A DNA stretch of 64,000 nucleotides from positions 1,860,001 through 1,924,000 of the forward strand of contig NZ_CP058579.1 of assembly GCF_013402875.1 (NCBI RefSeq), given 5' to 3'. This stretch comes from Halorarum salinum (GTDB taxonomy: Archaea; Halobacteriota; Halobacteria; Halobacteriales; Haloferacaceae). The notes below the pieces were generated by a model that saw nothing but the letters and a program-made list of their open reading frames with translations, did not search any database and was not told the DNA's origin. The position numbers were made by a program, and so were the translations under genes. Shown here in pieces: positions 1-64,000 of this stretch (positions are counted from its first letter, which is position 1; every line of letters begins with the position of its first letter).

Positions 1-632
1 GGACCTGGGAGGGGCCGAACCGCATCTTCGAGCCGGTCGAGGACGGGACGTTCGTCGACGTCGCTCCGCCGGAGTTCACCGAGCCGACTCGGGTCCGGAC
101 GCTCGTCTGTGCCGACTTCGACAACGACGGGCGCGAGGAGCTGTTCGTCCACGGCCTCGGCGCCGAGAATCGCCTGTTCCGGCTGACCCCCGAGGGCGAG
201 TGGGACCCGCTGGATCCCGGGCCGGCGCGGGAGCCCCGCGGGCTCGGCACGGGCGCGTCGGTCGCCGACTTCGACGGCGACGGCACGCTCGAACTCCTGC
301 TCGTCCACGGCGAACTCGCTGCACAGCCGCTGTCGCTGTACGCCGCCGAGAACGACGGCGACTGGCTGCGGATCCGCCCGACGACCCAGTACGGCGCCCC
401 GGCCCGCGGCGCGGCGGTCACGCTGGAGACCGACGAGTGGACGCGCACGCGTGTCGTCTGTGCCGGCTCGGGCTACCTCTGCCAGATGGAGCCCGTCGCC
501 CACTTCGGGCTGGGCGAGCTGACCCCCGAGCGCGTGACGGTCCGCTGGCCGGACGGCCGCGAGGCGACGATGGAGCGGCCGGCCGAGCGCGCCGAACACG
601 AGGTTCCACATCCGATGGCGCCGCGCTTCTGA
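1..632 (+). CDS. FG-GAP/VCBS repeat protein, CRTAC1/ASPIC-UnbV type (C-terminal part)
   Basis: The 5' end lies outside the window; the frame is read from base 3 to the TGA at 630-632. The product contains two DFDxDG-type calcium-binding repeats of the FG-GAP/VCBS beta-propeller kind (CADFDNDGREEL and VADFDGDGTLEL). They are followed by a C-terminal stretch with the HFGLGELTPERVTVRWPDG pattern of the ASPIC/UnbV module. Such proteins are normally extracellular beta-propellers that bind calcium, but their ligands are mostly unknown. The next gene converges on it. The family call is good; the biological role cannot be read from the sequence. Confidence 0.8.
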   Translation, partial: TWEGPNRIFEPVEDGTFVDVAPPEFTEPTRVRTLVCADFDNDGREELFVHGLGAENRLFRLTPEGEWDPLDPGPAREPRGLGTGASVADFDGDGTLELLLVHGELAAQPLSLYAAENDGDWLRIRPTTQYGAPARGAAVTLETDEWTRTRVVCAGSGYLCQMEPVAHFGLGELTPERVTVRWPDGREATMERPAERAEHEVPHPMAPRF

Positions 633-674
633 GCCGCTCCGGCTCGTGACGGCCGTCCGCGGGACGCGGGCCCC

Positions 675-1751
675 TCAGGGCGCCGCGAGCGACCCGACGA
701 GGTCCTCGAACCCGTCACCGTCCAGTAGCTGTGACGACCCCGCCCAGGCGGCGTAGCGGACGCCGTCCTCGGCCCAGAACGCCTCCCACGCGCCGCGTTC
801 CTCGGTGAGCGCGGCGTAGTGGACGGTCGTCCCGCGACGGTCGAGCGCCCGGCGCGTCTCGGCGGACTGGTCGGCAGGCTCCGGCGGGAGGTCGGGCGCG
901 AACGGGCTCCCCTCCGCCGCCGCCGCGAGCCAGAGGTGGTCGCTTCCGTTCCCGCGCCGTCGGAACACGCACTCGATCGCATCCGCGTCCGGGAACGCGA
1001 CGGCCGAGTCGAACACGTACCCGTCGTTTCGCGGCAGAAGCGGACGGACGGGCGGGTCGCGGGCCAGCGCGACCGGCGAGAGCGGACGGGCTCCGTCGTA
1101 CGGCCGAACGGGACTGAACTCCCACAGGCCGTGGGGGACCGCGACCGGCTCACACCGGTACCGCACCCAGTAGTTCAGCCGGTGGAACGGCGCGTCGCGG
1201 ACGGCCGCGGCGGCGTCGGGTGCGGCGGGGGCAACCCCCCGCAGTAGCTTCCGAAGCTCGCGGTCCCCGAACTCGCCGTCGAGCACGGAGAGTTCGACCT
1301 GCGTCCGGTCCCGCTGGACGCAGGCGCCGCGTCGATCCTCGTAGTCGCGCCCGAGCCAGCCGACCGCGTCGCCGCAGTCGAACGGCGTCGGGTCCGGCGT
1401 GCGCCACAGCGGCGCGACGCTCGCGGCCGGCGGCGCCCAGTCGTAGAGGAACTGCTTGAGCCGGAGCCGCCGGCCCTCGCCCTCGACGACGGTCCGGACG
1501 CTGCTCGGGTTGCCCTCGCTCCAGGGCGTCTGTCCGAGCTCCTCGGGGGTCACGTCGTCCGGTCGCCCCGGCGGCTGTTCGGGTCGGCACGTGACGCGAC
1601 CGATCGAACAGTCGCCGGGGAGCCACTCCGGTTCGAAGACGACGAAGTTCACGTCCGCCTGCGCGTCGGCGTGGGTCGTCTCGCGGGGCGGCCGGGCCTC
1701 GTCGGGGTCGTCGAGTCGGGCGGCGGGGTCGGCGGAGAGCCAGGCGGTCAT
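675..1751 (-). CDS. Conserved hypothetical haloarchaeal protein
   Basis: The open frame begins at 1805, but I prefer the ATG at 1751 (MTAWLSADPA), because the 18 residues before it are basic and unlike the acidic body. The 358-residue product has no signal peptide or membrane helix. It reads as a soluble acidic protein with many Trp, Pro and Arg residues (for example EPEWLPGD and HRLNYWVRYR). I do not recognise a domain. It converges with the ASPIC/UnbV gene and diverges from the AIR-synthase-like gene at 1972, so the roughly 220 bases between hold both promoters. Confidence 0.6.
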   Translation of the reverse strand: MTAWLSADPAARLDDPDEARPPRETTHADAQADVNFVVFEPEWLPGDCSIGRVTCRPEQPPGRPDDVTPEELGQTPWSEGNPSSVRTVVEGEGRRLRLKQFLYDWAPPAASVAPLWRTPDPTPFDCGDAVGWLGRDYEDRRGACVQRDRTQVELSVLDGEFGDRELRKLLRGVAPAAPDAAAAVRDAPFHRLNYWVRYRCEPVAVPHGLWEFSPVRPYDGARPLSPVALARDPPVRPLLPRNDGYVFDSAVAFPDADAIECVFRRRGNGSDHLWLAAAAEGSPFAPDLPPEPADQSAETRRALDRRGTTVHYAALTEERGAWEAFWAEDGVRYAAWAGSSQLLDGDGFEDLVGSLAAP

Positions 1752-1971
1752 CGGCTTCCCCTCGCTCGATCCACCGCTTCCATGCCGGGTCGTACGGCGG
1801 GCCATGGGGCCGAATCTCGGAGGACAGCGACGCGCTCGGTGGGCATGGGTCCCCGTTCGCCGACGGCGACAAAGCCTTTCCCTGAACCCGAGTTACGTTC
1901 GTCGGCTTACCGTTCGACCCGGCGACGCCCGTGACGGACCGTTTTTCACCCCTCCCGCCCACCTCCCGACG

Positions 1972-3060
1972 ATGACCGACCGGCTCGGGAAGGCGGACCG
2001 AGCGCTGTTCGAGGGGACGATCCTGCCCGACCTCGGCGCGGACCGCGAGGACGTGGCGCTCGGCCCGGCCCACGGCGTGGACTTCGGCGTGCTCGACGTG
2101 GGCGGCCGCGCGCTCGTCGCCGCGACCGACCCGCTGTCGGTGCTCCCGGACCTGGGCTTCGCCCGGGCCGGCCGCTTCGCCATGTCGTTCGCGCTCGCGG
2201 ACGTGGCCGTCTCCGGCATCCCGCCGAGTCACGTCGCCCCGACCTTCTCGCTCCCGACGGCGATGACCGACGACGAGTTCGCGGAGCTGTGGACGGCCAT
2301 CGCGGCCGAGTGCGAGGACCTCGGGGTCGCCGTCGCGACGGGCCACACCGCGCGCTACCCCGGCGCGTCGTACCCCTGGGTCGGCGCGACGACCGTGCTC
2401 GGCGTCGGCGACCACGGCGATCTGATCCGACCGGACGGCGCGCGGCCGGGCGACAGACTGCTCGTCACCCGGGGGCCCGCCATCGAGACCGCCGGCCTGC
2501 TGACGACGCTGTACCCGGGTGCGTTCGAGGGGCTCGACGAGTCGACCCTGCGGGACGCCCAGGCCTGCCTCGACCGGACGAGCGTGGTCCGGGACGCGCT
2601 GGCCGTCGCGGACGCGGGGCGTGACGTGGACACCGACCGGGGGGTGGATTCGGGACCGGGCGACGCCCGCGGGGGGAGAGCGAGTGACGACGGTTCGACC
2701 GTCACCGCGATGCACGACGCGACCGAGGGCGGCCTCCGCGGCGCGCTCTGTGAACTCGCGGCCGGGGTCCGGATCGACGTCGATTCGGCGGCCGTGCCCG
2801 AGGACCAGGCCGCCGTCGCCGCCTGCGACGCGCTCGGTCTCGACCCGTGGGCCTGTACCACCGCGGGGACGCTCCTCGTCGCCGTCCGCCCGGACGGGGT
2901 CGAGGCGGTCGTCGATGCGCTGGAGTCGCGTGGGACCGCGGTCGGCGTCGCCGGGAGTGTCCGGGAGGGCGACGGCGTGCGGGTGGACGGCGAGCGGGTC
3001 GAACCCCCCGCGGAGGACGAGTCGTGGGCGGCCTACGCGGCGCTGTCGGGCGGGGAGTAG
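1972..3060 (+). CDS. AIR synthase-related (PurM/HypE/ThiL-like) ATP-binding protein
   Basis: The fold family (PurM N- and C-terminal halves) binds ATP and includes PurM, ThiL, SelD and HypE. The start at 1972 opens MTDRLGKADR; the longer upstream frame is basic and not haloarchaeal in character. Visible marks are the AATDPLSVLPDLGF metal/ATP segment near residues 40-55, ADVAVSGIPP near 75, and a C-terminal MHDATEGGLRGAL segment, which is the conserved HDxTxGG loop of HypE-like proteins. Residues around 220-240 are a low-complexity Gly/Asp insertion. HypE partners (HypF, hydrogenase) are absent, so I call it only AIR-synthase-related. Confidence 0.8.
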   Translation: MTDRLGKADRALFEGTILPDLGADREDVALGPAHGVDFGVLDVGGRALVAATDPLSVLPDLGFARAGRFAMSFALADVAVSGIPPSHVAPTFSLPTAMTDDEFAELWTAIAAECEDLGVAVATGHTARYPGASYPWVGATTVLGVGDHGDLIRPDGARPGDRLLVTRGPAIETAGLLTTLYPGAFEGLDESTLRDAQACLDRTSVVRDALAVADAGRDVDTDRGVDSGPGDARGGRASDDGSTVTAMHDATEGGLRGALCELAAGVRIDVDSAAVPEDQAAVAACDALGLDPWACTTAGTLLVAVRPDGVEAVVDALESRGTAVGVAGSVREGDGVRVDGERVEPPAEDESWAAYAALSGGE

Positions 3061-3332
3061 CGCCCCGGGCTGGCTCACCGCGCCTCGTGTCCCCGCACGT
3101 CCGTTCACGCACCGACCGACGAGTGGTTCGGGGAAATCGTTGTATCGGTGGACGTGCAATCGAACGACCAGCTACGAACGTGATACCGCTTCCGCGACCG
3201 AGGCCTCGCTCGCGTGACCGCCCGCCCCGCCGACCCGGAGCGGCGCTCCTCCGGCGTCGCTGAAGACCCGCCGTCCCGCACGACTCCGACGCCCGGACGC
3301 TCCAACGGCCCTACGAAGCCCCAGACGAACCG

Positions 3333-5891
3333 ATGGACTGGTACACGCGCTCGCTCGAGGCGATTTACGCGGAACTCGACACGAGCACGACGGGGCTCCC
3401 CGACGAGGCGGTCGCCGAGCGACGCGAGCGGTTCGGACCGAACGAGATCGCCAGCGACCGCCGGCGAGGGCCCATCCGGATCTTCCTCGCGCAGTTCGCG
3501 AGCGCGCTCATCTGGGTGCTGCTCGTCGCCGCCGCGCTCTCTGCGGCCATCGGCCACGTGGTCGACGCGGTCCTCATCGCCACCATCCTGTTGGCGAACG
3601 GCGCCTTCGGGTTCGTCCAGGAGTACAGGGCCGAGCGGAGCCTCAAGGCGCTCCGCGGGATGGCGGCGCCGACCGCCACCGTCCGGCGCGACGGGACCGA
3701 ACGGACGATCGAGGCCGCAGACCTGGTCCCCGGGGACGTCGTGCTCCTGGAGCAGGGGGACGTCGTCCCGGCCGACGGCCGCATCGTCGAGGAGGGGAAC
3801 CTGGAGGTGGACGAGGCCGCGCTGACCGGCGAGAGCGTCCCCGTGGAGAAGACGACGGGGCCGGCGGAGGCGGGGACGCCCCTCGCCGAGCGCGACAACA
3901 TGGTGTACAAGGGCACGAGCGTCAGCCGGGGGAGCGGGGTCGCGGTCGTCGTCGCCACGGGGATGGACACCGAGGTGGGCGCGATCGCGACGGAGCTGAT
4001 CGGGGCGGAGGACCCCCGCACGCCGCTCCAGCGGGACCTCGACCGCCTCGGTCGGCGACTGGGGATCGGGGTCGTGGCGCTCTCGGCGCTCGTCGTCCCG
4101 CTGCTCGTGTTCGGCGGGCGTGGGCTCGTTCAGGCGGGGCTGACCGCCGTCTCGCTGGCGGTGGCGGCCGTCCCGGAGGGGCTGCCGGCGGTGGTCACGC
4201 TGACGCTGGCGCTCGGCGTCCGTCGAATGGCCCGGGAGGACGCGCTCGTCCGGACCCTCCCGGCCGTCGAGGCGCTGGGGGCCGTCGACGTCGTCTGTAC
4301 GGACAAGACCGGGACGCTGACCGAGGGGGAGATGCGCGTGCGCGCCGCGTGGGTACTCGACGAGACGTTCCGGGTCGACGACGCGGCGGCCGAGGAGCGG
4401 CTGGACCTGCTGTTCCGGATCGGCGCCGTCTGCAACGACGCCACCGACGACGACGGCGACCCGACCGAGCGGGCGCTCGTCGCGGCCGCGACGGAACACG
4501 GGCTGGACGTCGACGCGATCCGGCGGGAGACCCCGCGGCGCGCCGAGGTGCCGTTCTCCTCGGAGCGCAAGCGCATGGCGACGATCCACGACGACGTCGT
4601 CTACGTGAAGGGGGCTCCCGACGTGGTGCTCGAACGCTCGACGCGGATCCTCTCGTCCGACGGCCCCGTCGACCTGGACGACGAGACGCGCCAACTGGTC
4701 GAACGACGGGTCGACGAGTTCGCCGCGGACGCGCTCCGGGTGCTCGGGTTCGCGTACACCGAGCGGACGGGCGACGGAGGGCCCGAGGAGGACCTCGTCT
4801 TCGTCGGGTTGCAGGGGCTGCTCGATCCGCCGCGCGAGGAGGTTCCGGACGCGATCGCCGACACGAAGCGGGCCGGCATCTCCGTGAAGATCATCACCGG
4901 GGATAACCCGACGACGGCCCTGGCCATCGCGGGACGGGTCGGCGTCGAATCGGCGGTGCTGTCCGGTCAGGAGATCGGGTCGCTCGACGACGCCGAGTTA
5001 CGGGAGCGGGTCGAGGACGTCGACGTGTACGCGCGGGCGGAGCCACGCCACAAGGTCCGCATCCTCGAGGCCCTGCAGGCGAACGGCCACGTCGTCGCGA
5101 TGACCGGCGACGGCGTCAACGACGCGCCGGCGCTGAAGAACGCCGACGTCGGCATCGCGATGGGCGTCCGCGGGACGGACGTGGCCAAGCAGGCGAGCGA
5201 CATCGTCCTGCTGGACGACGACTACGCGTCCATCCGCTCCGCGATCAGGCGCGGGCGGACCATCTTCGACAACATCTGGAAGTTCGTCGCGTACCTGCTC
5301 AGCGCCAACGTCGCGGAGGTGGCGGTGGTGTTCGTCGCCTCGCTGTTCGGGTACCTCATCCTGCCGGCGGTGCAACTGCTGTGGATCAACCTGCTCACCG
5401 ACGGGCTGCCGGCGCTGGCGCTCGGGACCGACCCCACGGGTGACGTGATGGACCGCCAGCCGCGGGAGCGGGAGGTCGGCATCATCGACGGGGACATGCT
5501 CGGGTTCATCGCCGGGGCCGGCCTGACGGCGACGACGCTGCTGCTCGGCCTGATGTTCTACACCCTCGACGGCGCCCAGTCGGTCACGCCGTACGCGATG
5601 ACGATGGTGTTCACGGGGCTCGTCGTCTACGAGTTCGTCAAGCTGTACGTGGTCAGGTGGACGAAGGACACGGCGACGCTGACGAACCCCTGGCTCGCCC
5701 TCGCGGTCGTCACGTCGCTGCTCCTCCAGCTGGCCGTCCTCTACTCCCCGTTGAGCGGGTACTTCGGCACCGTGTCGCTCGGGGCCACGGACTGGGGGTT
5801 GCTGGGACTCATGCTCCTCGTCGGGACGCCGCTGGTGATCCTCGTCGGCTGGCTGGTCAAGCGGGACGCGGCCGCTTCCGGTCGCGGCTAG
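3333..5891 (+). CDS. P-type (P2A, Ca2+-type) cation-transporting ATPase
   Basis: The 852-residue ATPase has all family signatures: an N-terminal cation-ATPase domain, TGES at 165-168 (actuator), PEGLP at 281 in TM4, phosphorylation site DKTGTLT at Asp324, and TGDGVNDAP at 591. TM5 carries NVAE and TM6 carries NLLTDG, the ion-binding residues of SERCA/PMR1-type calcium pumps, so Ca2+ (possibly Mn2+) export is the best guess. The length is normal. It sits beside a VIT1/CCC1 protein and close to a second, truncated paralogue (7587-8120). Mycobacterial CtpF, a DosR-regulon pump, is of the same type. Confidence 0.93.
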
Positions 5892-5929
5892 GTGGACCTC
5901 GATCCGCCGACGTGTACCCGTTCGACCAC

Positions 5930-6511
5930 CTACCCGGGGAGGAACACGTTGATCACCGCGACGACGAGCCCCGCGAGGGCCATCCGGACCGCCGAGACGT
6001 ACCACCGCTGGCCCGAGATCGAACCCATGTACGCGCCGAAGGCCGCCAGGATACCGATACCGAGGGCGACGCTGACCAGACCCGCCTCGGCCATCGAGAG
6101 GACCGCTCCCTCGAAGAGGAACGGGACGAGCGGGACGAGAATGCCGATCAGCGGGCCGAGCCCGCTCGCCGTCGCGTGAACGACGCGTGCGCCCTGCTGT
6201 TCGCGCTGCACTCGCGTGTCGTCGAGGTCGGTCAACATCGCCCGTTCGATCCGCAGGATCTCGGCGTGCGTCTCCGCGCGTTCGATCTCCCAGACGCTCC
6301 AGACGGCCGACGTGCCTAGCCCGACGGCGGCGCCGAGCCCGATCTTGACGACCGTGACTCCGTCGGGAATGCCCGAGAGGACGGTCCCGACGACGATCCC
6401 GATGCACGTCAGCGTCCCGTCGAACCCGTTCGAGACGAAGTACCGGCGGGAGATGGAGCGGACGTCCTCCCTCCCGAGGAGCGATCGCAGGAGACGGCGC
6501 TCGGTGGGCAC
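5930..6511 (-). CDS. VIT1/CCC1 family iron/manganese transporter-like membrane protein
   Basis: The 193-residue protein starts at a GTG and opens after a basic N-terminus with YFVSNGFDGTLTCIGIVVG, the TM1 signature of the VIT1/CCC1 family. These proteins move Fe2+ or Mn2+ across membranes. Four or five hydrophobic segments follow, with a charged cytosolic stretch (residues about 75-105, EIERAETHAEIL) matching the metal-binding domain. It lacks a ferritin-like N-domain, unlike the family member at the right end of the window. The DUF211 gene lies 6 bases upstream in the same direction, so the two are probably co-transcribed. It converges with the Ca2+ ATPase. Confidence 0.8.
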   Translation of the reverse strand: MPTERRLLRSLLGREDVRSISRRYFVSNGFDGTLTCIGIVVGTVLSGIPDGVTVVKIGLGAAVGLGTSAVWSVWEIERAETHAEILRIERAMLTDLDDTRVQREQQGARVVHATASGLGPLIGILVPLVPFLFEGAVLSMAEAGLVSVALGIGILAAFGAYMGSISGQRWYVSAVRMALAGLVVAVINVFLPG

Positions 6512-6517
6512 GGCCGA

Positions 6518-6808
6518 TCAGCCGTCCCGGCGCGTCCGTCGTTCCTCGACGACGTGTGTCCCGTACGTGACCTCGTCGATCGAGTGGACGGTTCCCCCGA
6601 GGCCGTCGATCGCCTCCTCGATCGCCCCGTAGTCCAGCGCGTCCCCCTCGATCGTGATCTCGACGTTCTGGACCTCCCTGTCGTGTTCGAGCAGCGACGT
6701 GGTGATCGCTTCGACGTGCCCCACGGCTGCGAGGCGCTCGGTGAACTCCAGAAGTTGCGGGTCGTGCGGTTTCAGGACGTCGAGGACGACGCGTCGAAGG
6801 TCGGCCAT
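6518..6808 (-). CDS. DUF211 domain protein
   Basis: The 96-residue protein matches the archaeal DUF211 pattern closely. It begins LRRVVLDVLKPH, has a central EITIEGDALDYGAIEEAID segment and ends with GGTVHSIDEVTYG. The family forms small oligomeric ferredoxin-like folds of unknown role, often encoded beside membrane transport genes. The start is the ATG at 6808; a GTG one codon earlier is possible. It lies directly upstream of the VIT1/CCC1 gene on the same strand with a 6-base gap, which suggests a two-gene operon and a possible regulatory link to metal transport (inference). Confidence 0.88.
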   Translation of the reverse strand: MADLRRVVLDVLKPHDPQLLEFTERLAAVGHVEAITTSLLEHDREVQNVEITIEGDALDYGAIEEAIDGLGGTVHSIDEVTYGTHVVEERRTRRDG

Positions 6809-6967
6809 CACGTGGACCGTCGGCGGCGCATTCCTTAATACCGCGTCCCGGTGGACGACGTCGGGGACTTGGCCGACCCCGGAGTTAGACGTCCCCGTCC
6901 TGGCCGTGAGTTGAGCCCGGGTCGGGCCCGGCGCCTGTCAGGTCGTGAGCGTCGGGGGAACCCACCC

Positions 6968-7417
6968 TCACGTAACGGTGTACTCAGATTCGACCCTCCC
7001 GGTCAGTTCGTCGGGAACGAGCCGGTAGAACTCGAACGCGACCTCGCGCAGCGGCGCGTGGAAGATGTCGACGAGCGGGATGTCGACCCGGTCTAGCCCC
7101 TCCAGCGTCTCGGTGGCGATCCCTTCGGAACGGACCCCCTCCAGCCGGCCGCGCGCCACGACGCTTCGCCAGCCCTCCTCCTCGCCGTAGGTCACGAACG
7201 TGACGGGCCGTCCCTCCAGGTCGCCCTTGGCCCCCTCGTCCCCGTCGGCGAGCCGGAAGTAGAACGTCGCCTCGGTCGCGTCGTAGCCGTACGACACCGG
7301 GACGGCGTGTGGCGGCTCGTCAGCCGCCGTCGACAGCGATATCACGCCGGTTCCGCCGTCCCCGAGGAACGCGTCTCGCTCCTCCTCGTCCATCTCGACG
7401 GGGCTGTCCTCGCTCAT
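6968..7417 (-). CDS. Pyridoxamine 5'-phosphate oxidase-fold (split-barrel flavin-binding) protein
   Basis: The start is the ATG at 7417 (MSEDSPVEMDEEE); the frame upstream is not haloarchaeal in composition. The 149-residue product follows the PNPOx-like layout: GTGVISLSTAADEPPHAVPVSYGY, then a FYFRLADG strand, GRPVTFVTYGEE, and the WRSVVARGRLEGV strand. These small split-barrels bind FMN, F420 or heme, and several act in stress responses. Rv3129 of the DosR regulon is of this fold. The C-terminal third (HAPLREVAFEFYRLVPDELTGR) is typical of haloarchaeal members. The substrate is unknown. Confidence 0.82.
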   Translation of the reverse strand: MSEDSPVEMDEEERDAFLGDGGTGVISLSTAADEPPHAVPVSYGYDATEATFYFRLADGDEGAKGDLEGRPVTFVTYGEEEGWRSVVARGRLEGVRSEGIATETLEGLDRVDIPLVDIFHAPLREVAFEFYRLVPDELTGRVESEYTVT

Positions 7418-7572
7418 GTCTGGTTCGAGGGCCGGAGAAGTGATAAGCGCTGGCCGCCGCCCGGCTTCGTCGCACCATCCTTTCGACTGGGGGACGATCC
7501 CGTCCGCGACCGCCGACGTGGCGGCGAGGGTCGGTCGGTCGAGTGACGGAGCCGACGTCACGCGGCCGGTCG

Positions 7573-7606
7573 CTCGTCGACGCCGGTCACTCGTCGACGC
7601 CGGTCT
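7573..7606. repeat. 17-base tandem duplication at the 3' end of the ATPase/UspA chimera
   Basis: Two adjacent 17-base units (7573-7589 and 7590-7606) read CTCGTCGACGCCGGTC plus one variable base. The second unit covers the last codons and stop of the chimeric gene, so the duplication extends past the stop. It looks like a replication-slippage product. Confidence 0.75.
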
Positions 7607-8120
7607 TCACGACGAGCGAGGGACGGTCGGTCAGCCGGATGACGCGGTCGGTGACGCTCCCGAGGAGGCTCCGATACTCCGCGGGGCGGCGTCTCGTCCC
7701 GAGGACGATCAGGTCGACGTCGCGTGTCTCCCCGTCGCGGACGACCGTCGCCCGCGTCCGGATGAGTTGCTGGAGCGCCCGGCAGCTGCGTTCGGCCTGC
7801 CACTCCTGGGCCCTGCCGACGATCGCGTTCACCAGCAGCACCGCCGCGATGAACGCGGCGTCGGTCCCCTCGCCGATGGCGAGCGAGACGACCGCGGCGA
7901 GCACGAGCACGTAGATGAGCGGGTCCTTGAACTGGCGGAGGAGGATCGTCCACCACACGACCGGCTTCGCCCTCGGAAGGCGGTTCGGGCCGTGTTCCGA
8001 GAGCCGGCTCCGGGCCTCCTCGGTCGAGAGGCCGTCGGGATCGGTTTCGAACGCGTCGTGGATCCGGTCGATCCCCTCGGCGTACCAGTCGACCGCGTCC
8101 GGGGCGGCGGGAACGGCCAT
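7587..8120 (-). pseudogene. Chimera: P-type ATPase N-terminus fused to UspA C-terminus
   Basis: This open frame of 177 codons joins two unrelated proteins. Residues 1 to about 134 are the N-terminal domain and first membrane hairpin of a P-type cation ATPase (VDWYAEGIDRI, LSEHGPNRL, two hydrophobic helices, AQEWQAERS, TVVRDGETRDV), parallel to the intact pump at 3333. From about residue 135 the frame continues as the last 40 residues of a universal stress protein (DLIVLGTRRRP, then LLGSVTDRVIRL). The last Gly of the UspA G-x2-G motif is Arg. It most likely arose by an in-frame deletion between neighbouring ATPase and uspA genes. Neither half can work as in its parent. Confidence 0.85.
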
Positions 8121-8334
8121 CGGATACGGAAACCACGGCCGGATCGGACTTGGTGGCCGGTGGCGGGTGAGGTACGGAAAACGGCTCGCCACGAGTGGGG
8201 ACGGACGGCCCGACGGCGCGTTCCGCGTCGGTGCGTGGTCGACCCGAACCCGGGCTCGGACCGGGACGACGGGCGCCGGTTCGTCGACGCGGTCGGACGA
8301 TTGGTCCTGCTGCACCCCGCCCCCAGGCCACGAC

Positions 8335-9594
8335 TCACACGAACACGGCGAACAGGATGCCGACGACCGAGACGGCCCCGAGGACCGCCGTCACGAGGAT
8401 GGCGAGTCGACGGGGCCCGAGGAGCCACGCGAGCCCGGCCTTCACGAGGGTGTTCGCGATCGCCCCGACGACGATCCCCGTCGCCGCGACGTCCGTGGAG
8501 ACGGAGCCGTCCGCGGCGAGTCTGCTCAGCGTGAGCGTGATGGCGTCCACGTCGGCGAGCCCCGAGACGAACGCCGTGGCGTAGACGCCCGACGGGCCCA
8601 GCCGCGTGTTTGCGAGCTCCGAGACGAGCAGGACCACGGCGAAGACGGCCCCGAAGAACAGCGCCGGTCGCAGGCGAAACGGGTTCTCGACCTCGGTCCC
8701 GGAGTCGACGCCCGTCCGCGCTGTCGCCCGCCAGTAGACGACTGCGGCGACGACGGCGCCGAACGCGGTCATCGCACCGAGCGGGACGGCGACGTGGGGG
8801 AGCAGCGCACGGTTGATCACCGCGACCTCGACGAGCGCCCGGGGGAACATCACGATCGACGCGACGACCGTGGCGAACGCGTACATCCGCGAGAGCGTCG
8901 GCGCCTCGCTCGCCCGCTCGGCCATCGAGACCGTCGTCGCCGTCGAGGAGACGAACCCGCCCAGCACGCCCGTCAGCGCGATGCCGCGCTCGGCGCCGAC
9001 GGCCCGGCTCAGCGCGTACGCGAGGAAGCTCAGCCCGGTGACGAACACGACCATGAGCCAGACGAACCGCGGGTTCAGTCCGAACAGGACGTCGAGTTCG
9101 CGGTCAGGCAACACCGGGAGGACGACCAGCACGACGAGGACGAACTTGACCGAGGCGCGGCGCTCGCGCTCGTCGACCCGGTCGGCGAACCCGTGGATCG
9201 TCCCCTTCGCGGAGAGGAGCGCCGTGACGGCGCCGGCGACGATGATGGCGATGACGGCCCCCCGCTCGGAGTGGGTCGTCAGCGCGCCGAGAACGACGAC
9301 GAGCAGCGCGGCGGTCAGCGTCGTGAGCCCGAGGTCGCGTTCGAGCCAGACCTTCCCGGCGTACGCCACCGTCAGCGGGACCGCGAGCGCGGCCAGAACG
9401 ACGGGGAGCATCGCCGGAAAGAACGCCCCCACGAGCGCCCCGAGGAGCGCGAACAGCGGGAACGTGCGACTCCCCGCGAACGTCCCGGCCGACTCGCTCC
9501 CCTCCCGCTCCAACCCGATGAGCGCGCCGATCCCGAACGCTATCGCGACGCGGACCACCACCAGCCCGAACGGGTCGGCGACCGGGTCGATCAC
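8335..9594 (-). CDS. MgtC/SapB-DUF4010 integral membrane protein
   Basis: The 419-residue, GTG-started protein is almost wholly hydrophobic, with about 11-12 membrane segments. The N-terminal 130 residues match the MgtC/SapB domain (RVAIAFGIGALIGLERE, then GSRTFPLFALLGALVG). The rest matches DUF4010, including GVLGGFVSSTATTVSMAERA and YATAFVSGLADVDAITLTL. Family members are linked to Mg2+ homeostasis and intracellular stress, but transport has not been shown for this two-domain class. It diverges from the acetate-CoA ligase at 9708, and about 110 bases hold both promoters. Confidence 0.9.
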   Translation of the reverse strand: MIDPVADPFGLVVVRVAIAFGIGALIGLEREGSESAGTFAGSRTFPLFALLGALVGAFFPAMLPVVLAALAVPLTVAYAGKVWLERDLGLTTLTAALLVVVLGALTTHSERGAVIAIIVAGAVTALLSAKGTIHGFADRVDERERRASVKFVLVVLVVLPVLPDRELDVLFGLNPRFVWLMVVFVTGLSFLAYALSRAVGAERGIALTGVLGGFVSSTATTVSMAERASEAPTLSRMYAFATVVASIVMFPRALVEVAVINRALLPHVAVPLGAMTAFGAVVAAVVYWRATARTGVDSGTEVENPFRLRPALFFGAVFAVVLLVSELANTRLGPSGVYATAFVSGLADVDAITLTLSRLAADGSVSTDVAATGIVVGAIANTLVKAGLAWLLGPRRLAILVTAVLGAVSVVGILFAVFV

Positions 9595-9707
9595 GTCCCG
9601 GAACTTCGTCGGTACGACCCGTCAACCTTCGGGGCTCCGCTCGCGTCGCGGACCACCACGTCCCTATAGATGCGTTCGTCACGTTGTGGCCACCGGAGGA
9701 TACCACC

Positions 9708-11822
9708 ATGACGGACCTTTCCGGCCTGTTCGACCCGGACCGCGTCGCGGTGATCGGTGCGACCGACCGCGAGGGCTCGGTCGGGCGGGCGCTGCTGGAG
9801 AACCTGTCGGCGTTCGACGGCGAACTGGTCCCCGTCAACCCGAACCGCGAGACGGTACTGGGGCGGGACTGCTACCCGTCGATCGGCGACGCGCCGGAGG
9901 CCTCCTCGATCGACCTGGCCGTCGTCGCCGTCCCGGCCCGGTTCGCCGTCGACGTCGTCCGACAGGCGGGGGAGGCCGGCGTCCGGAACGTCGTCGTCGT
10001 CACGGCGGGGTTCAGCGAGAGCGGGGACCGGGGCGAACGGCGGGAGCGCGAACTGGTCGCGGTCGCCGAGGAGTACGACCTCGCGCTCGTCGGCCCCAAC
10101 TGCGTCGGCGTCATCGGCACACAGTCGGGGTTGAACGCGACGTTCGTCCGGGGGATGCCCCTGGAGGGCTCCATCTCGCTCATGAGCCAGTCCGGGGCGC
10201 TCATCGCCGCGGTCCTCGGCTGGGCGGCCCAGCACGGCATCGGCTTCCGGCACGTCGTCTCGCTCGGCAACGAGGCCGTTCTCGACGAAGTCGATCTCGT
10301 CGAGGAGTGGGGCCAGGACCCGGACGTCGACGTCGTCCTCGCGTATCTGGAGGACGTCGACGACGGGCGCCGGTTCGTCGACGCCGTCCGCGAGGTGACC
10401 GCCGAGACGCCCGTCGTGGCCCTCAAGTCCGGCCGGACGGAGGCGGGGGCCGAGGCGGCGGCGTCCCACACCGGGTCGATCGCGGGTAGCGACCGGGCCT
10501 ACGAGGCAGCGTTCAACCAGGCGGGGATCCTCAGGGCGGGGACCATCCAGGAGGTGTTCGACTTCGGCCGGGTGCTCTCGGGCCAATCGCCCCTCGAGCG
10601 GGACGGCGTGGCGGTCGTCACGAACGGCGGCGGCCCCGGCGTCCTGGCGACCGACGCGATCGGCGAGTCGCGGCTGACGCCCGCCGAGTTCGGGGACGAC
10701 CTGCACGCCCACCTCGCGGACGTCCTCCCGAGAGGGACCGACGCGACGAACCCGCTCGACGTCCGGGGGGACGCCACCATCGACCGGTTCCGTCGGAGCC
10801 TCGACGCCGTCCTCGGCGCCGACGAGGTGGCAGGCGCCGTCGTCCTCTCGGTCCCGACGGCGCTGTTCGAGTTCGAGGAACTGGCCGAGGTCATAGGGAG
10901 GCAGCAGCGCGACCACGGGAAACCGGTCGTGGCCTGCCTGATGGGCGGCGAGGAGGCGGACCGCGCTGCGGAGGAACTCGAGGCGTACGGCGTTCCCAAC
11001 TACTTCGACCCGGCCAGGGCCGTCGCGGGCCTCGAGGCGCTCGCCGTGTACGGCGACGTCACGCGGCGGGAGTACGAGCGACCGACGACGTTCGACGTCG
11101 AGCGCGACCGGGCCCGGCAGATACTGGCCGGGACGGGCGAGCGCGGCGTCGACCACGTCAGCGTCGAGGCGATGGAGCTGCTCGACGCGTACGGCGTTCC
11201 GACGCCGGCTGGCGACCTCGCCGAGAGCCCGTCGGACGCCGAGGCGATCGCGGCGGACCTCGGCGACCCGGTCGTCATGAAACTCGCCAGCCCGGACATC
11301 CTCCACAAGTCGGACGTCGGCGGCGTCGAGGTTGGCGTCCCGCTCGACTCGGTCGGCGACACCTATCGGGCAATCCTCGAGCGGGCGAGACGGCACGACC
11401 CCGACGCGACGGTCCTCGGGGTGCGGGTCGAGGAACTCGTCGACATCGAGGACAGCACGGAGACGATCGTCGGCGCGAACCGCGACCCGCAGTTCGGTCA
11501 CCTCCTGCTGTTCGGGCTCGGGGGGATCTTCGTCCAGTTCTTCGAGGACACGTCGTTCCGGGTCGCGCCCGTCAGCGAGCGGGAGGCCCGCGAGATGACC
11601 GCGGAGATCCGGGCGGCCCCGATGCTCCGGGGGGCACGCGGGCGGGCCCCGGCCGACCTCGACGCCGTCGTCGAGACGATCCAGCGAGTATCACAGCTGG
11701 TGACCGACTTCCCGGCGATCAGGGAACTCGACATCAACCCGCTGGTCGTGGGCCCGGACGGCGTCCGCGCCGTTGACCTTCGCCTGACCGTGAGCGGTGA
11801 CGTGTCGTCGAGCGCCGAGTGA
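9708..11822 (+). CDS. Acetate--CoA ligase (ADP-forming), fused alpha-beta subunits
   Basis: ADP-forming acyl-CoA synthetase converts acetyl-CoA, ADP and phosphate to acetate, CoA and ATP, giving substrate-level ATP in archaea. The start at 9708 follows GGAGG with 7-8 bases spacing; the TTG eight codons earlier would precede that site. Order along 704 residues: CoA-binding Rossmann domain (RVAVIGATDREGSVG), ligase-CoA domain with phosphohistidine His254 in AASHTGSIAG, then an ATP-grasp domain from about residue 480 (PVVMKLASPDILHKSDVGGV). It is a full-length single-chain type. In bacteria, similar genes often travel with UspA and Hsp20 in anaerobic-stress clusters. Confidence 0.93.
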   Translation: MTDLSGLFDPDRVAVIGATDREGSVGRALLENLSAFDGELVPVNPNRETVLGRDCYPSIGDAPEASSIDLAVVAVPARFAVDVVRQAGEAGVRNVVVVTAGFSESGDRGERRERELVAVAEEYDLALVGPNCVGVIGTQSGLNATFVRGMPLEGSISLMSQSGALIAAVLGWAAQHGIGFRHVVSLGNEAVLDEVDLVEEWGQDPDVDVVLAYLEDVDDGRRFVDAVREVTAETPVVALKSGRTEAGAEAAASHTGSIAGSDRAYEAAFNQAGILRAGTIQEVFDFGRVLSGQSPLERDGVAVVTNGGGPGVLATDAIGESRLTPAEFGDDLHAHLADVLPRGTDATNPLDVRGDATIDRFRRSLDAVLGADEVAGAVVLSVPTALFEFEELAEVIGRQQRDHGKPVVACLMGGEEADRAAEELEAYGVPNYFDPARAVAGLEALAVYGDVTRREYERPTTFDVERDRARQILAGTGERGVDHVSVEAMELLDAYGVPTPAGDLAESPSDAEAIAADLGDPVVMKLASPDILHKSDVGGVEVGVPLDSVGDTYRAILERARRHDPDATVLGVRVEELVDIEDSTETIVGANRDPQFGHLLLFGLGGIFVQFFEDTSFRVAPVSEREAREMTAEIRAAPMLRGARGRAPADLDAVVETIQRVSQLVTDFPAIRELDINPLVVGPDGVRAVDLRLTVSGDVSSSAE

Positions 11823-12697
11823 TCGTTCGGCTCATCCCTCCAATACATAATCAATACATGATATATGTAAAAACGGAAACTCTGTTCGGACGTCGGCAAT
11901 CCGCCGACCCACGTCGTGCCAGACCGTCCGGTGGGACCCCCGACCTCGGCCGATGCTGACGTGCGCGAACGGGCGGCACGGGGACGAACCGGGAGATCCC
12001 TGGAACCCCGGTCGAACTGCTCTAAGCTCCCGAGAGCGGCCGAAACGATCGAACCATGGAGGCGACGGCCGGCCCCTCGCTTCCGGTGGTCCTCGACGTG
12101 TCAGCGGAATCTACACGAACACGACCCCCGGGAGCGGGGATCGAGCGTCGCCGAACCGTCGGTCGCGATCGAACCCACTTGCGACCCCGGCCGCTCCCTG
12201 ATAGTGACGGAAAAAATTTAATTCACTTTTACCATACGTGAAAGGACACGTTACTCGAACGGTCGGCCCCTGCCTCCGGCGACCCAACGTGCGTGGGGCC
12301 CTTCGTTCCCGGCCGACGTGCTGCGCGTTTCTACCGTTGGTGAGTCGTACCGACCACGTTCGGGATTTCCCCGGCCACCTGCTCCTCTCGGTCACCACGG
12401 AGAGGACGGGACGGACGTGGTCAGGTCGCCGAGGACGCCCTTTTCCGGAGCGTGTACTCCCCCGCAGTCGACGCGGATAACACCTTGGTCCTGCACCACG
12501 AAGGACGAGTCGTGTGCCCGAGTGATGCCCGTACTGCGAGGAGGACGTCACGTCGGTGAACGGCGGCGAACCTCGAGGGCACTTCGGGGTCGCCACCGTC
12601 TGGATCGCCCGATCTACGGGAGGATGCTCGGCGTCTCCGAGTGGACGAACTGACGGTGTCGGCACGAACAGCGAGCACACGGACGGAGTCGATACAC
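11823..12697. other. Gene-free stretch with A/T-rich elements and a possible zinc-ribbon scrap
   Basis: About 875 bases follow the acetate-CoA ligase with no convincing gene; the open frames here are basic and lack haloarchaeal character. Three things stand out. An inverted repeat, TACAT-GATAT-ATGTA, lies at 11855-11869, about 33 bases after the stop. An A/T tract at 12207-12230 looks like a promoter but has no gene in register. A short frame near 12525-12560 reads CPYCEEDVTSVNGG after an in-frame stop and could be a remnant of a small zinc-ribbon protein. All are weak. Confidence 0.4.
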
Positions 12698-13462
12698 ATG
12701 TCCCAGGAACCCCCATCAGCCACGTTCGACCGACTGACAGAACTCGAAGCCGAAGCGCCGACGCTCATCGAAGGGTTGCCCGGCCACGGACTGGTCGCAG
12801 CGATCGCGACCGACATGATCACTAGGCAGCTGGACCTCGGCCATCACGGCAACGTGGTCTCGGATGACTTCCCGCCGGTCACGTCGTTCCAGGACGGACG
12901 CGTGCGGGAGCTCGTCCGCGTCTACGCCCGCGACGAGCCGCCCGTGATGACGCTCCAGAGCGACGTGGCGCTCCCCGGACGGGCCGCGAGGGCGCTCGGT
13001 CGGTGTATCCTCGAGGACCTCGCCCCGGAGTTCGACCGGGCGATCTTCCTCGCGGGTTCCCCCGCCGGGACCGAGGAACAGGTCGGCGACGTGTTCGGTG
13101 TCGCGACGACGGACGCCATCGAATCACAGCTTCGAGGCGCCGACATCGCGCCGGCGGAGGGGAGCGGATTGATCGGCGGCATCACGGGCGCGCTCGTCTC
13201 CGAGTGCTATCACGCGGACGTCCCCGCGGCCGTACTGGTCGTGAAAGCGAACCCCTACCTCCCGGACCCGGTTGCGGCCCGCTCGGTGATCGAGAACGCC
13301 CTCGAACCGCTCGTTCGGTTCGACATCGACACGACTGAACTCGAGGAACAGGCCGATCAGATCAGGACGCAGATGGAACAGATCGCCCGGCACTACCGGC
13401 AGATGGCGGAGGCAGGGCGGCCCGAACTCGAGGAGCCGACGGGACCGAACATGTACCAGTGA
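12698..13462 (+). CDS. PAC2 family protein (proteasome assembly chaperone-like)
   Basis: The start is the ATG at 12698 (MSQEPPSATFDRL). The 254-residue product has the PAC2/COG2047 hallmarks: TLIEGLPGHGLVAAIATD at 35-55, GRVRELVRVYARDEPPVMTL, a central AIFLAGSPAGTEEQ loop, and GLIGGITGALVSECYHADVPAAVL near 170. A C-terminal helical tail (EEQADQIRTQMEQIARHYRQM) is likely coiled. Archaeal PAC2 proteins are thought to help assemble the 20S proteasome or bind its gate, but some members have no known role. It stands alone, about 880 bases after the previous gene. Confidence 0.85.
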   Translation: MSQEPPSATFDRLTELEAEAPTLIEGLPGHGLVAAIATDMITRQLDLGHHGNVVSDDFPPVTSFQDGRVRELVRVYARDEPPVMTLQSDVALPGRAARALGRCILEDLAPEFDRAIFLAGSPAGTEEQVGDVFGVATTDAIESQLRGADIAPAEGSGLIGGITGALVSECYHADVPAAVLVVKANPYLPDPVAARSVIENALEPLVRFDIDTTELEEQADQIRTQMEQIARHYRQMAEAGRPELEEPTGPNMYQ

Positions 13463-13640
13463 CGGTCGAGCCGATTCCGACTCCCGTTCGAGGCGTTCCC
13501 GACCCCAGTTCGAGGCGGAACCTGGGGGCCGGTGTCCAGTCCGGGGCGAACGACCCCCAATAGCCGGAGCGGTACGAGTCGGGTGAGGACGCTCGAACCC
13601 GGCGTGAGGATATTTACCCCGGGAATCCGATAGCCGACAC

Positions 13641-13838
13641 GTGTCCGAGTACTCACATCCGCCACGGGATTCGCCGGATTGGGAGCACCCCGATTTCTGC
13701 CTGTTCTGTGGCGCGAGGCTGACGGACGGTGGTGCGGGGTTCGTCGATCATCTCGCGGACGCTCCGGCGTGCAGAGAACGCTTCGAGGAGTGGCGTGAAC
13801 GAGTCATCGAGGACATCGGCGGCGAGTGGAGCGGGTAG
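13641..13838 (+). CDS. Small putative zinc-finger protein
   Basis: The GTG-started, 65-residue, acidic protein contains two likely zinc-ligand pairs: CLFCG at residues 20-24 and HLADAPAC at about 37-44. This gives a C-x2-C...H-x6-C arrangement typical of the single-domain zinc fingers abundant in haloarchaea. An A/T-rich segment about 25-30 bases before the start (ATATTTACC) fits a leaderless promoter. The partner, if any, is unknown. Confidence 0.7.
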   Translation: MSEYSHPPRDSPDWEHPDFCLFCGARLTDGGAGFVDHLADAPACRERFEEWRERVIEDIGGEWSG

Positions 13839-13952
13839 GCCGGCCGCGATGCTCCAGTAGCGGCGGCGGTTTTCGGATCGCTTTCCGCCGCGTTCCTCGT
13901 CGAACCGTGGGGCTCGGGAGTCGACTCCCACGAGCGATCGAGGCGCTCCGGG

Positions 13953-14057
13953 CTACAGTGACCGGGCCAGGTACGCCGCGAGGTCGAGGGTGGTGACCAT
14001 CCCGACGACCTCCTCGCCCTGGACCACCGGAACGTGATGGATCAGGTGTTCGATCAT
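13953..14057 (-). pseudogene. CBS-domain protein remnant (last ~34 codons)
   Basis: On the minus strand the frame ending at 13953 reads MIEHLIHHVPVVQGEEVVG and continues MVTTLDLAAYL. That is the last helix-strand-helix of a CBS domain (HHVPVV and VGMVT signature). Upstream residues in the same frame are Arg-rich and do not resemble CBS sequence, so the first three quarters of the protein are lost. CBS proteins sense adenine nucleotides, and hypoxia-induced Hrp1 of Mycobacterium is one. This looks like a decayed member of the nearby stress set. Confidence 0.65.
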
Positions 14058-14976
14058 GGTCCCGCCGAACCCGTCCGGTTTGGAAAGCGGACGTGACGAT
14101 GGTCGCCGTCCGGTCCGCCCTCCTCTGGGTGCGGATCGTACGTCGGGGGACGGGAGGTGGGCACGCCTCACGCGGGACCGAAGGCTGCCGGTAGGCCCGA
14201 AGCACGCTCGCAACCTCTCCCTACCGTATCTGCGCGGCCGGTAGCGCGACCGTGTGCGCGGTAACGTCTTCGAACCCGAACTCACCGAACGTGGTCGTCC
14301 ACAGCTCCCCTTTCCGGGCTCGAGCGTGGAGTGCTCGTCCGCGGAGTACTCGCCTCTCCCGACGTTGTGGCTCCAGGCAGGGCTCGAACTGGCCCGTCAC
14401 GGGTCCCGTACGGACGGTCCCCATAGTCTCACGTTATCACACGCCGCCGGGACGTTACAACGTTACATCTGTAAACTACCGCCGTCCGTCGCCGCCGCCG
14501 ATCGTCGGCAGTACCGGAACCCTACTTCGCGTAACGAATCCGCTATCGGTACGCCGGGAACCGCCGGGGCTCCACTCGCCGTCCCTTCGGGACCCGACGA
14601 TCGCCGCCCCCCGGTGACCCAGTCGCCCGCGTGGGTCGTTCGGGAACGGTTCGAGGCTGCGGTCGGCCACGGACGGTCGCTCGAGGCGTCCGTGGGCGCC
14701 CTGTCGCCGAGTTTCCGGCGCGCTGTCCGGTCACGGGGACTAACGGCCATCCCGTTCGTCCGGACGCAGGTCGGCTCACGGACGCCGTTCCGGCGTCCGC
14801 GGTGCCGGGACCCGCCGAACGAGCACTCGGACGTCCTCGGCGAGCGGCGACCCGGCGTGCGTCGAAGCGATGGACGGACCGACGAGCATGGGCGCCCACC
14901 CCGTCGCCGGCGATCGGATCCTGACGTGGACCGCATTATTTGAGGGAAGCCGACGTTACATCGAGTGGGACCACAG
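14058..14976. other. Gene-poor stretch between the CBS remnant and the SDR gene
   Basis: About 920 bases without a supportable gene. Open frames on both strands are rich in Arg, Pro and Ser and look like shadows. One minus-strand scrap ending at 14221 carries GELWTTTFGEFGFEDVTAHT, which has plausible haloarchaeal composition but no family I recognise. A palindrome at 14463 is listed separately. A CATTATTTGAG element at about 14933-14943 is a likely promoter for the SDR gene. Confidence 0.4.
14463..14474. promoter_or_regulatory. Palindrome TTACA-TC-TGTAA (possible operator)
   Basis: A perfect 5-base inverted repeat with a 2-base spacer sits in an A/T-rich patch. It is preceded by a direct repeat CGTTACAA/CGTTACAT at 14453-14468. 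This arrangement is typical of sites bound by dimeric winged-helix regulators. No gene starts nearby, so it may be a relic. Confidence 0.35.
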
Positions 14977-15726
14977 ATGACCGACAAACTCGCCGACAAG
15001 ACAGCGCTGATTACGGGTGCGTCGTCGGGAATCGGGCGTGCGATCGCGATCCGATTCGCGGACGAGGGTGCGAACGTCGTCGTCGCCGACGTCCGGGAGG
15101 ACCCACGCGAGGGCGGCACGCCGACCCACGAGGTGATCCCTGGGGCGCGGTTCGTCGAGACGGACGTCTCCGACGTCGAGGACCTCCGGGCAGCCATCGA
15201 CGAGACGGTGGAGGCGTTCGGGAGCCTCGACGTCATGGTGAACAACGCGGGAGTGTTCCCGGGGAGCCAGCCGATCGCGGCGGTCGAGGAGGCGGACTAC
15301 GACTGGCTGATGGGTGTCAACCTCAAGGGCGTCTACTTCGGGAGCAAGTTCGCCGCGGAGGCGATGCGCGAGGGGGGTGACGGGGGCTCGATCGTCAACG
15401 TCTCGTCGATCGCCGGACTCGTCGGGTACGCCGACGCGTCGACGTACTGCGCCTCGAAGGGTGGGATCACGAACCTCGTACGGGAACTCGCGCTCGAACT
15501 CGGCGAGGACGGCATCCGGGTGAACGCGATCAACCCCGGCGTGATCGAGACGGCGATGACGACCCAGGACGCGTCGGTCGCGGGGACGATCGACCAGCAG
15601 ATCCCGTTGCGCCGCGACGGACAGCCCGAGGACGTCGCCGGCGCTGCGCTCTTCCTGGCCAGCGAGGACGCCGCGTACGTCACCGGGCACAACCTCGTGG
15701 TGGACGGCGGATACACTGCACAGTGA
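14977..15726 (+). CDS. Short-chain dehydrogenase/reductase (SDR), NAD(P)-dependent
   Basis: The 249-residue classical SDR starts at the ATG 14977 (MTDKLADKTALITG). It shows TGASSGIG at residues 13-20 for the coenzyme, an acidic residue after the second strand (VVADVRED) that favours NAD, the NNAG motif, and the catalytic Tyr157-x3-Lys161 pair in STYCASKGG. A C-terminal TGHNLVVDGG strand matches the glucose/3-oxoacyl reductase-like group. The substrate cannot be fixed. It is followed in the same direction by a Gfo/Idh/MocA oxidoreductase, which hints at sugar or polyol oxidation (inference). Confidence 0.92.
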   Translation: MTDKLADKTALITGASSGIGRAIAIRFADEGANVVVADVREDPREGGTPTHEVIPGARFVETDVSDVEDLRAAIDETVEAFGSLDVMVNNAGVFPGSQPIAAVEEADYDWLMGVNLKGVYFGSKFAAEAMREGGDGGSIVNVSSIAGLVGYADASTYCASKGGITNLVRELALELGEDGIRVNAINPGVIETAMTTQDASVAGTIDQQIPLRRDGQPEDVAGAALFLASEDAAYVTGHNLVVDGGYTAQ

Positions 15727-15906
15727 CCCCACGGTTCCGGCGACAGCGGCCGGTTCCGGCGCCGGTGGACGGATATCGCCACAGTGGTCGGATTCCCGAC
15801 CGACGTCGCTCCAGCGGCTAAGCTGATACGAACGTTGCCGACTGTCGTTTACGGTACGCCATCCACGGACGTACACGCTTTTCGTGCTCATCGTCGTCGG
15901 TTGGGT

Positions 15907-16953
15907 ATGGTCATTCAGCTCGGCGCCATCGGCATCGGCGGCATCGGCCACCTGGAACTTGACTTCCTCGCCGGGATGGCGGACGTCCAGATCGTCGCCG
16001 GAGCCGACGTGTCGCGTGGCGCCTGCGCGGTCTTCGAGGACGAGTTCGACGCACCCGCGTATGCCGACCACCGGGCGATGCTGGACGCGCACGCCGGCGA
16101 ACTCGACGGCGTCCTCGTCGCGACGCCACACGTCTTTCACTACGAACAGGCGACCGCCTGCCTCGAGGCCGGACTGCACGTGCTGCTGGAGAAACCCATG
16201 ACGATGGACGTCCGGGACGCGGTCGCGCTCGCCAGGACGGCACGCAACCGCGACCGTGTCCTGCAGATCGGCTACCAGCGGCGCTTCCACCCGGTGTTCC
16301 AGACGATGAAGAACGTCGTCGACAGCGGACGGATGGGCGACCTCCACACCGTCGTGTGTTACATCGGGCAGGACTGGATCACGCCCCAGCAGGGGACGTG
16401 GCGGGTCGACCCGGAGGTCTCGGGGGGTGGCCAGCTGTACGACACCGGCAGCCACCTCCTGGACGCCCTGCTGTGGGTCAGCGGCGGCGCCCCCGAGACC
16501 GTCACGGCCTCGATCGAGTACGCCGTGCCCGAGATCGACGTCAGCGCGGCGCTCACCACGCGCCTCGCGCGCGAGGGCCACGTGGCAACCGCGAGCGTCG
16601 CCGTGACGGGCGACGGCGTCGAGACCGACCCACGGGAGGGCTACGTCGTCTGGGGGACCCGCGGGTGTCTCGTGTACACCGGCGATCGCCTCTACGTCGA
16701 GCACAAGGGGGCGACCCGGTACACGGTGGAGGCGGGGGCGGCAACGCACTACGACGAGACGACGTTCAGGAAGGTGAGAAACTTCGTCGACGCGGTCGCC
16801 GGTCGCGCCGACCCGCAGGTGCCCGCCGCCGAGTCCGTCCCGGTCGTCGCGCTCACCGAGGGCGCGTATCTGGCGGCCGAGGAGGGCCGGACAGTCGACG
16901 TGCAACGTCTCATCGCCGACGCCGAACGCGAGTTCGAGGGCGACGGCCGCTGA
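15907..16953 (+). CDS. Gfo/Idh/MocA family oxidoreductase
   Basis: The start is the ATG at 15907 (MVIQLGAIGIGGIGH), right at the glycine-rich Rossmann motif; the longer frame upstream is not family-like. The 348-residue protein has the GIGGIG nucleotide site, the catalytic LLEKPMTMD segment near 95-103, and the alpha/beta C-terminal domain with GGGQLYDTGSHLLDALLWVSG near 175-195. His183 in that segment is the usual catalytic histidine region. Likely NAD(P)-dependent oxidation of a sugar, inositol or related compound. It may form a pathway with the SDR upstream. Confidence 0.9.
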   Translation: MVIQLGAIGIGGIGHLELDFLAGMADVQIVAGADVSRGACAVFEDEFDAPAYADHRAMLDAHAGELDGVLVATPHVFHYEQATACLEAGLHVLLEKPMTMDVRDAVALARTARNRDRVLQIGYQRRFHPVFQTMKNVVDSGRMGDLHTVVCYIGQDWITPQQGTWRVDPEVSGGGQLYDTGSHLLDALLWVSGGAPETVTASIEYAVPEIDVSAALTTRLAREGHVATASVAVTGDGVETDPREGYVVWGTRGCLVYTGDRLYVEHKGATRYTVEAGAATHYDETTFRKVRNFVDAVAGRADPQVPAAESVPVVALTEGAYLAAEEGRTVDVQRLIADAEREFEGDGR

Positions 16954-17081
16954 CGCGGTGACGCCCCGTCCGCCCGGCGACCCGCGGCGGGAGGGCGCTA
17001 CGCGACACGCCACGAGTCGCCCCGTCGACCCGGCGGCGCTGGACCGGAGCCCCGGCGAGTCGCCCAGCCGTTCGATGGGCG

Positions 17082-17924
17082 TCAGTCGGTGTCCGAGGGC
17101 GCGTCCTCGCCGAGGACGCCGTCCAGCATCGTCCGCTCGATCCGAACGTTCGCCGCGTCGTTCGCGACCGTGTTGGTGAGATAGAGTGCGTCGTACGTGT
17201 CCCGGACCCGCCGGACGCCCTCGTCGACGACGCCGTGGACCGCGGCGGCCTGTACCGTTCCAGCGCCCTGGTTCTTCAACCGCCGGAACGCCTCGACCAT
17301 CGTCCCCCCGGTCGCGATCAGGTCGTCGAACACGAGCACGTCCCGCCCGTCGACGTCGAGTTCACCGGTCAGTTCGACGTCGTGGGCGCTCCCCCGGACC
17401 TTCTCGAAGCCGGGGACGCCGAAGCGCTCGACCGCCCCGAGATCCGGCCCGACGACGACGTAGTCGTCCATCGAGACGTGGTTCCGGATCGCCGGAAACG
17501 CGTGCAGCACCTCGAGCGGGACCTCGCGAACCCAGTCCCGGTGGCCGAAGTGGGGGTCGACGGTGTAGATGCGGTCGACCCCGTAGTACCCGGTGAGCTT
17601 CCGAAGAATCGACCGGGCGTAGTTGAGCGTTCCCTCGTAGAACGCCTCGTCCTGCCTGCCGTAGGGGACGTACGAGAACGCGAGGGTCACCGAGCAGTCG
17701 TTCTCGACGAGCAGTTCGAGCGTCCCGTGGAGGTACGCCAGTCCCCGATTCGGACGCGGCTGTCCGGCGTGTATCAGGACGACGTCGTCGAGCGAGTCGA
17801 GCCCCGCGAGCTGGACGTACACCTCGTCGTCCGGGAAGGTCCGACTCCCGTCCCGGGGGTGCGGCGCGAGTCGGTGCGCGTCGACGTCGAGGTGTTCCGC
17901 GCTCGGGGTTACGACGAGGTCCAT
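17082..17924 (-). CDS. Ribose-phosphate pyrophosphokinase-like protein
   Basis: The 280-residue protein (ATG at 17924; a GTG four codons earlier is possible) has the two-domain PRPP-synthetase layout. An N-terminal half carries FSYVPYGRQDEAF, with the YxRQD segment of the ATP site. A second half carries the PRPP loop VFDDLIATGGTM near 185-197. VDPHFGHRD corresponds to the conserved DxHxxQ metal site, here with Gly-His. It may be an accessory paralogue rather than the main PRPP synthase, because it diverges at that site. It is followed by a hydrolase gene and close to a phosphoribosyltransferase. Confidence 0.82.
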   Translation of the reverse strand: MDLVVTPSAEHLDVDAHRLAPHPRDGSRTFPDDEVYVQLAGLDSLDDVVLIHAGQPRPNRGLAYLHGTLELLVENDCSVTLAFSYVPYGRQDEAFYEGTLNYARSILRKLTGYYGVDRIYTVDPHFGHRDWVREVPLEVLHAFPAIRNHVSMDDYVVVGPDLGAVERFGVPGFEKVRGSAHDVELTGELDVDGRDVLVFDDLIATGGTMVEAFRRLKNQGAGTVQAAAVHGVVDEGVRRVRDTYDALYLTNTVANDAANVRIERTMLDGVLGEDAPSDTD

Positions 17925-18048
17925 GGGAACGTACACGTATCACGGTCGACCGGCATCCCGGGGCGCCCGGTTATCGTCGTTTCCGGCATCTCCTCCATCC
18001 CCTCCCACCTCTCCAGCCATCGTCGGGTCAGCCGCGTCGGGAACGGCG

Positions 18049-18690
18049 TCACGACAGGTGCCGCTCGAACCAGTCCGCGGCGAGTTCGGCGACCTCCTCG
18101 AGTTCGCCGGGGCCCTCGAAGAGGTGGCCGGCGCCCTCGATCACCGCCAACTCCCTCGTGCACGTGAGTTCGTCCAGTGCCTCCCGGTTGAGGTCCAGGA
18201 CCTGCGTGTCGGCGCCGCCGACGACGAACAGCGTTGCGGCCGTCACCTCCGCCAACTCCGCCGACGCGAGGTCCACCCGCCCGCCGCGGGACACGACGGC
18301 GGCGGCGTCGTCACCGCGCCGGGCCGCGGCACGTAGCGCGGCCGCCGCCCCGGTGCTCGACCCGAAGTAGCCGAGGTTCGTCGCGCGAGTCCCCTCGCGC
18401 CCGCGAAGCCACTCGGTCGCGGCGAGCAGCCGCTCGGTCAGGAGTTCGATGTCGAACCTGGTCTCGTACTCCCGGTCCTCCTCCTCTGTGAGCAGGTCAA
18501 ACAGGAGCGTCCCCAGACCGTGCCTCCGGAGCACCTCCGCGACGAACGTGTTGCGCGGGCTCTTCCTACTGCTTCCGCTCCCGTGTGCGAACACGACGAG
18601 GCCGGCGGCGCCGTCCGGAACGAGCAGTTCGCCCTCGAGTTCGACCCCGTCGACCGGGATGGTTACGGGGTTCTGCGTCTGCTCGGCCAT
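18049..18690 (-). CDS. Dienelactone hydrolase-family alpha/beta hydrolase
   Basis: The 213-residue alpha/beta hydrolase carries VVFAHGSGSSRKSPRN near the oxyanion hole, nucleophile Ser112 in GYFGSSTGAAAAL, an acid at Asp161 (GGADTQVLDLN) and His189 in GAGHLFEGPGEL, so the triad is complete. In many bacteria this domain is fused to or encoded with a phosphoribosyltransferase of the type found at 19543. Here they are separate genes 0.85 kb apart with a frameshifted UspA between. The substrate is unknown; the association with stress genes is the main clue. Confidence 0.87.
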   Translation of the reverse strand: MAEQTQNPVTIPVDGVELEGELLVPDGAAGLVVFAHGSGSSRKSPRNTFVAEVLRRHGLGTLLFDLLTEEEDREYETRFDIELLTERLLAATEWLRGREGTRATNLGYFGSSTGAAAALRAAARRGDDAAAVVSRGGRVDLASAELAEVTAATLFVVGGADTQVLDLNREALDELTCTRELAVIEGAGHLFEGPGELEEVAELAADWFERHLS

Positions 18691-18860
18691 ACTCGAACGG
18701 ACGGGATAGTCGAACGTTAACGTTCCTCCTCGACGAGTCGAGCGTCGTCACCGCGTCGTGCTCGCTCCTCCGACGTGCTCGCTCCCGGCTGTGCTCGCTC
18801 GGGGCGTCCTCGCCGCTCCGGGAACCCGTCCGCTTCGGTCGCACGGACGGCACCCTCGGG

Positions 18861-19323
18861 TCACTCCTCCGACTCCTCCGGCTCTTCCGTCCCTCGGACG
18901 GTGAGGACGGGAACATCGGCGGTCCGGACGACCCGTTCGGTGACGCTCCCCAGGAGCCACCTGTCCAGCCCGCGTCGACCGTGGGTCCCCATGACGATCA
19001 GGTCCACGTCGTTCTCGTCGGCGTACTCGAGGATCGCGCGGTGGACGACGCCGGCCTCGCGGGTCGCCCCGACGAACGCCGTCCCCGCGCGGTCGGCCCG
19101 CTCCTCGACCCGCTGGATCGTCCGTTCGCCCTCCCGACGGAGAGCCTCGTAGATCGGCTCCAGGTCGAGGCCGCTGCCGTCGAACCCGGTGTACGGATAG
19201 CTGGTGTCGACGACGTACAGGGTGTGAAGGACCACGTCGTACCTGTCGGCGACGTCGAGCACTGGTCGAGCGCCCGGAGGGACTCGTCGCTCCCGTCAGT
19301 GGGAAAGAGGATGGTTTCGTACA
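18861..19323 (-). pseudogene. Universal stress protein UspA, single-base frameshift
   Basis: Translation from the ATG at 19323 gives MYETILFPTDGSDESLRAL, the classic UspA opening. It then runs out of frame near 19262, after codon 20. The next frame resumes with VLDVADRYDVVLHTLYVVD and continues to a full C-terminus with the ATP-binding GTHG-x9-GS motif and VPVLTVRG. Restoring one base after the Asp-Gln codons would give an intact protein of about 153 residues. Only residues after a GTG at 19262 can be read from the downstream frame alone. It may be a real mutation or a base-call error. Confidence 0.85.
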
Positions 19324-19542
19324 TGGCTTGCACCACGTCACTCCGTCTTGAAAGGGTCGCTCGGCGCGGTAAGCAGTGTTCGCCCGCTTCCGGCGGGCGC
19401 GGTGGATTGCGGTTCCGACGCGGTCGTGAGTGGGGGCGTCGGGGTCGTCGGAGTAGTTGGCGGGGTTCGACGGCCCGACCGTCGAATGGTTCAATGAGTT
19501 CCCCGACGAAGGGACGGTCGTCCCTCACAGGGGCGATCATCC

Positions 19543-20202
19543 ATGTTCAAGAACCGGATCGACGCCGGCCGACGACTCGCCGACGTCATCGACGACCACG
19601 ACGTCGAGGCCGACGTCGTGTTGGCGATCCCACGCGGCGGGCTCCCGGTCGGACGAGCCGTCGCTGACGGGCTCGGCGTGCCGCTGGACATCGTCTCCGC
19701 ACGCAAACTCGGGGCGCCGTGGAACCCGGAACTCGCCATCGGCGCCGTCGCCAGCGACGGCACCGTCTGGCTGAACGAGTCGCTGATCGGCGAAGTCGGG
19801 GTCGGGAACGCGTATATCGAAGAGCAGATCGAACGCGAGCGCGAGGCCGCGGAGGGGAAAGTCGAACGGTACCGTGGTGACCGCCCGCCGCTCGAACTCC
19901 GGGGGAAGACGGTCCTCGTCGTCGACGACGGCATCGCGACGGGCGCGACGACCATCGCGTGCGTCAGGCAGGTGAAGAACGCGGGCGCCGACCGCGTGAT
20001 CGTGGCCGTGCCGGTCGCCCCACCGGCTACCGTCGAGCGCCTGTACGACGAAGCCGACGAGGTGATCTGCGTCGAGACGCCGCCGTACTTCGCGGCGGTG
20101 GGACAGTTCTACGACTCCTTCCAGCAGGTCACCGACGAGGAGGCCAGAACGTACCTGCGGGCCGACGAGGCGGACGGTGGCGGGGAGAGCGACCAGGAGT
20201 GA
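19543..20202 (+). CDS. Phosphoribosyltransferase family protein
   Basis: The 219-residue protein has the type I PRTase fold. It opens FKNRIDAGRRLAD, has an AIPRGGLPVG segment at 28-37, and the 13-residue PRPP loop VLVVDDGIATGATT at 124-137. The long helical hood (EQIEREREAAEGKVERYR) matches the predicted phosphoribosyltransferases that, in bacteria, are fused to a dienelactone-hydrolase domain and occur with UspA. The accepted base is unknown. It diverges from the frameshifted UspA and converges with Hsp20. Confidence 0.9.
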   Translation: MFKNRIDAGRRLADVIDDHDVEADVVLAIPRGGLPVGRAVADGLGVPLDIVSARKLGAPWNPELAIGAVASDGTVWLNESLIGEVGVGNAYIEEQIEREREAAEGKVERYRGDRPPLELRGKTVLVVDDGIATGATTIACVRQVKNAGADRVIVAVPVAPPATVERLYDEADEVICVETPPYFAAVGQFYDSFQQVTDEEARTYLRADEADGGGESDQE

Positions 20203-20316
20203 CGGGGCCGCGGTCGAACCGGGCCGTCCCGCGGACGGGGGCATCCGTTCGACGCGCGACTCCTGGGGTGACGCCCGCGGCGCGACGCCGGCGTCGCGCC
20301 GCGCTACCGGACCGCG

Positions 20317-20676
20317 CTACCGGATTTCCACCTGTTTGGGCCGATGTCGCTTCCGCAGCGTCACCCAGAGGATGCCGTCGTTGTAGGACGCGGAGACGTG
20401 CTCCTCGTCGATCGGTTCGGGGAGGTGGACCACGCGACGCACCTCGCCCCGTCCTCGTTCCTTCCGGAGGTACGTTCCCCCCTCGTCCTCGCCGAGGTCG
20501 GCGACGATCCGGAGCCTGTCCTTCCGGGCGCTGACGTCGAGGTCCTGCTTGCCGAGCCCGGGGAGGTCGGCCGACACGAGGAACTCGTCGCCGCGGTCGG
20601 AGACGTTGACGGGGATCTCGGGTCGGTCGGGACGGGCGCTCGCTCGCTCGCGGGCTGAACGGGTTCTCGGGGGCAT
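20317..20676 (-). CDS. Hsp20/alpha-crystallin small heat-shock protein
   Basis: The 119-residue chaperone has a short basic N-arm, then an alpha-crystallin domain: VNVSDRGDEFLVSADLPG, DLDVSARKDRLRIVAD, a central RRVVHLPEPIDEEHVSASYNDG and WVTLRKR. The C-terminal VEIR supplies the I/V-x-I anchoring motif in the last residues. It prevents aggregation of unfolded proteins, probably as an oligomer in the cytoplasm. HspX of the DosR regulon is in the same family. It converges with the phosphoribosyltransferase and follows the PEP synthase in direction. Confidence 0.92.
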   Translation of the reverse strand: MPPRTRSARERASARPDRPEIPVNVSDRGDEFLVSADLPGLGKQDLDVSARKDRLRIVADLGEDEGGTYLRKERGRGEVRRVVHLPEPIDEEHVSASYNDGILWVTLRKRHRPKQVEIR

Positions 20677-20853
20677 GCGTTACACTCACACGGACGTTCG
20701 GGACGTGCTTAAACTTGAACACGGCCGGAGGCTGTTCGACGCGACGGGGCGAAACGGACCCGTGACCGACGTCCTCCCCGCCGTCGAGTTCCCGTTTCGG
20801 GCGAGGACGTTCGAGGCGGTCGACAGGTGCGCCGAGGCCGGGCCGGACCTCGA

Positions 20854-23148
20854 TCACAGGTCGGACTCGAGTTCCGCGACGCGGACGATGGTCTGGAGGG
20901 CCACGTCCGGCGTCACAGCGATCGAGTCGACGTCCGCCTCGAGGAGGAACTCCACGTACCCGGGGACCGTCGACGGGGCGTCCCCGCAGATGCCGACCCG
21001 GCAGTCGGCCTCGTGGGCGGATTCGATCAGCGCGCGGGTCGACCGTTCGACGGCCTCGTCGTCCTCGCGGAACAACGGCGCCAGTTTCGCCGAGTTCCTG
21101 TCGATCCCGAGGACGAGTTGCGTGAGGTCGTTCGACCCGATGGAGAAGCCGTCGAACACCTCGGCGAAGCGATCAGCGAGCACGACGTTCGAGGGGAGTT
21201 CCGCCATCACGTAGACGTCCATCCCGTCCGTGTCGAGACCGAACTCGCGCATGACCTCCAGCACCCGCCTCCCCTCCTCCGGGGTGCGGCAGAACGGCAC
21301 CAGCACGATCACGTTGTCGAGGCCGACCTCCTCGCGGACGCGCCGGAGTGCCTCACACTCCAATCGGAACGCATCCCGAAAGTCGGGGTCGTAGTAGCGC
21401 GAGGCGCCACGCCAGCCGAGCATCGGGTTCGACTCCTCCGGTTCGTACCGCGCCCCGCCGCGGAGGTTGCGGTACTCGTCGCTCTTGAAGTCGCTCAACC
21501 GAACGACGACGTCGCGGGGGTGGAACGCCGCGGCGATCTTCGCGATCCCGGCCCGCAGTTCCTCGACGAACCGCTCCGACTCGCCCCGTTCGATCGCGTA
21601 CAGCGGGTGGTCGCCGATCGCGGAGGTGACGATGAACTCCTCGCGGGCGAGTCCGACGCCGTCGACCGGGAGGCGTGAGAGCGAGAACGCGCGGGACGGA
21701 TCGCCGAGGATGAGGGTCACGTCCGTCTCCGTCCCGGGAATCTCCTCGAGGGGCTGCTCGTGCACCTCGAAGGGAAGTTCGCCCTCGAACACCCGACCGG
21801 TCGCCTCGGTACAGTCGACGGTCACCGGTTCGCCGTCCCGGAGCACCTTCACCGCGCTCTCGGCGCCGACGATGGCGGGGATGCCGAGTTCGCGCGAGAC
21901 GATCGCCGCGTGCGAGGTCTTCCCGCCCCGCTCCGTGACGATCGCTGCCGCCTTCCGCATGACCGGTTCCCAGTCGGGGTCGGTCGTTCCGGTCACGAGA
22001 ACGTCGCCCCGCTCGAACCGGCCCATGTCGCCGACGTTCGAGAGGATTCGCACCGGGCCGGCACCGATGGCGGTGCCGATCGCGACCCCCTCGACCAGCA
22101 CCTCCCCGTCCTCGGTCCGGCGGTAGGTCCGGATGCTCCGTTCGCGCTCGCCGCCGTGGACGGTCTCCGGGCGCGCTTGGACGACGTACAGCTCGTCGCG
22201 GACCCCGTCGAGGAGCCACTCGATGTCCATCGGGCGGCCGAAGTGGTCCTCGATGCGCCGGGCGTACGTCGCGAGCGACGCGATCCGCTCGTCGGAGAGG
22301 GCGACCCGGTCCCGGTCGCGGTCCGGAACCGGCTCGACCGCGGTCCGGCCGTCCCGCCGCACCATCCGCCGTTCCTTCGACCCCACCGTCCGTTCGATGA
22401 TCCCGTTCGTCGGCTTGAACACGACGTAACGGTCAGGCGTCACCTCCCCCTGGACGATCAGCTCGCCCAGCCCGTAACTCGCCTCGATGACGACAGCGTT
22501 CCGGAAGCCCGTGTCGGGGTCGATCGTGAAGGCGATGCCCGAACAGCCGCGGTCGGCGCGTCCCATGACCTGCACGACACACGCCAGCTTGACCGCGAAG
22601 TGGTCGAACCCCCTGTCGACCCGGTAGGTGATGGCGCGGTCGGTGAACAGCGAGGCATAACACCCCTTCACGGCCTCGAGGAGCTCCCGTTCCCCCGAGA
22701 CGTTGAGAAACGTCTCCTGCTGGCCGGCGAACGAGGCCGTCGGCAGGTCCTCGGCGGTCGCCGAGCTACGGACGGCGACCACCGGCTCCGCCTCGCCCGT
22801 CTCCGAGGCCAACCGCCGATACCGGTCGAGGATCACCCTCTCGAGGTCCGCCGGCATCTCGGCCGACTCGAACAGCGCCCGGATCCGACGCCCCCGCCCC
22901 TGGAGGTCGGGCACGTCGTCGGGGTCGAGCCCGTCCAGTAGCTCCGCGATCGACTCCTCTACGTCCGTCTCCGCCAGATACCGATCGTAGGCCGCAGACG
23001 TAGTCGTGAATCCGGGGAGCACCGGCACGTCGAGCCCCGCGAGCTCGCCCAGGTTGGCGCTCTTCCCGCCGACGAGCGCGACGTCCTCGCTCCCGATCTC
23101 CTCGAGCGACAGCGCGTACTGGGACCCTGGTTCGTCCACGGGAATCAC
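20854..23148 (-). CDS. ppsA: Phosphoenolpyruvate synthase
   Basis: PEP synthase makes PEP, AMP and phosphate from pyruvate and ATP, feeding gluconeogenesis. All domains are present in 764 residues: N-terminal ATP-binding domain (VGGKSANLGEL, then VAVRSSATAEDLPTASFAGQ), the swivelling domain with phosphohistidine His413 in GGKTSHAAIVSRELG, and the PEP-utilising barrel ending in the catalytic Cys721 (GICGDAPS). The start may be the GTG at 23148 or the GTG at 23139, since GAGGTG lies six bases before the latter. Some haloarchaea carry more than one copy; this one sits among stress genes and diverges from an ADP-dependent kinase. Confidence 0.94.
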   Translation of the reverse strand: MIPVDEPGSQYALSLEEIGSEDVALVGGKSANLGELAGLDVPVLPGFTTTSAAYDRYLAETDVEESIAELLDGLDPDDVPDLQGRGRRIRALFESAEMPADLERVILDRYRRLASETGEAEPVVAVRSSATAEDLPTASFAGQQETFLNVSGERELLEAVKGCYASLFTDRAITYRVDRGFDHFAVKLACVVQVMGRADRGCSGIAFTIDPDTGFRNAVVIEASYGLGELIVQGEVTPDRYVVFKPTNGIIERTVGSKERRMVRRDGRTAVEPVPDRDRDRVALSDERIASLATYARRIEDHFGRPMDIEWLLDGVRDELYVVQARPETVHGGERERSIRTYRRTEDGEVLVEGVAIGTAIGAGPVRILSNVGDMGRFERGDVLVTGTTDPDWEPVMRKAAAIVTERGGKTSHAAIVSRELGIPAIVGAESAVKVLRDGEPVTVDCTEATGRVFEGELPFEVHEQPLEEIPGTETDVTLILGDPSRAFSLSRLPVDGVGLAREEFIVTSAIGDHPLYAIERGESERFVEELRAGIAKIAAAFHPRDVVVRLSDFKSDEYRNLRGGARYEPEESNPMLGWRGASRYYDPDFRDAFRLECEALRRVREEVGLDNVIVLVPFCRTPEEGRRVLEVMREFGLDTDGMDVYVMAELPSNVVLADRFAEVFDGFSIGSNDLTQLVLGIDRNSAKLAPLFREDDEAVERSTRALIESAHEADCRVGICGDAPSTVPGYVEFLLEADVDSIAVTPDVALQTIVRVAELESDL

Positions 23149-23550
23149 CTCGGCGATCGGGCCGGACGTAGTCTCGCGGGCGGGTTCAATCGCCCGCGCT
23201 GACGCCCCGCGGGCCCTCGTCCCCGCGACGGTCGGACCAGTTCGGTCGCCACGGAGCCCGCCCGAGCTGCTGACGTCCCGTTCGGGCCGCTCGGTTCGAG
23301 GAGCTCCGTCGCTCCACCGGAAGCAGTGAACGCTGCGTGCACGGCGATGTCACCGTCGTATGGTCTGACGGCGTCGCACTTCAATCGAACTGGTGGTTCG
23401 ACGGCGCGTCGCCCGATGACGTCGGTCCCGGTCCGGCGTCCGTCCCGGTCGCGGGAACGTGACGGTACCGTCCGACCCTCACATGCCAGGTCCCCGGTCG
23501 GACCTACGAGTACCATTATCTACCTGCCACGGAAATAGGGGGCGAGGTCG
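23149..23550. other. Divergent intergenic region between ppsA and the ADP-dependent kinase
   Basis: About 400 bases between opposing starts. No gene is visible. The bases just before the kinase start contain CCATTATCTACC at 23513-23524, an A/T-rich box about 27-38 bases upstream of the ATG at 23551 that could serve as its promoter. Confidence 0.4.
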
Positions 23551-24957
23551 ATGGACGCCGCTCGTAGCCGACTCGAATCGGACCTGGAGGCGCTCCGTGA
23601 GCTTCCGGTGTTCGTGGCGTACAACGCGAACGTTGACGGCATCGTCCGGGTCGACCAGTCGCTGGAGACGTATCTGGACCGACCGCCCGGGGTGCCCGGG
23701 GAGGCGGTCCCGCCAGATCGGCTGGCGTCGACGCTGGACCTCGCGACCGCGATCACGCGGTCGATGGCGACCGGCGAGGGGGACGAGATCGCCATGACCG
23801 CCGAGTTCGCCGCGCGACTGGAGGCGGAACTGGTTCCGGACCGGACACAGATGGGCGGGCAGGCGGGGATCATGACGAACCTGCTCTCGGTGCTCGGGGC
23901 GGCACCGATCGTCTACACGTACCTGCTCTCGGAGACCCAGCAGTCGAAGTTCGAGCGGCCGGAGGCGGTCCGGTTCCCGCTCGTGGAGGACGGCCGCGTT
24001 CTGTTCGTTCCGTTGGGCAGCATCGTCAACACCGACCGGACGAAGCTCAACTGGATCTTCGAGTTCGATGAGGGGGAGGAGCTCTTCGGGGTCCGCGCCG
24101 CCGCGAACACCCGGTTCATCGCCGCGTCGCGGCCGCCGGAGTTCGACCTGGTCGCCGGCGACCTCGACCCGGTCGTCGATCAGGTCGGTGCCGTCATCGA
24201 CGGCGCCCTCCTGGCCGGCTACCACAACCTGACCCGCGAGCACGTCGATGAGGGGTACGAAGCGGCACACCGTCACGCCCGGGACGTCGTCCGCCGCCTC
24301 CGGTCGGGCGGGGAGTTCCCCGTCCACGTCGAGTACGCGGCGACCCACGACCGGGAACTTCGCGAGAGCCTCACCGAGTTGATACTCCCGGAGGCCGACG
24401 TCGTGGGCCTCGACACGCACGAACTCGACCTGCTCCGGCGGGACCTCGGGCTCGAACCGGCCCCGCCCGCCGAACTCGTCGCCGTCGACCGGGAGCTCCG
24501 CGAGGACGGCGTCGAGGACGAGTCGATACTCGAACAGTACCGGACGCTCACGGCCGTCCGTGAACGCCTGGGGGTCGACTGCCTCCGACTCCACGCGATG
24601 GACTACCACCTCGCCGTCACGGACGACTACCTCCCCGTCGAGGCCGTCCGACGGGGGCTCGCGTTCGCCGCGGTCAACGCGGCGTCGAAAGCCGCGACGG
24701 GACGGATCACGGGCCCGACCGATCTGCGACGGGGGCTCGAGTACGACCCCTCGGCGGCGGGCGGCCGGGCGATCGACGCGCTCGCGGACCACGTCGGCGC
24801 GTCGACCGACGACGGCGCGCTCTGTACCCCGACGATCGTCGCCTGTCCCAACCGCGTCGTGGAGGAACCCGCGAGCACGGTCGGCATCGGCGACATCGTC
24901 TCCTCGTCCAGTTTCGCCCTGGAAGTCGCCGTCACCACGGAGCGTGACGGGGAATGA
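23551..24957 (+). CDS. ADP-dependent glucokinase/phosphofructokinase family kinase
   Basis: The 468-residue protein fits the ADP-specific sugar kinase family (ribokinase fold, PF04587). It opens with VFVAYNANVDGI (substrate-binding N-x-N-x-D), has QMGGQAGIMTNLLSVLGA at 105-122, a TRFIAASRPP segment, and the C-terminal catalytic GIGD at 445-448 with Asp448 as base. ADP-dependent kinases start modified Embden-Meyerhof pathways in Thermococcales and methanogens, while haloarchaea mostly use a semiphosphorylated Entner-Doudoroff route. The sugar (glucose or fructose-6-phosphate) cannot be decided. It diverges from ppsA, placing two opposing glycolytic steps at one promoter region. Confidence 0.87.
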   Translation: MDAARSRLESDLEALRELPVFVAYNANVDGIVRVDQSLETYLDRPPGVPGEAVPPDRLASTLDLATAITRSMATGEGDEIAMTAEFAARLEAELVPDRTQMGGQAGIMTNLLSVLGAAPIVYTYLLSETQQSKFERPEAVRFPLVEDGRVLFVPLGSIVNTDRTKLNWIFEFDEGEELFGVRAAANTRFIAASRPPEFDLVAGDLDPVVDQVGAVIDGALLAGYHNLTREHVDEGYEAAHRHARDVVRRLRSGGEFPVHVEYAATHDRELRESLTELILPEADVVGLDTHELDLLRRDLGLEPAPPAELVAVDRELREDGVEDESILEQYRTLTAVRERLGVDCLRLHAMDYHLAVTDDYLPVEAVRRGLAFAAVNAASKAATGRITGPTDLRRGLEYDPSAAGGRAIDALADHVGASTDDGALCTPTIVACPNRVVEEPASTVGIGDIVSSSSFALEVAVTTERDGE

Positions 24958-25068
24958 GGCGCGTCGCTCCAGTCGACGGTGGCCCATGACCGACCGCTCG
25001 GTAGCCCGCCGATGCCGTTCCGGACGGTGCCCGGGCACTCGACCGGCCGTACGGTCGGGTGACGGTAG

Positions 25069-25383
25069 ATGGGGCCGGACCGATCCGGGCCGTCCGACGT
25101 GCTCGCGCGCCTCCGGCCGAGCGACAAGGACGCGATCGTCAGCGCGCCCGTCGGGGGCGGACAGGCGGTCCTCTCGACGATGAACGAGTATCCCGGACCC
25201 GTATGCCCCGAGTGGAACGGGGCGCTCATCGAGGACACCTCCGCCTCCCGGCAGGACGTCGACCGGTTCCACGACGTCCACGTCCTCTCCTGGGACGCCG
25301 ACCCGCCGGGCGAACGTGGCGCCGTGAACGGACCGTCGGGCGACACTCGAATCGGTACGTACCGAGCGTGGATAGGCCAGTAG
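25069..25383 (+). CDS. Possible hypothetical protein, weakly supported
   Basis: This 104-codon frame has haloarchaeal third-position GC bias and an acidic composition (DVDRFHDVHVLSWDADPPGE), unlike the competing frames on either strand. No family is recognised. It sits alone between the ADP-dependent kinase and a frameshifted lipoprotein gene. It could be a real small gene or the tail of something lost. Confidence is low. Confidence 0.35.
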   Translation: MGPDRSGPSDVLARLRPSDKDAIVSAPVGGGQAVLSTMNEYPGPVCPEWNGALIEDTSASRQDVDRFHDVHVLSWDADPPGERGAVNGPSGDTRIGTYRAWIGQ

Positions 25384-25437
25384 AGCGAGTGGTATACGGA
25401 ACGAATTACGAGCCGTCGGGGCGGGGTACTCCCGACC

Positions 25438-26258
25438 ATGGGGAAACAGCCCGCACCAGTACATCGTCGGGATATGGTCGCGCTCGTCGGCGCGACCGCA
25501 CTCGCCGGCTGTTCGAGGTCGGGTACGCCGAACCGACAGGCGATCACACTGGGGGACGACGGACAGCAGAACGACGTGGGGGAGGACGACGTGCAGGGGA
25601 TCAGACAGGGGGAGACGGTCCGGGCCTTCGTCGGATCGTATCACGGGGATACTTCCTGCTGGACGAGGACGGCGAGGAACTCGACCGGTTGACGCTCTCG
25701 CCGGGCGACGAACTGCGGCTCACCCTCCTCAGTGTGGAAGCCGACGCCGCGGTCGAGGACCTCCCGCAGGCGGTTCGAACGAACGTTCCGAGTTCGGACG
25801 AACGCGCGCGGCGAAACGAACAGGCGATCCCGGTTCCACGGGGGACGACCCTCGACGCCCTGCACGACGCGGCCGATGCCGCGTATCCGGACCACAGTCT
25901 CGCCATCCGCGACGACGAACTTCTGGAGAACGGACCCGACGGCGGTGGGCCGGGACAGGGGCCATGGGGCGGCCACCACGGTCCCCACGGCGGACCCTCC
26001 GGCCCCGGGAACGGACGGGGACGAGGCCAGGACCCGGGGCCCGGACGGCCACGGACCCGGAATGCCGGGGTCGTGCTGGGGGGAACGCGTGGCGGAACGC
26101 TCGCCCCGCCGGCGTACCTCTGGCATCACTCGACGGTGCCCACCGAACTCGGGTTCGTCGTGAACACGACCGGGACGTTCGGGTTCGTCTGCACGGTCTA
26201 CTGGGGGTACGGTCACCCGTACATGGTCGAACGCGGTCGCGTTGAGGTGAACGAATAG
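25438..26258 (+). pseudogene. Frameshifted cupredoxin/CuA-like lipoprotein
   Basis: The gene starts at 25438 with MGKQPAPVHRRDMVALVGA and a lipobox LAGC at Cys25, preceded by an Arg-Arg pair, so export by Tat and lipid anchoring are likely. After FVGSYHG (about 25650) the frame breaks; the next frame carries YFLLDEDGEELDRLTLSPGD onward to 26258. The C-terminus reads like cytochrome oxidase subunit II: a His region HHSTVPTELGF, then C-x3-W-x3-H-x2-M within FVCTVYWGYGHPYM. The second CuA cysteine is Trp, so a mononuclear copper centre is more likely. A Gly/His/Pro-rich linker interrupts the domain. Confidence 0.7.
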
Positions 26259-26277
26259 CCCTCCCAGGGTCGACGGC

Positions 26278-26450
26278 GTGGGCGGCGGCGGGGGCGTCGA
26301 ACTCGCGCTCGCGTGCGACGTGCGGATCGCCACGCCCGACGCGAGTTTCGCGGAGACCGGCGTCCGCTTCGGCCTGTTCGGGGCCCGGGGCGGCACGGTT
26401 CGGCTCCCGCGGGTCGTGCGCGAGGGCGACGCGCTGGAGTTCGCCCTCTC
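26278..26450 (+). pseudogene. Enoyl-CoA hydratase/isomerase internal fragment
   Basis: About 57 codons (GGGVELALACDVRIATPDA, then FGLFGARGGTVRLPRVV) match the crotonase core, including the conserved GG-x-ELALACD helix that forms the oxyanion hole. Both ends of the protein are missing. At about 26450 the frame passes into unrelated sequence belonging to the next fragment. It is a deletion or insertion scar. Confidence 0.75.
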
Positions 26451-27058
26451 GGACCGAACTGGCGGATGCGACGGGTGATGCGGCGTACGCGAACCGATGC
26501 AGGGAGCAGGCGGAGCAGTAGCACGGGAACTTCGACGACTACTGTTTCAAGCACGACGCGCTCCTCGGCGACCACTACGTGACGGCCGACCAGCCGGACG
26601 GGACGGAGGAGCCGCCGCCGGACCGCCGTCCCGACGCGGCCGCGTTCATGGCCTGCTGGCCGTGGAACGTCGTCGACCCGGGCAGCGACCGGGTGGTCGC
26701 GACCGTGAGCCACGCCGACGACCCCACTTGGAAGGCGGACGGGACCGACTGCGTCGGCCGCTACCCGGACGACGACTTCACCCCGACAGGCACGGCGGAG
26801 GACGGAGGCTGGCCGGTCAGTGAGGCCTACGCCGATGTCGTCCGCTGGCAGTCCGGGCTGGACCCGACCGCCGTCGCCGACTACGTCTACAGGCACAGCC
26901 AGCCCTGGCGCACCGCGGCCGACCTGCTGCCCGAGCGCGTCGACGGCGACGGCCGGGTCCGGTGGAACTCGAACCTCCAGTGGAGCCAGGCGATGTACGT
27001 CCTGCTCGTCGAGAGCCTCGTCCGCGGGGAACCCTTCGGGCTCGCGCCCGGCCGGTGA
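26451..27058 (+). pseudogene. C-terminal fragment of a probable GH15-type glucoamylase-like protein
   Basis: The frame ending at 27058 can be read back to about 26451 (TELADATGDAAYANRCREQ) with one in-frame TAG at 26519-26521. It has haloarchaeal codon use throughout. The end, QPWRTAADLLPERVDGDG followed by a LQWSQAMYV segment, resembles the LLPEQ...L-x-WS-x-A ending of glucoamylase-like (alpha/alpha)6-barrel proteins. The assignment is tentative. The N-terminal two thirds are absent and the 5' edge is joined to an enoyl-CoA hydratase scrap. A re-start at the GTG 26579 could still yield a 159-residue product. Confidence 0.5.
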
Positions 27059-27151
27059 CCGGGCCGCCCACGGCCGACCGGTCACCCCGCGCCCCCGTTT
27101 TGTACCGGCGCGTCGCCGCTCGCCGACGGGGTCTGGCGCGACGGCGACGAC

Positions 27152-27286
27152 CTACGGCGTGATGTCCCCGTCCATCTCGTGGTACTCCCAGATGTGGTCC
27201 TTCCGCTGTTCCCGCGTCTCGAACCGTCTGCCGCAGAGGTCACACTCGAACAGGCGCTCTTCGGCCCCTTCCTCGTCTTCGCCCAT
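27152..27286 (-). CDS. Small C2H2 zinc-finger protein (44 aa)
   Basis: The ATG at 27286 starts MGEDEEGAEERLFECDLCG. The finger is C-x2-C-x12-H-x4-H (CDLCG...KDHIWEYH), a complete C2H2 domain, and nearly the whole protein. Such single-finger proteins are numerous in haloarchaea and likely bind DNA, RNA or protein. A longer open frame upstream is not credible. It diverges from the thiamine-binding remnant; about 150 bases separate the starts. Confidence 0.8.
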   Translation of the reverse strand: MGEDEEGAEERLFECDLCGRRFETREQRKDHIWEYHEMDGDITP

Positions 27287-27439
27287 GGTAGACGAGTGGG
27301 CGTCCACCACCTTAACGCTGGATCGGGCCGGCGGGACACCTATTGTAACTCGTCGCCATGCGTCCGGTACTCGGCGGGCCCAGTGTTCGCTGACGGCGCC
27401 ACGTCTGGTAGAGGGGCGTCTCACACGAGGGAGACGAGC

Positions 27440-27640
27440 ATGACAGTAATCGCCAGATTCGAGGTCATCCCGGTCCACGACGGGAGCCTCTCGGAGGACA
27501 TCGCACGGGCGATCGAAGCGCTCGACGACTTCGACGTCTCCTACGAACTAACCGCCTCGGACACGGTCATCGGGGCGGCGGACGTCGACGAGGTGTTCGA
27601 AGCCGCTCAGGCGGCCCACAACGCGGTCGAGGGGAGGCCA
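27440..27640 (+). pseudogene. MTH1187/YkoF-type thiamine-binding protein, C-terminally truncated
   Basis: From the ATG at 27440 the product begins MTVIARFEVIPVHDGSLSED and continues DFDVSYELTASDTVIGA...VFEAAQAAHNAVEG, the ferredoxin-like fold of COG0011. This family normally ends after about 100 residues with a beta strand and helix. Here the match stops at about codon 65, and the frame then runs through the promoter and coding region of the next gene to 27991. The last third has been replaced, probably by whatever brought in the DUF2267 gene. Confidence 0.7.
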
Positions 27641-27671
27641 TTTATTGCCCGTTCGACCGAACACCCAACGT

Positions 27672-28145
27672 ATGGACTTCGACGAGTTCACCGGGACGAT
27701 CCAGCACCGACTCGAACTTCCGGGGACGGGCGAGACGCTCCGCGCGATCCGGGCGACGCTGATGACGCTCGGACGGCGGATCCCGGAGGGGGCAGCCGAG
27801 GACCTGGCCGCCTCCCTCCCGATGGAGATCAGGTGGTACATGACCGGTGCCATCCACGACCACGGGCAGCGCTTCGACTGGCGGGAGTTCGTCTCCCGCG
27901 TCGCCGAGATCGAGAACGCCGACGGGGCCGACGCGGCCTACCACGCCCGGGTCATCGTCGACCTCGTCCACACGCTGGTTCCGGAGTCTGACTTCCGTCA
28001 GCTCCGCGACCAGCTCCCGGAGAGCGAGGACGACGAGAACTGGGGACAGCTGTTCGAGATCGTCGACGGCGGCGGCTGGGGCGATCCACAGGAGGCGCAG
28101 ACGGGGGGTAGCCCCCAGTCGGAGAACGAGTCCACGGAGGAGTGA
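27672..28145 (+). CDS. DUF2267 domain protein
   Basis: The 157-residue protein starts MDFDEFTGTIQHRLELPGTG and shows the DUF2267 repeat pattern: RAIRATLMTLGRRIPEGAAEDLAASLP followed by a second helical copy from about residue 60 (FDWREFVSRVAEIENAD...VIVDLVHTLVPESDF). The tail is acidic and disordered. Function is unknown, but the family recurs beside Hsp20, UspA and phosphoribosyltransferase genes in bacteria. A TTTATTG box lies about 33 bases upstream, fitting a leaderless transcript. It overlaps the read-through of the truncated gene before it. Confidence 0.85.
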   Translation: MDFDEFTGTIQHRLELPGTGETLRAIRATLMTLGRRIPEGAAEDLAASLPMEIRWYMTGAIHDHGQRFDWREFVSRVAEIENADGADAAYHARVIVDLVHTLVPESDFRQLRDQLPESEDDENWGQLFEIVDGGGWGDPQEAQTGGSPQSENESTEE

Positions 28146-28276
28146 TCGACGCCCGGTCGGGGTCCGTCGACGTGGACTGAACGCTGAACGGGCGGAGTTG
28201 GGACGGAGGTGAATCCCGGTCCCTCGGGAGCGGACCGAACGCCTCGAGCCGACTCGTCGGCCCGTCCGGCGTACCC

Positions 28277-28360
28277 GGTGGGATGGCGGAGTGGACGAAC
28301 GCGCCTGCCTGGAACGCAGGTGGCCGAGAGGCCTCGTGGGTTCGAATCCCACTCCCACCG
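28277..28360 (+). tRNA. tRNA-Ser (GGA anticodon)
   Basis: The acceptor stem GGTGGGA (28277-28283) pairs with TCCCACC (28353-28359), and the discriminator is G. The anticodon arm CCTGC-CTGGAAC-GCAGG gives anticodon GGA. A long variable arm (GGCCGAGAGGCC core) marks a class II serine tRNA. The T-arm is GTGGG-TTCGAAT-CCCAC. No CCA is encoded. tRNA genes are common integration sites, but I found no copy of its 3' end in the window. Confidence 0.95.
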
Positions 28361-28569
28361 CTTTCATCATGGCGGCGGAAGGGGGCGACGACGGCTCACC
28401 CCTCGGGTGACCGTCTCCGATGGCAGGAGTAGGCGAGCGACCGCGTCCCGAGCGTCGCCGTCGGGCCGAACGTAGTCCCGGTCGGTCCTCGATTCCGGGC
28501 GTCGCCGTCCGTTCTCACCGGCCGGGACCGACCTCGTATCTTTACCTCTTCGTGGAGGAATACACGAGT

Positions 28570-29019
28570 ATGAAGTTCCTCGTGGCCACGGACGGCTCCA
28601 CCGAGGCGGAACGTGCGCTCGCGTACGCCAGCGACGTCTGCGACGCGATGGGCGGGTCGATCACGGTGGTCCACGCGGTCGACCCGGAGGTCTACGACGA
28701 GGGCGGAACCGAACCGATCTCCGGGCTCTCGGACGCCGACCGGCGACTGATCATCGAGAACGTCGAGGACGCGGAGGAGCGGGGGCTCGACCTCCTCGAG
28801 GACGCCGCCGCGTTCGCCCGGGAACTCGGACACGACGTCGAGACGGAACTGCTCTACGGCGACCCTGTCCTGGAGATCACGGACTACGCCACGGAGGGCG
28901 GCTTCGACACCGTCTTCGTCGGTCACCGTGGCCGCTCGGAACGGACCGAACGGATGGTGGGCAGCGTCGCCAAGGACGTCGTCGAACGCGCGACCGTCCC
29001 GGTCACGGTCGTGCGCTGA
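28570..29019 (+). CDS. Universal stress protein UspA, intact
   Basis: The start is the ATG at 28570 (MKFLVATDGSTEAERAL), chosen because the upstream frame is basic. The 149-residue protein is complete: N-terminal VATDGS strand-loop, EPISGLSDADRRLI linker, and the ATP-binding motif GHRG-x9-GS near 125-140, then VPVTVVR. It is the only undamaged UspA of the three here. A TATCTTTACC box about 30 bases upstream fits a leaderless promoter. It is isolated between tRNA-Ser and the TrmB regulator. Confidence 0.93.
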   Translation: MKFLVATDGSTEAERALAYASDVCDAMGGSITVVHAVDPEVYDEGGTEPISGLSDADRRLIIENVEDAEERGLDLLEDAAAFARELGHDVETELLYGDPVLEITDYATEGGFDTVFVGHRGRSERTERMVGSVAKDVVERATVPVTVVR

Positions 29020-29243
29020 CCGAACGCTCGTTCCACGGCCGTTCGCGTCGTTCCCCGGCCGGTTCGTTCGGTGGACACGGCGTGTCCCTAATGGGCTGCC
29101 GCGCGACGTCGTAGTACGGCCCCGATCGGGACCTCGAGTTCGGCCGACAGTGGCTTCTCGAGAGCGGAGTACGAGCAGCGTCACCGCCTGGGTGGCCGGG
29201 AGTCTCGAACCACACTCATCGATGGGGACGAGGTACGATGCCC

Positions 29244-30037
29244 ATGGCAGACCGTGACGAGGGTCTGGTGGAAGCCGAGCTAGTCGACCGACTCAAGGAG
29301 CAGGAACTGTCCCAATACGAGGCCCACACGCTCGTCAATCTCACCCGTCTCGGATCCGGCACCGCCAAGGACGTTGCGGGCATCGACGACGTCCCACGGA
29401 CACGAGTCTACGACGCGGTCGACACGCTCCACGAACGGGGGCTGGTGGACGTCCAGCACACGACGCCTCGGAAGTTCACCGTCGTCTCCCGCGAGACGAT
29501 CGTCCGCAAGTTCACCCTCGACCACGAGAGCACGATCACGGAAATTGCGGAGCCGTTCGAGGAACTCGGGCCCACGGAGCCACGAACCGAACAACTCGGC
29601 GTCTGGACGGTTACCGGCCGGGCGGCCGTCGCCCAGCGCGTCTTCGAGTTCATCGACGAGGCCGACGAGCAGATCGTCTACATGACCGTCGACGAACTCC
29701 TCACCGAGGAGCACCTCGAACGCCTCGGGGAAGCCGACGAACGCGGAGTGGACATCTACGTGGCGGGTGTCACCGACGCGGCTCGAGTTCGTGTTCAGGA
29801 CGCCGTCCCGTCGGCCGAGGTGTCCGAGACGCCGTGGGAGTGGGCGGAGACGCCCGCCGGAAACCTGCTCATCACGGACGAGGAGACCGCGCTCGTCAGC
29901 GTGTGCGTTTACGGGTCCGAGGCTGGGGAAATCGAGCGGACGGCCATCTGGGCGGCGGAGCACGTAACAGCTTGGTGGTGGTCCTCAGAGCGATCTTCAC
30001 CTGGCGGCTTGAAAACCGCGAACTCGCTTACCGATGA
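29244..30037 (+). pseudogene. TrmB-family transcriptional regulator with C-terminal frameshift
   Basis: The start is ATG 29244 or 29238 (GAGGT just upstream). Residues 15-85 form a winged helix (LSQYEAHTLVNLTRLGSGTA, then VPRTRVYDAVDTLHERGLV). The C-terminal part is the TrmB effector/PLD-like domain (QRVFEFIDEADEQIVYMTVD). Near 29962 the frame breaks. The in-frame tail ends at 30044 with unrelated residues, but the next frame gives SLVVVLRAIFTWRLENREL, the family's usual end. One missing base explains it. TrmB proteins govern sugar uptake and glycolysis/gluconeogenesis genes, so ppsA or the ADP-dependent kinase are plausible targets. Confidence 0.82.
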
Positions 30038-30080
30038 CACATAGTTCCGGACCGACGACGGACGAACCGGAGGGGCGTCC

Positions 30081-31174
30081 ATGACGGACGGGACCGCGTT
30101 CGTCCTCCCGGCGAAACGGGTTCGCGGCGACACGCTCCGGGAGCGCCTCACGGAGACCGTGTACGAACGCGTCCTGCCGGCTCGCTACCTCCGTCGGGGG
30201 CCGGACGGCGACGTGGTCGAGACGCCCGAGGGGCTGTTCGAGCGTGTGGCGGCGGCCGTGGCGGACGCCGAACGGGCCATGGTGCCGACGCCGAGGGATG
30301 GGAGCGGCGGTTCCACGAGTCGATGACCGGGCTGGAGTTCGTGCCGAACTCGCCGACGCTGATGAACGCGGGGACGGGGAGCCGCCAGCTCGCCGCGTGT
30401 TTCGTGACGTCCCCGCGGGACTCGCTGGACTCCATCTTCGAGACGCTCGGCCGTGCGGCGACGGTGATGCAGACCGGCGGCGGCGTCGGCTACTCGTTCT
30501 CGGCGCTCAGGCCGCGGGGTGACCCCCTCGAGTCGACCGGGGGGACGGCAAGCGGCCCCGTCTCGTTCATGAAGGTCTACGATACGATGTGCGAGCAGGT
30601 CAGGCGGGGCGGACGGCGCCGCGGGGCGCAGATGGGGATCCTCCGCGTCGACCACCCCGACGCCGGCCGCTTGTGCACCGCGAAACGTGAGGAGGGCGTC
30701 CTCGCGAACTTCAACGTCTCCGTCGGGGTGACGGACGCCTTCTTCGACGCCGTCCGGGACGACGCGCGGTACACGCTCGTGAACCCGAACACGGGCGGCC
30801 CGCATCACGTAACAGTGGACACCGCACAGTTCTACGGGACGGACTACGAGACCGCGTCGCCGACGGCCGTCGAGTCGAACCTCTGGCGGGACTACACGGG
30901 GGAGATCCCGGCCGGCGGTCACGTCCGGATGCCGGCTGCGCTGCAGGAACACGTCGACAGCGCCATCTCCAAGACGATCAACCTCCCCCACGACGCGACG
31001 CGCGAGGACGTCGCGGAGGCGTACTCGCAGGCGCTCGAACTCGGGTGCAACGGCGTCACGGTCTACCGGGACCGGTCACGCCGACAGCAGGTGCTCACGA
31101 TCCACCCCCGGGGGGTGGTCAACCCCGACGGTCGACCCTCGGAGGCGTGCCGTTACCCGACGTGGCTCGGCTGA
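30081..31174 (+). pseudogene. Class II (B12-dependent) ribonucleotide reductase remnant, NrdZ/NrdJ type
   Basis: Two frames carry pieces of one enzyme. From 30081: LPAKRVRGDTLRERLTETVY and ETPEGLFERVAAAVADAE. Near 30290 the frame shifts, then WERRFHESMTGLEFVPNSPT, LMNAGTGSRQLAACFV and TGGGVGYSFSALRPRGD. After NPNTGG (about 30800) the match jumps to ALQEHVDSAISKTINLPHDA and LELGCNGVTVYRDRSR near the natural C-terminus. Several hundred residues are deleted between, including the radical and catalytic-cysteine region, so no activity is possible. Mycobacterial NrdZ, a DosR-regulon gene, is a family member. Confidence 0.88.
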
Positions 31175-31780
31175 CGCGGGTGGACAGTGGTGCGGGCGGA
31201 GTGACGAAATAAGACACACATTTGGTATGTTTGGGGACTTATATGAATAATTATCGTTCCGGGGATGCGGGTGCAGTCAGGGCGTTGTTTGTATCCTTCG
31301 TGGGGCCGTCGCAGCGGCGCTTGGGTCGGGACGAGGGGATCTCCTCTTCCAAGCGGCCGCAGAACGGACCCGCACCGACCGATCCTGCTCCGGGGCCGGA
31401 CACTCCGACGAGGCAGTCGATCCGGTTTCTCCGGTCACTAGATCCGAATATCTCTCCCCGATACTAGTAGCCGCCGTCTCGAACCCGATGAGCGTCTGCG
31501 TCCCCCTTCACCCCGAGGAGGTCCCGTCGAATCGCGTCGGTATCCGGCCCTCCACCGTCGGAACCGAAATCCGAGGTCGACGGAAAACTACCAAACGTAC
31601 CATTAGTTTCGCATACCGATATATGTGGTATCGCTGATCGAACACGGTTGGGGAGCGGTCGACGCCGGCAGCCATCGATTCCACGCAGACCGGGGCCACG
31701 CTCATCACCGTCCCGTCCCGACCGTGGACCGATGGACGAAACTGGCCGCGTCGCCGAGGACCGCGCGAGGTGGACGTGAG
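31175..31780. other. Gene-free stretch before the AGE epimerase
   Basis: About 600 bases. An A/T-rich patch at 31206-31255 looks promoter-like but precedes no credible gene; the 81-codon frame at 31222 lacks haloarchaeal composition. An inverted repeat ATACC-N9-GGTAT at 31613-31631, inside the patch GCATACCGATATATGTGG, could be an operator about 150 bases upstream of the epimerase start. Confidence 0.4.
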
Positions 31781-32971
31781 ATGGCGGGTCACGCCGACGG
31801 CGAGGTGCTCGAACGGCGAATCGAGAACGTACTCGACTTCTACTATCCGGCTTGCGTGGACGAACGCGGGGGCTACATCGCACAACTCGATCCGGAAACC
31901 GGATCGGTGTACGACCGCGATGCCCGCCATCTGGTGGCCACTGCCAGGTTCGTGAGTAACTTCAGCATCGGCGTCCGTGCGGGCGGTCCGGACTGGTGTA
32001 CGTCGGCGGCCGCCCACGGACTCCGGTTCCTCGACACGCACCACCGGGACGGCGAGCGAGGTGGCTACGCCTGGCTCCTGGACGTGACCGACCCCGTCGA
32101 CGGTACGCGCTCGCCGTACGGACACGCGTTCGTCCTGCTCGCGCACGCTCGTGCACTGGAGGTCGGCCTCGACGACCACGTCTCGTTCGACCTCCGCGAC
32201 CGGCTGGTCGACGTTGCCTCGCTCATCGAGCGGCGGTTCCGCGAACCCGCTCACGACCTGCTGGGGTGCAGACTCGACGCCGACTGGAACCCGATCGGGG
32301 CGTACCGGGGGCAGAACGCGAACATGCACGCCTGCGAGGCGTTCCTCGCCGCCTACGAGACCACCGACGAGCAGTCGTACCTGGAGCGTGCACTGACGAT
32401 CGCCAGGCGCGTGACGGTCGATCTCGCCGATCCGGACGGGCGAATCTGGGAGCACTACACCGAGGCGTGGGAACCGGATCACGACTATAATCGGTCCGAC
32501 CCCCGCCATCAGTTCCGCCCGTGGGGGTTCCAACCAGGCCACCACGCGGAGTGGGCGAAACTCCTCGCCGCGCTCGCCCGCCATCGCGAGGCCGCGTGGC
32601 TCAGCGACCGGGCCGTCGAACTGTTCGAGTACGCGCTGACCGGGTGGGCCGACGACGGCGGCTTCTACTACACGCTCGACTTCGCCGACGAGCCGGTGGT
32701 CGCCGATCGCTACGGCTGGCCCGTCGCCGAAGCCATCGGTGCCGCGGCGGCCCTCCACGAGGCGACCGGCGAAGCGCGCTATCTCGAGTGGTACGATCGG
32801 TTCTGGACGTACGCCGTCGACCGACTGGTGGCGCCCGGGGGGAGCTGGTACGAGAAGCTGACGCCCGACCACGAACCGGTCGTGACGACGGACGGCCCCG
32901 AAGTCGAGCCGGGATACCATCCGACCGGAGCCTGCTTCGAATCACTGCGGATGGTCGGGCACGGAGACTGA
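31781..32971 (+). CDS. AGE-family (N-acylglucosamine 2-epimerase-like) isomerase
   Basis: The start is the ATG at 31781 (MAGHADGEVLERRIENVL). The 396-residue protein is an (alpha/alpha)6-barrel of the AGE superfamily. Visible marks are FYYPACVDERGGYIAQLDPE near the N-terminus, FVSNFSIGV, the conserved GQNANMHACEAFLAAYE helix at about 180-196, FQPGHHAEWAKLL near 250, and a final GYHPTGACFESLR. The His residues in the last three segments correspond to the catalytic set. Family reactions include mannose/glucose or cellobiose epimerisation; the substrate is unresolved. A remnant of a related gene lies at 38160. Confidence 0.88.
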   Translation: MAGHADGEVLERRIENVLDFYYPACVDERGGYIAQLDPETGSVYDRDARHLVATARFVSNFSIGVRAGGPDWCTSAAAHGLRFLDTHHRDGERGGYAWLLDVTDPVDGTRSPYGHAFVLLAHARALEVGLDDHVSFDLRDRLVDVASLIERRFREPAHDLLGCRLDADWNPIGAYRGQNANMHACEAFLAAYETTDEQSYLERALTIARRVTVDLADPDGRIWEHYTEAWEPDHDYNRSDPRHQFRPWGFQPGHHAEWAKLLAALARHREAAWLSDRAVELFEYALTGWADDGGFYYTLDFADEPVVADRYGWPVAEAIGAAAALHEATGEARYLEWYDRFWTYAVDRLVAPGGSWYEKLTPDHEPVVTTDGPEVEPGYHPTGACFESLRMVGHGD

Positions 32972-33146
32972 CGTCCGGGTGCCCTCGAAAGATCCACGCC
33001 GAGGCCGCGGCGAACTGCCGTCGGCACTCAAACCACTCACTCGGCTAGAGTAACTAGCACGAGTGGCGTCCGTCGAGCCCCCGTCGGAGACGGGCTACGG
33101 CCCGGCTCATGAGTGGTACGCCACGCCACTGCCCGACGTTGCCGGG

Positions 33147-33659
33147 TCACGTCCACGACGGATCGTAGTCCTCGTACACGGCCTCCCGAAGCACCCGGTC
33201 GGTGACGAGGAAGGCTCCGACGGCACACGCCACGAGCATCCCCACCATCGCCCACTGCAGCCACGACGACAGCACTAGCTCTACGGACGAGACGTACACG
33301 AGCAGCACTGCGGAGGGGAGGATACGGACGAGCGCGAGGTGGGTTCGATTCGTGACGAACTTCTCGGGGTGGTCGGCCGCTGCAGGCTCGCCCTTGGAGA
33401 CGTACTCGTGCAGCTTTGCGAACGGGTGGTTCGAGTCGATGCGTCCGGTTTCGGGGTCGTAGTCCCTGTGGAACCGCTCGAAGTGGCCGGACCGCATTCC
33501 GACGACGGCGCCGACGAGGGTGATGATCGGCCCAGCAACGAACGAGAGAACGAACGCCCACCCCGGGATAGCTGCGTCCATGCCGAACACGAGGTCGTAC
33601 CCCACGCCTCGCCGTGTGGGTACCCCCAACGCGAGGGGGAAAACCCCGCCGAAGAACAC
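33147..33659 (-). CDS. Hypothetical membrane protein
   Basis: The GTG-started, 170-residue protein has an N-terminal hydrophobic segment (AFVLSFVAGPIITLVGAVVG), a soluble stretch with RFHRDYDPETGRIDSNHPF, and two closely spaced C-terminal helices (LVRILPSAVLLVYVSSVELV and AMVGMLVACAVGAFLV). No family is recognised. A GTG farther in or the ATG at MDAAIPGWAF would remove the first 26 residues. The upstream region carries an inverted repeat (33712-33725) that may control it. Confidence 0.65.
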   Translation of the reverse strand: MFFGGVFPLALGVPTRRGVGYDLVFGMDAAIPGWAFVLSFVAGPIITLVGAVVGMRSGHFERFHRDYDPETGRIDSNHPFAKLHEYVSKGEPAAADHPEKFVTNRTHLALVRILPSAVLLVYVSSVELVLSSWLQWAMVGMLVACAVGAFLVTDRVLREAVYEDYDPSWT

Positions 33660-33711
33660 GGTGGACCCCGTGCCGTTCCGATCTTCGAGTTCGCTACTGA
33701 CATGTACGTCT

Positions 33712-33725
33712 GGTTATTAGTAACC
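33712..33725. promoter_or_regulatory. Inverted repeat GGTTA-TTAG-TAACC upstream of the 33659 gene
   Basis: Perfect 5-base arms with a 4-base spacer in A/T-rich DNA, about 53 bases before the start of the minus-strand membrane protein. The position and symmetry suit an operator for a dimeric regulator. No match elsewhere in the window was seen. Confidence 0.35.
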
Positions 33726-33817
33726 GACATCATGCATTCGGGAACGGCGTCACGCCGATCGGGAGGATTCCCTACCGAGTTCGAACTCCCCCTGCTCGAT
33801 TCCGCGAACGCACGACG

Positions 33818-35070
33818 TCAGACTTCGTCAGACGACCATTCCCGCAGCCTCCAGATGTCGGTTTCCGGGTCCAGATTGGCGGGTTCGGCGCCGCGTGACG
33901 TCACGATTCCAGCGTGGTACAGCATCGCCTTGAGTTGGAACACCGTCGGCGAGTGATACACGCCCCCGTCCGTTAGCTCACCTCGCTGTAGTTCGCCGTC
34001 CGTGTCCAGCACGCGGCTTCGAATCTCCCCGTCGCCGCGGACGAACAACTCGACCGTGAAGGAGGGGTGGAGTTCGTGGAGATATTCGACGACCTGTGGG
34101 AGCGTCGGCTCGCGGATTCCATCCTCGTGCAGGTGCTGGAGTTCCTCCACCAGCAACTGGGTCGCCGGGTACGCGTAGACGACGCGGCGGGCGAGCACCC
34201 CCCACTTCGGGGCGAGGTCACTGAACCGCTTCCGGGAGCGCTTCCACCTCTCGAACGCCGCCAGCGCGTCGTCGACGGATCCACACTCCCGGAGGGCGAA
34301 CCTGACGACCTCACGCCCGAGCGCCGTCAGCCGAACGCGGTCGGGTCGCCCCTCGACGAGGTTCAGGAACACGGCGCCGCTCCGGGCGGCGTCGACGGCG
34401 CCGACGACCCGCTCCGAGAGGACGCGGTCGGTCCCGTCGGGGTGGTACGCCGCGAGGGGGTACGCGAGGTAGTTCTTCGGGTGGTTGAGCCCGAACGACG
34501 GGTTCGCGACGCCCTGCGCGCTCGCCTGGAACCGGATCGCGTCGGTCTCGGTCGTCGTCCGGTTGCCGACGACGCGCGGGACCTCGACCGGTTCGACCCC
34601 GCCGGCGGGGTCGACGCCGAGGACGCCGACGTTGAGTTCGCGGGCGAGCGTGCGGGCCGACCGGGAAACCGCCCCGACGGTCGCCGCGAGGTACGCGACG
34701 TTCGCCTCGTTCAGCCGGTCGTGCGCCTGGACAATTCCGCGTTCGACGTCGACGCCGCCGCGGTCGGTGTACCCCTTCGCCTCGACGGCCACGAGCGGCG
34801 GTTCGTCCCCCAGCCGGTCGACGGCGAGGAGATCGTCGCCCAGGACGCGGACGCCGACGAGGTCCGGGTACCCGGATCCGGCCCGGACGTGGTTGAAGGG
34901 GGCGAGCGCCTCCCTGACCCCGGGTCGATCGACTCCCCGGCGAGCCACCGGTCGGCGGAGAACCGCGCGTCGACGACGACGTATCCGTCGTCGGCGTCGT
35001 CCGGGAACAGGCGGCGCTTCGTGTGCGCGAGGACCCTCGGTTCAGCCAACGTGGTCGCCGCACTGCCCAT
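33818..35070 (-). pseudogene. PD-(D/E)XK nuclease-like protein with N-terminal frameshift
   Basis: Translation from 35070 gives MGSAATTLAEPRVLAHTKRR and then ADRWLAGESIDPG, where the frame breaks near 34917-34925 in a C/G run. The next frame continues GVREALAPFNHVRAGSGYPD and runs to 33818. One extra C would join them into a protein of about 417 residues. Within it GYPDLVGV and, 26 residues later, VAVEAKG form a PD...E-x-K restriction-fold motif. The C-terminal half is helical (AFERWKRSRKRFSDLAP) and unclassified. Possible roles are a defence nuclease or a DNA-repair-like factor. Homopolymer context makes a sequencing error plausible. Confidence 0.75.
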
Positions 35071-35177
35071 GCCGCGCCGGTTCAGCCAGCTGGCTCATGA
35101 AGGTTCGGCTTCGGCGCGTTCGCCGGCCCCGTCGTGCCCCCATCCCGAGACGGACGACCGACCGGTCGCGTACCCGA

Positions 35178-36818
35178 TCAGTCGTCGGACGAGTACTCCA
35201 CGTTCCGCCGGTTCCGCAGTCGCTCGCGGACGGCGGTCGACTGGCCGGACTCGGGCGAGTCGGCCGACTCGGCGGAGTCGCCGACCAGCACGGGGGCGTG
35301 CCGTTCGAGTTCGACGACCATCCCGACCATGGCGATCACGCACATGATCGCCGTGGGGAGTCCGACGAGGACGGTGAACGTCTGGAGGACCGGGAGCCCC
35401 CCGGCGAAGCCGAGCGAGACGGTGAGAAACACCATCATCAGCCCCCAGACGACGCGGTTGAGCGTCGAGGGGGATTCGGTGTCCCTGGTGACCATCATCG
35501 CGATGCTCAGCGTCGACGAGTCGAGCGTCGTGATCAGGAAGCTCACGACGAGCAGCAGCAGGAGCGCCGAGAAGGCGCCCGGGTACGGAAGGAGCTGTTC
35601 GAACAGGGCGAATCCGACGGCCTCCAGGCCGGCGTCCGAGTACACCCCCAGGAGGTCGGCGGCGCCCGACGACTGCACCCAGAGCGCGGACCCGCCCGTG
35701 GCCACGTACCACGGGACGGTCAGGCCGAACGAGCCGACCAGCCCCGCGAAGACGAGCTGTCGGAGCGTCCGGCCGCGGGAGATCCGCGCCATGAAGATGC
35801 CCACCATCGGCGCGAACGTGAGCCACCACGGCCAGAAGAACAGCGTCCACGAGCCGAGCCAGTTCGTGGCCTCGCTCCCGGGGCCGAAGAACAGGCTCAT
35901 CCCGACGTAGTCGGCCGCGTAGCCCTGCAGCGCCTGCGTGCCGAGGTTGAACAGGAACGAGAGGGGGCCGAACGCAAGGGTAACGACCATCAGCGCGATG
36001 AGGAGCACCACGTTGAGATCCGCGAACCGCCTGATCCCCCGCTGGATCCCGGCGACGACCGACAGGAGGAAGACGACCCCGACCAGCAGTATCAGCGCGA
36101 TCCGGCCGCCCTCGCCCGTCCGCACGCCCCACTTGAACGCGAGCCCGGAGAGGAACTGGCTGATCCCGAGGCCGAACGAGACGGTGATGCCGCTCACCGT
36201 GACGACGACGGCCAGCGTGTCGATCAGCTTCGCGGGCCATCCGTCGAGCCCGTCCGGGCCGAGGAAGGGCGCGAGGATCACCGCGGGTCGGAAGGACGTG
36301 TCCTTCCGGTACACGAAGTACGAGATCGCGACGGCGAACACCAAGTAGGTCGCCCAGGCCGAGGTTCCGTAGTGGAAGATCGCGTACTGGAGCGCGTTCG
36401 CCATCCGTTCCCACGTGCCGGCGGCGGCCCCGGACCCGAAGAACGGCGGCGGCGTCTGGTAGTGGACGAGCGGTTCGACCGGGCCCCAGAACTCCAGCCC
36501 GCCCGACGAGAGGCCCGCGGTGAACGTCATCGCCAGGTACTGGGCGAACGAGAACTCGGGCGTCTCGTCCGGGCCCCCGAGTTTGATTCGCCCCCACGGC
36601 CCCAGCATGACGTACACGACGAACACGAACGAGAGGAAGACCGCCCACAGGTACAGCCACCCGAGGTTCGTCACGATGAACGCGTTCGCGGCCGCCAGCT
36701 TCGACGCGGCGACGTCCGGCCGGACGACGATCCCGACGATGATTCCCAGCAGCGAGAGCAGCGACGCCGTGAAGACCGTCGGGTCGGACTCCTCCAGGAA
36801 CTCCGATGTTCCGTTCAT
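35178..36818 (-). CDS. BCCT family (betaine/carnitine/choline) transporter
   Basis: The 546-residue protein has about 12 membrane helices and the BCCT signatures. SSGGLEFWGPVEPLVHYQTPPP corresponds to the FWGxxEPxxHY segment, and WTLFFWPWWLTFAPMVGIFMARISRGRT corresponds to the Trp-rich TM8 substrate and coupling region. The C-terminal tail (residues about 510-546) is charged and Ser/Glu-rich, as expected for an osmosensing tail. It likely imports glycine betaine or a similar compatible solute with Na+ or H+. Its start codon overlaps the stop of a 48-codon ORF. Confidence 0.93.
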   Translation of the reverse strand: MNGTSEFLEESDPTVFTASLLSLLGIIVGIVVRPDVAASKLAAANAFIVTNLGWLYLWAVFLSFVFVVYVMLGPWGRIKLGGPDETPEFSFAQYLAMTFTAGLSSGGLEFWGPVEPLVHYQTPPPFFGSGAAAGTWERMANALQYAIFHYGTSAWATYLVFAVAISYFVYRKDTSFRPAVILAPFLGPDGLDGWPAKLIDTLAVVVTVSGITVSFGLGISQFLSGLAFKWGVRTGEGGRIALILLVGVVFLLSVVAGIQRGIRRFADLNVVLLIALMVVTLAFGPLSFLFNLGTQALQGYAADYVGMSLFFGPGSEATNWLGSWTLFFWPWWLTFAPMVGIFMARISRGRTLRQLVFAGLVGSFGLTVPWYVATGGSALWVQSSGAADLLGVYSDAGLEAVGFALFEQLLPYPGAFSALLLLLVVSFLITTLDSSTLSIAMMVTRDTESPSTLNRVVWGLMMVFLTVSLGFAGGLPVLQTFTVLVGLPTAIMCVIAMVGMVVELERHAPVLVGDSAESADSPESGQSTAVRERLRNRRNVEYSSDD

Positions 36819-36961
36819 GAGTGGCTAGCGGCGATCGACGCGTGAACGCGACGTGTCGGCTCCTTCCGCACCATGTGCACGGCGGCCAGATGCTCGAGGG
36901 TGAAGTATCCAATGAAGGAGGCCGCCATCGGTTGACCGTCTCTCACGTACGGGGTGGTCAT
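36815..36961 (-). CDS. Small ORF (48 aa) overlapping the BCCT start
   Basis: An ATG at 36961, directly after GGCGGAG, opens MTTPYVRDGQPMAASFIGYF, continues TLEHLAAVHMVRKEPTRR and ends at a TGA that shares ATGA with the transporter's ATG. Such a 4-base overlap implies translational coupling. The middle (AASFIGYFTLEHLAAVHMV) is weakly hydrophobic and could form a short amphipathic helix. No family is recognised. It may be a small partner or a leader peptide of the transporter. Confidence 0.5.
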   Translation of the reverse strand: MTTPYVRDGQPMAASFIGYFTLEHLAAVHMVRKEPTRRVHASIAASHS

Positions 36962-37151
36962 CTCCGCCGCCGGAGGGCGGCCGCGCCGCCCTCCGGATCT
37001 TGAGCGACGAGGCGGGCGAGCCGGTCCACGGCTTCCACACGCCCGACGAGGAGTGACGGGTGCGGCGGAAACGGTGTGAGGACGCTCCGTGAGAGCCGTC
37101 GATCGCCTACTCGCTCGGGACCGCGGGTGAGCGTTCCCTCCCTCCCTCCGG

Positions 37152-38015
37152 TTACGACGCCGAACTCGGCCGTCGGACGTCGTCGAGTCGGCGGAGCCCG
37201 CACTCGACGCCGCCCACGAGGAGGAGGACGACGAGATAGACGAACCACGCGCCGAAGTAGAGCGCGTGGGGATCGTCCACGCTCGCGGTGAACTCCGCGC
37301 GGACGTCCAGTAGGACGAACAGCGTCAGGAGGCCCGCCGGCGACACCAGCCCGTGGCGAACGAGCAGGTAGACCGGCACCGCAGCCAGTAACCACATCCC
37401 GGCGGCGCCGTACGCGTACAGCGGCCAATCGAGGCCGCCGAACCCCGTTACGCCGAGGCGGCGGGCGAACCACACCATCACCCCCGCGTGGAGGACGCCG
37501 GCGACCGCGGCGACGACGGTCGCCCGTCGCCTGGATGCGGGAATCGACAGTTCCGGGCTCGGCGCCCGCGGTCCCGGGAGCCGCTCCCAGACGGTCCGGA
37601 CGGCGTACTCGACCAGCCCGACGAACAGGAAGCCGACGGTCCAGACGGACGCGTTGACCATGTACCGAACGATGTACAGTCCGTTCTCGACCACGACGAT
37701 CCCGGTCGGCTCGGGGAGTCGTTCGAGTTCGGCCACGTCCCGGAAGGTCGGCCCCGGCGGCGTCAGTTCCGTGCCGAGGACGTAACCGGTGGTCGCGACG
37801 AGCGCGATCAGCGGTGTGACGAGCCGGTATCGGAGAGCGAGCCACGCTGGAAGCGATCCCATGACGACGAGGCCGCCGTACCGCCAGCCGATCCCGACGA
37901 CCGAATACTCCGCGGGGCCGACGGTGTACCCCAGGTCGAGGGCGACGACGAGCAGTGCGACCGCGTGAACGATTCCGATCAGGAGGCTGATCAGGACGTG
38001 GCGTCCGGAGGGCAT
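37152..38015 (-). CDS. Hypothetical multi-spanning membrane protein
   Basis: The 287-residue protein has about eight hydrophobic helices, for example LISLLIGIVHAVALLVVALD, a TM pair around 45-75, ASVWTVGFLFVGLVEYAV and AWFVYLVVLLLVGGVECGL. Arg-rich loops (ASRRRATVV) suggest cytosolic sides. There is no recognisable transport motif. It lies downstream of the BCCT operon on the same strand direction but with its own upstream region. The role is unknown. Confidence 0.75.
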   Translation of the reverse strand: MPSGRHVLISLLIGIVHAVALLVVALDLGYTVGPAEYSVVGIGWRYGGLVVMGSLPAWLALRYRLVTPLIALVATTGYVLGTELTPPGPTFRDVAELERLPEPTGIVVVENGLYIVRYMVNASVWTVGFLFVGLVEYAVRTVWERLPGPRAPSPELSIPASRRRATVVAAVAGVLHAGVMVWFARRLGVTGFGGLDWPLYAYGAAGMWLLAAVPVYLLVRHGLVSPAGLLTLFVLLDVRAEFTASVDDPHALYFGAWFVYLVVLLLVGGVECGLRRLDDVRRPSSAS

Positions 38016-38159
38016 ACGTAGCCCTGCTGTCGCCCGTCGCTTCTAGTTTCCCCCGTCGCTCGTCGCGTGCCCCCGTCGGAATCGGTCGACGGTGACCGGC
38101 TTCACCGCCGGGCGGATCCGACGACGGATCGATGGACGGACGGCGCCTCAGCGACGGGG

Positions 38160-38256
38160 ATGACGGACCGGATTGACCGGCTGACGCTCGAATCCCGGAT
38201 CGTGGACGTCCTCGTGTTCTACCACCCGGCCTGCCTGGACGAGCGGGGGGCCACGT
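38160..38256 (+). pseudogene. Remnant of an AGE-family epimerase N-terminus
   Basis: From the ATG at 38160 the frame reads MTDRIDRLTLESRIVDVL and then VFYHPACLDERGA, closely parallel to residues 9-30 of the intact epimerase at 31781 (LERRIENVLDFYYPACVDERGG). After about 32 codons similarity ends and the frame becomes random. The nucleotide sequences differ at many sites, so this is an old or diverged paralogue rather than a recent duplicate. Confidence 0.7.
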
Positions 38257-38422
38257 CGCGCAACACGATCGTCGTCCGCTCGCAGGAATCCACGCTGTCA
38301 CGGCACACGACCACGAACCCGAGAAATGACGGGATCGCTGCGCGTTCACCGCTGCCGCGACTTCCCCATCGGTGACCGACGTCGTATTCGTCCGCGTCCC
38401 CTCCCGGTTGCGTCCCGAGCCG

Positions 38423-39769
38423 TCACTCGACCTCGTGAGGGGACGGGGCCGCGAAATCGCCCGATTCGAAGCCGATCGGAGCGGGTTCCTCGACGACCCG
38501 GAGGTCGTCACGGTCGCGTGCCTCCTCCACGAGGGCCGTCGACGCGTAGAGCCGCTGGAGGTGCATGGTGTCGGCCGCACGGAGAACGCGGACCGTCTCC
38601 GGGTCGACGATCCCGATGGTCGACAGCGCCGCGACGAGGCCAGCGCGGTCGGTCTCGACGGCCGGCGGGAGACGGACGCCCCGCGTCGTGCTCGCCGTCA
38701 GCGCGTTGATGAGCGTCGTCGGCATGTCGATCCCCTCGAGGAGGTCCGCGTGGACGAAGTCCGCCGAGCCCATCCCCATCGCATTTCCGTGCGTCGTCTC
38801 GGTCAGCCCGCGTGTGTAGATGCGTTTGACGTCGGGCGAGTCCGGTTCCGGTTCCTGGATCGCGAACGGTCGCCTGCCGATGACGTTCGTGTCCATCCCC
38901 TGGCCGCTGACGTCCTTCCCCTGGGAATCGAGAACGAGCACGTCGAGTTCCCGGAACGGTATCTTCGGCATGACGTCGTAGGCCGTCTCGAGCAGTTCCG
39001 CCTCGCGGTCGAGGAACCCCTCCGGCGGGACGCCTTCGACGAGCGCGGTGTCGTCGCGCTGGTCTTCCAGGATCGCGATCCCGCCGACGACGGGGAGTTG
39101 GGCGAGCAGTTGTTCGGTGATCTCGGGGATCATGTTCCGGAGCGACCAGTCGACCGCCCAGTCGTGGGCGATCTTCGCGCCGCGCTGTTTCCCCATCCCG
39201 ATCACCAGCATCTTCGAGAGGCCGCTCTCGACGGTGCCGTCGAAGTCTGTGTGGGGTTTGACCCGGTTGATCGGGACGATGGCGTCGGCCGCGACGGCGT
39301 TCGCGTCCGCGACGACCGGGACGTCGCGGTCGGCGGTCCGTCCCACCTCGGCGACGTCCATGCCCGACCGGATCTCACAGTCCACGGTCGACTCCGACAC
39401 GCCCAGGTCCGCCAGCATCTCGCGCTGGCCCTCGGCCGTGGCGCCGCCGTGGCTCCCCATCGCCGGGAACACGAACGGGTCGTACCCGCGATCCTGGGCG
39501 CCCTCGACGACGCCGGCGACGATCGTTCCGAGGTTCGCGATCCCGCGGCTCCCGACGCCGAGCGCGATCTCGCCGCCGTCGGGGACGTCCTCGAGCGGGA
39601 GCGACCCGAAGGCGTCCGACGCGCGATCGGCGATGGCCTCGCGCGGAATCGGGTCCGTCTCCCACACCTGCTCGATGAGACCCAGTTCCGGCAGGGGAGT
39701 TTCGCCACACGCATCCTGAACTCGCTCCTCGGGGACTGCGAGCGAACGCCTCGATGGGTCCGTATCCAT
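38423..39769 (-). CDS. LarA-like (lactate racemase N-domain, DUF2088) protein
   Basis: The 448-residue protein has the DUF2088/LarA layout. ALGVGSRGIANLGTIVAGVV is an N-terminal phosphate/pyridine-binding glycine loop. Further on are FPAMGSHGGATAEGQREML near 100-120, IVPINRVKPHTDFDGTVESG with a conserved His around 165-185, and LIVIGMGKQRGA-type residues. True LarA carries a nickel-pincer cofactor made by LarBCE, none of which is seen here, so the reaction is uncertain. A TATA-like box at 39793-39800 fits a leaderless transcript. Confidence 0.82.
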   Translation of the reverse strand: MDTDPSRRSLAVPEERVQDACGETPLPELGLIEQVWETDPIPREAIADRASDAFGSLPLEDVPDGGEIALGVGSRGIANLGTIVAGVVEGAQDRGYDPFVFPAMGSHGGATAEGQREMLADLGVSESTVDCEIRSGMDVAEVGRTADRDVPVVADANAVAADAIVPINRVKPHTDFDGTVESGLSKMLVIGMGKQRGAKIAHDWAVDWSLRNMIPEITEQLLAQLPVVGGIAILEDQRDDTALVEGVPPEGFLDREAELLETAYDVMPKIPFRELDVLVLDSQGKDVSGQGMDTNVIGRRPFAIQEPEPDSPDVKRIYTRGLTETTHGNAMGMGSADFVHADLLEGIDMPTTLINALTASTTRGVRLPPAVETDRAGLVAALSTIGIVDPETVRVLRAADTMHLQRLYASTALVEEARDRDDLRVVEEPAPIGFESGDFAAPSPHEVE

Positions 39770-39792
39770 ACCGTAACGCTAGGCAGGTCCAC

Positions 39793-39800
39793 TGATAATT
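39793..39800 (-). promoter_or_regulatory. Promoter box (ATAATTAT) of the LarA-like gene
   Basis: The A/T octamer lies 24-31 bases upstream of the ATG at 39769, the spacing expected for the TATA box of a leaderless archaeal transcript. It is surrounded by GC-rich DNA, so it stands out. Confidence 0.6.
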
Positions 39801-40294
39801 ATGACCCCGAGACGAACTGACGGAGACCGGTCGAGCAGGTCCAGGAGGTGACGATAGCCGCTCGGGTCGGCGTCGACTACATCGGACGGATCGACCATCG
39901 GTACTTCGGGGGCTGGAACCCGTTTCCCGACGCCGTCTCGGAACTTCGAATCGATCTGGAAAGTGGCGATAGCTGTAGGCCCTAGCTCGACCGTCGAACG
40001 AATCGACCGCTGAGGCCTGAGACGTCCGAATTCGAGCGACTGAAAACGGAGGCCGACCGGTGGCAGAACGGTGAATCACCGCAGCGGGAGATGCACGGCG
40101 CGTATTCAGCGTTGACGCGACCCGAGATTCGGTCCGCTCGAATCGACGAGCGCGGAGCGTGGATCCTCCACGGGGTGACCGACGGCAGCAGAATCCGACT
40201 GAAGTCGAGTGATGGGTACGGAGCCCGTTCGTCTGGACGTACGGAAACGGCGGGGACCGGTTCGCGTTTCAACCGATCGCCGGAAGTCACCACC

Positions 40295-40752
40295 GTGTCC
40301 GACCGGCCGCCGACGAGCGTTCTCCTGCCGACGACGAGGTGGACCGACGCGTGCGCGGAGGTGGCCGCCCAACTCGGGGACGGCGACGAGCTTCTGGTCA
40401 TCCACGACGGCGAGGACGACCCCGTCACCGAGCGGGAAGACCGCCCCGAGGGCGTCCGACTCGTCGCCGCCGGCGAGCCGGAGGGCTGTTCGGGGAAGGC
40501 CAACGCCATCGTTGCCGGGATGCGGGCCGCGCGCCACGATCGCCTCGTCTGGACGGACGACGACTTCCACCACCCTCCCGACTGGCTGGCGACCTTCAGC
40601 GCGGACTATGAGGACCACGGGCCGGTGTCGGAGGTGCCGTACTCCGTCGGGCGGGACACCCTGTCGGTGCTGCTCGAACCGCTGTACGCCTCGGCCGGCT
40701 CGCTGGGCCTCTACCTCGGCGACCGGATGTGGGGCGGCGCGGTCACGTTCGA
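40295..40752 (+). pseudogene. Family 2 glycosyltransferase, C-terminally truncated
   Basis: From the GTG at 40295 the product reads VSDRPPTSVLLPTTRWTDA, then GCSGKANAIVAGMRAARHD and the nucleotide-sugar motif VWTDDDFHHP. These are GT2 (GT-A fold) marks. The match stops at MWGGAVTF near codon 152, where the DNA joins a methyltransferase C-terminus in another frame. The GT2 frame runs on only to 40768. Normal enzymes are longer and include acceptor-site and membrane segments. The upstream DNA (39830-40290) has only weak unrecognised frames. Confidence 0.75.
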
Positions 40753-41186
40753 TCGAGGTGGCCCGTGAGCGAGCCGAGGAAGCCGGCGTCGCGGACCGTG
40801 TCAGTTTCGAGGTGGCGACCGCGAAGGAGTACGACGGGGGCGACTGTGACCTCGTGATGATGTTCGACGCGTATCACGACGTGGGTGATCCGGTCGGCGT
40901 GGCGTCACACGTCCGGGGGACGCTCGCCGGCGACGGGGCGTGGATGTTGGTCGAGCCGTTCGCCAACGATCAGGTCGAGGACAACCTGAACCCGCTGGGC
41001 AGGGCGTTCTACTGCGCCTCGACGATGGCCTGCGTGCCGAACTCGCTCGACCAGGGCGGCGACCTCGTCCTGGGAGCACAGGCCGGCGAAGCGCGTCTCC
41101 GTGAGGTGATCACCGAGGGCGGGTTCACGGGGTTCCGTCGGGCGGCCGAGACGCCGTTCAACCTCGTGCACGAAGCCAGACCGTGA
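40753..41186 (+). pseudogene. SAM-dependent methyltransferase, N-terminally truncated
   Basis: The frame ending at 41186 reads SIEVARERAEEAGVADRVSF, CDLVMMFDAYHDVGDPVGVA, AWMLVEPFANDQVEDNLNPL and ends GGFTGFRRAAETPFNLVHE. This is the second half of a class I methyltransferase of the type with an N-terminal winged helix (Rv2258c-like). The SAM-binding glycine loop and the N-domain are gone. Together with the preceding glycosyltransferase it marks a deletion joint near 40752. No credible start exists for a separate product. Confidence 0.72.
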
Positions 41187-41458
41187 CGATAGTCCCCTCC
41201 CAATCGTCGGTGGTTCGGCACGTACTACTGAGCGTTCGTGTTCACCGGGTGTTCTGACGGTCGCCCCGCCGCTCGGCGGACCTGGACTGGACGCTGGCAC
41301 CGTTAGATTCGTCTTGGCAGTAGCGCTCCGCCGGCCGTCGGACACGGGGCGCTCGAGGAGGATCGGGAGCTCGGCCGCTCGTAACGTTCTGGGCGCGCAT
41401 TCATCCACCTCCTGTATCGTCCCGTTCTCCTCCTTCCACGTTTTCCGGACCCGGAAGC

Positions 41459-42090
41459 TTACAGCCCATCAAGGGTTACGATGCCTTCGCCGACCTCGAA
41501 GTTTACCAGGCGCCTCGGATCAAACGTCAGACTCACGATCGCCTCGTTCTGGCTCTCAGGCGCTCGAACCGAGCAACTACGGTCCGCATCGTAACGTCCA
41601 CCGTTCCTCCGCACGGCCGTCGGTAACACGCAAACGCGTGGACACCGTTGTCAATTCCTTCGATCCGCTTGGAATGTGGCGTCTCGGATCCCGACTCCAA
41701 GCCGGTCTGCGCGAGAGTCGGTCCGGATCGTCCTCGTCGGTCGACGACGCCGCGCAGAACTGCCGATCACCCCGTCCTCCTCATCGAAGGCGAGTCCCTC
41801 ATCCGCGAGGACCATCGAACCCGTCTCCACCTGGTCGAACGCCAACGACGGCTCCGCATCCGTGTTCTCACACGGCCACAGCGGGTCCCGATCACCGGCA
41901 CCACCGCACTCCGGTTCCGAGATCCCGTACGGCGGTTCCCCACACGCGCCAGACCAACCTCACCACCACCGGCAGGCGTGAACGCGATCTCGACCGTCCC
42001 GTGCTGCGTACACGTGATCTCCACGCACCCGGCCCTCGTTCCCGGCTCGGCCTCCACGTCGAACTCCAGCGTCTCCTCATCGCGATGGGT
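41459..42090 (-). pseudogene. Degenerate unidentified minus-strand gene
   Basis: Segments with haloarchaeal composition lie on the minus strand in two frames. LEFDVEAEPGTRAGCVEITC and FTPAGGGEVGLARVG are followed after a frameshift near 41940 by EPSLAFDQVETGSMVLADEG. An in-frame TGA at 41651 follows, and the same frame ends at 41459 with NGGRYDADRSCSVRAPESQN and LVNFEVGEGIVTLDGL. The pieces are rich in beta-strand patterns and Cys, like a secreted protein. No family is recognised. Confidence 0.45.
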
Positions 42091-42114
42091 TAGTTCGGCA
42101 TCGAACGCGTGCCG

Positions 42115-43104
42115 CTACGCGTATGGAGCCGAGAGCGACGTCGGATCGTTCGATAGGAGCCACAGCGGCACCGCCCGCGTCAGAACGACCATCCCAACCA
42201 GTTCGACGAGCGTCTGCGTGACGACGACCGCGGGGACCAATCGGTAGCCATCCGGCAGCGCGAGCGCCAACGGGAGGACGACGAGCGAGTTCCGCGTCAC
42301 TGAGGTGAACACGAACGCACGGGCCTCACCGACGTTCATCCGGAATAGTCCGGCGGCAAGTCGTCCCAACAGGGGCATGATGATGAGGAACACGACGTAG
42401 ACGGGGACGACGGCAGCGATCCGTCCGATCGAATCCTCGACTCGGGGAAGTTGGGAGGCGATAACGACCAGAAGCGTCGCGCCCATCATCGGCACGGGAA
42501 GCCAGCCCATCGCGTCCTGCAATCGACGCCCGGTATCGGAGCCGTCCGCCCACACCTCGGTGAGCCACGCGAGCGTCAACGGGAGCGCGATGAGAAGCAG
42601 GAACGCCTCGATGAACGGACCCGCCCTGATGACGTCCGCTACTCGTGCGCCCATGAACAGCCACAGGTACACCGGAAGCAGGAGGAACTGGACGAGCAGG
42701 AGCGCTGGCGTCGCAGCGGTGACCTGCTCGGCGTTACCCCCCGCGAGATCGGTGAAGGCGATGACGTAGTCGATGCACGGAGTCAGCAGCACCATGAACG
42801 CCCCGACGAGGATGGCCGGCTCCTGCGGGAGGAATCGAGTGAGCGCGTAGACGACGGCCGGGACGACGAGGAAGTTCATCCCGAGCGCGGCAGCCATGAA
42901 CCGAGCGTTCGTGAACGCGCGACGAAACTTCGTGAAGGGGATCTCGAGAAAGGTGACGTACAGGAGGACCGCCAGCACGGGGGTGATTACCCGCTCGAAC
43001 AGCGGTGCGGCCGAAGGAAGACCGACTCCGAATCCAACGGCGAGGGCAACGCTTGCGGCGTAGATGGCGATCTGGCGTCGTTGGAGCCACTCCCTCATGC
43101 TCAT
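42115..43104 (-). CDS. Arsenic-resistance/BASS family exporter (Acr3-like)
   Basis: The 329-residue protein has about ten membrane helices in the bile-acid:sodium-symporter fold. The region PFTKFRRAFTNARFMAAALG, the VLLTPCIDYVIAFTDLAGG segment with its cysteine in TM4-5, and EAFLLLIALPLTLAW match Acr3-type arsenite exporters and their haloarchaeal relatives. The start is ATG 43104 or 43098. It lies downstream of a small Cys-Cys protein and a divergent HxlR regulator, together resembling a metalloid or oxidant-response module. Substrate identity is inferred only from family. Confidence 0.82.
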   Translation of the reverse strand: MSMREWLQRRQIAIYAASVALAVGFGVGLPSAAPLFERVITPVLAVLLYVTFLEIPFTKFRRAFTNARFMAAALGMNFLVVPAVVYALTRFLPQEPAILVGAFMVLLTPCIDYVIAFTDLAGGNAEQVTAATPALLLVQFLLLPVYLWLFMGARVADVIRAGPFIEAFLLLIALPLTLAWLTEVWADGSDTGRRLQDAMGWLPVPMMGATLLVVIASQLPRVEDSIGRIAAVVPVYVVFLIIMPLLGRLAAGLFRMNVGEARAFVFTSVTRNSLVVLPLALALPDGYRLVPAVVVTQTLVELVGMVVLTRAVPLWLLSNDPTSLSAPYA

Positions 43105-43256
43105 CGGGGCGTTCTTGGGGACGGTGCGCTATACCGCTGGTGTCGCGTTCAGTACGAAGATCGATCGGCGTCCGTCAGTGTTCGGTAAGTGATCCGCGGG
43201 ACGCTTTCCACGACCCACGACGTGGTTCAGATACGTCGACGACCGATCGGACCGAA

Positions 43257-43595
43257 TCACGCTGCCTCGTCCTCTAGTCGTTCGACGAATTCGTCACGGA
43301 ACATCCGTCGCGTCCCTTCGGGGCCCGTGACAGTCAGGACCGTCTCTTCGTATGGGGGCGACACGGTGATGTTGAATTCCGCGAACGAACAGCACCGCAA
43401 CTCGTCCGCGGTGAACCGGGCGACCGCCCGGAGGGACTCGTCCGTTCCGTCGAACCGTACGCTCACACCGTCTTCGCGTTCCTCGTATCCCACGTACTGG
43501 GAGACGAGTAATCGTTGGACCGCTTCCGATCGTTCCGATCTCTCCTCCTCGGTCAGCGTACACGCAACCTCGGGTTCCGGGCCGTTCCGGCTCAT
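43257..43595 (-). CDS. Small Cys-Cys protein of metal-resistance type
   Basis: I take the ATG at 43595 (MSRNGPEPEVACTLTEEER), because a TTTATA box sits 30-35 bases upstream, overlapping the earlier ATG at 43625. The 112-residue protein has an N-terminal ACTLT segment and an adjacent Cys pair in ADELRCCSFAEFNI, followed by a C-terminal VTGPEGTRRMF. Proteins of this pattern accompany mercury or arsenic regulators in bacteria. Thiol metal binding is likely but unproven. The Acr3-like gene is next on the same strand. Confidence 0.65.
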   Translation of the reverse strand: MSRNGPEPEVACTLTEEERSERSEAVQRLLVSQYVGYEEREDGVSVRFDGTDESLRAVARFTADELRCCSFAEFNITVSPPYEETVLTVTGPEGTRRMFRDEFVERLEDEAA

Positions 43596-43627
43596 GGGAC
43601 GGAATCGCTTTGAATCCCGAACCATTT

Positions 43628-43648
43628 ATACTTCCGAGTACGAAGTAT
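43628..43648. promoter_or_regulatory. Operator candidate ATACTTC-N7-GAAGTAT
   Basis: A perfect 7-base inverted repeat with 7-base spacer lies between the divergent starts of the Cys-Cys protein (43595, minus) and the HxlR regulator (43675, plus). One arm overlaps the TATA-like box (43624-43630) of the minus-strand gene. The symmetry and place suit autoregulation by a dimeric winged-helix repressor. Confidence 0.7.
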
Positions 43649-43674
43649 GGAACCGACTGCGGTGAACGAAAGCC

Positions 43675-44055
43675 ATGGCAGATGCCCCTGACGCGGTAAC
43701 TGATGCGTCCGACCCTTCGAACGTCGATCGGGATTGTCTCTGTCCATTGGGGGGAGTGATGGATCTTCTCAGCCGCCGCTACGCGATGCAACTCATCTGC
43801 GTGGTTGGCGCAACCGGTCCAGCGAGGTACGGCGATATCGAAGGGACGTTCGACGGAGTGAGTAGTTCGACGCTCTCGACGAGACTCGACGAGCTCGTCG
43901 AGGCCGGAATCCTCGCCCGCGAGCAGTACGCCGAGATCCCGCCGCGGGTTGAATACGAACTCACTGAAACGGGTGAAGAGCTAGGGCGACGTCTGAAACC
44001 CCTTCTCAGGTGGGCGGAAGAAACCGATGAGGAGGAACTCTCCGGGAATCGATGA
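43675..44055 (+). CDS. HxlR-family winged-helix transcriptional regulator
   Basis: The 126-residue regulator has the HxlR core: DCLCPLGGVMDLLSRRYAMQ, then GATGPARYGDIEGTFDGVSS, STLSTRLDELVEAGILAREQ with the recognition helix, and PPRVEYELTETGEELGRRL. The N-terminal Cys pair (DCLC) matches the redox or electrophile-sensing cysteine of YodB/HypR-type members. It probably represses the divergent Cys-Cys protein and exporter and itself through the inverted repeat at 43628-43648. The following 280 bases carry no gene; GTTGAATTCCTCAGCAAGTG at 44233-44252 resembles an IS end. Confidence 0.88.
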   Translation: MADAPDAVTDASDPSNVDRDCLCPLGGVMDLLSRRYAMQLICVVGATGPARYGDIEGTFDGVSSSTLSTRLDELVEAGILAREQYAEIPPRVEYELTETGEELGRRLKPLLRWAEETDEEELSGNR

Positions 44056-44334
44056 ACAGCGGACTGCAGGAAGGCACGGCGTGAGTTTCGGGAGATCGGA
44101 CGACGTACCTCCGGGAACTCCGGAGGGAAGTCCACTCATCGGTGCAGCGTAGGTTGGTACGCTATCGTCACCGTACTCGGGCCGAAGGGCTCGCCGACAG
44201 CCACCGCTCTTTTTAGCCCAGGCTGGCTCCGTTGAATTCCTCAGCAAGTGATCGGATCGGCACCCTCAACGGCCAGTACAGGTGAAGCACGTGCCACCCA
44301 CTTCCCTTCCCAGTGCCCGTATTCGGGGAGTGAA

Positions 44335-44799
44335 CTACGCCGGAGTCGGGGGAAGACGTGCCTTTTCGAACCAGAACCGCTCAACCGTTCGCGCGATGGT
44401 GACGTATTCCTGAGCATCGGCCGGCTTGGTCAGATACGCGTTGGCGCTGGCCTCATAGCACCTCCTGACATCGCCCTCGTCCTCGGAACTCGTGTTCACG
44501 AGCACGGGGAGATACTGGAGGTGGTGGTCATTCCGAATGGTTTCGAGCATTTCACATCCATCCCCGTCGGGGAGGTTCAGGTCCAAGAGAACGAGCGCCG
44601 GAGCCGGTGCTGACCCATACTCGCCCCGCTGTCGCAAGAAATCGACTCCGTCATCTCCATTGGTGACGAGATGTAGTGTCGTCTCCGTCTCCGTTGAATC
44701 GAACGCCTCTCGTGTGAGACGGGCATCACCCGGGTTATCTTCGACGAGAAGAACATCGATGGGTTCGTCGTGAGATTCTCGGTGGGAACGGTCGGACAT
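44335..44799 (-). CDS. Single-domain response regulator
   Basis: The 154-residue receiver has acidic residues Glu20-Asp21 (LLVEDNPGD), phospho-acceptor Asp73 (VLLDLNLPDGDG), Thr103 in LVNTSSE and Lys125 in YLTKPADAQEY. There is no output domain, as in the Rcp1-like regulators common in haloarchaea that serve phytochrome or PAS-kinase pathways. No histidine kinase lies nearby. Its start ATG is at 44799. The region upstream (44800-44989) holds no gene. Confidence 0.92.
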   Translation of the reverse strand: MSDRSHRESHDEPIDVLLVEDNPGDARLTREAFDSTETETTLHLVTNGDDGVDFLRQRGEYGSAPAPALVLLDLNLPDGDGCEMLETIRNDHHLQYLPVLVNTSSEDEGDVRRCYEASANAYLTKPADAQEYVTIARTVERFWFEKARLPPTPA

Positions 44800-44989
44800 G
44801 GTGAGGTGACCCCGTGGGGACTTACTCGCGCCCCACCGTATCCGAGGAACGGGTTTAGCTCTTTCTCGACGGATCCGTTATCTATTGTGTATAACTGGTG
44901 GAACATCCGCCTTAATTGGCATTCCCACAAGTGATACTTGAATTTCCGCACTTGGAGGAGCGATAGTTGCGGAAATCGGAACAGGTTCG

Positions 44990-45464
44990 TTACTCTTCAC
45001 TCTCGTCGGGTTCATCGCCAAGCCCCCCCTCATAGTGGAAATGATCGAACGGCTGGATTCGGCGCTGTTTCATCATCTCCGACTGTTCGATTTCGAGGCC
45101 CAACTCGTGAATCGCATCCGTGATGCGGGTGATGTCGGACGTGGACGTTCCGCCGCCCGGTGAGCATCTCTCGTACGTCGATGACGCCCTTGATGTCGAG
45201 CAGTTCCTCAACGTACTCGGACCGCTCGGTCGGGGGCGCGGTCACGACGAACAGCACACGGAGGGGGAGGTTGGCCGCTTCGTAGTCTAATTCCGGATGA
45301 TAGCCAGCGATAACGTCGTTCTTCTCTAAGCGTTCGATACGGTTCCGAACCGTGCTTGCCGACGTGCCGACTTTGTCGGCTATCTCCTGTGCGGTAGCGT
45401 TCCGCGCATCGACCTGGAGCAAGTGGAGGATGCCACGGTCGATGTTGTCGAGTTCGTGCGCCAC
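44990..45464 (-). pseudogene. Lrp/AsnC-family regulator, frameshifted
   Basis: From the GTG at 45464 (or ATG 45491) the product reads VAHELDNIDRGILHLLQVDA, ATAQEIADKVGTSASTVRNR and IERLEKNDVIAGYHPELDYE, a complete AsnC helix-turn-helix. The RAM domain begins with LPLRVLFVVTAPP. Near 45140, after GRRNVHV, the frame fails; a second frame resumes with TSTSDITRITDAIHELGLEI and ends at 44990. A few bases are missing. The regulator would otherwise be about 155 residues. The target is unknown. Confidence 0.8.
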
Positions 45465-45900
45465 GTGAACACTACGGCAGGCCAGTTGCATGGACCCTGT
45501 GACCGCCCCGTTCGGGAGTCGCGATGACTCTACTCGATTCGCATCCCCACGCAGCGGCAGTTTCTCGCTGAACCGTGTCCGAAGGATGGGGTTCAACAAA
45601 GTCCCCTGGCCGTAGGTCATCCGTACGAACACGGCGGTGGTCGGCGGGGAATCGTCGGATTGGCGAACGCCTGCTGCTCGAGCGAGCGGGACGTTGAAGC
45701 GACCGCCTTCGAGGAGCCAGAAATCGGAGCAGGGGCCCCACGGCGCGGTTCGGGAGGGATTCACGCTCCCTTCGAGACGCCTGAGAGGATCACCGTTAGT
45801 CCTCGAACAGTGGTCGTGAAGTGACATTCGGCAAGTAGCCGTCGAATATCTCTTTTTTTTTCGCGTGATAACGAATGGCACGGCGGATTTCCGTAGCACC
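45465..45900. other. Intergenic stretch with a T-run
   Basis: About 435 bases between the AsnC remnant and the FAD-dependent oxidoreductase. No supportable gene. A run of nine T bases near 45851-45859, 42-50 bases before the next start, is unusual for this GC-rich DNA. It could be part of that gene's promoter or a minor terminator. Confidence 0.4.
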
Positions 45901-46806
45901 ATGCCCCAAGCCACCGTCGCCACTCGAGACGGGACCACGACCACGCTGCCCGAGGAAACTGTCGAGGCGTTCCGCCAGCGCCTGCGCGGCCCGCTACTCT
46001 CTCCCGGGGACGAGGGGTTCGAGGAGGCGACGCGCATCTGGAACGGCATGATCGAGAAAACGCCCGCGCTCGTGGTCCGGCCGACGGGGACGGCCGACGT
46101 CGTGGCCGCGGTGAACTTCGCCCGCGACGACGACCTCCTACTCTCGGTGAAGGGTGGCGGCCACAACATCGCGGGCACGGCGCTGGCCGACGACGGCCTG
46201 ACCATCGACACGTCCCGACTCCGCGGGGTCCTCGTCGATCCCGAAGAGCAGATCGCGACGGCCCAAGCTGGCTGCCTCCTCGGCGATCTGGATCGGGAAA
46301 CCCAGCTCCACGGTCTGGTCACGCCAGGAGGCTTCGTCTCCGAAACCGGGTTGGCCGGCCTGACCCTCGGCGGTGGCTTCGGCTATCTGACCCGCCGGTT
46401 CGGCTGGACGGTCGACGACCTGCTCGAGGTCGAGATCGTCACCGCCGATGGGGAGGTCCGTCGCGCTAGCCGCGAGGAAAGCGAGGACCTCTTTTGGGCG
46501 GTCCGCGGCGCCGGCCACCACTTCGGCGTCGTTACCTCGTTCACGTTCGAGCTCCACGAGGTCGGTCCGACCGTCTACGGCGGACTCATCGCCTGGCCGT
46601 TCGAACGGGCCGACGAGTTCCTCGAGGCCTATCGGGAACTCACCGCCGAAGCGCCCAGGGAACTCACGGCATTCGTGATCATCCGTCGAGCCCCGCCCGC
46701 ACCCTTCGTCCCCGAGGAGTGGCACGGTAAGCGAATCTGCGCCATGACCGTCTGCTACAGCGGTGACCTCGGGCGGTCGATCCGTACGCGGCTTTGCCAT
46801 CGCTAA
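45901..46806 (+). pseudogene. FAD-linked oxidase (berberine-bridge-enzyme type), C-terminally truncated
   Basis: The start at 45901 opens MPQATVATRDGTTTTLPEE. The FAD-binding PCMH domain is complete: LVVRPTGTADVVAAVNFARD, GGGHNIAGTALADDG with the His that usually bonds FAD, GGFVSETGLAGLTLGGGFGY, and FWAVRGAGHHFGVVTSFTF. The substrate-binding half starts but ends after CAMTVCYSGDLG with ten unrelated residues, giving 301 residues against the usual 450 or so, and the BBE segment is absent. It precedes an Nramp-like transporter by 320 bases of unassigned DNA. Confidence 0.82.
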
Positions 46807-47127
46807 CGACGAATGGGAAAACATTGCAGGCGGCGTGTTCCCCCTCTCTGAGAACGGTTCTCCACACCTCCCATGGGAGAACAGGTTCCGTCCGGGAATC
46901 GCAGGACCTAACCCCCTGGATGGTCTATATCCTGATATAATTCTTGACCGTTCTGCGCTAGGGAGTGGAGCACTCGGAGTTCGGCGGTTCGGGGGAGGCA
47001 CAGGTAGTGCAAGCACGATCCGGTCCGGCGGAGTGGCGATGCTCGTGAGTCAGCCGTCTCGAAGAACTCCGTCGAATCCCCCGCCAACGCAGGGAGCGCT
47101 AACCGACCAAGGCAACCGTATGAACCC
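46807..47127. other. Unassigned stretch between the truncated FAD oxidase and the Nramp-like gene
   Basis: About 320 bases. A plus-strand frame reads FAIANDEWENIAGGVFPLSE at its start, with plausible amino-acid use but no recognised family; it may be foreign DNA from the truncation event. The palindrome at 46926 lies here. Confidence 0.4.
46926..46939. promoter_or_regulatory. Palindrome TATATC-CT-GATATA
   Basis: Perfect 6-base arms with a 2-base spacer, 188-202 bases upstream of the Nramp-like gene, in the most A/T-rich patch of this region. It could be an operator or a promoter left by the inserted DNA. Confidence 0.4.
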
Positions 47128-48426
47128 ATGAGCTTTGATTTCAACGCGTACCACGATCTTCGCTCGATATTCGGCGTCGAAACGTCCGTAAGCGACGTCT
47201 TCCGGAAGTACGGGCTGGCGTTCGTGATGGTCGCCAGTTACTTCGGCTCCGGGTCAGTCTTCATCGCCAGTTCCGCCGGCGTCCGCTACGGCTACTCGCT
47301 TCTCTGGGCCGTCGTGGGCGCGGTGCTACTCGGCTACATGGCCCAGGACATGAGTGCCCGTCTCGGCATCTTCGGCGAGTCCCTGGCGGCCTTCGCCAGA
47401 GAAAAACTTGGACGGACCGTCTCGACGGTGCTTATGGTACTTCTATCGGTCGGCTGTGTCGCCTGGACGCTCGAACTCACCGCCGCTGTCGGGAAGGGCA
47501 TCGTCGTCCTGTTCGGCCTCCAAGCGATCGGCTGGGGCCCCTTCGCATACCTGACCGGCCTTGCGGCCATCGTCATCGGTATCCTCGGCTACGACTGGGT
47601 CGAAAAGATCATGGTCTCGATGATGTTCGCCCTTCTCGTCAGCTACGTCTTCGTCGCCGGTGCCTCCTCGCCGGATATCGTCGCTGCGGCGACGGGGTTC
47701 GTCCCCGTCCTCGGCGGTATGAACGGGATGGTGCTGGCGGTCTCCATTCTCGGGACCACAGCGCTGTGGCCCAACTTCTTCCTCGAATCCGAACTCGTCG
47801 AAGAGAAGGGCTGGATCGGAGCTGACGCGATCCCTGATATGCGCCGCGACCTCGCCATTGGCTACGCAGTCGGCGGGATCACGACGATCGCCATCGTCGT
47901 CGCTTCTGCCGCGGTCCTGCGACCGGCAGGGTACGAGCAACTCGAGACGTTCCTCACGCCCGGCAAAGCCATGGCGACTGTGCTCGGTGAGTGGGCGATG
48001 GTCGTCTTCCTCGTAGGGACTCTCGCGGCGGCCTTCAACAGTATCATCCCCATCATGTGGGCGCCCGCCTACATAATCCGCGAGACGCTTGGCGGCGAGT
48101 ACGCCGAGAGCCGCCGGACGTTCCTCATCATCTACGTCGCCGGCGTCGGACTCGGGAGCCTCTCACCACTGGTCCATCAGTATCTGGGCCTGAGCGTCAT
48201 CGACATGATCATCCTCTTCCCGGCGTACAACGCCGTGGTCGGACTGCCCGTTACCGCAGCATTGCTGTTCTGGGCGGTCAATGACTCCGACGTGATGGGC
48301 GAACACACCAACGGGGTGACGCTCAACGTCCTCAACGCCGCACTCATCCTGATAGCGGCCTACTCGGCCTATAGCGCCGGTAGATTGGTCATCGAAACGA
48401 TTCTCACAGGCGGGCTCGCCGGATGA
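47128..48426 (+). CDS. Nramp-related (NRAMP superfamily) membrane transporter, divergent
   Basis: The 432-residue protein has about 11 membrane helices. It begins with a soluble stretch, then ASYFGSGSVFIASSAGVRYG at TM1 and ILGTTALWPNFFLESELVEE at TM6, corresponding to the two broken helices of Nramp. In true Nramp these carry DPGN and MPH metal ligands; here they are YFGSG and LWPNF, so the metal site is not conserved. Substrate may differ (Mg2+, another cation or an organic solute). It is followed after 16 bases by a TauE-type exporter and likely forms an operon. Confidence 0.75.
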   Translation: MSFDFNAYHDLRSIFGVETSVSDVFRKYGLAFVMVASYFGSGSVFIASSAGVRYGYSLLWAVVGAVLLGYMAQDMSARLGIFGESLAAFAREKLGRTVSTVLMVLLSVGCVAWTLELTAAVGKGIVVLFGLQAIGWGPFAYLTGLAAIVIGILGYDWVEKIMVSMMFALLVSYVFVAGASSPDIVAAATGFVPVLGGMNGMVLAVSILGTTALWPNFFLESELVEEKGWIGADAIPDMRRDLAIGYAVGGITTIAIVVASAAVLRPAGYEQLETFLTPGKAMATVLGEWAMVVFLVGTLAAAFNSIIPIMWAPAYIIRETLGGEYAESRRTFLIIYVAGVGLGSLSPLVHQYLGLSVIDMIILFPAYNAVVGLPVTAALLFWAVNDSDVMGEHTNGVTLNVLNAALILIAAYSAYSAGRLVIETILTGGLAG

Positions 48427-48442
48427 TGGGGGGTGAGCTGGT

Positions 48443-49228
48443 GTGACCGCAGTCGCCGGTCTCACACTCCCGGTCGTGTTCGCTTTGGTCCTCATCTCCC
48501 TCGCGGGTGGCATGGGAATCACCGCCGTTGGCCCCGGGGGCGTCTTCGTCACAGCGGCGCTGTACGCCCTACTGGACATCCCGCCTGGCACTGTCGCCGG
48601 TACAGCCAGCGCTACCTTCGTCGCTACGGGGCTGCTCGGGACCGCCACGTATCTTCGCTCTGGCGAACTCGGCGACCGCGGGGGGGCCGTCGCGGCGGGA
48701 CTGCTCAGCCTCGGGGGGATCTTCGGCGCGCTTGTCGGCGTCCGGCTCAATGCCATGGTCTCCGAGCAGCTGTTCGGTTATCTACTCGGTGCGTTCCTCA
48801 CACTCTCCGGCGTGTTGGTCTGGCATCGTGCCCGCGGGACCACTGACGAGCGGCGCACGCTCGACCCCTCGACCTGGTCGGGGCGAGTCGCAGTCACCGT
48901 CATCGGGTTCGCCGTGGGCGTCCCCGGCGGTCTGTTGGGCGTCGGCGGTCCCGTCATCGCCGTGCCGTTGCTGGTGGTCGTGGGCATGCCGATGTTGCTC
49001 GCCGTGGCGCTTGCACAGGTTCAGTCGGTGTTCCTCGCGGCCGGAGCCACTGCCGGCTACGTCGCGCAGGGAGCGGTTTCGTGGCCGTTGGCCGCGCTGG
49101 TGGGCGTCCCGGAACTCGTCGGCGTGATTGCCGGCTGGCACTTTGCCCAGCATACCAATCCTGCCCGGCTCAAGCGCGGGCTTGCGGTCCTGCTCGTCGT
49201 TCTTGGACCGTATCTCGTGCTGTCATAG
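48443..49228 (+). CDS. TauE/SafE family (sulfite/organosulfonate exporter-like) membrane protein
   Basis: The GTG-started, 261-residue protein has about eight membrane helices in two similar halves: TLPVVFALVLISLAGGMGIT with GPGGVFVTAALYALLDIPPG, and then VTVIGFAVGVPGGLLGVGGP with VPLLVVVGMPMLLAVALAQV. These repeated glycine-rich loops are the TauE hallmark. Members export sulfite, sulfoacetate or related anions. It starts 16 bases after the Nramp-like gene, so both are probably expressed together. A sulfur link to the SBP56 module is possible but unproven. Confidence 0.85.
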   Translation: MTAVAGLTLPVVFALVLISLAGGMGITAVGPGGVFVTAALYALLDIPPGTVAGTASATFVATGLLGTATYLRSGELGDRGGAVAAGLLSLGGIFGALVGVRLNAMVSEQLFGYLLGAFLTLSGVLVWHRARGTTDERRTLDPSTWSGRVAVTVIGFAVGVPGGLLGVGGPVIAVPLLVVVGMPMLLAVALAQVQSVFLAAGATAGYVAQGAVSWPLAALVGVPELVGVIAGWHFAQHTNPARLKRGLAVLLVVLGPYLVLS

Positions 49229-49701
49229 GGAGGGGATCGTAGGATGGGGAAGGAGAGCTCATGAAAGGACCGCATCCCCCGTTTCAAGCGCTTCGCTCCA
49301 CGTCGTGCATATCCGACGAGCCTCGGTTTCCATCCCTACGAGATAGTCCAGCAGGAGTGTGATCAGAGTGGAGAACCGCGGTCGCCAACGGGGAATCCTC
49401 GCTGTGGGTCCCTGTCGAACGACTGCATAGGGTACAGCGAGAGGACGTGATACCACACAGCCGATGCGTGTAAGGAGCACGTACGCATTCGAAACTCCCA
49501 CCCCACTTCGTTTGTAAACCCATTCGAAGGAAGGAGTGGGGAAACGCATGTCGGCGCTAAGCGCCCGACGGTTCGTGTGTAGCCTCCAGGGAGCATCCAA
49601 CAAACCGTACAGTGCTCCGGAATCCGAACCGGGGTGGAGCACTCCAACTGCACACCGGTGTCCCCGTAGCTCCTTCCACACCCAACGGTGGCACTGTACC
49701 C
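49229..49701. other. Gene-free stretch upstream of a broken integrase
   Basis: About 470 bases; frames on both strands are basic or low-complexity and not convincing. The segment resembles the flank of an integrated element, lying between the TauE gene and a recombinase remnant. A TACCCATG context precedes the integrase start. Confidence 0.4.
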
Positions 49702-50340
49702 ATGTCTACAACACAGTACGTCGATGTCGAACGCACCCTCACAAACCTCGAAACCAGTTCGCTGGTCCCGGCCAACGTTCAAGCCATCCGGGAGTTCCTC
49801 GACCGCTGTGCCGCCCAGGGCATCAGCGACGTCCGGCAACAGCGGTACGCCCGGTCGTGGAAGGCACTCGTCCGGAAGTCCGCGCCCGACGGCTTCCGGT
49901 TGTACGGCGCCACCGAGGCGGAGCTCAAGGAACTCGTCGCCGGCCTGACCGGTCCTCGAACCACGCGGAGACGTCGAAGGAGACGATGCGCAGTGCGGTT
50001 AAGAAGTTCTACAAGTTCGCGAACGGCGGCCACGACCACCCGGACAAGGTCGACCTCTTCACGGTGAAAAACGGGCGGCGGAAGGCCTCGTCGGTCACCC
50101 TGGAGGGCCTTTCACCACCGATGAACTGAAACGCCTGCTACGCGGCTTCTCAAGCACGCGTGACCGGGCGTTCACCCTGGTCCTGTACGAGTCCGCCGCC
50201 CGGCCCGGCGACCTCCTCTCGCGGAACGTCGCGGACTTCACCGCGAACGAAAACGGGGGTTTCAGCCACATCGAGGGGAGCAAGGACACGCCCGATCGCG
50301 CCAAGCTACATCCACGCGATGACCACCAGTACATGGTACG
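49702..50340 (+). pseudogene. Tyrosine recombinase/integrase (XerC/D type), multiply frameshifted
   Basis: From 49702 the product reads MSTTQYVDVERTLTNLETSS and RYARSWKALVRKSAPDGFRL, a phage-integrase SAM-like N-domain. Near 49950 the frame shifts to KETMRSAVKKFYKFANGGHD, and near 50105 to TDELKRLLRGFSSTRDRAFT and LVLYESAARPGDLLSRNVAD, where the catalytic Arg of the first active-site box (ARPGDLL) is visible. The H-x-x-R and Tyr boxes are missing, so the enzyme is dead. It probably once mobilised a local element. Confidence 0.8.
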
Positions 50341-50763
50341 GCCGCGAACTACTTCGACTACGGCCTGGACGGTAGTCCCCCGGTCGAGCCTACCGCTTGG
50401 GAAGCGCTCGCTGATGCGCTGGAACAGGCGGACGCCCACCACCAAGCGAGGCTGGAACAGGAACTGGCCCAGATCGACGAGCAGTTAGCAGTTCGAAACC
50501 GGCAGCACGGTGACTTTGTCACTGAGTTGGAACGCCAGATTGACCGCTATGTGGACCGGTTCGAGCACCTCTACACGATCGGGAGGGGGAGACTCGACGG
50601 GACCCGGGAGCGGGTGAAGGACCGGCTCATCGCGTTCTATGAGGAGCTACGCGACGAACAGCGGGACCACTGGCGGGACCGCCAGCGGATAGAGCAGGAG
50701 CGCCGTGATGTGCGCCGGGAACTGGCCGCGACAGGCGACGATGCACTCGCCGACCTGCTGTAA
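50341..50763 (+). CDS. Coiled-coil hypothetical protein, 5' end uncertain
   Basis: The frame from about 50341 reads NYFDYGLDGSPPVEPTAWEA and then a long charged heptad-like helix (LEQADAHHQARLEQELAQID, then RVKDRLIAFYEELRDEQRDH) to 50763. No classical start lies before PPVHGTAANYF; an in-frame ATG or GTG is only found farther in. It may be the last part of a gene fused to the integrase remnant, or start internally near 50527. The function is unknown. Confidence 0.5.
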   Translation, partial: AANYFDYGLDGSPPVEPTAWEALADALEQADAHHQARLEQELAQIDEQLAVRNRQHGDFVTELERQIDRYVDRFEHLYTIGRGRLDGTRERVKDRLIAFYEELRDEQRDHWRDRQRIEQERRDVRRELAATGDDALADLL

Positions 50764-50839
50764 TCGCGCTGATCACCGCGTCCTGACGCCAGCAACCACG
50801 GGCGAGTGGATTTATTGAGCATCCCAGCGACACTCACCC

Positions 50840-51505
50840 ATGAGCGTTCAGCATGGCCCCCTTTCGTTCGAGCGACTCGGCCACGCAAGCGTCCGGATCG
50901 AGACCGACGACGGCGTTGTCGTCTACATCGATCCATGGAGTGATGTCCTTGCAGACGAGCCGAGGGACGGTGACGTCGTGTTCGTCACGCACGACGATTT
51001 CGATCACTACGACCCCGACGCGATCGAAGCGGTCGCCGCCGACGATGCCGACATCGTGGTCTACGAGGCGGTCGATACAGCCGACCTCGACCGCGACGTG
51101 ACCCCGCTGGCCTACGAGGGCTCGCTGTCGGTCGCCGGAATCGATGTTGAGGCGGTCCCCGCACACAATCGAGAGGATGGCGAGCACGTCGACGAGGACG
51201 GCGACCCGTTCCACGCCGAACGTGAGGTCATCGGGCTCGTGCTCACGTTCGATGAAACGACCGTCTATTTCACCAGCGATACGGACTTCCTCCCGGCGCA
51301 CAATCACATCCAGGCGACCGTGTTCATCCCGCCGATCGGCGGTCACTTCACGATGGACCGCCACGAGGCCGCGGACTTCGCCGAGTCGGTCGAGCCGGAA
51401 CTCGTGCTTCCGGTCCACTACGATACCTTCGACGCGATCGAAACCGACGCCCAAGCGTTCGCCGAGGATGTGGAAACACGGGGGCTGACCGTCGAACTGT
51501 TCTGA
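50840..51505 (+). CDS. MBL-fold metallo-hydrolase (UlaG-like) with altered metal motif
   Basis: The 221-residue protein follows the UlaG/YtnP-like metallo-beta-lactamase pattern: FERLGHASVRIETDDGVVVY, IDPWSD, a metal loop VTHDDFDHYD at 49-58, and later TSDTDFLPAHN and LVLPVHYDTFDAI. In the HxHxDH motif the second His is Asp53 (H51-D-D53-F-D55-H56), so one ligand differs. His174 and His206-type positions later in the chain remain. It could still bind Mn2+ or Fe2+. Substrate unknown; it stands alone. Confidence 0.87.
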   Translation: MSVQHGPLSFERLGHASVRIETDDGVVVYIDPWSDVLADEPRDGDVVFVTHDDFDHYDPDAIEAVAADDADIVVYEAVDTADLDRDVTPLAYEGSLSVAGIDVEAVPAHNREDGEHVDEDGDPFHAEREVIGLVLTFDETTVYFTSDTDFLPAHNHIQATVFIPPIGGHFTMDRHEAADFAESVEPELVLPVHYDTFDAIETDAQAFAEDVETRGLTVELF

Positions 51506-51827
51506 GCCAGCAGCGAGCACACGTGAGGACCAGTCGGACGGTCCCGTTCCACCCCACCGTTCAGCCACAATGTTGCGTGAAACTACCGCTCAGTAGGCTG
51601 CAAACCTAACGCAGTTGCTCCTATCGGCTATTTGTGGTGTTGATAGCGCCGTACTGAATACAGGGCGCGTATCGGTTACGAGGGGGAAGGGTGGACGGTT
51701 TGGAGAATCGCTCAATACAGGTGAAGGACCAACCGTACAGTTCAGAGAAATCGAGGAATCACACTGGAATCATCTCACAGTCAGCATCGGCAGAAAATAC
51801 TTATCAGCTGGCATATCAGACCTGTTC
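51506..51827. other. Intergenic stretch with an IS-like imperfect stem-loop
   Basis: About 320 bases. At 51640-51672 GATAGCGCC and GGCGCGTATC form a 9-pair stem with one bulged base around GTACTGAATACAG. The segment CTGAATA...GCGCGTATCGGT recurs at 58503-58526 inside the transposon-like region, so it may be an IS scar. The promoter of the next lipoprotein is at 51798-51804. Confidence 0.45.
51798..51804 (+). promoter_or_regulatory. TACTTAT promoter box of lipoprotein gene 51828
   Basis: The box lies 24-30 bases before the ATG, as in leaderless archaeal transcripts. Nearly the same 10-base context (AATACTTATC) precedes the lipoprotein genes at 53707 (AGTATTTATC) and 54546 (AGTACTTATC on the minus strand). 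Confidence 0.55.
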
Positions 51828-52559
51828 ATGCGCCGTCGAACCCTCCTCGCTGGCCTCGGTGCCCTCTCAGCTGGCTGTCTCGGGTCATCGGCTCCACACA
51901 CAAGTAGCACACCGTCCTCAACAGAAACCAGCGGGACGCCAACCTCTACAGTCACGCCACCGTCTACAACCAGTCCACCATGTGAACGTAGGACTGAAAC
52001 TCCATCCACGGACTCTACAGGTGCGACGGCTTCGGACGGTGAATACAAAGTTGGTGGTCTTACGAACTCGACAAGCACCACCGGTTCGTCCGGCACGCCT
52101 GTCCCCGAACCTGCCGTCAAGTTCAGTGCCGCTGTCGTTGACGATGTCGTCTCCGAGGAGAGCCCCGGCGCGATAGAACTGAAACTGATGAACAGGAGCT
52201 CGACGACCCAAACGGTGTTCGCAGGCACCGTTCCGCCGTTCGGGACGGTGTTTGCAGATTCCGTCGAAGGCGACGAATTCCTGCTCTGGCGGGAGTACGA
52301 GGAGGAAGGATGTATCACTTTCAGCGAAGACGGGTTGGTGATTTGTGACATCGGCTCACTGACGGAGCTCCACCCCTGCCAGAGCATCACTCACCGGTAC
52401 GACATCCTCCCGAGTAGCACGACTCACCACCCGGAGTACACAGTACCGCCCGGCCCCGGTACATTTCGCATCACCGGCTCGCTCGACTACGAGGCAGACG
52501 GAGCACAGGAGTCGGAACTCTCCTTCGAGATTCAATTCTCCCTTGACGCAGTAGAATAG
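51828..52559 (+). CDS. Tat/Sec-exported lipoprotein with Ser/Thr-rich linker
   Basis: The start is the ATG at 51828 (MRRRTLLAGLGALSAGCLG), where RRR, a hydrophobic run and the lipobox SAGC at Cys17 make a lipoprotein signal peptide. The first 70 residues after the Cys are a Ser/Thr/Pro-rich spacer. The folded part (about 95-243) contains AIELKLMNRSSTTQTVFAGT and YTVPPGPGTFRITGSL, an Ig-like beta-sandwich pattern. No family is recognised. It is surface-exposed and is one of three adjacent lipoprotein genes. Confidence 0.8.
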   Translation: MRRRTLLAGLGALSAGCLGSSAPHTSSTPSSTETSGTPTSTVTPPSTTSPPCERRTETPSTDSTGATASDGEYKVGGLTNSTSTTGSSGTPVPEPAVKFSAAVVDDVVSEESPGAIELKLMNRSSTTQTVFAGTVPPFGTVFADSVEGDEFLLWREYEEEGCITFSEDGLVICDIGSLTELHPCQSITHRYDILPSSTTHHPEYTVPPGPGTFRITGSLDYEADGAQESELSFEIQFSLDAVE

Positions 52560-52754
52560 ACCGCTCAAAGAAGTGTGCGATGGTGTTTGGAGCTCACTGA
52601 ATGCATTAATATACACAGGGCTACTGAGCGGTTGATTCACGCACCGCGGTCTGGAAGACATTACCTGTGACGACACCGTTCGAACGCAGAGTACAGGTAA
52701 GGAGCCTATCGATATCTTCAGAGGCGTTTTCAAACCGGGAAGCCAGCGTCGAGC

Positions 52755-52919
52755 ATGGCCACTCGGCTCGTATTTCTCCTTCTGTGGGTCCCCATCGGGT
52801 TCGCGTTGCTGGTCGGCGCGTCCTATCTCGGAACGAAACTCGCCCTTCGCTCGTACTTCGACGACGACGAGCCTCCGTCGAGCCTCATCAGTATCGAGGA
52901 CGTGAACGACGACCGATGA
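52755..52919 (+). CDS. Small single-span membrane protein (54 aa)
   Basis: The ATG at 52755 opens MATRLVFLLLWVPIGFALLV, one hydrophobic helix, then GASYLGTKLALRSYF and an acidic tail DDDEPPSSLISIEDVNDDR. Codon use is haloarchaeal. It overlaps no other plus-strand gene, and the minus-strand frame here is a shadow. Possibly a small subunit or stress peptide; no homologue is recognised. Confidence 0.55.
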   Translation: MATRLVFLLLWVPIGFALLVGASYLGTKLALRSYFDDDEPPSSLISIEDVNDDR

Positions 52920-52994
52920 CCGGAGTCGGTTATCAGGCCGTCATTCAGGGGAATCGGCCGGTACAGGTCAGGTATTGCTCGACAGGGACCCGTA

Positions 52995-53585
52995 CTAACT
53001 TGGCGTTCCCCACGTCGGAAGCGCGGCTTTGATGGCTGGCTCGGAGCCGACGTACGCACCGGCCGTCCCGAACGCCAGGGGAACCAGCGGGACGACGACC
53101 ATCCACGAGAGCGAGGTCGTGTTCCAGAGCGCGGGCGTGATGAGAGTTTGACCCGTCGAGACGCGGAAGACGAAGGCGCCCAGGAGGATCGAGATCAGGT
53201 ACCCGACGAACAGGTATGCGCCGACTGCGGCTGGGATGGCTGCGTCCTCGTCAGCGTGCTGGACGACGACGGCGCCGACGACGAAACACGCGAGCGGCCC
53301 ACAGAGGAAGAGCCACGGTGCGGTCCCTAGCGGGAGATATCCGACGAACGTGCTGTCCGGGGATGCAACCTGGAGGGGAACCCGGTGCGCAGCCAGCAGA
53401 ACCCATCCGATCGCTGCCCACGCAGGCTCTCCTGCAGTTTCGTACCCTGGCCATAGGTTCCGTGGAGAGTTCCCGCCACGGCCGAGAAGTCGTGGGAGCC
53501 ACGGAACCGCGAGGATTGCCGTGAGGACGTAGGCGAGGACGGCCGCAGTCGCACCTGCGAGACTACGACGGAGGGAAGGAATCAT
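52995..53585 (-). CDS. Hypothetical membrane protein, haloarchaeal type
   Basis: The start is the ATG at 53585 (MIPSLRRSLAGATAAVLAYV); a TTG two codons earlier is less likely. An ATTTAAAT box at 53608-53615 lies 23-30 bases upstream. The 196-residue protein has five hydrophobic segments (for example LCGPLACFVVGAVVVQHADE and VGAYLFVGYLISILLGAFVF). The layout matches small haloarchaeal membrane proteins of unknown function. It faces away from the lipoprotein at 53707. Confidence 0.7.
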   Translation of the reverse strand: MIPSLRRSLAGATAAVLAYVLTAILAVPWLPRLLGRGGNSPRNLWPGYETAGEPAWAAIGWVLLAAHRVPLQVASPDSTFVGYLPLGTAPWLFLCGPLACFVVGAVVVQHADEDAAIPAAVGAYLFVGYLISILLGAFVFRVSTGQTLITPALWNTTSLSWMVVVPLVPLAFGTAGAYVGSEPAIKAALPTWGTPS

Positions 53586-53677
53586 ATTCAATCGTTACCT
53601 GCGCGCAATTTAAATCTGCATACTCAACGACTCGACCCTAGCGAGAGGAAGGAGACGAACGCTCAGTACAGACAAAG

Positions 53678-53684
53678 TATTTAT
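53678..53684 (+). promoter_or_regulatory. TATTTAT promoter box of lipoprotein gene 53707
   Basis: The box lies 23-29 bases upstream of the chosen ATG. Its context AGTATTTATCGAG parallels the boxes of the two neighbouring lipoprotein genes. Confidence 0.55.
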
Positions 53685-53706
53685 CGAGATATATGTGTCA
53701 GTATGT

Positions 53707-54093
53707 ATGGGGTATCACTTGTCACGGCGGCGGTTCCTCCACGCGTCGAGTCTCGTGGCTGGGTGTTCTGCGGGGTGTCTCGGTGTGTACGGGAACGGGC
53801 ATATGCAGGATATTAGCCTATACAACGGCACTGGAACGACTCTCACTGTTACGACAACCGTCACTCGTACCGCCGATACCGAAGAGATTCTGTCGGATAC
53901 GGTCACACTCGCTGATGAAGCCAAACAGCGATACCCCGACCCAATTAAAGAGGGAGGGGTGTGTCTGATTCAGGTCTCCGTCGAGGGTGGAGAGCAGAAC
54001 TCATACGAGTGGGACGCGCCGGAGAGCGAGGCATCTGGAATCCAGGTCTCGATAACGACCGACGGTATTGGGTTTAGCAGGGTGGTGGCGTGA
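53707..54093 (+). CDS. Small lipoprotein
   Basis: I choose the ATG at 53707 (MGYHLSRRRFLHASSLVAGC) because a TATTTAT box sits 23-29 bases before it. SRRRFLHASS is a Tat signal and VAGCSAGC offers a lipobox. The mature part (about 95 residues) is a beta-rich domain with repeated Thr/Val strands (TTLTVTTTVTRTADTEEI). It converges with another small lipoprotein of related build at 54136. No family name is recognised. Confidence 0.75.
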   Translation: MGYHLSRRRFLHASSLVAGCSAGCLGVYGNGHMQDISLYNGTGTTLTVTTTVTRTADTEEILSDTVTLADEAKQRYPDPIKEGGVCLIQVSVEGGEQNSYEWDAPESEASGIQVSITTDGIGFSRVVA

Positions 54094-54135
54094 GTACGTA
54101 GTGCTGGTCAAGCAGGAATCGTTCGGAGAGGCCAT

Positions 54136-54546
54136 TCAATCATAGATAGCTCCGCCGAGACTGAGTGCCCCCTCTTCGTCCAATGAGACCACGACCGTGT
54201 CACCCGTCACTCCAGCAGACGAAGCCGAAGACGGGCGTAACTCTATGACGATCTCGGAAGAGTCCCCAGTATCAGCTTCGACTGCCACCGTATGCGTGCC
54301 TGGTTGAGCGATGTACCCCTCTCGCCGCTGCCTTCCCCCGGCTGACAGGGTGAAGTCCTCGTTCCATCGAGTCTCCCCGTCAGTTATCACGGAAACGGTC
54401 AGCGAATGGCTCCGGTCGTGGCGATTCGAGAGCAGCAACGTTCCGGGCCCTGCGTCGTATGCCGCCCCGAAGCAGCCGCTCACGAAGAGCGTCCCTGTCG
54501 CTCCCAGCACGGAGAGGAACACGCGACGAGACCCTTCCTGAACCAT
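54136..54546 (-). CDS. Small lipoprotein
   Basis: The start is the ATG at 54546 (MVQEGSRRVFLSVLGATGTL); GATAAGTA at 54570-54577 is the promoter box. SRRVFLSVLG is a Tat-like signal and VSGCFGA the lipobox. The mature domain of about 105 residues (LLLSNRHDRSHSLTVSVITD, then GTHTVAVEADTGDSSEIVIE) is a beta-sandwich of the kind seen in haloarchaeal cell-surface proteins. It is convergent with the lipoprotein at 53707. Confidence 0.75.
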   Translation of the reverse strand: MVQEGSRRVFLSVLGATGTLFVSGCFGAAYDAGPGTLLLSNRHDRSHSLTVSVITDGETRWNEDFTLSAGGRQRREGYIAQPGTHTVAVEADTGDSSEIVIELRPSSASSAGVTGDTVVVSLDEEGALSLGGAIYD

Positions 54547-54644
54547 ACCATCAATCAATTCAGAGACGTGATAAGTACTTTTCGTGGTTGCGTCCCCGAA
54601 TACAAGCCAAGTCCATTCTTACCAGGGGACCTATCGGTCGATTC

Positions 54645-54729
54645 GCAGATTCACTTAGCGGCTGTTCCGTCGCAGACGGTCTGAAACGAACGCCGACCAT
54701 CTACTGCATACATCCTCTGTAGTCAGTAC
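54645..54729 (+). repeat. Copy 1 of an ~85-base dispersed repeat
   Basis: This segment matches 59464-59548 at most positions (by eye about 86%), including GTTCCGTCGCAGAC, GTCTGAAACGAACGCCG and TCTACTGCA. Copy 2 sits just beyond the transposase stop, so copy 1 may be an orphan end of the same or a related element. Confidence 0.75.
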
Positions 54730-55126
54730 GTCGCATCTGACAGTGGCCACGTAGGTCGACCACGTCCATAATACACTCATCTGTTTCACCGAATTGAGGA
54801 GATCAATCAGCCGTGAAGTGATCTGCTCTGTGTTGCTTGGTACATCCCCTGTACTTAGCGGCGCGCCTCACCTAACTGTGAGCCGCCGGATGTCCGAGAA
54901 TGAGGGAGTCTCGGACAACATGGCCCCGGTCGGGTCCCCCTCTGACCAAGAGCGCACGTAACAGCCGCTTCGTGAGTCTGCGTATTAACTGAGTACCTCC
55001 GGAGGGCACTATATTATCGTGATCCCGGTGATGGTGATCCCGACGGTGCCAGCGAGGATGCCGACCGCGAAGATGCCGTCCGCCCGTTTACTGATCGTCT
55101 CCTGTCGAAATAAATAACGTTCGTGA

Positions 55127-55160
55127 GGCGTGCTGCGTACAGAGCACCACGCAGCACGCC
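55127..55160. terminator. Perfect 12-base stem-loop
   Basis: GGCGTGCTGCGT (55127-55138) pairs without mismatch with ACGCAGCACGCC (55149-55160) around a 10-base loop. It could be a terminator, a structured RNA or the end of a lost element; no T-run follows and no gene ends close by, so the type is a guess. Confidence 0.4.
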
Positions 55161-55830
55161 CTGAACGGTCAGCGAAGAGTTGCTCACGGTGGATGAACGG
55201 CGACGTCACTCACTACCTATCTTCTACCCGTAGTGAATATAATCAGCAGGCCGATCAAGCCCGTTCGTCCCGAAACCTCAGAATTGGCAACTGGCTATTC
55301 AGGTGGATCGCCACTAGCGGGCATAATCCGTGTTCTCAACGTCCTGATCCCGCTTGAATCTCACATCACCTTTAGGCGTATTCCATATGGGCCGTCTCTT
55401 CTGCCGATCACTGGCGCCTCCCCGAGTGAGTTTCCATCGTACGGCTATCCTACCGTTCCATTGCGTCGTCGTATGAATACACGATCAACGGTTGATCCAG
55501 TCACGGATCTTCAACTCCTCGATTTCGGCAGGAAAACGAGGGATGCACGGGGACTGTCCTCCCCATCGCATCGATGTCCTCATCGCTCAGGAATGATCGA
55601 CGGAGTCAGTCGATACAAACCATCCTACCCCGACTAGGATGGGGCGGCGACTCGACTAACGGGACGTGCGATTAGGCCCCGGTCGGCGTGTAATTCCGTG
55701 GTACCTCGACTGGTCGTGGCTGGCGGAATTGGCCAAGTCCGTGGAGGTCCAAGGTGCTCGCCGTACTCCGGGGTTGTCCGAACAGGGGGAGTTTGTAACT
55801 AAGAAAAATCGCGGGAACCCTCCGCAGAAG

Positions 55831-57210
55831 ATGTCCGAACAAGAGCACACAGAGATGGAACACCAGCACGAGCACACCGGCCCCGGCTACATGACGCCAC
55901 AGGCCGCGATCGAGCGATCGGAACCGGAGACACTCGCGTACGTGGTGGGAACGCACGTCGGGACGGACGTGGACGAACCCGACTTCGTCGCCGTCGTCGA
56001 CCTTGACCCGGAATCGTCGAACTACGGCGAGATCACCGACCGTATCGACCTGCCGAACAGGGGTGACGAACTCCACCACTTCGGATGGAACGCCTGCTCG
56101 TCCTCCTGTCACGTCGGCGGGTTGGAGCGGCGATACCTCATCGTCCCCGGGAACCGCTCCTCGCGCATCCACATCGTCGACGCGCAGGACCGGGAACACC
56201 CCGAACTGGTGGACGTCATCGAGCCGGAGACGGTCAACGAACTCGACCTGTCCGCTCCCCACACCGTTCACTGCATCGGCGGCGGGACCGTCATCATCTC
56301 GATGCTGGGCGACGCCGACGGCGACCTCCCCGGTGGGTTCCTCGAACTGGACGAGGACCTGAACGTGAACGGGCGGTGGGACCACCAGGGCGAGATCGAC
56401 TTCAACTACGACTTCTGGTATCAGCCGCGGCACAACGCGATGGTGTCCTCGGAGTGGGCAGCCCCGAAGACCTACCAGCCGGGATTCGATCTCGACGACG
56501 TCGAGGCCGGCAACTACGGTCACGAACTCCAGTTCTGGAACTGGGAGGAGCGGACGGTCGAACAGACGGTCGACCTCGGCGAGGAGGGGCTCATACCGCT
56601 GGAAGTGCGATTCCTCCACACCCCCGAGCACGCCCACGGGTTCGTCGACGCGGCGCTGTCGTCGAACATCTTCCGCTTCTGGAAGCGAGACGGCGAGTGG
56701 CACGCGGAGAAGGTCATCGACTTCGAGAGCCGCGACCACGAAGACTGGGACATGCCAGTACCCGCGCTTCCGACGGACATCCTTCTCTCGATGGACGATC
56801 GGTACCTGTTCGGGTCGAACTGGCTTCACGGCGAGGTCTGGATGTACGACGTCTCCGACCCTGCAAACCCTCAGTACGCCGATTCCATCTCCATCGGTGG
56901 CTACTTCGGCGACCGTCAGGAGGTCCAGGGACGTGAACTGGTCGCCGGGCCGCAGATGCTCCAGTTGAGCCTCGACGGCGAGCGCCTCTACTGGACGACG
57001 TCGCTCTACTCGTCGTGGGATGACCAGTTCTTCCCGGAGGAGGCAGAGCGGGGGTCGGTGATGCTCAAGGCTGACGTAAACCCCCGGAAGGGAACGATGA
57101 CGCTCGACGAGGAGTTCCTCGTCGACTTCGGCGACCTGCCCGACGGGCCCGCCCGGGCGCACGAGATCAGGTGGCCCGACGGCGACTGTACGAGCGACAT
57201 CTGGGAGTGA
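55831..57210 (+). CDS. Selenium-binding protein (SBP56)/methanethiol oxidase family
   Basis: The start is the ATG at 55831 (MSEQEHTEMEHQHEHTGPGY), giving 459 residues, the usual length. It has the SBP56 beta-propeller motifs: DFVAVVDLDPES, DELHHFGWNACSSSCHVGG with a CSSSC thiol site (CSSC in animal SELENBP1), a His-rich APHTVHCIGGG segment, FLHTPEHAHGFVD and WLHGEVWMYDVSDP. The family oxidises methanethiol to H2S, H2O2 and formaldehyde using copper. The His-rich N-terminus may bind metal. It is followed by a ferredoxin and DUF2182. Confidence 0.92.
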   Translation: MSEQEHTEMEHQHEHTGPGYMTPQAAIERSEPETLAYVVGTHVGTDVDEPDFVAVVDLDPESSNYGEITDRIDLPNRGDELHHFGWNACSSSCHVGGLERRYLIVPGNRSSRIHIVDAQDREHPELVDVIEPETVNELDLSAPHTVHCIGGGTVIISMLGDADGDLPGGFLELDEDLNVNGRWDHQGEIDFNYDFWYQPRHNAMVSSEWAAPKTYQPGFDLDDVEAGNYGHELQFWNWEERTVEQTVDLGEEGLIPLEVRFLHTPEHAHGFVDAALSSNIFRFWKRDGEWHAEKVIDFESRDHEDWDMPVPALPTDILLSMDDRYLFGSNWLHGEVWMYDVSDPANPQYADSISIGGYFGDRQEVQGRELVAGPQMLQLSLDGERLYWTTSLYSSWDDQFFPEEAERGSVMLKADVNPRKGTMTLDEEFLVDFGDLPDGPARAHEIRWPDGDCTSDIWE

Positions 57211-57256
57211 GCCGAGGAGTGCCGTACCCTACTCCCGATCGCTGCGCACGCTACCG

Positions 57257-57574
57257 ATGGCTACCGTGAGATTGGTGTGGCGTGACGGCCGAGAGGCGAC
57301 CGTAACTGCCACCGACGAGACGCTGCTCGAAGCCGCAGAACACGCCGATTTTAGCCTCCCGTTCGGGTGTCGGACCGGCGCCTGTGCCACGTGTACCGGT
57401 CGACTGCTCGACGGGGACTCGACCCACGTACGCCAACCACGGGCGCTCAAGCAACGTCACCGCGACGACGGGTACGTCCTGCTGTGTATTGCCAGGGCGA
57501 AAAACGACTCCGCGGTCGAAGTTGGAGTGGACGTTCACAACGACCTCTTGGAGAACCCACGGAAGGGACACTGA
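57257..57574 (+). CDS. [2Fe-2S] ferredoxin
   Basis: The 105-residue protein has the plant-type ferredoxin fold: an ATVRLVWRDGREATVTATDE opening, ETLLEAAEHADF, cluster ligands C-x4-C-x2-C in FGCRTGACATCTGRL, and a last Cys in YVLLCIARAK. It transfers single electrons. It lies 46 bases after the SBP56 gene and 25 bases before DUF2182, so it is likely part of that operon and may serve the oxidase or its cofactor assembly (inference). Confidence 0.9.
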   Translation: MATVRLVWRDGREATVTATDETLLEAAEHADFSLPFGCRTGACATCTGRLLDGDSTHVRQPRALKQRHRDDGYVLLCIARAKNDSAVEVGVDVHNDLLENPRKGH

Positions 57575-57599
57575 ACGCAACTTCCGCTACTGACGGTCG

Positions 57600-58376
57600 A
57601 TGACCGTGCTCGAACGGTGGACTCGTCGCCACCGAGACGGGTATCCGACCGTCACCCTCCTCGCGTGGGCAGCACTGGTGCTCCACGATCCAATCGAGCA
57701 AGCAGTGTTCGGTCACGACCACGAGCCGCTGGGGCTCCTGTCCGGTCCAGGCGTCATGGAATCGATCGGGACCACGCACGGGCACGGCATCGTCGGCGTC
57801 GGTCACTACCTCGGCATGTGGGGGCTGATGATCGTCGCGATGATCTATCCCACATCGACGGCCGTCTTCCAGTGGTACGCCGACCGCCATGGGCGGGGAA
57901 CGCCGACTGAGGCGATCAGCGACGTCACAACGTTTGCCGCGACCTACACGCTCCTCTGGGTAGCAGTCGGGGTCGTTCCGCTGGCAGTGAACGTCGTGGT
58001 TCCCATCTCGTCGCTCGCGACCTCCGGGGGACCGCTCTACTTCGGCGTCGCGTTTCTCGCCGTGGCAACGGTCCAGTTCTCGCCGACCAAGCGCCGCTGT
58101 CCAACCCCCGTAACCCTGTTCGGCGACCGGGAGTACCTCGACACCGTGACAGCCGTGCGGTCAGGGTGGGAGTTCGGTCGGCAGGATTCTGGCTCCTGTG
58201 GCGCTTGGATGGGGCTTATGGTGGTCGTTGGGTCGATGAACATCGGGTGGATGCTGCTCATTACGGCCGCCATGTCGATGGAACGGACAACAGCGCGGGG
58301 CCAGCGGTGGGCAGACCGCTTCGGAGTGCTCTCGGCCGCCGTCGGATTGGGGCTCGTAGGGACGTGGTTCCTCTGA
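57600..58376 (+). CDS. DUF2182 integral membrane protein
   Basis: The 258-residue protein has six to seven membrane helices. The DUF2182 hallmarks are GVGHYLGMWGLMIVAMIYPT, with its M/W-rich helix, and CGAWMGLMVVVGSMNIGWML near the C-terminus, followed by ITAAMSMER. An N-terminal His-rich loop (FGHDHEPLG, GTTHGHGIVG) could hold metal. The family is annotated as predicted metal-binding. Its place after an SBP56 gene suggests copper delivery to that enzyme, a hypothesis only. Confidence 0.88.
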   Translation: MTVLERWTRRHRDGYPTVTLLAWAALVLHDPIEQAVFGHDHEPLGLLSGPGVMESIGTTHGHGIVGVGHYLGMWGLMIVAMIYPTSTAVFQWYADRHGRGTPTEAISDVTTFAATYTLLWVAVGVVPLAVNVVVPISSLATSGGPLYFGVAFLAVATVQFSPTKRRCPTPVTLFGDREYLDTVTAVRSGWEFGRQDSGSCGAWMGLMVVVGSMNIGWMLLITAAMSMERTTARGQRWADRFGVLSAAVGLGLVGTWFL

Positions 58377-58452
58377 AACGGTTGGCGGTCCCAGTATCGT
58401 CCCTCCGCGACTGCCTCTGGAGAGACCGCTGATCTCAGCATTCATAGGGATC

Positions 58453-58472
58453 GACGGCCTTGTTGAAACCCT
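58453..58472 (+). repeat. Left terminal inverted repeat
   Basis: GACGGCCTTGTTGAAACCCT; 19 of 20 bases match the reverse complement of the right repeat. Confidence 0.8.
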
Positions 58473-58807
58473 CTAGCAGTGATAGGTCTCCAGAATCCTG
58501 CTGAATAGATAGCGCGTATCGGTCACTGGCCATTCGCCACCTGGCGAGGATCGAATCGTTCGGTACAGACGATGTAGGTAACGAAAGCTACGTTATCAAG
58601 GGATGACAGTAATAGGGTATTGAAGACACAGGGCGTATCTTGGACCAAGGCTCATCGCGACGCCGGCGGTAGCTACATTGCGGACCTGTCATCGTTTGAC
58701 CGTCAAGAAGAGCAGTAGAGTTCGCTGACCAATACTGTAAATAGCAAGCAACTTCGGAACACTTGCCTCCTGATCTGGATCGAACCTACAGACGGAAGAA
58801 GCAGGAA

Positions 58808-59320
58808 TTACGTTGCCCTCGATGACGGTGACGACATCTCGTCGCGATTTTCTCGGGTCCTCCGTCCTCGCAGCCCAACGATCCCAGCGCCGACAAGGAA
58901 ACCACCGCCGGCGACGAGCAGGAATGGCTCAGCGCCGAAGATGAACATGATGGGCTCACCGGAGAACGGATACGTCGTTTCCGTATAGAGCGGATAGCGT
59001 AACCCGTTCGCTGCGACAAACATCGTCCGGAACGCCTCGAACAGAACGATTCCACCGACCGCCACTGGCACGACGGAAAGACGCTTCCTCCAGGGGGCGA
59101 CAGCCGCCCCAACAATGCCAATGATCCCCATTCCTGCGAGCAACCACTCCCTTCGACCGGGTACTTCCCCACCGGCGTTAATCGTCCCCTGGTACCCCGG
59201 TGCAACGTGCAGCACTCCTTGATGGATCCCGACCACTATCGCCGCGAATCCAGCGATCGCGAGGACGACCGGACTGATGCCTCTGTTTTTCACGACCGGA
59301 ACGATTCCTATATTTTTCAT
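58808..59320 (-). CDS. Hypothetical membrane protein inside the transposon-like element
   Basis: The 170-residue protein (ATG at 59320) has four hydrophobic segments: VVLAIAGFAAIVVGIHQGVL, a middle one around WLLAGMGIIGIVGAAVAP, LSVVPVAVGGIVLFEAFR and FLLVAGGGFLVGAGIVGL. The tail is charged. No family is recognised. Its base composition is like the host, so it may be a captured gene. It lies between the left repeat and the 3' end of the transposase, both on the minus strand. Confidence 0.65.
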   Translation of the reverse strand: MKNIGIVPVVKNRGISPVVLAIAGFAAIVVGIHQGVLHVAPGYQGTINAGGEVPGRREWLLAGMGIIGIVGAAVAPWRKRLSVVPVAVGGIVLFEAFRTMFVAANGLRYPLYTETTYPFSGEPIMFIFGAEPFLLVAGGGFLVGAGIVGLRGRRTRENRDEMSSPSSRAT

Positions 59321-59463
59321 ATTTCGAAGGTTGATTTTGAGGGTTACTTAATCATTCCCCCAAAATTTCAGTATCGATAGACACGGCTCTATACATCCTG
59401 TATGAGGCACGACTCTATACTACTGACATCTACCTGAGGATTTCAATGACTTGCGTTAACTAA

Positions 59464-59548
59464 GCAAACTCACCTAGCGGGTGTTCCGTCGCAGACCGTC
59501 TGAAACGAACGCCGGCCGTCTACTGCAGACATCCTCTATATTCAGCAG
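59464..59548 (+). repeat. Copy 2 of the ~85-base dispersed repeat
   Basis: It matches 54645-54729 and ends 17 bases before the transposase stop codon, so it could be the original right-hand end of the transposase module. Confidence 0.75.
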
Positions 59549-59564
59549 TCCGCTCCTCTCAGAA

Positions 59565-60416
59565 TCACGGACATTCGCACTTATCGCGTGAAATAGCGAG
59601 ACTTCGTTCCAAGTTGTGAACGACGCACTTGAGGACGAGTTCGCGGAACTGCTTCCACCAACGGCGTGACCGCACGAACGCCCCAAATCTTAGTTTGATT
59701 GCTGCGTTGACTGTCTCGTTCATGTTCCGTCGATGGTAGAGGTCGCTATCCAGCCGTGTATTCCACGCCTTGTGGAGAGGTGTGAACTCACGATGCTTGA
59801 TGAGCGGCCGGATATCGTGGTCACGGGCGAGTCGCCGGAGCTTCTGGTCGTCATAGCCCTTGTCACCGGTCAACACCGCGATGGACGCCGCGTTCCGTTT
59901 CGCTACCTGTGGCGCAATCTGCGTATCGTGCTTCCGCGTTGTAGTCACGTGAATGTCGAGAACGGCGTTGGTCGCTGTATCGACCAACAGTGTCGTCTTC
60001 AACTGTTGTATCGTGAGATTTGTCCGCTTCGTATAGTGGGCTGAGGTGTGGGCTCGTTCAAACCCAGACGCATCGATGCCAGTGACACCGTTGACCGGCA
60101 AATCCGCGAGCGAGACGTTCAGTAACACCCGCCAGACGGCCATCTCCAAGCGGTCGAACGCCTTGCAGCGTGTCGTGGGTGCGGGAATCAAATTGAGATT
60201 AAGGGCGTCACGGATGCGGGGCATCTCGATGAGTTCGTCAACGAGGTCGCGGTATGTGATCGTCTTCTTGACTTTCAGGCAGAGCGAGACGACGCGTTGG
60301 CGGAGTGTGAATCGTTTCCGCGAATAGCGTGTCGAGAACCGAGCAACAGCACGGCGAGCCAGCACCATAGCACGTTCAACGAACCGGAGGAGCTGTGACT
60401 TCGAGAGGGCATCCAT
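59565..60416 (-). CDS. IS5-family transposase (DDE)
   Basis: The 283-residue transposase is intact. The catalytic acids fall in VTGIDASGFERAH (first Asp), VLTGDKGYDDQKLR (second Asp) and RRNMNETVNAAIKLRFG (Glu), the DDE order of the IS5 family. The N-terminus is basic with a helix-turn-helix-like region (RYSRKRFTLRQRVVSLCLKV). It starts 37 bases inside the right terminal repeat. It could be active if the left end is a functional partner. Confidence 0.92.
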   Translation of the reverse strand: MDALSKSQLLRFVERAMVLARRAVARFSTRYSRKRFTLRQRVVSLCLKVKKTITYRDLVDELIEMPRIRDALNLNLIPAPTTRCKAFDRLEMAVWRVLLNVSLADLPVNGVTGIDASGFERAHTSAHYTKRTNLTIQQLKTTLLVDTATNAVLDIHVTTTRKHDTQIAPQVAKRNAASIAVLTGDKGYDDQKLRRLARDHDIRPLIKHREFTPLHKAWNTRLDSDLYHRRNMNETVNAAIKLRFGAFVRSRRWWKQFRELVLKCVVHNLERSLAISRDKCECP

Positions 60417-60453
60417 CTTCCCTCCCGCTACTCACTCATCATGTTTCTCAGCA

Positions 60454-60473
60454 AGGGTTTCAACAAAGCCGTC
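60454..60473 (-). repeat. Right terminal inverted repeat
   Basis: Read on the minus strand: GACGGCTTTGTTGAAACCCT, one mismatch to the left repeat. Confidence 0.8.
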
Positions 60474-60844
60474 CTTCTCGAAACGGCGCTCGGGTTACTC
60501 CGGACGTTCGCGACGGAACTGGCACGTCTCGAAGAACGCAGCGACACCGAGAGCGAACCGACTCTGTACCCCTACTCGCGGTCGACGACGCAGATGATAT
60601 CGAAGAGCAGCCGCTGACCGAGGAACTCTCCCGGATGGTCGAAACCTTACAGGACGACACGGAACAGTACACGTCGGCGGAATTCCGGGACCAGAACCAC
60701 GAAACGAGAGCAACCCTCATCTCTGGCGTGACGGCACTCCGATTGTTCCTCTCACGATTGAACCAGAGCGTCGACGCGACGTATGTCTCGGGATCACAAC
60801 ACGAGACAGATCCTGCGACCGCAACGGAAGAAGTCGATGACTAA
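60474..60844 (+). pseudogene. Gene cut by the transposon-like element, also frameshifted
   Basis: Immediately after the right repeat one frame reads LLETALGLLRTFATELARLE with haloarchaeal character. Near 60570 it shifts to another: DDADDIEEQPLTEELSRMVE, then QNHETRATLISGVTALRLFL to the stop at 60844. The protein is helical and acidic with no recognised family; its 5' end was lost to the element. The last bases overlap the methyltransferase start by 8. Confidence 0.6.
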
Positions 60845-61506
60845 GCCCCATCATCCGATATTTGCACGACTGTACGACCCGGTGATGCGACCGGCAGAAC
60901 GAACAGTTCTCACTGAACATCGGCGATATCTCACGAGCGGAATTTCCGGTGCGGTTCTAGATCTTGGTGCGGGGACGGGTGCGATGTTCCCCTATTTCAA
61001 CGAGGCCACGGCAGACGGGGCAGCTGTCACGCTATCCACGATTGAACCGGATCCACACATGCGTCGACAGGCGGTCAAGTGAGCCCGCGATCGGACTGGA
61101 GATTGCGGTCGAGGACGCTGGTGCTGAAGCATTGCCGTTCGCAGACGAGTCGTTCGACGTGGTGATTGCGTCGCTGGTGTTCTGTACGATTCTCGATGTT
61201 GAGGCTGCACTCCTCGAAGTAGCGCGAGTGCTGAAACCAGGCGGTGAATTCCGATTCCTCGAACACGTCCGGGACGACGGGACGGTCGAGATTTCCCACG
61301 ATGTGCTCGCACCAGCTTGGCACACTGTCGCTGGCGGCTGTCATCTGAATCGAGAGACGGACGAGGTGTTTCGGACTGACGATCGCTTCGAACTCGTCGA
61401 TTACACGAGAGTGGACGACGACCGCATTGGGGTCGTGCCGTTGATCCGAGGGACGCTCGAACGCCACGATGATACGTCGTTACTCGCGCGACTCGTGAAG
61501 CGGTAG
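60837..61506 (+). pseudogene. UbiE/COQ5-like SAM methyltransferase with stop and frameshift
   Basis: From the ATG at 60837: MTKPHHPIFARLYDPVMRPA and VLDLGAGTGAMFPYFNE, the SAM-binding loop. At 61080 a TGA interrupts and a base is missing, after which the second frame gives GLEIAVEDAGAEALPFADES, FDVVIASLVFCTILDVEAAL and a full C-terminus to 61506. Repairing both lesions yields about 223 residues. The enzyme resembles small haloarchaeal methyltransferases that modify quinones or other small molecules. The adjacent UbiB-like gene supports a quinone link. Confidence 0.8.
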
Positions 61507-61521
61507 CGAGACTGGTGATAA

Positions 61522-63108
61522 CTATCGAGTCAGCCGATCAGACGAGGTCAGGAACAGGATGATGAAGACGAGGGTGACTCCCAGGCCAACTAGCGAATAG
61601 GTAAGATCGGCAGCAGCAAGCAGCGCCGTTCCGATAAGAGACGCCGCAGCGAGTAGCGCATAGCCGAGCGAGCGAGAGTCCTGTTGCTGAGTCCGGGCAG
61701 TGGCTCGCGTCCGCTCTTCCGCTCGTGCCTCCAGCTCTCGTTCGAGCTTTGTCGGCAGGCGAAGCAGTGCCCAAAGCGACGCCTCGAGTTCACCTCGAAT
61801 CTCCTCGAGTTTCATCCGGGCCGCTCGTTCCATGAACCCGTGCTCGCGGAGGAACGTCTGTGCCGCAGCGAGAAAGTCGAACTCCGGGTCGAGTTGTCTG
61901 AGAACCCCCTCACTAATCGATCCCACCCGGAGGACGAGCATGATATCGGGCGGAATGCGAAACGGGAACTCGTGGAGCATCCCGGTCACTTCGCTGATGA
62001 TCTGCTGCCAGTCCACGGTCTCGCTGCCCTCCAAGTCCTCAATGACTAACTCAAGGACGTGCCCAACGGCGGCCCGATCAGCGTCAGGATCGAGCGCACC
62101 GAGAGCGATGAGTTCGTCAATAATTCCATCCACGTTCCGATTGACAGCAGCGAGATAGAGGTTTACGACGCTGTTCTGCATCGCCGGCGTGAAGCGGCTA
62201 CTCATCCCGAAATCGTAGAAGACGATACGCCCGTCGTCATCGACGGCGAGATTACCAGGATGCGGATCGCCATGGTACACGCCGTGCTCGAGCCCCATCG
62301 TGAAGTACGCGTTCGCAACATCCTCCGCAACCTGTTTCGGGTCGTGGTCCTCCGATTCGAGTTCGTCAACGTCGGTGACCTTCGTCCCTTCAACGTAGGC
62401 CATGGTGAGCACACGTTCCGAGGAAACATCCTGGTAGACACGTGGGATGACGACCGTCTCGTTGCCGTCGCGTTCGAAGTTTGACCGGATCTCCGCCATC
62501 ATTCGAGCCTCCCGCTCGAAGTCGAGTTCCTCCAGAATGATGCGCTCGAAGTCGTCAGCCATGTTCCGGAGCGAAAACTGGAGGCGCTCCGGGGCAAGCA
62601 GCATCGCCAGTGGGATGAGTCGGCGGATGATGCGAAGGTCGGTCTCAATGAGATCTTTGACGCCAGGCCGTCGAACCTTCACAACGACTTGGTCGCCCTG
62701 ATACGTCGCTCGATAAACCTGCGCCAGTGACCCACCTGCAATCGGTTCCGGATCGAAGTCATCATACGAGTGATAGCCGACATCGTCTGCAAGCGCGGGG
62801 ATCATCTCGCGATACGGCCCCGTCGGGACCGCATCCTGCAGCGTGACGAACTCCTCGGCGTACACCTGTGGGACAATATCAGGACGAGTTGAGAGGACCT
62901 GTCCGATTTTCACGAACGTCGGCCCAAGATCGAGCATCACGTCGCGAAGCCGGCGGGCACGCTGTGCGTGCGTCTCTCGAGAGATCGAACGGGGGCGTCC
63001 GAAGAGCAAAAACCGACGTCGGTCACGAAGGAAGAGTATCACAAATGGGACAAGATGGCCCAGAATCCGGAAGAGTCGAAGAGAAAACCTGATCATCAGT
63101 GTCAACAT
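61522..63108 (-). CDS. ABC1/UbiB-family atypical kinase
   Basis: The 528-residue protein has the UbiB layout: DVMLDLGPTFVKIGQVLSTR (the KxGQ motif), GGSLAQVYRATYQGDQVVVK (Ala-rich loop), GVYHGDPHPGNLAVDDDGR (catalytic HGDPHPGN), VFYDFGMS (metal DFG) and two C-terminal membrane helices. UbiB proteins assist quinone biosynthesis, probably as ATPases. It converges on the broken methyltransferase across 15 bases. The start is at 63108, with a second ATG at position 5. Confidence 0.92.
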   Translation of the reverse strand: MLTLMIRFSLRLFRILGHLVPFVILFLRDRRRFLLFGRPRSISRETHAQRARRLRDVMLDLGPTFVKIGQVLSTRPDIVPQVYAEEFVTLQDAVPTGPYREMIPALADDVGYHSYDDFDPEPIAGGSLAQVYRATYQGDQVVVKVRRPGVKDLIETDLRIIRRLIPLAMLLAPERLQFSLRNMADDFERIILEELDFEREARMMAEIRSNFERDGNETVVIPRVYQDVSSERVLTMAYVEGTKVTDVDELESEDHDPKQVAEDVANAYFTMGLEHGVYHGDPHPGNLAVDDDGRIVFYDFGMSSRFTPAMQNSVVNLYLAAVNRNVDGIIDELIALGALDPDADRAAVGHVLELVIEDLEGSETVDWQQIISEVTGMLHEFPFRIPPDIMLVLRVGSISEGVLRQLDPEFDFLAAAQTFLREHGFMERAARMKLEEIRGELEASLWALLRLPTKLERELEARAEERTRATARTQQQDSRSLGYALLAAASLIGTALLAAADLTYSLVGLGVTLVFIILFLTSSDRLTR

Positions 63109-63192
63109 CGAATTCTCCGTCGTTCCCTAATAGATACGTGTTGGAAGCGTTCCGAAATCACCATTCGGATGGGCGCCGAAACATTCTGATGA

Positions 63193-63336
63193 ATGCCTAC
63201 CGATCCGGTCTGTGGGATGGAACTCACATCTGATGACGCCGTCGCTACTGTTCAGCACGGAGGGAAGACGTACTATTTCTGTAGCGACGGGTGTCGTCAG
63301 CGATTTGAGGAACAGCCGACTGTATATACGAAGTAG
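63193..63336 (+). CDS. YHS-domain protein (47 aa)
   Basis: The ATG at 63193 opens MPTDPVCGMELTSDDAVATV, and YYFCSDGCRQRFEEQP completes the YHS finger with C-x2 and C-x3-C ligands. The protein is just this domain. Such proteins bind Cu or Zn and often accompany heavy-metal pumps; here the next gene is a ferritin-like/VIT1 fusion, so metal handling is likely. Confidence 0.82.
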   Translation: MPTDPVCGMELTSDDAVATVQHGGKTYYFCSDGCRQRFEEQPTVYTK

Positions 63337-63449
63337 TCCCCACTTTTCAGGCTTGAGGTCGGGTGAAGTGGCAGTCTCCATTCAATTCTGAAGGCTGTAC
63401 TGTTTCGTCCCCTGGTATCACTAAGTCTTTCCCCATCGAAATCTGGACA

Positions 63450-64000
63450 ATGAGCACGCGTGACGACGTTACGCGGTATCGTCGCAATATACAGGACGAG
63501 ATAGACAGTGCGACCGTCTACGAGGCCATGGCCTCAGCGGAATCTCAATCCCAGCTCGCCGACGTGTATCGGCGCTTGGCGGCGACCGAGCGTGAGCACG
63601 CGGAGTTCTGGACTGAGAAACTTCGTGAGTCGGGCACCGATATATCTACTCCACAGCCGTCTTGGAGAGCTCGTGTTCTCGCGTGGCTCGCCAGCCGGTT
63701 TGGCCCTGACGTTGTCGCCCCGACGATGCGCGCTGGAGAAACAACTGGCGGTGCAGGATACGCCAGGCAATCGGAAGTCGAGGGGACGGGGATAGTGGCT
63801 GACGAACGATCCCACGATCGCCTGCTTGCAGCAATCTCCGAGGCACCCGGCCGTGGCGCAGAAGGGAGCGTCCTCGCCCGCCTTGAAGGGCGACATCGCG
63901 CAACTAGTGGCAACGCCCTCAGGGCGGCCGTTCTCGGAGCGAACGACGGCCTCGTGTCGAACCTGAGTCTCGTGATGGGTGTCGCAGGGGCCGCCCTCAA
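63450..64000 (+). CDS. Ferritin-like domain fused to VIT1/CCC1 transporter (5' part)
   Basis: From the ATG at 63450 the product begins MSTRDDVTRYRRNIQDEIDS, then YEAMASAESQSQLADVYRRL and TEREHAEFWTEKL. This is a rubrerythrin/ferritin-like bundle with E...E-x2-H metal ligands. After a linker the start of a VIT1/CCC1 transporter appears at about residue 160: RAAVLGANDGLVSNLSLVMG. The gene runs off the window at 64000. Such fusions (MbfA type) export Fe2+ or Mn2+ with oxidation sensing in the cytosolic domain. Confidence 0.87.
   Translation, partial: MSTRDDVTRYRRNIQDEIDSATVYEAMASAESQSQLADVYRRLAATEREHAEFWTEKLRESGTDISTPQPSWRARVLAWLASRFGPDVVAPTMRAGETTGGAGYARQSEVEGTGIVADERSHDRLLAAISEAPGRGAEGSVLARLEGRHRATSGNALRAAVLGANDGLVSNLSLVMGVAGAAL

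Follow-up and report, generated by a model that had tools for sequence, protein, structure and literature searches.

The window analysed here is a stretch of 64,000 nucleotides from Halorarum salinum, whose genome assembly (4.26 Mb, two contigs) is 99.83% complete. A 177-aa open reading frame without an internal stop was found in which the N-terminus of a P-type ATPase is joined to the C-terminus of a UspA protein (Table 1). Pfam matched Cation_ATPase_N (PF00690) to residues 12-79 (E 1.6e-21) and Usp (PF00582) to residues 131-172 (E 8e-9), the latter over profile columns 100-141 of 141 only, and both matches lie in one and the same frame. Wrong frames are also mostly open in the surrounding GC-rich DNA, so the open frame alone is weak evidence for a chimera; the homology of both halves in one frame, as read from the sequence, constitutes strong evidence. 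The original prediction for this locus, an in-frame fusion with no stop or frameshift at a joint near 7718, was confirmed: the frame from 8120 to 7587 is open throughout, and the predicted position falls inside the mapped joint. Residues 1-134 had been assigned to the ATPase and the last 40 to UspA; both halves stood, with mapped extents of 1-136 and 134-177.

Table 1. Features of the chimeric locus and of a related chimera in a second archaeon. Coordinates are positions in the window unless a locus is named.
Feature	Coordinates	Strand	Remarks
Chimeric ORF	7587..8120	minus	177 aa; ATG at 8120, TGA at 7587-7589
ATPase-derived part, residues 1-136	7713..8120	minus	cytosolic N-terminus, TM1-TM2 hairpin, first two actuator-domain strands
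Joint, codons 134-136 GAC GTC GAC (DVD)	7713..7721	minus	9 bases common to both parental families, in phase
UspA-derived tail, residues 134-177	7590..7721	minus	corresponds to residues 106-149 of 149-aa UspA subfamily
Upstream region	8121..8163	minus	inherited ungapped from ATPase gene
Intact P2-type ATPase paralogue, 852 aa	3333..5891	plus	41% identical to intact orthologue of lost pump
PNPOx-like (Pyridox_ox_2) gene	6968..7417	minus	also near intact ATPase in G361, G363
MgtC/DUF4010 membrane protein	8335..9594	minus	also within ~10 kb of intact ATPase in G361, G363
G294 ATPase N-terminus/HATPase_c chimera	L192:3347-4396 (G294:C8)	minus	350-aa frame; PF02518 E 6.6e-22

The first 136 residues have their orthologues in a P2-type cation ATPase that is intact in Haloarcula, Halomicrobium and relatives, where it occupies frames of ~900-1000 aa (~910 typical). 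Identity to the close intact orthologues is 66-71%, and the ATPase relatives align to residues 1-136 of the chimera and then stop. The two features that mark the N-terminus of a P2-type ATPase, Cation_ATPase_N and TM1-TM2, were both recovered by Pfam, hydropathy and a structure model. The E1-E2 actuator, the DKTGT site, the HAD core and TM3-TM10 are missing from the chimera, which gave no match to PF00122, PF00702 or PF00689. Because the phosphorylation site is missing, the chimera cannot pump.

The UspA relatives align from D134 to the end of the chimera at 65-82% identity. Their subtype is 149 aa long and carries the signature GTKRRPxEYRxLLGSVTDRVLRLT, and 20 of the 22 invariant UspA columns are kept in the tail (the exceptions are K143R and L161I). 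A complete Usp alpha/beta domain of ~140 residues is not present in the chimera, and the nucleotide-binding motif G-2X-G-9X-G(S/T) is not found in the tail, which reads G141-T-R-R144...G154-S155 with the second Gly absent. The same Gly is absent from 22 intact UspA relatives (GTKRR). On sequence grounds, the tail is unlikely to bind a nucleotide, since only the last quarter of Usp is left and the parent subtype itself is without the second glycine. The original prediction of a partial nucleotide-binding tail is therefore doubtful; the parents read GTKRRP, and an alignment-based structure model gave the tail no confident fold (pLDDT 31-49).

In the alignment, the hand-over from ATPase to UspA occurs at Asp-Val-Asp, residues 134-136, with zero residues gained or lost. 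The DNA of the chimera at this point reads CGC GAC GTC GAC CTG ATC GTC CTC GGG, that of the intact ATPase of Haloarcula pellucida (L079) reads CGC GAC GTC GAC GGG, and that of two intact UspA genes (L155 and L157) reads GCG GAC GTC GAC CTG CTC GTC CTC GGG. The 9-mer GACGTCGAC was located exactly where the joint lies, and with an identical codon phase, in the intact ATPases of L079 and G343 (L121) and in the UspA genes of L155 and L157, all of which are relatives of the two parents and not the true parental DNA. The two parents of the chimera thus have the same orientation and meet at a short stretch of identity without extra bases, and an in-phase shared 9-mer at the joint is what a microhomology-mediated deletion would be expected to leave. 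In Haloferax volcanii, the deletions that result from inaccurate end joining have microhomologies of 3-5 bp at their edges (PMC2700283), and strong self-targeting in the same species yields deletions by microhomology-mediated end joining (PMC7521656).

We consider it probable that the chimera is a non-functional, recent scar of such a deletion. The partners would have been a complete P2-type ATPase gene and a uspA gene of the same orientation, recombined or end-joined at the shared word. At least ~2.6 kb would have been removed, comprising ATPase codons 137 to ~910 and UspA codons 1 to ~105, a size that follows from the codons now lacking in the two genes. The frame would have stayed open because the word stands in the same codon phase in both.

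The intervening halves are missing from the genome. The rest of the lost ATPase was absent elsewhere, the best match being the 41% identical paralogue in the window, and a full UspA of the parent subtype was likewise absent, with the best remaining copy 46% identical. These results bear on whether the assembly or the sequencing skipped real sequence between two intact genes; an assembly deletion, the refuting case named with the original prediction, found nothing to favour it. The locus was seen in a single assembly, and its neighbouring genes cannot be cross-checked in the genus: both congeners are without close MgtC or PNPOx orthologues and are therefore uninformative as an empty or intact site. 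Nine shared bases, however, would be far too few to collapse an assembly, and neither of the two contigs holds a leftover ATPase or UspA half, so we regard an artefact as very unlikely.

A protein search for the fusion in other genomes, which the original prediction had proposed, covered 3 genomes of the genus, 148 of the family, 392 of the order and 146 of a second family (f4); these sets overlap and total ~500. The same ATPase-UspA fusion was found in none of the other genomes searched, nor in a plasmid collection. Close ATPase matches in the same genome searches ended at residues 136-141, and the longer weak matches among those listed were ordinary full-length ATPases or unannotated records.

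In both G361 and G363, orthologues of the PNPOx-like and the MgtC gene lie within ~10 kb of the intact ATPase, which places the chimera in a known ATPase neighbourhood. The fusion had been attributed beforehand to a deletion between adjacent genes that kept the frame open, with the suggestion that relatives might retain the intact ATPase-uspA pair. The in-frame deletion joint was borne out. The adjacency was not, since none of the sampled relatives, including G361 and G363, has an intact ATPase with the parent UspA subtype downstream; UspA genes of other subtypes are found upstream of, or convergent with, the intact ATPase. Because the pair is never side by side in the sampled relatives, the deletion is one that we infer, and more than two gene halves may be lost. 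The same result would suit a different route, in which an insertion or transposition carried a stray 3' piece of uspA next to a truncated ATPase; the product would still be a relic. Against this route, the joint lies exactly where the in-phase shared word is, without added bases, and we find the route improbable; a microhomology-mediated deletion is the explanation that we prefer. As a separate observation, the intact ATPase of many haloarchaea has one or two same-strand UspA genes of another subtype immediately upstream, a conserved pairing seen at loci L082, L085, L086, L118, L120 and L198.

The codon phase of words common to different genes was compared in two sets of ORFs. In the first set, 26 window ORFs picked by composition that may include a few wrong frames, the shared words were in the same codon phase in 76% of cases for 9 bases and 80% for 10 bases. 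The second set was stricter, with 15 ORFs checked only for an open frame, and gave 83% and 87%, respectively. Codon-shuffled genes gave 79% (9 bases) and 83% (10 bases), while base-shuffled genes gave 32% and 30%. Codon usage alone accounts for most of the phase bias. Because codon usage puts the microhomologies in phase, a fusion here would be in frame as a rule and not by luck: where such words are used for a deletion, genes on the same strand should be joined in frame at well above the one-in-three rate. For GC-rich haloarchaea this implies a general leaning towards in-frame joints, and annotators should expect in-frame chimeras and should not take an unbroken frame as proof of function.

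Upstream of the start codon, 13 close ATPase orthologues have TAAGT at about -32, a position that we take to suit the TATA box of a leaderless haloarchaeal transcript. The chimera has CAAGT (8148-8153 = CCAAGT), and from the position of the change its promoter may be weakened. A sigma-70 promoter scan of this region was set aside as not applicable to archaea. The coding sequence showed no undue decay. The two halves have a third-position GC of 0.94 and 0.93, and the chimera keeps each of the 48 columns that do not vary among 18 ATPase orthologues. The branch length of the ATPase part (0.20) is ordinary in a 136-residue tree that is poorly resolved, and accelerated evolution was not seen in either the invariant columns or the branch length. 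The undecayed sequence of both halves fits a recent event or selection.

The membrane hairpin that had been predicted as the product was upheld: TM1-TM2 is retained according to hydropathy, and the alignment-based model places helices at residues 67-82 and 85-119, in a block with pLDDT of about 63-79. A single-sequence model was discarded (pLDDT 44). The good Foldseek matches were P-type ATPases only, for the N-terminal part, with a best E of 5e-4. Any protein made from the frame would consist of a membrane hairpin of two helices followed by a short tail, unfolded or partly folded. With the promoter-like element altered, a function for the chimera appears unlikely.

An alternative is a functional new gene, in which the hairpin would anchor a small protein in the membrane and the tail or helices would modulate a partner, such as the undamaged ATPase paralogue whose gene lies 1.7 kb away, or form pairs with monomers of Usp. 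In its favour, the start and stop are intact and the invariant residues of the ATPase half are all kept, and haloarchaeal transporters (APC, FNT and SSS families) that carry a UspA domain or have one next to them are common and well known (PMC3102087). Against this, the fusion was found in one genome only and shows none of the conservation across the sampled genomes that would characterise a functional fusion; the quarter of the Usp domain that is left has no confident fold, its parent subtype is without the canonical nucleotide-binding glycine, and the promoter-like element has changed. We hold a functional gene to be unlikely.

A functional gene would also draw support from G294, where the same ATPase breaks off after ~residue 165 and continues in frame as the HATPase_c domain of a histidine kinase. 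Judged by its sequence, this chimera represents a separate, comparable fusion event in a second archaeon, with a cytoplasmic signalling domain as the partner of the same ATPase N-terminus. Plain breakage of this ATPase was also found. The copy in G217 (L134, G217:C5) is frameshifted, and that in G449 (L198, G449:C23) is cut at ~codon 131, five codons from the joint position, and contains TAG stops; G449 also carries an intact copy. Short ATPase frames in G092, G046 and G082 were rejected as fusions, as they are frameshifts or run into unrelated DNA. Two fusions set beside two plain wrecks present no excess that demands function, and the second fusion of the same kind in G294 makes the chimera real but ordinary. 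These breaks may mark a hotspot where the actuator domain begins.

The two fusions could also be read as a repeated capture of the ATPase hairpin, along with its promoter and start, as a membrane anchor for the C-termini of cytoplasmic stress and signalling proteins, with some of the resulting chimeras becoming working regulators. Codon-phased microhomology would help, in that a deletion in a GC-rich haloarchaeon would normally leave the joined genes in frame, with UspA as the captured part here and the histidine-kinase ATPase domain in G294. This we regard as quite improbable. As the probable scar of a microhomology-mediated deletion, the chimera is probably unimportant as a gene; as an event, it is a clean case of the birth of a chimeric frame. 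The kind of event itself is already known, and the new parts worth keeping are the codon-phase bias and the G294 chimera.

Compared with the P2-type ATPases of Haloarcula and Halomicrobium (HAD-IC family), the chimera shares the N-terminus and the upstream region but is without the catalytic core, that is, the rest of the actuator with TGES, DKTGT, the N domain and TM3-TM10. Its tail is like the last 44 residues of the 149-aa haloarchaeal Usp subtype (PF00582), whereas the first ~105 residues, which make up most of the alpha/beta domain, are lacking. The G294 chimera likewise combines an ATPase N-terminus cut in the actuator domain with the C-terminal part of a cytoplasmic protein; its break lies ~30 codons later, and its partner, the HATPase_c domain, is nearly complete. 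The known UspA-transporter fusions resemble the chimera in carrying a membrane transporter part and a Usp part on one polypeptide, but they unite whole transporters with whole Usp domains and occur in many genomes (PMC3102087), whereas the chimera described here unites fragments of both and is unique among the sampled genomes.
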